Part shown: one piece after another, positions 1-34,783 of the stretch | How the letters are laid out: each line of letters begins with the position of its first letter | How positions within the stretch are numbered: position 1 is the first letter of the stretch | Source of the DNA: Deltaproteobacteria bacterium | GTDB taxonomy: Bacteria > Myxococcota_C > UBA6777 | Length of the DNA: 34,783 nucleotides | Reading direction: 5' to 3' | Assembly: GCA_002731275.1 (NCBI GenBank) | Contig: PCBK01000077.1 | Coordinates: forward strand, 1 to 34,783 | Program-made: the position numbers and the translations under genes | The notes under the pieces: model-generated | Databases searched by the model: none | What the model was told of the DNA's origin: nothing | Seen by the model: the letters and a program-made list of their open reading frames with translations, nothing else

Positions 1-130
1 AGGTTGCTGCTGAAGCCACAGGCTTTGTTATTCGTCGTCGGCGTAGCGATGCTACGCCTTCTCCTCATGCCTTGCCTGAGGCCCCACCCACAGCCCTCTT
101 GTGTTCGCTTTTTTCCATCCGACAGCCTAA
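1..130 (+). repeat. MITE-like repeat family A, copy 1 (cut by window edge)
   Basis: This is the right-hand part of a dispersed element that recurs near 3611, 7443, 10500 and 32189. It ends in a terminal motif reading TTTTTTCCATCCGACAGCC followed by TAA. An internal perfect 8-bp stem, GGCGTAGC / GCTACGCC with loop GAT, lies at 40-58. The left end lies outside the window. It sits 25 bases beyond the 3' end of the LysR gene. Non-autonomous mobile element is an inference from the terminal inverted repeats of the other copies. Confidence 0.75.
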
Positions 131-155
131 GTGCCAGTGAGGCCAAAGAAACGCC

Positions 156-1019
156 TCAAAAAAACCCAGAAAAGAGGTCCTGAAGAGCTCTCCAGACGAC
201 GTTTACTCTTGGTACATCGCGGAGAGTTCTCTGTGTCACCAACCACACCTCTTGTGCTGGCAATACAGGCAATGACAACGCGACGTCTTCGAGCATGGGA
301 TCCAGGTGCTTTGTGATACGTGACATCATCGCGACCCCCAATCCTCGCCTGACCGCCTCCACCATCGTACTGTAATCATTTGTCCGCAACACAGGTTCTT
401 TGTGGATATATGTCTCATACCAACGCGACTCTGGGACATCTGGCAACTTCATATCAAGAGCTATCCAGTCGAACAGTTCTGGTGTATAGGGTTGCGAAAA
501 AGCCTCAAGGTACTGCCTCGTCGCCATAACCCCCTGTGATAACGTCGCGACCTTCTTCACCACCAAGTCACCCTGCGCTGGACGAAAAAAACGAATCGCA
601 ATATCTGCCTCTCCCCTGATCATATCGCTCGAATGCACACTCGCGATCAAGTCAAACCTCAGCTCGGGATACTTCTCTCTCCACAGAGGAAGCACTGGCA
701 ACAACAACTCCCTCGCCATACTCGGTACAACCGCAATCCTCACGACACCGGACACATTTTGCACAACACCCTTCGAGATCATCTCCATCTGGATCACGTG
801 GTGCTCTGCCGCCTCCGCATGAGGTAGCAATGTGTACGCAAGCTCCGTTGGAACCAAACCCCTCGATGTCCTGTGAAACAAACTCCCACCCAACTCTTCC
901 TCCAAAGATGCGATCTGACGACTCACTGTCGACTGCTTCACCAAGAGCGAATCCGCGGCCTGATTGAAGCTTTTCGTTCTCATCGATGCCAAAAAATACC
1001 GAATCCCTGTCCAATTCAT
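156..1019 (-). CDS. LysR-family transcriptional regulator
   Basis: A 287-residue protein with the LysR layout. The N-terminal winged helix-turn-helix spans about residues 1-60 and includes SFNQAADSL and STVSRQIASLEEELG, with the typical SLFHRTSRGL wing after it. A periplasmic-binding-protein-like effector domain follows from about residue 90 (VRIAVVPSM through GLGVAMMSR). The ATG at 1019 is chosen because MNWTGIRYFLA is the usual LysR opening and a GGAG lies 10 bases upstream; the open frame runs on to 1379 but would then overlap the divergent gene. It is divergent from the oxidoreductase at 1155, across 135 bases. In this arrangement LysR proteins usually control the neighbour in response to a small molecule, often an aromatic or quinone-like compound. 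The effector cannot be read from sequence. Confidence 0.93.
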   Translation of the reverse strand: MNWTGIRYFLASMRTKSFNQAADSLLVKQSTVSRQIASLEEELGGSLFHRTSRGLVPTELAYTLLPHAEAAEHHVIQMEMISKGVVQNVSGVVRIAVVPSMARELLLPVLPLWREKYPELRFDLIASVHSSDMIRGEADIAIRFFRPAQGDLVVKKVATLSQGVMATRQYLEAFSQPYTPELFDWIALDMKLPDVPESRWYETYIHKEPVLRTNDYSTMVEAVRRGLGVAMMSRITKHLDPMLEDVALSLPVLPAQEVWLVTQRTLRDVPRVNVVWRALQDLFSGFF

Positions 1020-1154
1020 CGTTATGCATCTCCGCATAGCTAATGTGCGTATATCACTCTTCCTATGCAGAAATTGACACCTATACTTGATCCTGTCAAC
1101 AGGAAAGGTGACTCGCTCTCGCGAAAGATGAACCATATACACAGGAGCAAGATC

Positions 1155-1787
1155 ATGGCTCATATACTCGTTATTCTCGGACACCCCTCCTCCAAAAGTT
1201 GGAACGCAGAGCTGGCCCAAACGTATCAACAGGCAGCGCTTGATGCAGGCGCAGACGTTCGGATGCTCGCGCTTGGAGATATCTCCTTCGATCCCATCTT
1301 GTGGGGAGGTTTTCAATCCGAACAACCTCTCGAACCAGCCCTCATACAAGCACAGCAGGACATCGAATGGGCAGACCATATCGTCTTCGTATTCCCGATG
1401 TGGTGGGCGACAATGCCCGCGCTCTTGAAGGGTTTTATCGATCGCGTGATGTTACCCAACTGGGCTTTCGCGTATCAGAAAAACGGGCTGCCCAAAAAAC
1501 TCCTGAAGGGAAGAACTGCCCGCATCATCACGACAATGGATAGTCCCAACTGGTGGTATCGCTTCCTGTTGCGTCGCTCCCTACACCGCACATTCGTCCA
1601 AGGGATTCTGCACTTTGTCGGGATCAAGCCTGTCAAAGAGACCACCATCTACTCGACGCGCTCACTCAACGAAGTCCAACGCGAAAAAATGATGCAAAAG
1701 GTCAAGCAGCAGGCCATCCGGGATATCAGAAAGATATCCCCCAAAGCGCTCCCAAAAGCACACAACCCCTCTCGATCTTCTGTTTGA
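1155..1787 (+). CDS. Flavodoxin-fold NAD(P)H oxidoreductase (quinone reductase family)
   Basis: A 210-residue protein of the flavodoxin-like NAD(P)H dehydrogenase (quinone) family, the group of MdaB, KefF and NQO1. It opens with a beta strand and the FMN/FAD phosphate-binding loop HPSSKSWN (residues 10-17). The family signature FVFPMWWATMPALLKG follows at about 78-93, then FIDRVMLPNWAFAY. Members transfer two electrons from NAD(P)H to quinones or similar acceptors in the cytoplasm. The start at 1155 has AGGAGC 6 bases upstream; the frame is open to 1065, but that extension lies in the divergent control region. The divergent LysR gene is the likely regulator. The exact substrate is unknown. 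Confidence 0.9.
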   Translation: MAHILVILGHPSSKSWNAELAQTYQQAALDAGADVRMLALGDISFDPILWGGFQSEQPLEPALIQAQQDIEWADHIVFVFPMWWATMPALLKGFIDRVMLPNWAFAYQKNGLPKKLLKGRTARIITTMDSPNWWYRFLLRRSLHRTFVQGILHFVGIKPVKETTIYSTRSLNEVQREKMMQKVKQQAIRDIRKISPKALPKAHNPSRSSV

Positions 1788-1812
1788 TTTTCAAGAAGAT
1801 GTTGTATATACT
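1784..1812 (+). promoter_or_regulatory. Candidate sigma-70-type promoter
   Basis: TTGATT at 1784-1789 and TATACT at 1807-1812 are separated by exactly 17 bases. The site is about 125 bases upstream of the proteinase-like gene at 1938 and starts inside the last codons of the oxidoreductase gene. It was called on consensus match alone. Confidence 0.4.
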
Positions 1813-1937
1813 CACGGGTTCTGTCACAGATGCCCCCTTCAATGGAGTGAAGGAGCATGTGCTGTGAACATATCATCATGCGATATGGACGGGTATTCAG
1901 GAAAGACCGGACCACCATCGACTCGTAGAGGAACACA

Positions 1938-3107
1938 ATGTCTGTAAAGTTCGACAGAAGCGCCCAAAACTTCGCCAACTCACGTGGTCTCCACACGCTC
2001 TCACAAGAGACCCTCAGCAAAATGGACACCAACAAGGACGGCTCCATCTCCCTCAACGAAGCCGCCAGCGCAAGTCTCTCTGCACGACTCGATACGGACG
2101 GAAAGGTCGATGTCGAAGAGCAAGCTCGTCTCAACAGATTGCTTGGCAATTCCTCTTCGACAAATCTCTTCAACACCTCGACAAACCACTCCAACACGTC
2201 GAATCGAACAACCAACACATCGCGTACATCTTCGACACAAACACCCTTTCAAAAGCTGCTCGCAGACAACCCCTCGTTGAAAAAAAACCAGGACCTGATC
2301 AACTTCTTTATGCGACGCAACGATAACAATTGGGGACAGGCCGTCTCCGACGCCAAACAATTCGGTGTCAAACTCGGTGCGCTCACCAAAAATCGTCAGG
2401 GACGCATCCAGACAAACACCTCCAATACAAACGATCCCACAAACACACCGAGCAGAACGACAAATACAACGCCCTCCTCCCCCACACCTTCACGCACATC
2501 GACCAGACGTAGCACAGGCCCCGGTCTACACATCAAACCCGAGCTGCTCTCGCGCCTCGACTCACACGACCGCAACAAAATGGAAGCCTGGAGCGATCTC
2601 GTCAACAATAACCTCAACAAACCCACAGAGGAAAAGCTCCAAAAAGCCAACGCGTTCTTTAACTCTCGGCTGATCTATGCATCAGACAGACAGGCTTGGG
2701 GCGAAAAGGACTACTGGGCCACTCCCTACGAATCACTTGAGAAAGGTGGCGGTGATTGTGATGATTTTGCGATCGCCAAGTACGTCACGCTCCGCAAAAT
2801 GGGTATTCCCAAACAAGACCTGAAGCTCGCATACGTCTACCTTGAACGTCCAGGCCGCAAACGCGAAGCTCACCTCGTCCTCTTGCACCAACCCCCCGGT
2901 ACAAAAGGCACTGTTCTTGACAACTTCAATAAATCACTCAAGAGTCCTGCTCAACGCAAAGACCTACGTCCTGTGTTTACCTTCAACGAGAATGGTCTGT
3001 GGATGTCGAGTGGTGATAACTGGAGCAAACGCCTATCCGGTACCACAGACAACCTGAAGAAATGGCAATCTGTACAGGATAGACTCAAAGATCAAGGGAT
3101 GTTATAG
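1938..3107 (+). CDS. EF-hand protein with bacterial transglutaminase-like cysteine proteinase (LapG-like) domain
   Basis: A 389-residue protein. The N-terminus holds one clear EF-hand calcium loop, DTNKDGSISLNE (residues 30-41), and a second, shorter loop, DTDGKVDVEE (52-61). Two Ser/Thr/Asn-rich linkers (about 70-102 and 155-195) flank a small helical segment. The C-terminal part, about 205-389, matches the BTLCP family to which LapG belongs: WATPYESL, then GGGDCDDFAIAKY with candidate nucleophile Cys274, His312 in EAHLVLL and Asp328 in VLDNF. LapG is a calcium-dependent protease that cuts an adhesin. I see no signal peptide, no LapD-like receptor and no adhesin gene nearby. The start has AGAGGA just upstream. 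The domain call is firm; the substrate and cellular location are not known. Confidence 0.85.
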   Translation: MSVKFDRSAQNFANSRGLHTLSQETLSKMDTNKDGSISLNEAASASLSARLDTDGKVDVEEQARLNRLLGNSSSTNLFNTSTNHSNTSNRTTNTSRTSSTQTPFQKLLADNPSLKKNQDLINFFMRRNDNNWGQAVSDAKQFGVKLGALTKNRQGRIQTNTSNTNDPTNTPSRTTNTTPSSPTPSRTSTRRSTGPGLHIKPELLSRLDSHDRNKMEAWSDLVNNNLNKPTEEKLQKANAFFNSRLIYASDRQAWGEKDYWATPYESLEKGGGDCDDFAIAKYVTLRKMGIPKQDLKLAYVYLERPGRKREAHLVLLHQPPGTKGTVLDNFNKSLKSPAQRKDLRPVFTFNENGLWMSSGDNWSKRLSGTTDNLKKWQSVQDRLKDQGML

Positions 3108-3152
3108 AGTACACATCGAAAACGCCCTCCCCCAAAAAACACCCTCTCTTCA

Positions 3153-3512
3153 TCAATACAACCCATCCCACAAAGTACTCTGGCCTGTAAAGAGCGGGAC
3201 TTCTTGTCTCTGCTTGGAAGGCCGACGCACAACAAAAGGTCCTCGGTGCTGCTGACATCCCAAACCATCTGTTGCCCAGTTTTCGTACCTCGTTTGAAAG
3301 GAAAGAAAGCGCGTACTTGGTGAGATACATTTGTGGAGATCAAAGAGGATATCTGCGCAGAGCTTTTTGAGCTGCTCTTCTTCGAGCGGACCGAGATACG
3401 AAGTCGTCTCAAAGCTCCCATCTTCTCGAATACACGCGATAGCATTGTTCCCACACAAAAGAAAAACATATCCCTGACTGGATAATTGGTATCGACAGCC
3501 CTGCATTCCCAT
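3153..3512 (-). CDS. Hypothetical protein
   Basis: A 119-residue open frame in an otherwise empty stretch. Its composition looks protein-like, with alternating hydrophobic segments (GYVFLLCGNNAIACI), an acidic helix (GPLEEEQLKKLCADILFDL) and five or six Cys, and it has no low-complexity bias. A GAGAG lies about 8 bases upstream of the ATG at 3512; a second in-frame ATG follows two codons later. It is convergent with the proteinase-like gene, with 45 bases between. I do not recognise a family. A longer overlapping minus-strand frame (3092-3829) runs through repeat copy 2 and looks spurious. Confidence 0.42.
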   Translation of the reverse strand: MGMQGCRYQLSSQGYVFLLCGNNAIACIREDGSFETTSYLGPLEEEQLKKLCADILFDLHKCISPSTRFLSFQTRYENWATDGLGCQQHRGPFVVRRPSKQRQEVPLFTGQSTLWDGLY

Positions 3513-3610
3513 GACCACAACTCTCTTTCTTCTTCAAAACATTTCCTGACAGATCTTTCGCAAACAATCGCAACATCTGAGTATACCCACATCCATGCTA
3601 TATCATGACA

Positions 3611-3782
3611 TGAGGTCACTGATAAAAAAAGTATACGGAAAATGAGACAGGCGTGGGAGGTTGTGAACGTCACGGGCTTTGTGATTCGTCGTCGACATAG
3701 TGGTATGCCTTCTGCTCGTGCCTTGCCTGAGGCTCCACCCGTAGGCTCTCTTGTCTTCGCTTTTTTCCATCCGACGACCCAA
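3611..3782 (+). repeat. MITE-like repeat family A, copy 2
   Basis: This copy has the same orientation as copy 1. The left end (TGAGGTCACTGATAAAAAAAG) is a degraded form of the terminal repeat of copy 3, and the right end reads CTTTTTTCCATCCGACG. The centre keeps the hairpin in altered form, GACATA / TATGCC. It is about 172 bp and lies between the hypothetical protein and the beta-propeller lipoprotein. The rest of the 3513-3965 gap shows no convincing gene. Confidence 0.75.
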
Positions 3783-3965
3783 CAAAAATGCACATTTCTG
3801 TCCCCAAATCCACACAAACCCAAAAACATTCTAAGGAATATAGACTTGCGGTGAAAAACAGGGCATCATGATGGCTGAAGATTCAATGACTCAGAGCGCT
3901 TGAGCATCCAACAACCTCGTTCTCTGCCATTGATCTGTTCACTTTTGCGAATTGAGAGGCTACCC

Positions 3966-6776
3966 ATGAAACGCTTGTTACTCGGTGTTGGTGCTTTGTT
4001 CATTATGCTCTCTGGTTTGTTTGGGCCAACAGCCTGCTCCCCTCCAGACGCCTACTGCATCCCCGGGACCCCGATCGGGAAACAAACACTCAACCCCGAT
4101 CAAAGCCCCTGTCAATCCGATTGCGAATGCAATAACTACAACTTCACAGGCCGATGCCTTCACAACAAGTGTGCCTCCATCAAGCGAAGTGAATGTGATG
4201 CCCCCGGCGAAGTAGGACTATGTGTCCATCACATCGACCAATGCGACGGAAAAAGGACCTGTCAACCAAGCTATCTCTCTTCCACCCTATGGGGTGATTG
4301 CATCTGCCCATCTCAAGAACCCCCCACAGAACCAACAACCGAACAAGACGAACTCCAAGGGAAAGAACCCCAAAGCAAAGAACCCCAAGACAAAGAACCC
4401 CAACAAGAACAAAACACAAAAGAAGAAAAAACTCCTCCTGACACAGTAGAGCCTAACACGACTGAGACAGCGGAAGAACCTGGTCTTCCAGAGTATGCCG
4501 ATGCAGGTCAGGAGCCGGGCATTGTAGAGCAGCTTCCAGAAGAATCATACAATCCTGAAGAATCATACAATCCTGAAGAACCCTCATCCCAAGAACGCCT
4601 CCCAGAAACAGTTCCAGAGAAGCCATACCAACCCCCAACACCTGCACAGTGTCCACCTCTCACACGTAACGCCGTTGTCGGTTCATCCACACAACCTCCC
4701 GATAAACAAGCCGCTGTGTATACATCCCCGACAAAGCAAATCTACGCTCGTTACCGAGACAATCGGCTCGACATCCTGTACATCACACAAGGAGGCGTGA
4801 ACCAGTACAGAAAGGTCTTCTCTGACGACATCGACGCCCTCGCAATATCACCAGATGGCGTTGAGTTGACTGTTTCTCTTTATGTACAAAGCACTACGAG
4901 TTCAAGAAAACACGAATTACACGTCTTCGAAATCACACAAACAGCCCTGAAGCTCCGAATCAAAACCTACATCAACAATAACTATTACGGGCGCGTCACC
5001 ATGCTCGCGTACTCACCAGCCAAAACAGGTGCCAACCAACTCGTCATCGTAGGTGTAACAAGCAAAAAACTCTTCCCTATCGGTATACGCAATTATGGAA
5101 GCTGGAAGTTGGCAGATCTCGCGAATGGGGGCTGGGGAGGTGTACAAATTCAATCCAACGAGACGATACGTGCCATTCAATATGCCAAGAATGGACTTGT
5201 ACTGGCCATTCAAACAAATACCTCCGTCAAGCTCTACCCCATTGATAGCAAGCTATCTTCCCCAACCTCTGCTCCAATCGTCCTCAATGTCAACGCCGAC
5301 CATATCGCCCTAAATAACGATGGTCGTCGCCTTGCGCTTGTCCCCAACACCCAAGTCGCCATCGACATCTATGAAACATCAGGCACCACGTCCACAAAAA
5401 AGTCGACGATCAAGCCTCCCTCAACCATCACAAACATCTATTCTCTCGTTTACAGCAACGATGGAAAAACGTTGCTAGCGGCGATGCAAGACACACAAAA
5501 AACGACGCTGACCCTATGGGATAACGCAGGCATCCTCCCCACTCAAAAAACATCGATCGTCACACCCCACCCAACAGCCTTTGTGTCGTTTTCGCATGAC
5601 AACAAGACAGTCATCGGAGCCTCCGTTGACTGGCGACGATGGGATACGACAAAGACACCAAAAGACCAGGGTTATCTGACCTCTTTCCAACCTATAACAT
5701 ATGCTTCACTTGGACCGCTTACCTCTATCGTAGCGAACAGAGACACCAGTAAGCTCGCGATACTTGGAGAAAAACAAGTACACATCGCGACCTTCGCGAC
5801 CTCGGCGCAAGTCATCCCACACCTCACGACGCTCTCCATACCGTCGACACAACATATCTCACAGAATGACATCGCCATATCACCAAATGGACGATACATA
5901 GGAATCTCTGTCAGCTCTCTAAAGTCAACCATTCATCTCTATGACAGTGTACAGAGCAAGTGGTACTCAGCAAAAGGAACATCAAATCAACCTTCTTTTA
6001 TCGCAGTGTCGGACAAAGGCGCTTTGTACGTCGCGGAAGGAAAAGACATCTCATACACCACAACCACGCCAACAGGTAGCCTCAGCCTCTCAAAAAAAAC
6101 CATCTCGACGAGTGAAGCGATCACAGCCTTGGCGCTCTCAGATGATGGGATGACACTCGCGGTCGGTCTCGAAAAAGGTACGCTCTTCCTCTACAACACA
6201 CTTCAATGGAAAGAGATACACAAAAAAATCAATTCCATCACGGCACCCATCACACGCTTCTCTTTTTCGCCATATAAAACCGATCGGCTGCTGTACATTC
6301 AGGACAATAACCTTTACGTCCTTGATAGTAAGAAAAAATGGTCTGAAGTCATCACACAACGTGTAGCGAAGCTCAAAGGTGTCATTCAGGACGCGGCGTT
6401 CCACCCCAACGGGAAATACATCATCGCACTGAGCACAAACGCACAAATCCTCTCTCTAACGATAACATCGGGGACATTGGACAGCTCAGAAGAACAAAAT
6501 GTCCGCTTCGAGCCTCATATGCTCGTCCTCAATGATAGTGGTGACACGATGTACTTGATAACAAAGAAGGGCAGCTTTGCGTCTTTTGGATGTGCATGTC
6601 AGGCAAATGGACAACAGCAAGATTGCTCAGGAGCGTCCATCAAGAATATGCAAAATGCCGGGTGTGTCAAAGGCAAGCAAACCTGTACGTTACCTTCGGG
6701 TCGCTTTTATGGCAAGTGGGGATTGTGTGAAGGGGAGCAGGATCTGACAACAACGACCTCCTGTCATGTCCGATGA
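3966..6776 (+). CDS. Large secreted or lipoprotein beta-propeller protein with Cys-rich end modules
   Basis: A 936-residue exported protein. The N-terminus MKRLLLGVGALFIML is a signal peptide, with a probable lipidation Cys at residue 24; the lipobox is imperfect (Pro at -3). A Cys-rich module spans about 25-115 and ends GKRTCQPSYLSSTLWGDC. It is followed by a Glu/Pro/Gln-rich linker to about 235 with KEPQ and EESYNP repeats. From about 260 to 880 there is a series of WD/YVTN-like blades, each with a SPDG-type turn (ALAISPDGVEL, LVYSNDGKTL, DIAISPNGRYI, ALALSDDGMTL, AAFHPNGKYI). A second Cys module closes the protein (GKQTCTLPSGRFYGKWGLC). The ATG at 3966 has GAGAGG 6 bases upstream; the frame is open to 3900 but only this start gives the signal peptide. 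A cell-surface scaffold or binding protein is likely. No catalytic residues were recognised. Confidence 0.8.
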   Translation: MKRLLLGVGALFIMLSGLFGPTACSPPDAYCIPGTPIGKQTLNPDQSPCQSDCECNNYNFTGRCLHNKCASIKRSECDAPGEVGLCVHHIDQCDGKRTCQPSYLSSTLWGDCICPSQEPPTEPTTEQDELQGKEPQSKEPQDKEPQQEQNTKEEKTPPDTVEPNTTETAEEPGLPEYADAGQEPGIVEQLPEESYNPEESYNPEEPSSQERLPETVPEKPYQPPTPAQCPPLTRNAVVGSSTQPPDKQAAVYTSPTKQIYARYRDNRLDILYITQGGVNQYRKVFSDDIDALAISPDGVELTVSLYVQSTTSSRKHELHVFEITQTALKLRIKTYINNNYYGRVTMLAYSPAKTGANQLVIVGVTSKKLFPIGIRNYGSWKLADLANGGWGGVQIQSNETIRAIQYAKNGLVLAIQTNTSVKLYPIDSKLSSPTSAPIVLNVNADHIALNNDGRRLALVPNTQVAIDIYETSGTTSTKKSTIKPPSTITNIYSLVYSNDGKTLLAAMQDTQKTTLTLWDNAGILPTQKTSIVTPHPTAFVSFSHDNKTVIGASVDWRRWDTTKTPKDQGYLTSFQPITYASLGPLTSIVANRDTSKLAILGEKQVHIATFATSAQVIPHLTTLSIPSTQHISQNDIAISPNGRYIGISVSSLKSTIHLYDSVQSKWYSAKGTSNQPSFIAVSDKGALYVAEGKDISYTTTTPTGSLSLSKKTISTSEAITALALSDDGMTLAVGLEKGTLFLYNTLQWKEIHKKINSITAPITRFSFSPYKTDRLLYIQDNNLYVLDSKKKWSEVITQRVAKLKGVIQDAAFHPNGKYIIALSTNAQILSLTITSGTLDSSEEQNVRFEPHMLVLNDSGDTMYLITKKGSFASFGCACQANGQQQDCSGASIKNMQNAGCVKGKQTCTLPSGRFYGKWGLCEGEQDLTTTTSCHVR

Positions 6777-6818
6777 GCAAGAGAGCGAGCGGTCACATGA
6801 TGGGCAGGAGAATGAGGT

Positions 6819-7388
6819 CTAGCTGGCAACGGAAGGTTGTGTCTTTGTACCAGGTGTGGACAGTACAAACGAAGACTCTTTGGATTCCATCTCGATAATA
6901 GCCGGGTAAGGTCTCATTGGGAACGCGACGGCCTCGACGTATGTCCCATCTTCGGGCAATTGTTTTAACCATTCGACAGGGACACGGACAGTCACACCAT
7001 CAATTGTGTAGAAGTTACCATCTTGCCCCATACCACTCTCAAAAGTACCGGAGAGAGCAAATGTGAGACTATCGTTCTCAGGCTTACGGTAAAACATCCG
7101 ATACATCCAGAAGAACAAGGCGATCGGAAGCAGTGAGACCGTCATCACCATCGCGAGCATCCAGAACTTTTGTACGTCACTCGTATAGAAAACACTCCTC
7201 ACAGTGCTCGCTTCTGCCATGGTCGTCGAGAACATCACAACACTGAAGAGCGCGATCATCATAAATGGGATGATCGCGAAGAACATCAATCCAACGCGGT
7301 GTAATTGGGGGGAGATGCGATTCACATATCGACGTTCAGCGGCGTTCATCTTTCGGGCGATTTCTTTTTCTTTCATACGCTTTAACAT
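6819..7388 (-). CDS. Small membrane protein with two transmembrane helices
   Basis: A 189-residue protein. A basic amphipathic start (MLKRMKEKEIARKMNAAERRY) leads to two hydrophobic helices, at about 34-50 (FFAIIPFMMIALFSVVMF) and 75-95 (MLAMVMTVSLLPIALFFW). A soluble C-terminal domain of about 85 residues follows, with beta-rich text such as NFYTIDGVTVRVPVEWLK, which may face the cytoplasm. The ATG at 7388 has an excellent AAAGGAG 7 bases upstream, which decides it over the open frame to 7430. It is convergent with the propeller lipoprotein (42 bases between) and repeat copy 3 lies directly upstream. I do not recognise a named family. Confidence 0.72.
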   Translation of the reverse strand: MLKRMKEKEIARKMNAAERRYVNRISPQLHRVGLMFFAIIPFMMIALFSVVMFSTTMAEASTVRSVFYTSDVQKFWMLAMVMTVSLLPIALFFWMYRMFYRKPENDSLTFALSGTFESGMGQDGNFYTIDGVTVRVPVEWLKQLPEDGTYVEAVAFPMRPYPAIIEMESKESSFVLSTPGTKTQPSVAS

Positions 7389-7442
7389 ACAAATACTCCT
7401 TTGATACAATATACAACGATACATATTCACAATTCACTGAGG

Positions 7443-7622
7443 GTAAGGCCGTCGGATGGAAAAAAGCGAAGACAAGAGGGCAGTAGATGGAGCCTCAAGC
7501 AAGGCATGAGGAGAAGGCATAGCATCGCTACGCCGACGACGAATAACAAAGCTTGCGGTTTCAGCAACAACCTCCTGTCTTCGTCTCATTTTCCGTATCC
7601 TTTTTTTTATCTGGCGGCCTAA
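7443..7622 (-). repeat. MITE-like repeat family A, copy 3 (best full-length copy)
   Basis: About 180 bp with clear terminal inverted repeats. The left end is TAAGGCCGTCGGATGGAAAAAA, split here as TAAGGCCGTCGG then ATGGAAAAAA, and the right end CTTTTTTTTATCTGGCGGCC is its imperfect reverse complement. The orientation is opposite to copies 1 and 2. The central hairpin arms are GGCATAGC / GCTACGCC with one mismatch. No open frame of note is inside, so it cannot encode its own transposase. It lies about 55 bases upstream of the membrane-protein gene and could carry or disturb its promoter. Confidence 0.8.
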
Positions 7623-7815
7623 ATCAATATCAGCGATGTATACGACAGGAAAACATACATTCATGTCGATTATTTCAATGAGAAAGGAAACTCTTTTTCC
7701 CTCTAACAACAAACAAGCTAAGCACGTTCATCTCTCATGTCAACCCCTCCCCCCCACAGCCACCAACATCGATACACTTAAAGCCATCGCCACAAACAAG
7801 GTCTACAATACAACA

Positions 7816-7843
7816 TTGAGGTTGGACACAAGGCCCAACCCTA
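7816..7843 (+). repeat. REP-like palindrome B, copy 1
   Basis: TTGA then GGTTGG (7820-7825), a 9-base loop ACACAAGGC and CCAACC (7835-7840), followed by CTAC. The stem is a perfect 6 bp. A related copy at 33138 keeps the loop but has GGTCGG / CCGACC, a compensating pair change. Confidence 0.6.
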
Positions 7844-7856
7844 CGACCAAAAAACA

Positions 7857-7878
7857 TTGAGGTTGGACACAAGGCTCG
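7857..7878 (+). repeat. REP-like palindrome B, copy 2 (half)
   Basis: Repeats TTGAGGTTGGACACAAGGC of copy 1 exactly, 41 bases downstream, but the right arm is replaced by TCGATAAA. It is a degraded or half copy. Confidence 0.5.
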
Positions 7879-8001
7879 ATAAAATGCAACATCATATCCA
7901 TGCGCTTAATTCGCGAGAAGAGCATTCAGGCTACAGCCCCAAAAAACAGTCCCTCTACGATATAGAAAAATGGCGTCAAAACATGTTCCATTTCATCGAC
8001 T

Positions 8002-8796
8002 CTATGTCTTCAGTCCACGCTCCCACATCGTCAATCGACCGCACTTTAAGAACCCCTGTGCCGCGACGATAGGTGCAGAGGTGTGTGTGATCGCGTACAG
8101 ACCAACAGCCTCCAGTCCCAGTGACCTCGCGATATCGATACGCGCTGAGACCAACGCTGAGTATGCACCACGTCCACGAGCATGAGGAAGCGTCGCACCC
8201 GCCCACAAAAATCCAAACTTCAACGAAGGATACACATTCATCCCACCACTTGAGAGCGCCTCACCACTTTGTCTATCGTACACAACGACACGTATCACCC
8301 TCGCATCAGGCCCAGTGCATCTGACGAGATCTTCTCTCGCCTGTTCATCAGACAACCGCTCTCCCTGCCCAAACGCACGAATGGTCACGGACTCAAAATC
8401 CCGGAACCCCTCAAGTTCTTCCACCCTTTTCGCAGTAAAGAAGTCATTGTTTTTTGGACGATAGTCATCCACAGGCATGACATACCCATCGGCCATCTCT
8501 CCAGCTTTGTAGCCGTACTCACCAAGTATCCGTTCGAGTTCATCGCTTCTGTTGTTAGGCGAAAGACACCACCTCGAACGCACACCGTGATGCAAAGTCA
8601 ACACCTCTCCGACAATCGCTGACAACTCCCTCTCTTGTGCCCGCACACGAACAACTGCGTTGAGATATGGGACATCACGGTTCGAATGTAACACCATCAG
8701 CTCAGGTCGTTCAACGATGTATGCATCATCAGGCAACCAAAATGGATCTTCTTGGGTCTGCTCAAGAACACGATCCCAGTAGGCTACATCTTGCAT
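8002..8796 (-). CDS. GNAT-family N-acetyltransferase
   Basis: A 264-residue protein with a C-terminal GNAT fold. The acetyl-CoA pyrophosphate-binding motif A is ATLPHARGRGAYSALVSAR (about 202-220), with the Arg/Gly-x-Gly loop in HARGRG. It is preceded by the strand ALSSGGMNVY and followed by LGLEAVGLYAITHTSAPIVAAQGF, the usual strand-5/helix-4 region. The N-terminal 120 residues are a less conserved extension, as in two-domain GNATs. It transfers acetyl from acetyl-CoA to an amine or similar acceptor; the acceptor is unknown. The ATG at 8796 has GAGGAG 8 bases upstream. It is divergent from the SRPBCC gene at 9021. Confidence 0.85.
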   Translation of the reverse strand: MQDVAYWDRVLEQTQEDPFWLPDDAYIVERPELMVLHSNRDVPYLNAVVRVRAQERELSAIVGEVLTLHHGVRSRWCLSPNNRSDELERILGEYGYKAGEMADGYVMPVDDYRPKNNDFFTAKRVEELEGFRDFESVTIRAFGQGERLSDEQAREDLVRCTGPDARVIRVVVYDRQSGEALSSGGMNVYPSLKFGFLWAGATLPHARGRGAYSALVSARIDIARSLGLEAVGLYAITHTSAPIVAAQGFLKCGRLTMWERGLKT

Positions 8797-9020
8797 AGAA
8801 TATACTCCTCTTACCCTTGCTCTTTGCGGAGGTCAAACAACGCGAAACAAAATCATCTTGACAAGTCGATACATCCCGAGCTACGAATGAATCAATAGAG
8901 AAGTCTGTCAGATTTGTGGCCACCCAAACGTGGCTGAAACTTCGCACGCTCTATAGAGGATACCTCTATGAAGCGACGGAAGAGAAAAAGCACATCACAC
9001 AACCAAAAAGGAATGAGCCC

Positions 9021-9458
9021 ATGCGCTTTGAAAACAGTATCGAAATCGAACGCCCTGTTGAAGACGTTTTTGCGTTTATCAGTGTTCAAGAAAATCACCC
9101 GGCATTTATCCCCCAAAACAAAAAAAGCACACAGCTCACAGACGGCCCAATGCGAGTCGGCGCGGTCGTACAAAACGAGGCGCAATTTATGGGGATGAAC
9201 ATGACGGAGACCTTCGAGATCACCGAATTTGTTCCCAACAAAGTCATCGCAAAGCGCTCACACGAAGGCAGCACTGTCGAGACAACAGACCGCTTTGAGC
9301 TCGAAGCGCTCTCCAACAACAAAACGAAGGTCACCATGATCGTCACAGGCAACCCCAAAGGGCTGCAAAAGTTGTTCTTCGCGTTGACCAAGCCATTCGT
9401 GAAACGCTCCTTCCCTGATATCCTCAACAGGCTCAAAAACGTCCTCGAAGACAAATAA
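9021..9458 (+). CDS. SRPBCC (polyketide cyclase/START-like) family protein
   Basis: A 145-residue protein matching the SRPBCC helix-grip fold of the polyketide-cyclase-2 type. It opens FENSIEIERPVEDVFAFIS, the standard strand-plus-helix start, then MRVGAVVQNEAQFMGMN, FEITEFVPNKVIAKRS and RFELEALSNNKTKVTM. A long C-terminal helix (FVKRSFPDILNRLKNVLE) closes the pocket. Such proteins bind hydrophobic ligands; no specific reaction can be assigned. The ATG at 9021 fits the domain boundary and has AAGGAA upstream; the open frame to 8916 adds 35 unlikely residues. A TTGACA at 8858 could be the -35 box, but the -10 region is poor. Confidence 0.82.
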   Translation: MRFENSIEIERPVEDVFAFISVQENHPAFIPQNKKSTQLTDGPMRVGAVVQNEAQFMGMNMTETFEITEFVPNKVIAKRSHEGSTVETTDRFELEALSNNKTKVTMIVTGNPKGLQKLFFALTKPFVKRSFPDILNRLKNVLEDK

Positions 9459-9513
9459 TCAAACACCACGCTCACTTGTTTCCCACATAAAGAACACCAC
9501 AAACCGCGACGCC

Positions 9514-10470
9514 TCAACCTCTCTTCGGTAATCGTATCCCCGTCAAAAACAACGTATGTTTTCCGGACAGTATCGTACGAAAACGATGCTGTCGCAGGTA
9601 CTTTTGGTGAAACATCACCTCTTTCAGCAACAACGACAGCTCCGAGCGCTGAAAGTTCTTCACCTGTGCACCATACCGCACCTCATGATCGAGGTAGCGA
9701 CAGTTGGGGAATCCCAAGATCATATGTCCATCAGGCTTCAACCAATGCTGAAGCATCCACCGGAACAATTCACGCCCGCGTAGTGCCGGACTATGAAGTG
9801 TGCCGATGCTGACAATCAGATCAAAACTCCCCAGTGACAGAGCCTCAAAATCACAAAGATCTGCCTCCAAAAAGGTCACATTTTCATCAGGTAATTGTTC
9901 ACGTGCATAGGCCAGCGCGGACGCCGAATGATCGATCCCCACACACTCCCACTGCGACCACTGCGCGTCGGGATACAACGCTTTCATCAACACAAACTCA
10001 TCACCCTTGTTGACGCCAAGGTTGAGAATCCTCATCGGGCCATCCATCGGAAGTTGCCGTAAACTCTCCCTGTACTCAAACAAGAAGCTGGGCTCTTCTG
10101 GTTTGTGTAACCGAAAGAAACCGGACTCCACACCGTATTTCTCTTTTTCTCCAGAGCGCTTCGCTGCTGTATGCCATGAGTCGGATAGCGCGAGCTTCTG
10201 GTAACGAATCACGACAAAAGGAGCCTCAGCCTGAAGAGGCCGTAAGAAGCGACACCCAAGCTGTTCGGCAAGCTCCACCCACACTTTATAAGAGCGATAC
10301 ACCCCTTGTACGCCTTCGCACTCAACCCTCTCTCCTGCAAAGTGCGTCACAGAACACTCCGGATCGATGACTTCAAAGGACAACCACTCCCCAACGTCCA
10401 TCGCAGTAAGTTGTTTTTCAAGAATTGACACGATCTCAAGCAGAGAATTGTCCAAAAACCGCTGCACCAT
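9514..10470 (-). CDS. Class I SAM-dependent methyltransferase
   Basis: A 318-residue protein. The C-terminal half, from about 140, has Rossmann methyltransferase motifs: motif I RILNLGVNKGDEF (147-159; the usual DLGCGxG is altered to NLGVNKG), the acidic ribose-binding end of strand 2 in CVGIDHSASALAYARE, LEADLCDFEAL (201-211), FDLIVSIGTLHS (216-227) and the post-motif KPDGHMILGFPN. The N-terminal 130 residues form a separate domain of unknown role that may recognise the substrate. The ATG at 10470 has GGGAG 6 bases upstream. It is convergent with the SRPBCC gene, and repeat copy 4 sits 30 bases upstream of the start. The substrate is unknown. Confidence 0.85.
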   Translation of the reverse strand: MVQRFLDNSLLEIVSILEKQLTAMDVGEWLSFEVIDPECSVTHFAGERVECEGVQGVYRSYKVWVELAEQLGCRFLRPLQAEAPFVVIRYQKLALSDSWHTAAKRSGEKEKYGVESGFFRLHKPEEPSFLFEYRESLRQLPMDGPMRILNLGVNKGDEFVLMKALYPDAQWSQWECVGIDHSASALAYAREQLPDENVTFLEADLCDFEALSLGSFDLIVSIGTLHSPALRGRELFRWMLQHWLKPDGHMILGFPNCRYLDHEVRYGAQVKNFQRSELSLLLKEVMFHQKYLRQHRFRTILSGKHTLFLTGIRLPKRG

Positions 10471-10499
10471 ACAACACTCCCAATAACCAAAAGGTAGAG

Positions 10500-10571
10500 T
10501 TAAGACCGTCGGATGAAAAAAGCGAAGACAAGAGGTAGTAGATGGAGTCTTTTTTCATCCGACGGCCTTAA
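10500..10571 (+). repeat. MITE-like repeat family A, copy 4 (internally deleted)
   Basis: Only 72 bp. The left terminus is TTAAGACCGTCGGATGAAAA and the right terminus ends TTTTCATCCGACGGCCTTAA, its near-perfect reverse complement. Between them is the first part of the element (GCGAAGACAAGAGG, then GTAGATGGAG) and nothing of the central hairpin. Both ends carry TTAA, which may be a target-site duplication or part of the terminus. Confidence 0.75.
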
Positions 10572-10618
10572 GCGTTTGCATCTTTTTTTCGCATGATTCG
10601 AAAAAAGATGCAAACGCT
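10571..10618. repeat. Long hairpin next to repeat copy 4
   Basis: AGCGTTTGCATC followed by seven T and CG pairs with CG, six A and GATGCAAACGCT across a 7-base loop (CATGATT). The stem is 20 bp with a single-base bulge in the A/T run. It begins at the last base of repeat copy 4. It is not followed by a T run, so it is not a standard intrinsic terminator. Confidence 0.7.
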
Positions 10619-10752
10619 ATATGATGAGAGAAACATGGCATCTCAGCAGACTTGTTTGTCGTTACATTCGTGCTCTCAACAATGATCACAAATGTAAGAT
10701 CACGACCGACACAAGACATCATTTACCGAAATAAATGGTGCATATCCTCTTG

Positions 10753-10935
10753 TCAAAGAGAGCACTGAACAGAAAAGTCACCCCAATGATTTTCCTTCAA
10801 AAGCGTATCATTATCTCTTACATAGAGGTTCCATCCGCGAAGTCCAATCAACATCCTCTCTGGAGCATTTTGACCTACTCTGCGTGAATAGGGCTTTCCT
10901 TCATCGATGTCATTTGATATGCTGGCAATGCTTCA
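10753..10935 (-). pseudogene. Possible gene remnant without a start codon
   Basis: One minus-strand frame gives 60 codons of protein-like text ending NLYVRDNDTLLKENHWGDF then SVQCSL and a stop at 10753. There is no ATG before an internal Met about 34 residues from the end, and a stop closes the frame upstream. The balanced composition suggests decayed coding sequence, but chance cannot be excluded. Confidence 0.2.
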
Positions 10936-11006
10936 TAGGAGTGTATTTGGCCTCTTTCAAAATGTCACTTTCAAAAGCAACATTTTACGAGAGGTAGCCT
11001 AAGAGC

Positions 11007-11034
11007 AGGTTTGACATGATACCATGTCAAACCT
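11007..11034. promoter_or_regulatory. Perfect 12-bp dyad, candidate operator
   Basis: AGGTTTGACATG (11007-11018), loop ATAC, CATGTCAAACCT (11023-11034). The arms are exact reverse complements. It contains TTGACA on both strands and lies about 105 bases upstream of the TPR gene that opens the ParA-like/V4R cluster. No T run follows. A repressor or activator site overlapping a -35 box is a reasonable reading, though the matching -10 is weak. Confidence 0.45.
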
Positions 11035-11139
11035 CCTAAGCTTCCACGGACAGAAAAAGATATTCGCATGTGTTCCCGCCTTTTCTGCGTAAGGGCTGTG
11101 AACACTGGACTTCGACGTTGTAAGTTGGGATAGGATCAA

Positions 11140-12840
11140 GTGGAACCACACAAAATACAGCAGCTTCTCCACGAAGCTCTCGCGGCCTGGTCGATCAGAG
11201 AATTTCAACGAGCCAAAGCACTATGCATAGAGATTTTATCAGCTGTCCCAGACCACCCACAGGCGAGTGGTTTACTCGCTCAGATAAGCTCTCAGGAGCA
11301 AAGTGAAAGTGGCTCCTTTCGAGTCTATCCAGAGTCCGATCTGTCGCCCCACTCACTTGCGCCCGAGACCCCACCTCCTTTTACACACTCATGGGAGGCT
11401 GATGAATCAGAGCTCCCGCTGGAGTATGAAGAAGGTGGACATAACGAGCATGAACACCAGTCATCTCGTGCCTCGAACACGAAACTTGCAGAAAAACAGG
11501 CCTCCGAGCAGCAATTACGTTCTTTGCTTGCGCAGCTCCCAGAAGGAGAGTCGAACCTACTCCTGTTGGAGGCTCTTGAGATCGCCCTCCAACGCAAAAA
11601 AGGCTCACAAGACTCAAAACAAAGCCTCCCTTCGAACTATGTCCAACAAACACCAACCCCGCCGACCAAAAGAGCACCGACACACTCCTTTCAGGCATAC
11701 AATTCGCCGACATCAGAGTCGCCATCACGTGAGTCACAGCAAGCAAAAGACGACAACAAGAAACGCTCTGGCCCATTTCGGATGTATGCCTCCCGAAAAA
11801 ACAGACAATCATCGGACAAAAACGACTCGCAAACATCTCTCTCAGGCACACATAACGTCCACAGAGGCACAGGGAAACAAAGCACACTCTCGAAAAAAGG
11901 TAACATCGGTCGACTCGCACAAGCATTCGATAACGCGCTCGCAAAGGACAAAGACACCAAGACCAGCTCAAGTGAGTCAAACACGAGCAGACCGACGTCT
12001 GTAAGTAGCTCCTACCCGTCCCTCTCCAGACGCAGTCGCACAGGCTCACATACCCGCCTCACCCCCCAAAGAAGGCAAGCCACAGGACAACACGACGCAC
12101 TCTCAGGCGGGAAACAAAATAAAAAGCACGAGAAGCTCCGGAGACTCGCCGAATCCATCGACAAAAAGCTCGCCGAAGAGATCAAAGAGACTGGTTCTCA
12201 TCCCGCACATACAGCCGCCCAACCAGAGACACGTTCTACCGAATCTACCTCGGAAAACGCCTCTGCAATGAACTCCCAACAATCCCTCGAAGCCTCGATC
12301 CCTCCTCTTCCTCTCACCCTTGACAGTGACCAGCAGCTCAGCAGCTATCCACATGATGATGTAGATGCGATCGACGATATCGCATTCGATGAGCCGGTTT
12401 TTGTCGCACCAACAGGGTCTTCTGCGACACTTACGACACCCATCCCAGCAAAGGATACTCGCAACCAGATCACGACCGAGCGCAAGGAGGTCTCTTCTCC
12501 ACTGCTCGATGCGGTGATGGGAGAGGTTGAAAACGACCCCATCGCCTTGGAAAACTTACTCGCTGATGCTTTCGATCAAATCAACAAAAAAATCCAGGGG
12601 AAAGATTCACTCACACCTTCCCAACCAGGTGCCGCTCTTCAGCAACCAGAGACCCCCTCCCTCTCCATAGAGGAGCAGGAAAAATTTGAAGAGCTTGTGC
12701 ACCATGCCATCGGGGCCTACCTGAGAAGAGACTTCCCCCAAGCCTTGCGATTGTTTGAGGAATGTGCTCAGATCTCCCCCAACAACCCACAAATTACGTA
12801 TAACATTGAAAGACTCAAGAAGAGGGTGGTGAAGTATTGA
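11140..12840 (+). CDS. TPR-type protein with long disordered linker
   Basis: A 566-residue protein starting with GTG, with AGGA just upstream. The N-terminal 50 residues form a TPR-like helix pair (IQQLLHEALAAWSIREF, then AKALCIEILSAVPDHPQASG). The C-terminal 55 residues form another (FEELVHHAIGAYLRRDF, then PQALRLFEECAQISPNNPQI), closely matching TPR spacing and its final Pro/Asn turn. Between them lie about 450 residues rich in Ser, Thr, Gln, Lys and Asp, with short helical islands such as LRRLAESIDKKLAEEI that recur (also GRLAQAFDNALAK and LLADAFDQINKKI). These may be repeated docking motifs. It is the first gene of a same-strand cluster and its stop overlaps the TTG start of the ATPase, so the two are probably translated together. 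A scaffold role is inferred. Confidence 0.75.
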   Translation: MEPHKIQQLLHEALAAWSIREFQRAKALCIEILSAVPDHPQASGLLAQISSQEQSESGSFRVYPESDLSPHSLAPETPPPFTHSWEADESELPLEYEEGGHNEHEHQSSRASNTKLAEKQASEQQLRSLLAQLPEGESNLLLLEALEIALQRKKGSQDSKQSLPSNYVQQTPTPPTKRAPTHSFQAYNSPTSESPSRESQQAKDDNKKRSGPFRMYASRKNRQSSDKNDSQTSLSGTHNVHRGTGKQSTLSKKGNIGRLAQAFDNALAKDKDTKTSSSESNTSRPTSVSSSYPSLSRRSRTGSHTRLTPQRRQATGQHDALSGGKQNKKHEKLRRLAESIDKKLAEEIKETGSHPAHTAAQPETRSTESTSENASAMNSQQSLEASIPPLPLTLDSDQQLSSYPHDDVDAIDDIAFDEPVFVAPTGSSATLTTPIPAKDTRNQITTERKEVSSPLLDAVMGEVENDPIALENLLADAFDQINKKIQGKDSLTPSQPGAALQQPETPSLSIEEQEKFEELVHHAIGAYLRRDFPQALRLFEECAQISPNNPQITYNIERLKKRVVKY

Positions 12841-13639
12841 ACACGATCGCAATCGCAAGCCACAAAGGAGGCGTGGGAAAAACCACCCTCGCTCTTAACA
12901 TTGCATACACGTGGGCCAACCAAGGCAAGCGAGTCCTCCTCGTCGACACTGATCCATGTGGACAATTGAGCCTCGCCCTCAAAGGTGACGCACGTATGCG
13001 TCTTGGGTGGATGGACTTTGTCAAACACTCTCTCTCTCTCTCAACCAAATCGAAACAAGCACCAAGATCGACAAACTCGACATCTTGACTTGTGGTGGGA
13101 TGAGCACCTTTGACGGCGCATTTCTCGATCAATTCCTCTCAGGTGGAAAAGTCCTCAGACGCTTCTACAAAGAAACACAAGTCTACGACGTCGTCCTCTT
13201 CGACACACCGAGTGGACTCCAACCGTTGACCATCCACCTGATGCAAAACGCCGACTACGTGCTTTCGCCTCTCCAACCCCAACCTTTGTGTGTCCGGACC
13301 ATCTCTTCATTCCTCGACACCATCGCAAAGCTCCAAGAAGACAAAGGTCCACAGTTCCTCGGCTTTATCCTCTCTCTCTGGGACATCCAGCACCACACTC
13401 ACAACGAGCTTGTCACTCAACTAAGAGCACAACTCCCTCCTCCCTTCTTGCTCAACAGCGCCGTCCTCAAAGACCCTCTGTTTACAGAAGCCATGTCACT
13501 CGGTACACCCCTCGCCCTGCTCAAACAACCGGCTCCTCCAACCTCCTTTGTCTTTGAGCAGATCGTCGCAGAGCTTGCGTCCAAAATCAACCCAACCAAA
13601 CAGGAGTACAGCGATGAGCCGCGATTTATTGTGGGATGA
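12837..13639 (+). CDS. ParA/MinD-like ATPase, frame broken at a CT tract
   Basis: Reading from TTG at 12837, which overlaps the upstream stop as TTGA and has AGAGGG upstream, gives the deviant Walker A KGGVGKTT (residues 10-17) and the switch strand VLLVDTDPCGQ (33-43). That frame hits a stop at 13086-13088. The rest of the ATPase continues in another frame to 13639: DILTCGGMSTFDG, Walker B YDVVLFDTPSGL, NADYVLSPLQPQPL and a normal C-terminal helix. The frames meet in (CT)7C at 13028-13042, where removing one CT unit joins them into about 266 residues, a normal ParA/MinD length. No other defect is visible. It could be a phase-off allele, a young pseudogene or a sequencing error. The family forms ATP-dependent dimers that position cargo or regulate partners. 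Confidence 0.82.
13028..13042 (+). repeat. (CT)7 dinucleotide tract inside the ATPase gene
   Basis: Seven CT units plus a final C. The tract lies exactly where the two ATPase frames must be joined. It encodes alternating Ser-Leu in either frame, so length changes alter only the downstream frame. Slippage by one unit would switch the gene between broken and intact. Confidence 0.9.
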
Positions 13640-14684
13640 GTCACACTCACTCAAGCAACTCCTCTCAAAGGTAAAGGCCACAGGATGGCAAGGATGGCCA
13701 CAGGAGCCAGAGCCCGAAGCGGTCTCTATCTTTGCGCCCACAGCCAACTTCCCACAGCCTGAGACCAAACGCATTCGTCTCAACGACACTCCTCCTCCGC
13801 AGCCTTCGGTTTCTGTGGAGACACCTACCGCGCCTCCTCCAAGTGTCGTCGCGGAACAATCCCCGCCGCCCTCTCCCGTTGTACACCGCGCAAAAAGAAT
13901 CGCTCCAAAAGGTAGGGCTTCGTCTATCAGCCCATACTCATCGGCGGCGAGGATCATGACAGACGCCCCCTTCCGTCACTATCCCCCGAAAGAGATCGCC
14001 CCCATAGGGTACACCAAGTGGTTCTCCGACGACACGACCACCCCCCATTGGGAACGTGTGTACGAAGATGTGACCCAGCGCATCCCTTTCCAGGCCCCAG
14101 AAGAAGGATGGTTTCAAGCCGGACTCCCATCCTTCCTGGAAGATGACTCGCTCCAACTGCTCATCCAAGATGTTGAGAACATGTACAGCACATTTTCTCA
14201 AGCCTCGGGTCCCATACAACCCGAAAGCATCGAGACATTTCCTCTCTTGGATGCCCAATGCGAGTGGGACTCTATCTCACAAAAAACCCAGCACATTTGG
14301 GAACACACCCACCTGACACAGCGCCTGCATATTTTCCTGGAGTGGCTTCTTCCTTGCTCTGGAGGCTATATGGCTTTCCTCGTCGATGAAGAAGGTAATC
14401 CAATGGCAGAGCTGTTCGCAGATGAACTCTTTATGTCGGTGACAGGCATGTTACCGGCACATGTATTGGTCCCGCTCAGGACATACTTGTTCGAAGAAGC
14501 CGTCCGACGACTTGCAGTGCAACAAATCGTGCTGGAGGTCGACGCTGAATATGTCTTTCAGGTCATCTGGATCGAGACACCGCTTGGTCGCCTAGCCTTG
14601 GGGCTTGTGTTACCGCTCGCGATAGGTGGCCACCAGCTCCAGTTGTATCAACGACTTTTACTCTCGATCCTTGCCATCCCGTGA
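13614..14684 (+). CDS. Protein with possible roadblock/LC7-like C-terminal domain
   Basis: A 356-residue protein. The first 110 residues are Pro-rich and probably disordered (PPPQPSVSVETPTAPPP). A middle section has WERVYEDVTQRIPFQ and two acidic helices. The C-terminal 130 residues look like a roadblock/LC7 or MglB-type fold: a first helix (RLHIFLEWLLPC), the strand pair GGYMAFLVDEEGNPMAELF, a long helix around VLVPLRTYLFEEAVRRLA, then strands QQIVLEVDAEYVFQVIWI and RLALGLVLPL and a last helix. The start at 13614 has AGGAG 8 bases upstream and overlaps the ATPase end by 26 bases. Roadblock proteins usually dimerise and act on small GTPases; here the ATPase is the adjacent P-loop protein. The fold call is by eye. 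Confidence 0.62.
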   Translation: MSRDLLWDESHSLKQLLSKVKATGWQGWPQEPEPEAVSIFAPTANFPQPETKRIRLNDTPPPQPSVSVETPTAPPPSVVAEQSPPPSPVVHRAKRIAPKGRASSISPYSSAARIMTDAPFRHYPPKEIAPIGYTKWFSDDTTTPHWERVYEDVTQRIPFQAPEEGWFQAGLPSFLEDDSLQLLIQDVENMYSTFSQASGPIQPESIETFPLLDAQCEWDSISQKTQHIWEHTHLTQRLHIFLEWLLPCSGGYMAFLVDEEGNPMAELFADELFMSVTGMLPAHVLVPLRTYLFEEAVRRLAVQQIVLEVDAEYVFQVIWIETPLGRLALGLVLPLAIGGHQLQLYQRLLLSILAIP

Positions 14685-14697
14685 AGGAGAAGCTCAC

Positions 14698-15339
14698 ATG
14701 AATCCTTTGAACCTCGCTGCAGCTGCTGAAGGTATTCCGTCACTGCGTGCAATCTTGATCACTGCTATGCCCGATTGTATGCTCTTTGATGCTTATCTAC
14801 CCGGAGATAGCGAAGTCAATCAGGACGACATCGAAGACGCAGCCGCGTTCTTTGGCGACCTGATCCGCGCCAACAGAGAGACACTCAAACTCTTCGGCTC
14901 CTGGTCCTCCAATATCCAATTTACTGTCGAATCAGACGAACTCCTCTATTCAGTCTGGGGATTGCGGAGTGATTTTGTGATCGGCTTCGTCTTTGACGCC
15001 GGTGTCCCTTCAGGTATGATCCGCCACTTTACGAGGCGGATGTACCTCGATCTTCAGCAACAAATTGAACACATGGGCGGTAACATCGAAGCCCCCGAAG
15101 AACTTGTCCTCTTTGAGGAGCCTGAAGCTCCAGAAGAGCAACCACGGGGGGTTGAGCTGCTCGAATATCTCCGAATCTACGCACCTGACCCTCACGCCTC
15201 GATGTTCAGGATCTCTGTTAAAACGGGGATCCCTGTCGAAGAACTCGAAAACCCAAGCAACCTAAGTGGAGAAGATGTCACTCTGATCGAACAAGCTGTG
15301 TGCGACATCTTGGGTATTGACAATATTGACGACCTGTAA
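14698..15339 (+). CDS. Second roadblock-like protein with acidic C-terminal extension
   Basis: A 213-residue protein starting at ATG 14698 with GGAGA 7 bases upstream, 13 bases after the previous gene. Residues 1-125 follow a roadblock-like order: SLRAILITAMPDCMLFDAY (strand pair), DDIEDAAAFFGDLIRANRE (long helix), WSSNIQFTVESDELLYSVW and DFVIGFVFDAGVPSG (strands), then a last helix. An acidic Glu/Pro stretch (130-145) leads to a small helical tail, PHASMFRISVKTGIPVEELE, which may be a separate helix-turn-helix-like bundle. It lies immediately between the other roadblock-like gene and the V4R gene, suggesting that they act as a pair. The fold is inferred by eye. Confidence 0.6.
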   Translation: MNPLNLAAAAEGIPSLRAILITAMPDCMLFDAYLPGDSEVNQDDIEDAAAFFGDLIRANRETLKLFGSWSSNIQFTVESDELLYSVWGLRSDFVIGFVFDAGVPSGMIRHFTRRMYLDLQQQIEHMGGNIEAPEELVLFEEPEAPEEQPRGVELLEYLRIYAPDPHASMFRISVKTGIPVEELENPSNLSGEDVTLIEQAVCDILGIDNIDDL

Positions 15340-15370
15340 TCAGAGACATTCGACAAGAGGATAAAAAGAC

Positions 15371-16618
15371 ATGAGCGATTTGCTTAGCTATCTTCCAGCA
15401 CACGACCTTACTTTTTTTGCCGAGACACCGGTCGTCTTCCACTGTCATCACTATAACTTGTTCCTCGATCAATCGATCGACGACGCCATGGGTGCCGAAA
15501 AAGGTGTCGATTTACGTATGCGCGCTGCCAGAGAAGCCTTTCGTCAGCTCTTCTCAGAGCTGATCAAAAAGACAGGCGCCAGCACTCCAGAAGAGCGACT
15601 CGCCCTCGCGAGCCAGGTCTTTGCTGGCATGGGACACGGCACCCTTCAGATTGAAGGCAGCCGCTGGGGTGGACAGGCCACTGGTAACTTCCTCCACTAC
15701 GGCTTCGCCTGGAAAGACAAATACAGCCAAAAACTCAAGCGACGCCATCCCGCAGACGCCGTCGCTGCAGGTGCTGCAGCCGCAGCACTCGAAGTCGCCT
15801 ACGATCTCACCCCACTCTCCGTCGAGGGGAAAGAGACCGAATGTATCGCCCTTGGTGATAGCGCGTGTTCATTCCAACTGCGCTCCACCAAACCGGAACC
15901 CCTCAGAAAATCCGTCGGAAAAGAAGACGCAAAGAACGTCGTCAAGAGAGCCTTTACAGGCATCCATGAAGACGACATCGTCGATCGCGCCAACAAACTC
16001 CGCGCCTTCCTTGAGACCGTGAAATCAGATGAACGTGGACTGATCCAAGGCTTTGGTGTCTTCGTCACCATGCACCTCTCAGCTTACTACAACCGCATCT
16101 CCTACGACGCACTCTACGAATTGCAGAAACAACACCCACGCTCCTTTGGCGCCATGGAAGCTCTTTTGCGCGAAGCTGGACACGTCTGTGGTTTTAACAC
16201 CTTTGGTGGGATTCTCATGTCACCAGAGTGGGAAGGTCTCTTTGGCCCACTCTCTGGCGATCCCCTCGAAGTCCTGATCGGTTGCTGCGCGATAGGTCGT
16301 GCTCTCGGCTTTGGACATTGGTGTATCGAGGACTTTGAGCCCGAAAAGTACTTCGTCCTGCGTACCCCAAGCTCCTACGAGAGCAATTACCACGCGACAC
16401 GCTACCCACAGGCCGAGACTGGACGATGCTACCTCCTCCAAGGTGGTACACTCGCACAGATGCAGCTCGCGCACCGCGTCAAATGGAAAGAAAAACCGGA
16501 TCTCACAGTCGAATACTACGGTGAACTGTTCCGAAAAGGTGTGCCCTGGAAAGTACAAGAGACCAAGTGCATCTCCAAAGGCGATGATTGTTGCGAGCTT
16601 GTCGTCGACCTCAAGTAG
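15371..16618 (+). CDS. Double V4R-domain protein
   Basis: A 415-residue protein made of two V4R (4-vinyl reductase) domains. The first spans about 20-172 and ends with the family's Cys/acid signature ETECIALGDSACSFQL (Cys158, Cys166). The second spans about 225-415 and ends QETKCISKGDDCCELVVD (Cys400, Cys407/408). Both also share the GFGH or GMGHG turn before the core. V4R domains bind small molecules or metal, as in the sensor domains of XylR-type activators and in BchJ; there are no photosynthesis genes here. The ATG at 15371 has AGAGGA upstream and is 31 bases after the previous stop. It is the last gene of the cluster. A sensory input to the ATPase/roadblock-like proteins is my inference. 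Confidence 0.82.
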   Translation: MSDLLSYLPAHDLTFFAETPVVFHCHHYNLFLDQSIDDAMGAEKGVDLRMRAAREAFRQLFSELIKKTGASTPEERLALASQVFAGMGHGTLQIEGSRWGGQATGNFLHYGFAWKDKYSQKLKRRHPADAVAAGAAAAALEVAYDLTPLSVEGKETECIALGDSACSFQLRSTKPEPLRKSVGKEDAKNVVKRAFTGIHEDDIVDRANKLRAFLETVKSDERGLIQGFGVFVTMHLSAYYNRISYDALYELQKQHPRSFGAMEALLREAGHVCGFNTFGGILMSPEWEGLFGPLSGDPLEVLIGCCAIGRALGFGHWCIEDFEPEKYFVLRTPSSYESNYHATRYPQAETGRCYLLQGGTLAQMQLAHRVKWKEKPDLTVEYYGELFRKGVPWKVQETKCISKGDDCCELVVDLK

Positions 16619-16686
16619 GACCGACGACAAGAAGATCTGAGCAGGGGAGTTGGGGAGGAGTGTTCAAGCGATGTAGATGGGCGGGC

Positions 16687-17628
16687 CTATCGTCTTCGTC
16701 GACCACGACGTGACCTCTTTCGCTTCTTTCGTCGTTTCTTTCGTCGTTTATACTTGCGGCGTTTCCGTCTGTACTTACGACGAGTACGTCTTCTATATCG
16801 TCTACGATAGCGCCTTCTGGACCGGCGGCGATAACGTCTTCTATATCGACGACGATAACGTCGGTAGTATCGCTTGCGGTAGTAGTATCGCCCCCTACGT
16901 CGACGATAAATCGCACCACGACGCCATCCCCAAGGACGATAACGACGGTAGTAGTTTCGACGATATCTTCGATAGTACAGAGGATATCGGTTGTAATAGG
17001 TGCGGTAACGGCGGTAAAAGAGTCCGCGGCTCCAGTATGAACGTCCCCACCAACCAAAATCCGATCGCCAGTAAGGTCGATACCAGATGTTTGGAAAGAG
17101 GAAAAATCCCGTGACATAGGGAGCGTCAGGACCAAATGTGTGGAGGGAGTTTGGTTCACGATAGTAGTACCCATCACCATCACGCAAGGAGTAATAAAGC
17201 TGCCGGGAGCTTGGATTGTACGCCTTGTTTTGTTCAAACACAAAGAGCAGCTCATCCTTGTCTTGTTGGTAGCCTTTTTGGTTGTTTTCGTCGATGTAAC
17301 CATAAAGGCGAAGAAGCTGATTGACACGTTGGACATCGACACGTACGGGGTTGGGCATCAACGTCGCAGGATCGGCTTTTGGATTCGCCTGACGAAGTGT
17401 CGCAAAGTAAATCGCGTTGACTTCGTCCTCGAAACGCTTCATCCATCCTTCGAAATCTTGGGGATTGCTTCCTTTTGTTGACCACAGCGCTTGCTCGACG
17501 GCTTGCAGGTCAATACGAGGATTACCTATATTGACAGGCTGAAATTCTTTTGTTTGTTGGTGGACACAACCACTCAACCCAGACCACAAAAAGACACTAC
17601 TTAAGAGCAAAAAGACGATTCGTCTCAC
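16687..17628 (-). CDS. Lipoprotein with very basic Arg/Tyr-rich C-terminal tail
   Basis: A 313-residue protein starting with GTG at 17628, with GGAGG 7 bases upstream. A short signal peptide ends in a perfect lipobox LSGC (Cys21). Residues 30-150 form an ordinary globular part (DLQAVEQALWSTKGSNPQDF and YFATLRQANPKADP). From about 165 the sequence turns Tyr/Trp/Arg-rich (FPNIWYRPYWRSDFGWWGR), and the last 100 residues are almost only Arg, Tyr and Lys in RRRYRR units. The tail would be strongly positively charged outside the cytoplasmic membrane, so binding to nucleic acid, lipopolysaccharide or acidic polysaccharide is possible. It is convergent with the V4R gene. The antisense frame here is an artefact of codon composition. 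Confidence 0.78.
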   Translation of the reverse strand: MRRIVFLLLSSVFLWSGLSGCVHQQTKEFQPVNIGNPRIDLQAVEQALWSTKGSNPQDFEGWMKRFEDEVNAIYFATLRQANPKADPATLMPNPVRVDVQRVNQLLRLYGYIDENNQKGYQQDKDELLFVFEQNKAYNPSSRQLYYSLRDGDGYYYREPNSLHTFGPDAPYVTGFFLFPNIWYRPYWRSDFGWWGRSYWSRGLFYRRYRTYYNRYPLYYRRYRRNYYRRYRPWGWRRGAIYRRRRGRYYYRKRYYRRYRRRYRRRYRRRSRRRYRRRYRRRTRRKYRRKRRKYKRRKKRRKKRKRSRRGRRRR

Positions 17629-17942
17629 AGAGGTACCTCCTTTGTCAGTAGACAAATGCATAGGACAGCGTGCGGGCCACCTTACCTTAGAAACATAAGG
17701 CACCCAAATAGTTTACACAACCCCAACCCTCTCCCCAAAAAAATCGCAAGCTCGCTCCAGACGACAACAACAACCACACATGATGAGACCTTCGAATCAC
17801 GACCCTCCAAAAAATGAACGCTTGCTCATTTTTTACAATTGAGGTAGGGTGCGAGGCCAATTCGTGGAGGTTATCGACAACAACAGTCCGCCAAAAGGCA
17901 CGCCTCCCAACACAAAGAAAGCCTTTGGCGCAAGAGGTTATC

Positions 17943-18761
17943 ATGCACATCATAGGCACATTTGTATCGGCCTTGTATTTATTCCTATTCAACCTAATCT
18001 ACCCCCTCACATGGTACACATCCCTCAACATCCTCAAAGCCCTGTACTGGCTGGTGGGCAAACAGGTCCCACGAAACTACACAGATTATTGGGCGACGTT
18101 TTGGGGCATTGGGCAAAAAATAGGAATCTTCTTCTTCAGCCGCACAAAGACAGACCTCAAACATGATCCAGCCCTAAAGGATTACGATGGCCCTGTGTTG
18201 GTCATTATGAACCATCAGGCGACCTTTGATATCGGGATGGCGTTTGATATCATGTGGGAATGTAAACGCTTTGTGCGTTGGGTGCTCAAGCGTGAGTTGC
18301 TCAAAGCGCCAGTCGTTCGCCAAGGTTGTATGGAGACCAAGTGTGCGTTTGTCGACCGCAAAGACCGGGCACAAGCACAACAAGAGATCGCACGGTTTGC
18401 CAAACAAGTCGAAGAAGACAACGTCAGCCCTATCATCTTCGTCGAAGGCAGCCGCGCGACAGAGGCAAAGCTCGCCAAGTCAGACTTCAAACACCTTCTC
18501 AATCCAAAGCCTTTGGGCTTCACCATCCTCCGAGAGGCGCTACCAGATTGGCCCGTCCTCAGTGTCACCATTCATTGGCATAATAAGTCAGGTACGACGA
18601 TGTTCGCGACCTCCATCTGGAACACAGTTGTACAGATCGAGAGCAAACTCTTTACCCCCGAAGAGATCGGTGATGAACCTGGCACGTGGTTGCTCGAAAA
18701 AGAATGGCCACGTTGTGACGCGCTCATCGATGAGTGGATCCGCACACACAACAACACTTGA
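17943..18761 (+). CDS. PlsC-type 1-acylglycerol-3-phosphate acyltransferase
   Basis: A 272-residue membrane-associated acyltransferase. The N-terminal helix IIGTFVSALYLFLFNLIY anchors it. The catalytic motif HX4D is NHQATFD (90-96, His91 and Asp96), followed by CAFVDRKDR (motif II, about 134-142) and the acyl-acceptor motif IIFVEGSRA (164-172, a variant of FPEGTRS). It moves an acyl group onto lysophosphatidic acid or a related lipid in phospholipid synthesis. The ATG at 17943 has AGAGG 5 bases upstream; the frame is open to 17814 without a ribosome site. The 315-base gap between this gene and the Arg/Tyr lipoprotein holds no gene that I can see. Confidence 0.88.
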   Translation: MHIIGTFVSALYLFLFNLIYPLTWYTSLNILKALYWLVGKQVPRNYTDYWATFWGIGQKIGIFFFSRTKTDLKHDPALKDYDGPVLVIMNHQATFDIGMAFDIMWECKRFVRWVLKRELLKAPVVRQGCMETKCAFVDRKDRAQAQQEIARFAKQVEEDNVSPIIFVEGSRATEAKLAKSDFKHLLNPKPLGFTILREALPDWPVLSVTIHWHNKSGTTMFATSIWNTVVQIESKLFTPEEIGDEPGTWLLEKEWPRCDALIDEWIRTHNNT

Positions 18762-18973
18762 TCCGCCCTTCAAAACGACCTCCAACCCCCGCTCTCAAAG
18801 CTCTCCAAGAAACAAACATCAAAACTTGACGTGGTGTGATACGCGTGCCATCTTTGTACAAATGTTCACCTCCACGCAGCCAAGGTATCTGGCGCAAGTG
18901 AGGCAATCCCGGGAAATATCCTCACACATTGTGTCGGCGTTCTTCCCAGGGACAACCCCATAAGGAACAGAAA

Positions 18974-19618
18974 ATGACTTCACAGATCTTGTTGCTCACC
19001 ATCAGCCTACTCTTTGCGCCAGCCCCAACCCACCAGGGTGACGCAGGGTATCAATCCAATCACACAACATCGACAAAGCGCTCCAAAGACACACTCGTCG
19101 CGAGACGAAGTAGACGTAGTCGTCGATCACGTCGCAGTCGACGTCGCACACGCCGCAGCAGACGTCGAACACGTCGCAGTCGACGCCGAACACGTCGCAG
19201 CAGACGACGAACACGCCGAAGCAGACGACGAACACGTCGCAGTCGTCATCGCCGTAGCAGCAGAAGACGTGTAATCACTCGTCGTCGTGGTCGTACGATC
19301 AGACGAACCTACAAAACAGGTCGATATTACGATTCACGAGGCCGTTATGCAGGTCGTGTGACCAAACGAGGTCGTCGTTATGACTCACGCGGTCGTTACA
19401 AGGGACGCATTACCAAAAATGGTCGTCGCTATGACTCACGCGGTCGGTACAAAGGACGCATTACCAAAAATGGTCGCCAATACGATTCTAGGGGCCGATA
19501 CACAGGACGCATCGACAGAAATGGTCGACGTTACGATGCACGAGGCCGTTACCTGGGCCGTTGCAAAAATGGTCGCTGTTACGACGCAAGAGGACGCTAC
19601 ACAGGGCGTCGTCGATAA
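18974..19618 (+). CDS. Arg-rich exported protein with two kinds of tandem repeat
   Basis: A 214-residue protein. A signal peptide (MTSQILLLTISLLFAPAP) precedes a short Ser/Thr stretch. Residues 44-92 consist of Arg/Ser with a seven-residue unit RRSRRRT about five times, encoded by 21-bp units varying mostly at silent sites. From 116 to the end there are six copies of a 17-residue unit, with YDSRGRYKGRITKNGR as the type; the Tyr-Asp pairs fall at 119, 136, 153, 170, 187 and 203. The unit looks like a beta-hairpin repeat and may form a small beta-propeller or flower-like fold. The last two units gain Cys. The ATG has AAGGAA upstream. The protein must be very basic; binding to polyanions is inferred. 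Confidence 0.75.
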   Translation: MTSQILLLTISLLFAPAPTHQGDAGYQSNHTTSTKRSKDTLVARRSRRSRRSRRSRRRTRRSRRRTRRSRRRTRRSRRRTRRSRRRTRRSRHRRSSRRRVITRRRGRTIRRTYKTGRYYDSRGRYAGRVTKRGRRYDSRGRYKGRITKNGRRYDSRGRYKGRITKNGRQYDSRGRYTGRIDRNGRRYDARGRYLGRCKNGRCYDARGRYTGRRR

Positions 19619-19620
19619 GG

Positions 19621-20808
19621 CTATTTTGCCTTTTGCATAAGTCTTTTGATCGCTTTATTTGCGGCCTTACGGACCGCTGGATGTTTATCACGTCGTAGCT
19701 TTTTGAGCGCGGGCAAGATATTCGATTTGTACGACTTCATCGAGCTAAGAGACCACGCTGCTGCCGTACGGACGCTTGCATCAGGGTCTTTCAACGCGCG
19801 CAACAGATCGAGCGCGACCTCTTTTGGACGCTTGCTAAAGTATACGAGCGCAACGGCTGCGCCTCTTCGGAACTCGACCTTCTTGTGTCGAAGTGCAAAA
19901 CGCAGATCGTACACAGCTCTCTTTCCTAACCCCTCAAATGCACTCCCAACCAGGATTAACTCGTACACCTTCTTTGTCGCCTTCTCCATCGGCTTGTCCA
20001 ACCGCAACAAAGGCAACAGCGCCGGAACAACCACACCATCTCGCCCCTTGATATAACGGGCTGTCCGCAAAATCCCTTCGCGAAGAAATGGATCATCACC
20101 TTGTAAAGGGGCTAAAAAGCGGCGTAACGCGTTCGAACTCGCACGAGACATCAACTTCGCGATCAGATGGTGAGGATGGCTCCCTTTCTTCTTCAATCGT
20201 TCGACCAACAGGGGAACAAGAGGATCAACTTTTGAACCCAACACAGAGAGATGGTCCGCCACCCAAAGCTGTACGGTCCCCTTTTTGTGATAAAGAGCCT
20301 TCATCAGGACGTCAAGACCAGGACCACCAATCTGAAGGAGCGCCCACGCGATGACCTGTCGAAGCTTTGTCGTGCTGTATTCCTGCTTGGAGAGAGCACG
20401 GTAAAACTCCTTCTCCAGGACAGGGACAGCTTCTTTTGCTTTGGGTCCAAGTGCGCCGATTTTCCTCACAATCGGAGGCCGGTCAAACTTATTCCTCTCC
20501 TTCTTGAGTTGCATCAACAACGCCTTCACAGTGACTTTCTTTTTGGGCATCAAATAAGCGAGCGCGATCGACGCGCGCTTCTTCCTCAGCGCATCCTTCG
20601 AAGCGATCGCTCTTTTTAACGCAGGAATGGCCTTCTTCTTCATATCTTTCAAGCCTTCAAGCGCAGCCTTGCGCAGGCCTTTTTTGGGAGAATCCACATA
20701 TTGCAAATAGCGCTCAAAAGTCGACTTTGGTGGCTTGCACGCGCTCATCAAGAGCATGCCAATCAGCAGACATACAGCAACAACAGAACTTGTTCGTCCA
20801 GATCTCAT
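19621..20808 (-). CDS. HEAT-repeat lipoprotein
   Basis: A 395-residue protein. The ATG at 20808 gives the signal peptide SSVVAVCLLIGMLLMSAC with lipidation Cys24; an AAAGG lies 9 bases upstream. The open frame continues to 21045 but that part reads as non-protein and crosses the divergent start. The mature part is a run of HEAT/PBS-lyase-like helical repeats, for example KAALEGLKDMKKKAIPAL, VRKIGALGPKAKEAVPVLE, AALVYFSKRPKEVALDLL and VRTAAAWSLSSMKSYKSNI, each with the Pro/Asp turn. It is Lys-rich. HEAT arrays bind other proteins. It is tail-to-tail with the Arg-repeat gene, with 2 bases between, and divergent from the cytochrome lipoprotein. Confidence 0.85.
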   Translation of the reverse strand: MRSGRTSSVVAVCLLIGMLLMSACKPPKSTFERYLQYVDSPKKGLRKAALEGLKDMKKKAIPALKRAIASKDALRKKRASIALAYLMPKKKVTVKALLMQLKKERNKFDRPPIVRKIGALGPKAKEAVPVLEKEFYRALSKQEYSTTKLRQVIAWALLQIGGPGLDVLMKALYHKKGTVQLWVADHLSVLGSKVDPLVPLLVERLKKKGSHPHHLIAKLMSRASSNALRRFLAPLQGDDPFLREGILRTARYIKGRDGVVVPALLPLLRLDKPMEKATKKVYELILVGSAFEGLGKRAVYDLRFALRHKKVEFRRGAAVALVYFSKRPKEVALDLLRALKDPDASVRTAAAWSLSSMKSYKSNILPALKKLRRDKHPAVRKAANKAIKRLMQKAK

Positions 20809-21018
20809 CAATGGCAACCTTTCGTTTTCTCGTTGGCAGGAATCTTCGGAAGTACGAACAATATGGAAAGACTCACACAAAAAATCAAGGCGAATGGACT
20901 CCCCCTGACATCGCTCCACCAAACATGGTACTCTGCACCCAAGGCCACCTGAGGAAAACCATCGCACCCTCTCCCTTGCGGTAGCCCTATCCGAGCGCTC
21001 CATACACAGGAAGACATC

Positions 21019-22842
21019 ATGTTCTCTTCTCACACATGTAAACACACCATATCACTCCTCCTTTCGTCCATCGTGGCCATATCTTTGTATGGTTGCCCCA
21101 AACCTACGACGACCAAGACAGACGAGCCCACCACAGAACAAACCACGGCCCAAGAGCCTCCTTCTGAGCCTTACATATCCGTGGGAGATGGTGGGTTTGC
21201 GACGTACAGCGAGATCCCATCAGACGCCGCCATGCCCAAGGCACCTGCGATATCCTCGCTGACACCGGCGCCCAAATCATACCGGGACTTCAACAGCAAA
21301 CACTTTATCGGCTCATACGAATGCACACCCTGTCACAACGGCATCAAAGACAACGATGGTAACGACATCTCCATCGAAACAGATTGGTCCTCAACCATGA
21401 TGGCCAACGCCGCAAGAGACCCATTCTGGAAAGCCAAAGTCGAACAAGAGACACAGCTCCACCCACAACATAAAGACCTCATCGCCGACAAATGCACCGT
21501 CTGCCATATGCCCCTCGCCAACGTTGAATCACACAAAGCCAACAAATCACCAAAACTCTTTGGGGATGGCTTCCTCAACGCCAAACATGATCTCTTTCCA
21601 CTCGCGATGTCCGGCGTCAGCTGTACACTCTGTCATCAAATCAAAGATGATCCCAGTCTCGGAACACTCAAAGGCTTCTCCGGTGGCTACTTGATCGAGA
21701 CCTTCGATGAGGAGAGCCGACGCAAACTCTACGGCCCATATATGAACGTCGACACTGTCCCCATGCTCAACGCCATCGGCTTCACCCCAACAGGTAGCAA
21801 ACACGTCACAGAGGCCAAATTGTGCTCCAGTTGCCACAACGTACTGACCGCATACGTCGATGAAAAGGGCGCAGTCGTCCCCAAAAAGAAAGAGGACTAT
21901 TTTCCAGAGCAGGTCACATTCGACGAATGGTCGGCGAGTCGATACGCAACGTCAACTTCACCACAAAGCTGTCAGTGGTGTCACATGGCACGTATCAGCC
22001 AGGTCAAGATCTCAGATGGCCCACCCTGGATCCAGACAAGAGAGACATTCGGACGACACGTCTTCGTCGGTGGCAACACCTTCATGCTCCAGATCATGAA
22101 GGACAACAAAGACTTGCTAGGCATCCAGTCCAACCAATTCGATCTGACCATCACCAAGACCAAAGAGATGCTCAAACGCGCCAGTCTCATCGAAGTCACC
22201 AAAAAAACCTTCGGGGAAGGTAGACTCCTCGTCCAGCTCACAGTCAAAAACAAATCGGGGCACAAACTACCAACAGGATACCCTTCGAGACGCGTTTTCA
22301 TCCATTTTGTGGTCAAAGATACACAAGGGAAGATCTGGTTTGAGTCCGGCAAAGTCCTAAAGAATGGTCACATCGTCGGCGTCGATGCGGACGTTGATAA
22401 AGCCCGATATGAACAGCATTACGATCGGATTACACGTCCAGACCAAGTGCAGGTATACGAGAGCGTCATGGCCAACACACAAGGAGAGGTCACGTACACC
22501 CTCCTGCGGGCGGCTTCTTATCTAAAGGACAACAGGTTGCTCCCAGAAGGATTCGACAAACAAAAGGCAGGCAAACGGATCAAGGTTCACGGAAAGGCTC
22601 TCCAAGACGCGAATTTCCAGGGAGGTTCAGATGTCGTGACGTATGATTTGAGGGGATTTCCGAAAGGACAGTACAAGGTCGACATCGCGCTGCGTTACCA
22701 GAGTATATCTTACCGTTCAGCGCTCGATCTGTTCAAGCAGTCGGGGACATCGCCCTATACCAAGACCTTCATGGCGTTGTACATGACATCCAAACAATAC
22801 GTGGAGACACTGCAAAGTACATCTTTTGAGATTGGGGAGTGA
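21019..22842 (+). CDS. Pentaheme cytochrome c lipoprotein
   Basis: A 607-residue exported protein. The signal peptide ends LYGC, with probable lipidation Cys26, and a Thr/Glu/Pro linker follows. Five CxxCH heme sites are present: CTPCH (102-106), CTVCH (159-163), CTLCH (202-206), CSSCH (269-273) and CQWCH (318-322), with spare His and Met residues that could be distal ligands. After about 340 there is a heme-free C-terminal domain of about 270 residues, beta-rich (LLVQLTVKNKSGHKLPTGYP, a motif common after multiheme cores in this kind of protein). AGGA precedes the ATG. It probably carries electrons in the periplasm or at the surface; its partners are not in the window. Confidence 0.88.
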   Translation: MFSSHTCKHTISLLLSSIVAISLYGCPKPTTTKTDEPTTEQTTAQEPPSEPYISVGDGGFATYSEIPSDAAMPKAPAISSLTPAPKSYRDFNSKHFIGSYECTPCHNGIKDNDGNDISIETDWSSTMMANAARDPFWKAKVEQETQLHPQHKDLIADKCTVCHMPLANVESHKANKSPKLFGDGFLNAKHDLFPLAMSGVSCTLCHQIKDDPSLGTLKGFSGGYLIETFDEESRRKLYGPYMNVDTVPMLNAIGFTPTGSKHVTEAKLCSSCHNVLTAYVDEKGAVVPKKKEDYFPEQVTFDEWSASRYATSTSPQSCQWCHMARISQVKISDGPPWIQTRETFGRHVFVGGNTFMLQIMKDNKDLLGIQSNQFDLTITKTKEMLKRASLIEVTKKTFGEGRLLVQLTVKNKSGHKLPTGYPSRRVFIHFVVKDTQGKIWFESGKVLKNGHIVGVDADVDKARYEQHYDRITRPDQVQVYESVMANTQGEVTYTLLRAASYLKDNRLLPEGFDKQKAGKRIKVHGKALQDANFQGGSDVVTYDLRGFPKGQYKVDIALRYQSISYRSALDLFKQSGTSPYTKTFMALYMTSKQYVETLQSTSFEIGE

Positions 22843-22897
22843 AAAGTCACTTGGTGAGACATTGTCGAGGGGGATGGAGTGGTTAGGCGGGATCGAA

Positions 22898-23551
22898 TTA
22901 GAAGCCACCTACAGCGAAGATAGCGGCACATTTGAGGGCTGCAGGGAGGAAGTGTTTCGCTGCACACATTGCGAACTTTCCACCAGCTTTGCGGGTCATA
23001 CGACGGCCATCTTTACACACTGCGTACTCTTTGGTGGTCTTGGCTTCGTCTTTACAAGCACGTTTTTCGACGCGAGCGGCTTTGTTACAAGCGCGCTTGT
23101 CGACACGACAAACTTTTTTGCAGGAGCGTTTTTTACCGCGACATTTGCGCTTGCAATCACGACACTTCTTGCGACAGTTTTTACCACGACGACCTCTAGG
23201 GCAGGCCTTTGTGCAACGCTTTTTGCCCTTCTCACAGCTGTTGAGACAGGATTTTTTGTCGTCTTTACAGACCGTTTTACAAGTCTTCTTGCTTGACTTG
23301 CAGACCTTCTTTCTGGCTTTCTTTGCCTTGCGACAGACCTTCAACATCCCACGGTATTTTTTGCAGAGCTTGACCTGCTCCTTGAATTTCTTGGCGAGCT
23401 GCGCAGCAGCGTTCACACACTTGGGGTCCGTTGCACACTTTACAGCAGCTTGTTTGATGAAGGTCAGACACGCGCTCGCTTCCGCTTTGCGTGGTGTAGA
23501 CCAGAAACTCACTGCGAATGTGGCGATCAGGATTAAGGTAAGCTTTTTCAT
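22898..23551 (-). CDS. Lys/Arg/Cys-rich exported protein
   Basis: A 217-residue protein with a clean signal peptide (MKKLTLILIATFAVSFW to AEASA). The mature chain has about 27 Cys and very many Lys/Arg, mostly in a regular pattern of Cys every 3-8 residues: KKVCKSSKKTCKTVCKDDKK, then KRCTKACPRGRRGKNC. It ends in a hydrophobic stretch (AALKCAAIFAVGGF). The pattern suggests a disulfide-rich or metal-binding helical protein, strongly basic. The start has GGAG 7 bases upstream. It is tail-to-tail with the cytochrome gene, with 55 bases between. I do not recognise a family. Confidence 0.7.
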   Translation of the reverse strand: MKKLTLILIATFAVSFWSTPRKAEASACLTFIKQAAVKCATDPKCVNAAAQLAKKFKEQVKLCKKYRGMLKVCRKAKKARKKVCKSSKKTCKTVCKDDKKSCLNSCEKGKKRCTKACPRGRRGKNCRKKCRDCKRKCRGKKRSCKKVCRVDKRACNKAARVEKRACKDEAKTTKEYAVCKDGRRMTRKAGGKFAMCAAKHFLPAALKCAAIFAVGGF

Positions 23552-23604
23552 GCATTTTCTCCGCGAAAGTTCGTCGTTATCGAAAGTGGTTCACTGTGGG
23601 GGGT

Positions 23605-23627
23605 GATTGTTCCAGACTGGAATGATC
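23605..23627. promoter_or_regulatory. Operator-like palindrome upstream of the Lys/Cys-rich gene
   Basis: GAT-TG-TTCCAG-A-CTGGAA-TG-ATC. The inner 13 bases (23610-23622) are a perfect odd dyad and the outer GAT/ATC also pair. It lies about 55-75 bases upstream of the Lys/Cys-rich gene start, where a regulator could bind. Confidence 0.3.
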
Positions 23628-24002
23628 CGGAGCATCCTCCTCATGAGTATCTTTTCAGACGACATGAGAGGAGATATATTCAATGATGGAGCATATCTTT
23701 TCGTCACCACAACACAATCAAACAGTGTACCTCACGCGCTGCATTGTTCACGATCTGCACACTGTCCAGACACCACCGACCAAAAACGACACACTGCGCA
23801 CCCCTGTATTCCCCCGCCACCTCTACAAACCCCATGAGAAGAAAGAGAAAACATCGTGATGTCAAACCGCACATGTATTTTGCAGGAGTGGGAGGCAGGT
23901 AACGCAGTGACTCTTTGTCCCAAACAAACAATAACACAATGACGGTGTTTCTCTCATAATCTCCGAGCTCCATAATGTTCGAAGGGAAACAAAGAGTTTC
24001 TT

Positions 24003-24068
24003 ATCCCCACGCCATATCACAGTCTGTCTTTTGTCCTTTGGAAAGTGAAAGTTTGGTGGCGTGGGGAT
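24003..24068 (+). terminator. Long stem followed by a T run (possible terminator)
   Basis: ATCCCCACGCCA (24003-24014) and TGGCGTGGGGAT (24057-24068) are exact complements across a 42-base loop. TTTTTT follows on the plus strand. There is no plus-strand gene just upstream, so it may rather serve as a 3' structure of the ftsH transcript on the minus strand, about 45 bases after its stop. Confidence 0.4.
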
Positions 24069-24112
24069 TTTTTTATTCTAGGAGGGGATCAAGGAGGGGG
24101 ATGTCAGAAGCC

Positions 24113-26014
24113 TCAGCCAGCTTCGGGAACAGCGATCGGCGCGACAGCGTCTGAGTTGCTCTTTTCGGAGGTCTCGTTCCCTTTGGAGCGTGGGGGGAGT
24201 GGAAGAGGAGGCAAAGACTCACCTCTCATCAATCGATCAAGCTCATCACCGGAGATATTCTCTCTCTCGACAAGCGCCGCAGAGACGGTCTTCAACATAT
24301 CGATGTTATCGGAGAGCAATTGCACAGCTTTTTTGTAACTGTCGTTGACGAGGCGGCTGACCTCTTCATCGATCATCTGTGCTGTTGTCTCGGAGTAAGG
24401 ACGTCCCTGACTGATATCACGACCCACCAAAGGCTCATCTGAACCCGTTTTGTAGGAGAGCGGACCGAGCTTTTCACTCATCCCCCACTCACAGACCATC
24501 TTACGAGCGATACCTGTCACGCGGCGGATATCATCGGAAGCACCTGCTGTCTTGTGATTGTAAATCAACTCATCAGCAGCACGTCCCCCCATCGCAAACG
24601 CCATCAAATCGTACAGATAATCTTCGAAGACATCTTTTCGGTCATCATCAGGGAGTGTCATCGTCACACCAAGCGCACGACCACGAGGGATAATGCTGAC
24701 TTTGTGTACGGGATCACAGTGTTCGAGCAGCTTACCGACGAGCGCGTGACCGGCTTCGTGGACGGCTGTGTGCTCTTTCTCTTCTTCGCTGAGCATCATC
24801 GAGCGACGCTCTTGTCCCATGATCACCTTGTCTTTGGCCTTCTCAAAGTGCTCTGTGTAGACACGATCCCGGTCTTCTCTTGCAGCAAACAACGCGGCTT
24901 CGTTGACGAGGTTTTCCAACTCAGCACCTGAGAATCCAGGGGTTCCTTTCGCGATATCACGAAGGTTTGTCCCTTCTGCGAGAGGAATGCGCTTGGAGTG
25001 GACATGGAGGATCGCTTCACGTCCAATCACGTCGGGAAGAGGCACCATCACCTGACGGTCAAAGCGACCGGGACGCTGAAGCGCAGGGTCGAGAATGTCA
25101 GAGCGGTTTGTCGCCGCGACGATGATCACACCCTCGTTGGAGTGGATACCGTCCATCTCGACGAGGAGCTGGTTGAGTGTTTGTTCACGTTCATCATTTC
25201 CGCCACCAAGACCGATACCACGATGACGACCGACAGCGTCGATCTCATCGATAAAGATGATACAAGGTGCGCTCTTTTTGGCTTGTTCGAAGAGGTCACG
25301 GACACGAGACGCCCCGACACCGACGAACAATTCGACGAAGTCAGAACCGGAGATACTGAAGAAGGGAACATCTGCCTCACCTGCGACAGAGCGCGCGAGC
25401 AAGGTCTTCCCTGTACCAGGTGCGCCCATCAACAACACACCTTTGGGGATACGACCACCGAGGCGAGTGTATTTTTTGGGGTCACGTAAGAACTCGACAA
25501 TCTCGACGAGTTCTTCTTTGACTTCATCGATACCAGCGACGTCATCAAAGGTTACTTTGCTGCGGTGAGATGGATCTCCGCGCAGATTGATCTTTCCGAA
25601 GCCGTTGGGATCAGGTCCACGACCTCCCTGTAATTGGCGGAGCATAAAGAACAAAAATCCCAACAACAACAAGATAGGCAACCAGGAGATCAAGATGACC
25701 TGCCAAAAGGAGCTTTTGTTGGTGTGTGGTTTGTATTGGACTTCGATTTTGTTTTTCAAAAAGAGGGTGTTGAGCTTGTCATCAGCGATTGGACCGACAG
25801 CATAAAATGATTGGCCGTCGTGGTAGGTCCATTGGTACTCTTCGCCGTGAATGACGAGCTTTTTGACGTTCCCTTTTTCGTCGATGTCTTTGATGAGCTG
25901 GCTGAATGGCACACGCGTTGCGTTCTTGGGGACACCTACAGTCATTGTGTAGATCAGCCCCAACGCGCCGAACAAAAATAACCAGATCATCAGTACGCGA
26001 AATGTCGATTTCAA
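24113..26014 (-). CDS. ftsH: ATP-dependent zinc metalloprotease FtsH
   Basis: A 633-residue membrane protease that degrades misfolded membrane proteins and short-lived regulators. A first membrane helix ([18 protein letters not shown]), a periplasmic domain of about 75 residues and a second helix ([19 protein letters not shown]) are followed by the AAA domain. This has Walker A GAPGTGKT (197-204), Walker B IIFIDEID, the pore loop [11 protein letters not shown] and the second region of homology [20 protein letters not shown]. The zinc site HEAGH is at 419-423. The C-terminus is Pro/Ser-rich. I chose TTG at 26014 because GGAGAGGAGA lies just upstream; the frame is open to 26032, where another TTG would lack a ribosome site, and an ATG 8 codons downstream would trim the first helix. 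All family hallmarks are intact. Confidence 0.97.
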
Positions 26015-26282
26015 TCTATTTCTCCTCTCCAAAGAGCAGGTCGAGCGCGGAACAATGTGCGTTTATGGTCTGTCCCGCAAAAAGAAAGTGTACAATGACT
26101 CCCCGAAAAACATCAAGGAGACAGACACTATACATGCGCAAATAAGCGCGGCATATCAGGCCGTCCTACACAATCAAGACAACCACTCACGTTTGTTGTT
26201 CCGAGAAGAGTTTGCCACCACGAGTTAAAGACGATATCATGGTGAACCTCGAAACTTTTGTCCCCAAGAAGGAGAAGCAAAG

Positions 26283-27119
26283 ATGAAGGAATGGTCATGG
26301 CAATTGCTGCGTGCTGGTGCGTTTCGACTTGATGGTGGTGCGATGTTTGGTGTCATACCCAAAGCACTTTGGTCCAACATGACGGCGCCAGATGATGCCA
26401 ACCGTATCGCGCTACAGACAAATTGTGTCCTCTTGCAACGCGATGATCACAAGGTTCTCATTGAAACGGGGTTTGGCAATAAATTTGGCGAAAAAGATAA
26501 AAAAATATTCGCACTCCAAGAACGATGGATCGGTCAAGCTCTCGAAGATGTTGGTATTTCAAGAGAAGAGATCACCGCTGTTGTGGTCACTCACCTTCAC
26601 TTCGATCATGCGGGTGGGTTGACCTACTTCGACACAGATGACGCTGACGCCTCACCCAAACCAAGCTTCCCTAACGCCAAGATATTCACCCAACGCACCG
26701 AATGGGAAGATGCCAAAGCCAATAAATCGACCATGACAAAGACCTATCTCAGCGACCACCTTTATCCCGTCGAAGACCAAATCGTCCTCGTCGACGGCGA
26801 AGCCGAGATCATCCCAGGTATCACCGTAAAACCCGTTCCAGGACACACTTGGGGACAGCAATCCGTTCGCTTTCGCGATGAACAAGGATTCCTCTGCTTT
26901 CCAGGTGATGTCATGCCAACCATTCACCACGCAGGTGCCCCCTTCAATATGGCATACGACATGCTCCCACATCAAAATATGCTCACAAAAGCCGCACTTC
27001 TCGAACAGGCATCACAAGACAATTGGCGGATCATTATCGACCATGAACCCGATCAGGCTGTTGTTTCAGTTGAAAAAGATGAACGAGGAAGGTTCCACTT
27101 ATCCCCTGTCGCCCCTTGA
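26283..27119 (+). CDS. Metallo-beta-lactamase-fold hydrolase
   Basis: A 278-residue MBL-fold enzyme. The metal motif HLHFDHAGG gives His104, His106, Asp108 and His109; further ligands are His188 (GHTWGQQ), Asp209 (FPGDVMP) and His254 (IIDHEP). This complete set supports a dinuclear zinc site. The long N-terminal part with GVIPKALW, and the HTWGQQS order, resemble the lactonase/AHL-quenching and related MBL subgroup, but the substrate cannot be fixed. It is probably cytoplasmic; there is no signal peptide. A strong GGAG lies 8 bases before the ATG. It is divergent from ftsH, with about 270 bases between. Confidence 0.88.
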   Translation: MKEWSWQLLRAGAFRLDGGAMFGVIPKALWSNMTAPDDANRIALQTNCVLLQRDDHKVLIETGFGNKFGEKDKKIFALQERWIGQALEDVGISREEITAVVVTHLHFDHAGGLTYFDTDDADASPKPSFPNAKIFTQRTEWEDAKANKSTMTKTYLSDHLYPVEDQIVLVDGEAEIIPGITVKPVPGHTWGQQSVRFRDEQGFLCFPGDVMPTIHHAGAPFNMAYDMLPHQNMLTKAALLEQASQDNWRIIIDHEPDQAVVSVEKDERGRFHLSPVAP

Positions 27120-27129
27120 GAAAAGAGAG

Positions 27130-27198
27130 CCCCACACAGAGATCATGCCTCTCGTCGCTAACAAACAAATCTTTTTCGTTGTAAGCCTCTGTGTGGGT
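27130..27198 (+). terminator. Stem after the MBL-fold gene
   Basis: CCCACACAGAG (27131-27141) pairs with CTCTGTGTGGG (27187-27197) across 45 bases that contain a T-rich stretch. It begins 11 bases after the stop codon. No T run follows the right arm, so it may act as a 3' structure rather than a classic intrinsic terminator. The rest of the gap to 27433 shows no gene. Confidence 0.4.
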
Positions 27199-27433
27199 CT
27201 TCACGGTATACGGACGACACGTCGCTGGCCCTGTCGCAAAAAAACACAAAAAAAGAAAAAACTTGCAACCATCATCCATTAAAGACACAAAGAAACCACA
27301 CCTCATGGTCCACGTTGTGACACGCCACAAAGGTATCATGTCCCACACACCCATGAAGGTGGCTGACGTTTTGCATTTTTCCAAACCCCAACACCCTCTC
27401 CCTGCCGAGAACATTGTTGGATGAGGAGACATC

Positions 27434-28375
27434 GTGTCCACACACATCCCCCACACCAACCTCTTCAAAGAGACGCTGCAACCGGCATTGCTCTCATCCC
27501 TCCCTGATGAAGCAACGCTCTCGACACACCTTCAGCGCATCCTCGATGAGATCGAAGAGGCAAGGCAACAGTACCACATAGAAGAGGTCGATTTCCTCGT
27601 CTACCTCGCACAAAAAGCCAATCAACTCCCTCCACCAAAAGGATGGATCGACTGGCTTGAACACGTCCAATCAGACGACCTCTGTCTCGCATGTGCGTGT
27701 TCTCACCACTCCGAAGCCGCACAAAAAGTCTTTTGGCAAACATACGACAAGACGATCGATCAAGTCCTTCTGCGTTTTCAAAAGAGCCACATCCCCCCAG
27801 ACGATCTCAAACAAATCGTCATGGAGAAGATCTTCGTCGGCACAGAAGATAAACCACCCAAGCTGCTCAAGTACTCAGGGCAAGGGTTTCTGGAAAATTG
27901 GATCCGCGTCACAACCCTTCGCACTTGCCTCGATTGTGTCAAAGGCAGCAGCCAACAAAAACGCGAACAGCTCACAGAAGAAGACGCCTTACTGCGACTT
28001 CAAGACAGTGACTTTGATGTCGAGTTGGAGTTCCTCAAACAAGAGTACAGAGGTCACTTCAAAGAATCCTTCGCCAAAGCCCTCACCCACCTCAGCAGTC
28101 GAGAACGTAACCTTCTGCGACAACACCTCGTCTCAGGTCTCAACATCGACCAGATCGGCACACTCTACCATATCCATAGAGCCACCGCCGCGAGACGTAT
28201 CGCCAAAGCAAGGCAAGCCCTGCTCGACGCGACAAGGCAAGAGCTGATGGCCAAACTTGAGATCTCAAAGAACGAATTTGAGAGCATCATGAATCTGATC
28301 CAAAGCCGCCTTGATGTCAGCATGATCCGCCTCCTCGGACATGCTCCCTCTGTGATCCAAGACGAGTCCTCATGA
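27434..28375 (+). CDS. RNA polymerase sigma factor (ECF-like, sigma-70 family)
   Basis: A 313-residue protein. Region 2 is at about 95-170 (AAQKVFWQTYDKTIDQVLLR, FLENWIRVTTLRTCLDCVK). Region 4 is at about 215-260 (ALTHLSSRERNLLRQHL, then INIDQIGTLYHIHRATAARR as read across GLNIDQIG), with a helix-turn-helix ending RRIAKARQALL. An N-terminal extension of about 90 residues and a C-terminal extension of about 45 residues are longer than in typical ECF factors. The start is GTG at 27434 with GAGGAG 5 bases upstream. The stop overlaps the kinase start by ATGA, so the two are translationally coupled and the kinase very likely controls this factor. Confidence 0.85.
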   Translation: MSTHIPHTNLFKETLQPALLSSLPDEATLSTHLQRILDEIEEARQQYHIEEVDFLVYLAQKANQLPPPKGWIDWLEHVQSDDLCLACACSHHSEAAQKVFWQTYDKTIDQVLLRFQKSHIPPDDLKQIVMEKIFVGTEDKPPKLLKYSGQGFLENWIRVTTLRTCLDCVKGSSQQKREQLTEEDALLRLQDSDFDVELEFLKQEYRGHFKESFAKALTHLSSRERNLLRQHLVSGLNIDQIGTLYHIHRATAARRIAKARQALLDATRQELMAKLEISKNEFESIMNLIQSRLDVSMIRLLGHAPSVIQDESS

Positions 28376-30828
28376 GCTCCTTACACTGTCGCTTTCCCGA
28401 ATGCCCGGATGAAAACACCATCGTCTCACTCCTCGAAGGTACACTCTCAGAGGACCAAATCGCCCAGGTCGAATTCGCGATCGACCGATGCCCGGATTGT
28501 CAGGAGCTTATGGTCGAGCTCGCCCACATGCTTGACCTCCCTCAACCTTCACTCACAAACACCGCCCCACAAGAGACGCCCAAGAAAGAACCTGCACAAG
28601 AGCAGGTCTTCGTTCACAACATCGGTCGCTACCGCATCCTCAACACTCTTGGAAAAGGTGGCATGAGTGTCGTCTACGAAGCCTACGATGAGCCACTTCA
28701 TCGCCGTGTCGCCCTCAAAGTCACGCGCCCTGATATCTTCAGTGAGCATCTACGAGAATCCCTCTTTGCACGACTGCTTCGAGAGGGACGTTTACTCGCC
28801 CAGCTTCAACATCCAAACATCCCCGTCGTCTATGAAGTCGGTGAGTGGGACAATCAAATCTATATGGCCATTCAGCTCGTGCGTGGGCAGACCTTGCGGG
28901 CATGGACAAAGCAGCGCGATGCTGATTGGCGAGAGATCCTTCGACATTATATGGAAGCTGGCAAGGCCATCGAGGCCGCACACCAAGCAGGTATCATCCA
29001 CAGAGATATCAAACCCGATAACATTCTCATCGACGACATGGACAGGGTCTTCCTCGTCGATTTTGGACTCGCACGTGCGACACCTTCTTCCAAGCGCTCA
29101 CTCCTCCCCTTTACACCGAAACCCGTGATCAGCGCCATCGACCACCCCAAGATGCCTTACGCCACCAAAACAGGCATTATGCTCGGTACACCTGCGTACA
29201 TGTCCCCCGAACAATTCTATGGACAAGACGCAGATGAACGCTCCGATCAATTCTCATTTTGCTTTGCCCTCTACGAAGCGCTCTGTGGTATGTCTCCCTA
29301 CGGAGGCGCAGATCTACAGGAGAAGATGACCTCCATCCACCAGGGAGAGATCATCCTCCCGACGGAGAGCCCAGTCCCCCAAGCCCTGTTCGAAGTGCTC
29401 GTCAAAGGATTGCGCCCCCTTCCTGATCAACGTTTTTCCTCCATGAAAGACCTGCTCACAGCCCTCGAAGAGACCAAAGCCCCCCCACCTCCCAAACGTG
29501 CTCCTGTCACAATTCTCGCGGCGTTCGGGCTTATTGTTGCTTTGCTGCTCGCGATTGTCTTCCTCAAACCAGGTGACACAGAGAAAGCAAACACACACCC
29601 TGATGCGTCGTCCACACGGACACACACGCCCCTCAAAATGCTCCTCTCACCACCACCTCCTCGAAAAAGGGCTGACACGACACAGACCACACCTCCACAT
29701 CGATCCCGACGTAAAGAACCATTACGACGTCGGAGCGATAGAGTTGTGCGTCCGATAAAAAGAACACCTGACAGGAAACCCCTTCAGCTGCGGAAGCGTC
29801 CACCGACACGGCGGTCATCGCTACCTGCGGGACTTCGTTCACTGACAACGCGCGTTGAGCAGGCACACAAGCAAAAGTCCAGCGCACAGTGTATGAAGCT
29901 CCACAGAGAGTACCGCAGCAAAGAGCGGACATTTCTGCATCCAAAGATGCGGACGAATTTTCAATACAAAGAAGCGCTCTCGGCGACACTGAGGACACTG
30001 GCACTCTGTCTTTACAACAGATCAACATCGCGTTGTTCGACGATCGTCTCGATCTGGAAGCGTTCATATGAGCTACAACGAGAACGTGTCCTCAAACGAG
30101 CTTTCTCGGCACATCTTCAGGACGCATTTGATCACCTCTTCCCGCGTTGTCTTAGGACGTTAAAGAAGTCATTAAGAAGGACACCTGCTCCCTCCACCAA
30201 CATACTCAAAAGAGGAACGAGCGAACGAGAGCGAAAATACCTCCGAAGATTGGACCAAGCGCTGGCACAATATGACACCAGACGTTGTCAAAAGTGGCTT
30301 GTTTACCTCGAACGTTTGGGGAGACCAAGAGATCGACACCCTATAAGATATGCACAATGCCAGATGCTCAATGGACGATGTGAGGAGAATGTGGCCATTA
30401 TCAAAGGAGCGCTTCGCAAACGACACATACAGCCTGACGCCTACCACGTCGAGAGATATGCGCTTCGTTTTTGTGCGGTCGATCGAAATACAGCTTCGCG
30501 TATCAACGCATTGCGCCGATATGTAGCGAATCCTAAGATGAGAAGATACCTTCATTGCAATCTCGTTGGACTCACTTATTGGGCTTTTTGGAGACGAAGA
30601 AAACGCGCGCTTCGATATCAAAAAGATGTCGCAGTCGCCCTCTCAGACGGAATCCAAGAAGTCATTACATGTGTCCAACGGACAAAAAGGTCGTGTCGTA
30701 GGATGAGGCATTTTTATCGACTCCTTCGATTTGTCCACAATGGAAGCTCTCTCCCCAGAACACCTTCGTTTTACGAGCTATACCCAACATGTCGCTCACG
30801 TGCTCAAAAACATTCTATCATCCAGTGA
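28372..30828 (+). CDS. Transmembrane Ser/Thr protein kinase with N-terminal anti-sigma-like segment
   Basis: An 818-residue protein. Residues 1-55 resemble an anti-sigma zinc-finger segment (ENTIVSLLEGTLSEDQ, CPDC at 40-43), but the usual His four before the first Cys is Ala36; Cys6 and Cys11 may substitute. The kinase domain spans about 86-368: glycine loop GKGGMSV (94-100), Lys116 in VALKV, catalytic HRDIKPDN (210-217), DFG (230-232), activation end GTPAYMSPE (272-280). A single membrane helix lies at about 378-397. The outer part, 400-818, is basic, first Arg/Pro/Thr-rich, then helical with regularly spaced Cys, possibly a TPR-like sensor. All catalytic residues are present. It probably senses an extracytoplasmic signal and phosphorylates or releases the coupled sigma factor. 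Confidence 0.93.
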   Translation: MSSLHCRFPECPDENTIVSLLEGTLSEDQIAQVEFAIDRCPDCQELMVELAHMLDLPQPSLTNTAPQETPKKEPAQEQVFVHNIGRYRILNTLGKGGMSVVYEAYDEPLHRRVALKVTRPDIFSEHLRESLFARLLREGRLLAQLQHPNIPVVYEVGEWDNQIYMAIQLVRGQTLRAWTKQRDADWREILRHYMEAGKAIEAAHQAGIIHRDIKPDNILIDDMDRVFLVDFGLARATPSSKRSLLPFTPKPVISAIDHPKMPYATKTGIMLGTPAYMSPEQFYGQDADERSDQFSFCFALYEALCGMSPYGGADLQEKMTSIHQGEIILPTESPVPQALFEVLVKGLRPLPDQRFSSMKDLLTALEETKAPPPPKRAPVTILAAFGLIVALLLAIVFLKPGDTEKANTHPDASSTRTHTPLKMLLSPPPPRKRADTTQTTPPHRSRRKEPLRRRSDRVVRPIKRTPDRKPLQLRKRPPTRRSSLPAGLRSLTTRVEQAHKQKSSAQCMKLHREYRSKERTFLHPKMRTNFQYKEALSATLRTLALCLYNRSTSRCSTIVSIWKRSYELQRERVLKRAFSAHLQDAFDHLFPRCLRTLKKSLRRTPAPSTNILKRGTSERERKYLRRLDQALAQYDTRRCQKWLVYLERLGRPRDRHPIRYAQCQMLNGRCEENVAIIKGALRKRHIQPDAYHVERYALRFCAVDRNTASRINALRRYVANPKMRRYLHCNLVGLTYWAFWRRRKRALRYQKDVAVALSDGIQEVITCVQRTKRSCRRMRHFYRLLRFVHNGSSLPRTPSFYELYPTCRSRAQKHSIIQ

Positions 30829-30847
30829 ACGACAAAAAGGAGTGAAC

Positions 30848-31348
30848 GTGAAGATCTCGTGGCTTCCACAGTCAACATTTGATGTACCCGGTCGTCTAGG
30901 ATTGACATCCATTCCAGGTGGAGAGGCATCACTCACAGAAGATCTCGACGCGCTTGAAGCCCAAGGTGTCACTGATATCGTCTGTCTTGTCGAAGAGGTG
31001 GAGCTAGAGTGGATGGATCCACCGGAGACGATGTTGCAGCGACAGCTCTCCGTTGAACGCAAAGGGATGTCCTTTTACAACTATCCCATCGAGGATTACG
31101 AAGCACCTGACCTGTATGAAGCCAAACAGATTGTCCAGCTCATCATGGAGGCATTGGAGCAAGGAAGGAGCGTCATTGTCCACTGTTGGGCAGGTCTCGG
31201 GAGAGCAGGAACCATCGCGGCTTGTGTGTGTGTCAGCCAGGGCATGATGCCCCTCCAAGCGATACAACATGTCCGTTGGATTCGCCCAGGTGCCATCCAA
31301 TCAGAACAACAAGAGGCGCTCATCAAAGCATTTAGCTTGAACGTGTGA
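30848..31348 (+). CDS. Dual-specificity/tyrosine-type protein phosphatase
   Basis: A 166-residue Cys-based phosphatase. The P-loop HCWAGLGRAGT (112-122) carries catalytic Cys113 and Arg119. The probable general acid is Asp83 in YNYPIEDYEAPD. The opening SWLPQSTFDVPGRLGLTSIP, with its early GLTSIPGG, is typical of the CDKN3/KAP-like subgroup. I chose GTG at 30848, which has AAGGAG 5 bases upstream and lies 19 bases after the kinase stop; the frame is open to 30731 but that would overlap the kinase by almost 100 bases. Its place behind the kinase suggests it reverses kinase-made phosphorylation, although its own specificity (Tyr versus Ser/Thr) is not evident. Confidence 0.88.
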   Translation: MKISWLPQSTFDVPGRLGLTSIPGGEASLTEDLDALEAQGVTDIVCLVEEVELEWMDPPETMLQRQLSVERKGMSFYNYPIEDYEAPDLYEAKQIVQLIMEALEQGRSVIVHCWAGLGRAGTIAACVCVSQGMMPLQAIQHVRWIRPGAIQSEQQEALIKAFSLNV

Positions 31349-31444
31349 CACGAACTGACTTCCAGCCCCTGCATACTCTCTCACATCAACACAACGTTCG
31401 TGATGATGTTGACAACACAAATCAACCATTTGAGTGACGAGAGT

Positions 31445-31717
31445 ATGAGACACAACGCCCCCACAAAACATATATCCGTTCATATCACACTCCTGACGAT
31501 CATGTTTTTTCTTCAGGGAGCATGGCTTTGTTGTAAAGGTTGTATTGAGCCGATTACAGGGAACATCGGCAAAGATGACTCTCCCAACAAACATGGTGTG
31601 TGGGCGGTCCTTTTGGGATGTGTCACGATCATATTGGGTGTATTTGTATTGAGTGGACTTATCGCAGGCATCGCAGGTACAACGGTGTATAAATGTTGGA
31701 AGTTCGTCAAGATGTAG
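31445..31717 (+). CDS. Small membrane protein
   Basis: A 90-residue protein with two hydrophobic helices: HITLLTIMFFLQGAWLCC and a longer one at about 56-75 (AVLLGCVTIILGVFVLSG) continuing to LIAGIAGTTVY. The short loop between is polar (GNIGKDDSPNKHG). A GAGAG sits just upstream of the ATG at 31445; upstream in-frame ATG codons at 31403 and 31406, or a GTG at 31400, would add a hydrophilic leader but have no ribosome site. It lies about 95 bases after the phosphatase gene and may or may not share its transcript. I do not recognise a family. Confidence 0.5.
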   Translation: MRHNAPTKHISVHITLLTIMFFLQGAWLCCKGCIEPITGNIGKDDSPNKHGVWAVLLGCVTIILGVFVLSGLIAGIAGTTVYKCWKFVKM

Positions 31718-31787
31718 TGTGACTTGACAAAACAGGCATTTGAAGACAACCTTTTGTAGTACACCCCATACAAGGCAGGATCTTCAG

Positions 31788-32192
31788 ATGAACGAAAAAA
31801 AACACGCGTTTTTGATAGACGAGTTAAAGAGCCGCCTCGCTCTCATTCCATCCATTGATATACAAAGAGTGACTCGCACAAGCACACAAAATATCATCCC
31901 TCCCGACAACATCGTCGAGATGCTACAAAATGTAGCGTTTGACTTCTCCGTATTCAAACGTATGCCAAAAGAATTCATCCGAACCCACAAAACCTTGCCA
32001 ATACGATTCGACAGGGATGAGGATTGCGTATCCGTCCTTCTCCCCCATCATATGGCCCTTGGTGACCCCATTTTGGTAGAACTCCATAAGATCATGCAAT
32101 GTACCAGTTTGTCCTTCTACTTTACACATGAGAAGGTACTTGACGCAGTGCTTGATGTATTCCTGAAACCCAAAAAGAAACAAAGCGCTTAA
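31788..32192 (+). CDS. Stand-alone GspE N-terminal-like (MshEN) domain protein
   Basis: A 134-residue protein. From about residue 45 it follows the T2SS/T4P ATPase N-terminal domain pattern: VAFDFSVFKRMPKEFIRTHK, then LPIRFDRDEDCVSVLLP, the hallmark turn MALGDPILVELHKIMQC, SLSFYFTHEKVLDAVL. In GspE or MshE this domain binds a partner or cyclic-di-GMP and is followed by an ATPase; here nothing follows it. The start at 31788 has AGGA upstream. The TAA stop lies inside the TTAAGG end of repeat copy 5, so the repeat may have set the present C-terminus. Confidence 0.62.
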   Translation: MNEKKHAFLIDELKSRLALIPSIDIQRVTRTSTQNIIPPDNIVEMLQNVAFDFSVFKRMPKEFIRTHKTLPIRFDRDEDCVSVLLPHHMALGDPILVELHKIMQCTSLSFYFTHEKVLDAVLDVFLKPKKKQSA

Positions 32193-32352
32193 GGTCAGAA
32201 GATAGAAAAAAGTATACGTAGGGGCGCAGGTTCAAGAGCCAGCTAGCAGGCGGGAGGAGGCCGCATAGCAACGCTCTGCCAAAGACGAACAACGAACTTG
32301 ATCGCCTTCACCCAAGCCCTGACGTATTCCTTTTTTCATCTTTTGGCCTTAA
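32189..32352 (-). repeat. MITE-like repeat family A, copy 5 (diverged)
   Basis: 164 bp. Left end TTAAGGTCAGAAGATAGAAA, right end ending TCATCTTTTGGCCTTAA; these are inverted copies of each other. The middle keeps GCATAGCAACGCTCTGCC and AAGACGAACAACGAA of the family in the same orientation as copy 3. It abuts the GspE-N-like gene and gives it its stop codon. The more diverged text suggests an older insertion or a different subfamily. Confidence 0.75.
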
Positions 32353-32373
32353 GCACAAGCCAAACATCATCCA

Positions 32374-32830
32374 GCTATACTTCGAAGTGCTTGTCAGATA
32401 GTCATCAAATCGCTCAGCTATACTTCGAAGTGTTTGAAGAGCATTCCAAATATCATTCGGCTATTCTTTTGGCGTGTTCGGAAGAGGCAAAAGTCATACA
32501 ACTGTGCTCAAAGCCTCTCAAAAAGATCTCCCAAAATCATACGAGAATCACGAAAGACCTTCTTTTGAAGCGCTCAAGTCATACAAGAATGATTTGAGTC
32601 GCATCCAGGAAGCGCCTCTTGTTATACACGAACGACTTTGGTCTGTCTCGGAAGCACCTCTTGTTATACGAGAATGACTTTGTGTGCATCAAGAGGTCAA
32701 ATTGGGCATAGCCGAATGACAAACTGCGCTTACACACCAATCAAAAATCATACGAGAACGACTTGGGCACTATGCCACGAGCGCATGAAAGTATAGCTGA
32801 ATGGTTTTTGCCTCTTCGTGAAGCGCTCCA
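32374..32830. repeat. Degenerate tandem array with a period of about 42.5 bp
   Basis: Eleven units begin with a variant of GTCATAC (GCTATAC, ATCATAC, GTTATAC) at 32374, 32417, 32460, 32493, 32536, 32578, 32621, 32663, 32706, 32747 and 32791. Spacing is 42-44 with one 33 and one 41. The unit consensus is roughly RTCATACGAGAATGACTTTG, then a variable part, then GGAAGCGCCTCTT. Alternating 42 and 43 bases do not keep a reading frame. The first three units share a variant with TTCGAAGTG. Confidence 0.7.
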
Positions 32831-33044
32831 GCCATGATCCTGTCTCTTGAAACGTTCGTTTAAGATACGCCAAAAGGATACGAATGGCTGTCTGATCCGG
32901 CAGACGTTGCACTTGTGTCTCCGCAAACTCCCCTGATTCCACCATTTCATCCTCTTCTTGCAGGCGGATATAGCAAGCCATATCCTTGTATTCTTTTTTG
33001 CTTTCGAGCTTGCAGTGGGTTTTTTGCGTCTTCACTTGCAACAT
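32748..33044 (-). CDS. Possible small protein of unknown function
   Basis: A 98-residue frame with protein-like central text (CYIRLQEEDEMVESGEF, AIRILLAYLKRTFQETGSWL). A GAGG precedes the ATG at 33044 by only 3 bases. The last 25 residues run into the 42-bp array. The frame is open upstream to 33278 through palindromic sequence. It could be a real short gene with a repeat-modified end, or chance. Confidence 0.3.
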   Translation of the reverse strand: MLQVKTQKTHCKLESKKEYKDMACYIRLQEEDEMVESGEFAETQVQRLPDQTAIRILLAYLKRTFQETGSWLERFTKRQKPFSYTFMRSWHSAQVVLV

Positions 33045-33068
33045 ATGCCTCAACAAACTCACCCCCCT

Positions 33069-33112
33069 GAGCCTTCGGCTCTTCCCTCCTCTCAAGCCTT
33101 TCGAGAGGAGGG
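33069..33112. repeat. Two adjoining hairpins
   Basis: GAGCC-TTC-GGCTC (33069-33081), then CCCTCCTCTC (33084-33093) pairing perfectly with GAGAGGAGGG (33103-33112) across a 9-base loop. Neither is followed by a T run. Confidence 0.6.
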
Positions 33113-33137
33113 ACCATTTACCCGACATGTACGCAGA

Positions 33138-33166
33138 TTGAGGTCGGACACAAGGCCCGACCCTAC
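33138..33166 (+). repeat. REP-like palindrome B, copy 3
   Basis: TTGA-GGTCGG-ACACAAGGC-CCGACC-CTAC. It matches the copy at 7816 except for one base pair in the stem, T-A changed to C-G on both sides. Confidence 0.6.
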
Positions 33167-33358
33167 AGACATTCATCCGATATACACGTGTTTTTCGTTT
33201 GTATCGCGATATCTCGTTTGATATGCATCGCTCCCCTTGCCAACGAAGTTGAATAGCAGGGGGAGCTGCCGACCGCAAGGGAGGCTGAGGGGGTTATTCT
33301 TTCTTCGTCGGGCTTATTTGCTAAGTGTTCCTCGTGAAAAGGTGTGTTTGTGTTTTGA

Positions 33359-33449
33359 GGTGGGACTTTGAGTCCCACCGCAATTCAGATCGATGCGAAG
33401 CCTTTACGGCGAGCGTACGTTATCCATAGCACCGGGTTTTAACCCGGTG
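33359..33449. repeat. Two further palindromes
   Basis: GGTGGGACT-TTG-AGTCCCACC (33359-33379) and CACCGGGTT-TT-AACCCGGTG (33430-33449), both with 9-bp perfect stems. With the hairpins at 33069-33112, palindrome B, and the GGGGGAGCTGCC ... GGCTGAGGGGG sequence near 33260-33293, they make this gap unusually dense in short palindromes. I see no confident gene in the surrounding 33045-33737. Confidence 0.6.
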
Positions 33450-33737
33450 ATACCAACCAAACAATTCCCTCCATATAATGATTCAATCCATGCTCCTATC
33501 TCCAGAAAGAAAGCTCCAACGCTTTGCGTGGCTGAAAGAAACAAAAACATCTATTGCGATATTTTTTGGCTTGGAATATACTACAAAGAATACGTAGCCA
33601 CAAAACAGGGGGAAATCGTTTTCCATGAGGCAAGTAAACACCATCTTCACCGTATATATGCTCTTTTTTTTCTATCTTACCGTTCACCCCTCTAAAGAAG
33701 GGGGTCTCCACGCCTCAACAAAAACGGAAGCTTTTGA

Positions 33738-34655
33738 ATGATGACAAAAACATACCCTCAAACAGCAAAACATTCGTTCTGTCCGAGTGTCAAAGACATC
33801 ATCAGCCTTTTGGTCGTGTTGGTGGGGCTTGTTTTCATTCCACAGACGTCACAGGCCAGAGAGATCCACGAAGTTACCAAAAAGTGCGACAAAGGCGACA
33901 AGAGAGCCTGCATAGACGCTGCACAATACTATTGGAGAACGAGACTTCTCTCCAAATGGATGGGGTCCGATACAACTCGCCCGATCACCGAACAAGTCAT
34001 CCATAACAGAGCATTGCACCACAAAAAAATGTGCAAAAAAGGCAATAAACGCTCTTGCTACATGATCAAGCCTTTCTGGTACAAAATATTCGTCGGAGAG
34101 TTCAGAGCAAAACGGACAATACGACCATTCTTGCCACTCAACATACCAGAGAAAACTGTCACAAAATACCAAGACAAAGCCTGTAGCGCAGGTCATATCG
34201 AAGCTTGTTTCAAGTGGATGCTTTTGGCAAAGCCAAAATACGAGCCCTATATCAATAGACTATGCCGCCTGGGAAGACCTGCGTATTGCCTCGTAGAGGC
34301 CGTCTTCCACGACAAACTAGACAAACTCGAAGCCATCAACTCCCACAAGGCACTCATCCTCAAAATTTGCCAGGAAGACATCGACAAAACGTGCTTTGTC
34401 GACGACATACACATATGTAGAAGTGCTAAACGCCAGTCCTGTAGTCTCGCTGCTCGTATGTACAAACACACCGCTTATAGTCATGACAAATTCGTACACT
34501 TCGCCAAAATGGCATGTCGAGCACGCTCAAGTGAAAACTGCTTGCAAGCTGCAAAACACACCAAAGATGAACAAGAGAAGATCAGGCTCCTTCATGCGTC
34601 CTGCAAAGGGTACAACAAATTCATTACCGGACACTTCTTACATAGGGCGGTGTAA
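33738..34655 (+). CDS. Cys-rich exported protein with Sel1/Hcp-like repeats
   Basis: A 305-residue protein. A signal peptide (IISLLVVLVGLVFIPQTSQA) is followed by helical repeats, each with a pair of Cys about 8-10 residues apart: KKCDKGDKRACIDAAQ, KMCKKGNKRSCYMI, KACSAGHIEACFKW, RLCRLGRPAYCLVEA, KMACRARSSENCLQAA. The C-x-x-G-x(3-5)-C spacing is typical of Sel1-like repeats of the Hcp type, where the Cys form a disulfide within each unit. Such proteins bind other proteins in the periplasm or outside the cell. The ATG at 33738 has GGAAG 8 bases upstream; a second ATG directly follows. Its neighbours are repeats, so the function is unconnected to a pathway. Confidence 0.72.
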   Translation: MMTKTYPQTAKHSFCPSVKDIISLLVVLVGLVFIPQTSQAREIHEVTKKCDKGDKRACIDAAQYYWRTRLLSKWMGSDTTRPITEQVIHNRALHHKKMCKKGNKRSCYMIKPFWYKIFVGEFRAKRTIRPFLPLNIPEKTVTKYQDKACSAGHIEACFKWMLLAKPKYEPYINRLCRLGRPAYCLVEAVFHDKLDKLEAINSHKALILKICQEDIDKTCFVDDIHICRSAKRQSCSLAARMYKHTAYSHDKFVHFAKMACRARSSENCLQAAKHTKDEQEKIRLLHASCKGYNKFITGHFLHRAV

Positions 34656-34783
34656 GTTCGATGGTTAGGGGGAGACCAAACTTCAAACAATACCTCAGCC
34701 AATCCATTCCCAGACGAAATATGCTTTTGTCTGTGCGATTCTTTCTGTCGATCAACCCCTTCTTTCCGCGTTCGATTGTTTCG

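Follow-up and report, generated by a model that had tools for sequence, protein, structure and literature searches.

Four genes, encoding a ParA-class ATPase, two divergent roadblock proteins (RbA and RbB) and a protein with two V4R domains (V4R2), make up a genuine operon whose order has been kept in three bacterial phyla. We propose that this operon is the usual form of a ligand-gated signalling cassette built from an ATPase and roadblock proteins, and we assign this reading a probability of roughly 0.55. Roadblock proteins are platforms and partners for Ras-like GTPases. The cassette is of importance because roadblocks are otherwise known in that role and because no named system is composed in this way: searches of the open-access literature found none that unites ParA, roadblock and V4R, in agreement with the preliminary description of this DNA.

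The operon and its distribution

The window, meaning the whole stretch of 34,783 nucleotides that was analysed, is the entire contig C66 of a 10.75-Mb assembly. In it the quartet is preceded by a fifth gene, the opener, and the coordinates bear out the tight same-strand cluster of five genes that had been described, with intergenic gaps of -4, -26, 13 and 31 bases along the + strand. The features are as follows.

11140-12840, + strand: opener, with a low-complexity linker of about 450 residues and a C-terminal TPR adaptor (residues ~506-566)
12837-13639, + strand: ATPase of the ParA/Soj class with the motif KGGVGKTT, frameshifted in the window copy
13028-13041, + strand: (CT)7 run, the point at which the ATPase frame is broken
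13614-13639, + strand: overlap of the ATPase and RbA genes, 26 bases, of equal length at 7 of 11 loci
13614-14684, + strand: RbA, with a conserved N-terminal peptide, a disordered linker and a C-terminal roadblock domain (~14289-14681)
14698-15339, + strand: RbB, with a roadblock domain (residues 1-125) and a C-terminal helical domain (~150-205)
15371-16618, + strand: V4R2, with two V4R domains and the sites E155/C158/C166 and E397/C400/C408

The start of RbB was placed at the ATG at 14698; the mechanical open reading frame opens at 14626. Two features of the flanking DNA were also seen. Upstream of the cassette, at 10506-10565, lies a perfect inverted repeat, CCGTCGGATGAAAAAAG, whose arms are separated by 26 bases and which has a near copy at 7449 (none expected from shuffled sequences). 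On the 3' side of V4R2 and on the opposite strand is an open reading frame of 338 codons (16687-17703, - strand) whose product has a very long tail rich in Arg, Tyr and Lys.

A genome search for conserved adjacency found the neighbourhood kept across phyla: at 10 loci, spread over seven genomes from three GTDB phyla, the ATPase, RbA, RbB and V4R2 genes follow one another in an identical order, with overlaps of the stop-start and 26-base types. Recurrence at this many loci places the cluster beyond chance. Three of the loci are in the genome under study, where two further full clusters (L011 and L012) accompany that of the window. Full clusters were also found in G002 and in G352, the latter from another phylum, while in G004 the quartet is present and the contig ends before the opener. 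The third phylum contributed quartets from G446, G571 and G407, the last with two copies. The two nearest named carriers of the cluster are labelled as Myxococcota MAGs. Partial loci were found too: contig ends account for L017 and L084, L089 has the ATPase and both roadblock genes without V4R2, L090 has RbA, RbB and V4R2 without the ATPase, L086 has only RbB, V4R2 and openers, and L092 is a further partial locus. The spread of RbB is patchy (three of five genomes of the organism's own family and 7 of 195 in the third phylum), and a search of two further phyla found none in 2 and 398 genomes, respectively. Pairwise identities of the four cassette proteins are correlated (r 0.72-0.96, from only six loci that include one near-identical pair), as is expected from co-inheritance.

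The overlap of the ATPase and RbA genes is exactly 26 bases at most loci, and in most overlaps of this length the ATPase stop codon lies inside the codons of the W-I-[D/E] motif of RbA, so that one stretch of DNA encodes the ends of both proteins. We therefore rejected the idea that the SLSWI[DE] motif of RbA and the LVD tail of the ATPase are independent motifs, since at many loci the same bases (TGGATTGA) encode the two. At L013, L014 and L090, which have no such overlap or no ATPase gene at all, RbA still retains the motif, and for this reason we take it to be also a feature of the protein that is under selection by itself.

The proteins of the cassette

The ATPase carries the deviant Walker A motif KGGVGKTT, the signature lysine and matches to AAA_31/CbiA in Pfam, the features that define the ParA/MinD family to which it had been assigned, and its closest relatives in the PDB are ParA and Soj. 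In the window it is split over two frames, the first, for the N-terminal part, running from 12837 as far as about 13035 and the second, for the C-terminal part, beginning at 13007, and each piece is recognised by AAA_31 (3.4e-15 and 8.1e-9). The frames join at the (CT)7 run at 13028, the sole dinucleotide run of at least six units in the window, and removal of one unit keeps the frame open. The ATPase is a single frame in the other complete copies of the cassette. The frameshift may stem from an error of sequencing, from phase variation or from decay of the gene in recent times. In the paralogous ATPase of L011 (9772-10578) the motif reads KGGVGRTT, and this protein may bind or hydrolyse ATP poorly because arginine has replaced the Walker A lysine. 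The notion that the cluster is an anti-phage defence system was rejected: in a PADLOC scan the ATPase alone was matched, through 47 residues of its P-loop region (7.4e-7), which is no real support.

RbA and RbB are divergent roadblocks, and the Pfam model Robl_LC7 (PF03259) detected neither in a scan of the window proteins and those of the organism's genome. Roadblock folds had been inferred for them in the preliminary description, and structure prediction upheld the inference. Both models, at moderate confidence (pLDDT 71 for RbB and 72 for RbA), show the roadblock topology of helix, two strands, helix, three strands and helix; for each, all 50 of the 50 PDB matches listed were roadblock/LC7 proteins or complexes, with MglB and MglC ranking among the best of those listed and MglC the best match of the RbB model. 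The sequence of RbB leads to the same family, with MglB providing its six best matches among PDB sequences and a profile-profile comparison with MglB (hhalign) giving 96%. Its C-terminal helical domain is conserved and is preceded in some relatives (e.g. L091) by a long linker. In the case of RbA the identity rests on the predicted fold, since profile comparisons with MglB and with RbB found no significant similarity and its PDB sequence match, 1y4o (dynein roadblock), has an E of 0.99 and amounts to no more than a hint. An apparent fusion of RbA to RbB in L087 (a 368-aa open reading frame) did not stand up, since its upstream portion is in another frame and the locus has an RbA gene of its own at that place.

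The two V4R domains described for the last protein of the set are confirmed by PF02830, which matches two stretches above its cut-off (2.1e-10); a comparison with PDB sequences gave no matches. Each half has an E-x2-C-x7-C site of the zinc type, conserved in all six of the cassette copies that were aligned. A comparable site binds zinc in Asgard TRAPPC3 and in bacterial PoxR, proteins that also possess a ligand cavity (PMC10933270), and by analogy V4R2 may bind zinc and a ligand as they do. In other phyla relatives of V4R2 occur alone or divided into two genes, with neither the ATPase nor roadblocks encoded beside them, and one zinc-type site has been lost in some of these relatives. The divided form was seen as adjacent genes in two genomes (L062 6049-7175 and L063 7460-8628), the relative being one protein elsewhere. 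In G389 a lone double V4R gene is divergent from a putative chemosensory operon (L050 7766-16122) whose products resemble, by sequence, CheA, CheW, a globin-like receptor, CheB and CheR.

The opener had been described as a TPR scaffold. Its linker of about 450 residues and its C-terminal TPR are indeed seen, but the description is too narrow, for the body of the gene varies between copies. The window protein is of low complexity over residues 61-510, with 17% order-promoting residues, and has a TPR match at residues 530-554 (TPR_19, 3.8e-5); the N-terminal match reaches only 0.079. Where the window copy has this long disordered linker, the opener of L011 has a Ser/Thr kinase (Pkinase 3.5e-54, with a possible receiver domain at just 0.12) and that of L086 has a domain that by eye is PATAN-like. 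What the openers share is the last 60 residues, which we call the TPR adaptor. A search of the organism's genome with the adaptor returned the three cassettes, two genes on contig C100 and one marginal match, and all five strong matches are in roadblock clusters. The adaptor accompanies roadblock genes whether or not the ATPase is there, because the roadblock cluster on C100 carries it and has no ATPase, and it may bind roadblock proteins.

Proposed mechanism and rival explanations

In the mechanism that we propose, the double V4R protein would bind a small hydrophobic or redox-active ligand, with a zinc-cysteine site stabilising each of its halves; RbA and RbB would assemble into a roadblock heteromer, the central platform of the cassette; and the ParA-class ATPase would act as the nucleotide switch, its ATP-bound dimer being bound or regulated by the platform in the way that MglA is by MglB. 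The opener would couple the platform, via the constant TPR adaptor, to exchangeable inputs and outputs such as a kinase, a PATAN-like domain or a disordered scaffold, and the output would probably be spatial or behavioural control, as in other ParA- and roadblock-based systems. The gene set with its order, overlaps and spread, the predicted folds and the zinc-type motifs are observed, whereas we infer the contacts between the proteins, the binding of ligand and zinc, the control that the roadblocks would exert on ATP hydrolysis, and the output.

We read the parts as a single complex because of the conserved order, the gene overlap, the correlated divergence and the lack of a nearby Ras-like GTPase. 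In L011 the fusion of a kinase to the opener and the presence of a REC-Hpt-REC protein after V4R2 also count in favour of a signalling cassette. Against a single complex are the dissociation of the parts at L090, L089 and L086 and the occurrence of V4R2 relatives alone, together with the loss of the Walker A lysine in L011, an N-terminal peptide in RbA that is not basic and the frameshift in the window ATPase. The narrower claim, that the roadblock client is a ParA-class (SIMIBI) ATPase and not a Ras-like (TRAFAC) GTPase, and that it is gated by a TRAPPC3-class V4R sensor, is a tentative one to which we give somewhat less than even odds.

The identity of the roadblock client is also the point at which the strongest rival enters. 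No Ras-like GTPase was found by MglA match near the cassettes in 17 neighbourhoods covering 276,708 bases, in a search whose positive control passed, and the absence of a GTPase that had been remarked on in the window thus holds at every copy. This makes the cassette ATPase the nearest candidate NTPase. Elsewhere in the same genome a canonical MglA/MglB pair is encoded at C23, and C34 carries two MglA fusions about 22 kb away from one copy of the cassette; the roadblock pair might work in trans on these GTPases in the manner of MglB and MglC, the ATPase being a separate output of the same operon. The MglC match of the RbB model fits this arrangement, which we nevertheless consider unlikely: the overlap of the ATPase and RbA genes is conserved, and the cassette copies have no adjoining GTPase, whereas neighbours of that kind are seen for MglB relatives. 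A profile built from five RbB sequences and searched over 386 genomes, which was not aimed at MglB, found 15 weak matches outside the cassettes, and 13 of them are MglB-type genes that directly adjoin a gene for an MglA-like GTPase. The MglA fusions on C34 (L064 2219-5874) are encoded in tandem and measure 592 and 584 aa, each with the MglA-like GTPase domain at its start.

A polarity or positioning role for the cassette is conceivable, and a second rival takes it further in supposing that the ATPase surfs the nucleoid or membrane to position a cargo in the style of McdAB, Pom or PpfA-TlpT, with the opener, roadblocks and V4R2 forming the adaptor for that cargo, which might be a signalling array. 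ParA and Soj are the closest relatives of the ATPase in the PDB, RbA shares with PomX a layout of conserved N-terminal peptide, disordered linker and self-interaction-type domain (PMC7993993), and the lone V4R2 relative beside the putative chemosensory operon is in keeping with such a cargo. However, known ParA activators have N-terminal peptides rich in positive charge (PMC7993993), whereas the RbA peptide has a net charge between -4 and +1 in all but one of 11 copies; we rejected it as a basic ParA-activating peptide on these grounds. For the cassette we found neither a cargo nor a ParB-like partner nor a basic activating peptide, and no cargo gene is constant. We regard this reading as slightly less likely than action in trans. 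A third rival makes the ATPase an aid to polysaccharide secretion in the manner of BcsQ, with the other genes as ligand-responsive regulators; in its favour, the top NCBIfam match of the L011 ATPase is BcsQ (TIGR03371). It is very improbable, since that match reaches 83 bits where the cut-off is 157.85, and the scanned, partly annotated flanks of the cassettes had no recognisable bcs or polysaccharide genes.

Relation to known systems

The signalling cassette that we favour is best rated as a variant of the roadblock-based switch operons, and as a new kind if the ATPase is truly a roadblock client. It resembles MglA/MglB/MglC of Myxococcus in having a pair of roadblock proteins that share the MglB/MglC fold and receiver-type regulators nearby, but its NTPase is a ParA-class ATPase, V4R2 is added, and the canonical MglA/MglB are encoded separately in the same genome. 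An MglA/MglB module is recognised by a Ras-like GTPase encoded with a roadblock gene, which the cassette does not offer. With the conservons (CvnA-D), the actinobacterial G-protein systems, it shares a compact operon, several copies per genome and the combination of roadblock, nucleotide switch and sensory component (PMC13343842). It differs from them in its two roadblocks and V4R2 and in lacking a histidine kinase core, CvnC and a Ras-like GTPase; among the Pfam and NCBIfam matches of the five genes there was no CvnA kinase, CvnC or CvnD GTPase. ParABS, Pom and McdAB have an ATPase of the same family, with the signature lysine and Walker A motif, but no relative of ParB, McdB or PomX was recognised in the cassette, where the partners are roadblocks without a basic activating N-terminal peptide. 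By its defining features, then, the cassette is not an MglAB module, a conservon or a ParA system with a basic activating peptide.

The pairing of roadblock/longin-class with V4R/Bet3-class proteins is found also in the TRAPP core and in the Asgard roadblock-longin-TRAPPC3 set (PMC10933270, PMC2253512), although the cassette lacks a Rab-like GTPase, has its V4R domains fused in tandem and gives no sign of a membrane role. The presence of V4R (Bet3/TRAPPC3-class) and roadblock (longin-like) proteins in one bacterial operon bears on the origin of such sets before the eukaryotic TRAPP. If the ATPase is the client, the range of roadblock targets would be widened and ParA ATPases would gain a new class of partner; a bacterial signalling machine would have been made from the fold classes of the TRAPP core to drive a different nucleotide switch. 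The parts of the cassette are small and open to direct testing.

The nearest likeness within the same genome is the cluster on C100, which has a TPR adaptor, a roadblock and a sensor protein as the cassette does, but in which an ODP sensor replaces V4R2 and the ParA-class ATPase is absent. Its genes (G000, L072 1067-7634) encode, in a row, a histidine-kinase-like protein, a REC-PATAN-TPR protein, a Robl_LC7 roadblock, the ODP-family sensor and a REC-TPR protein; the row also includes a protein that looks OmpA-like and one with a roadblock-like C-terminus.
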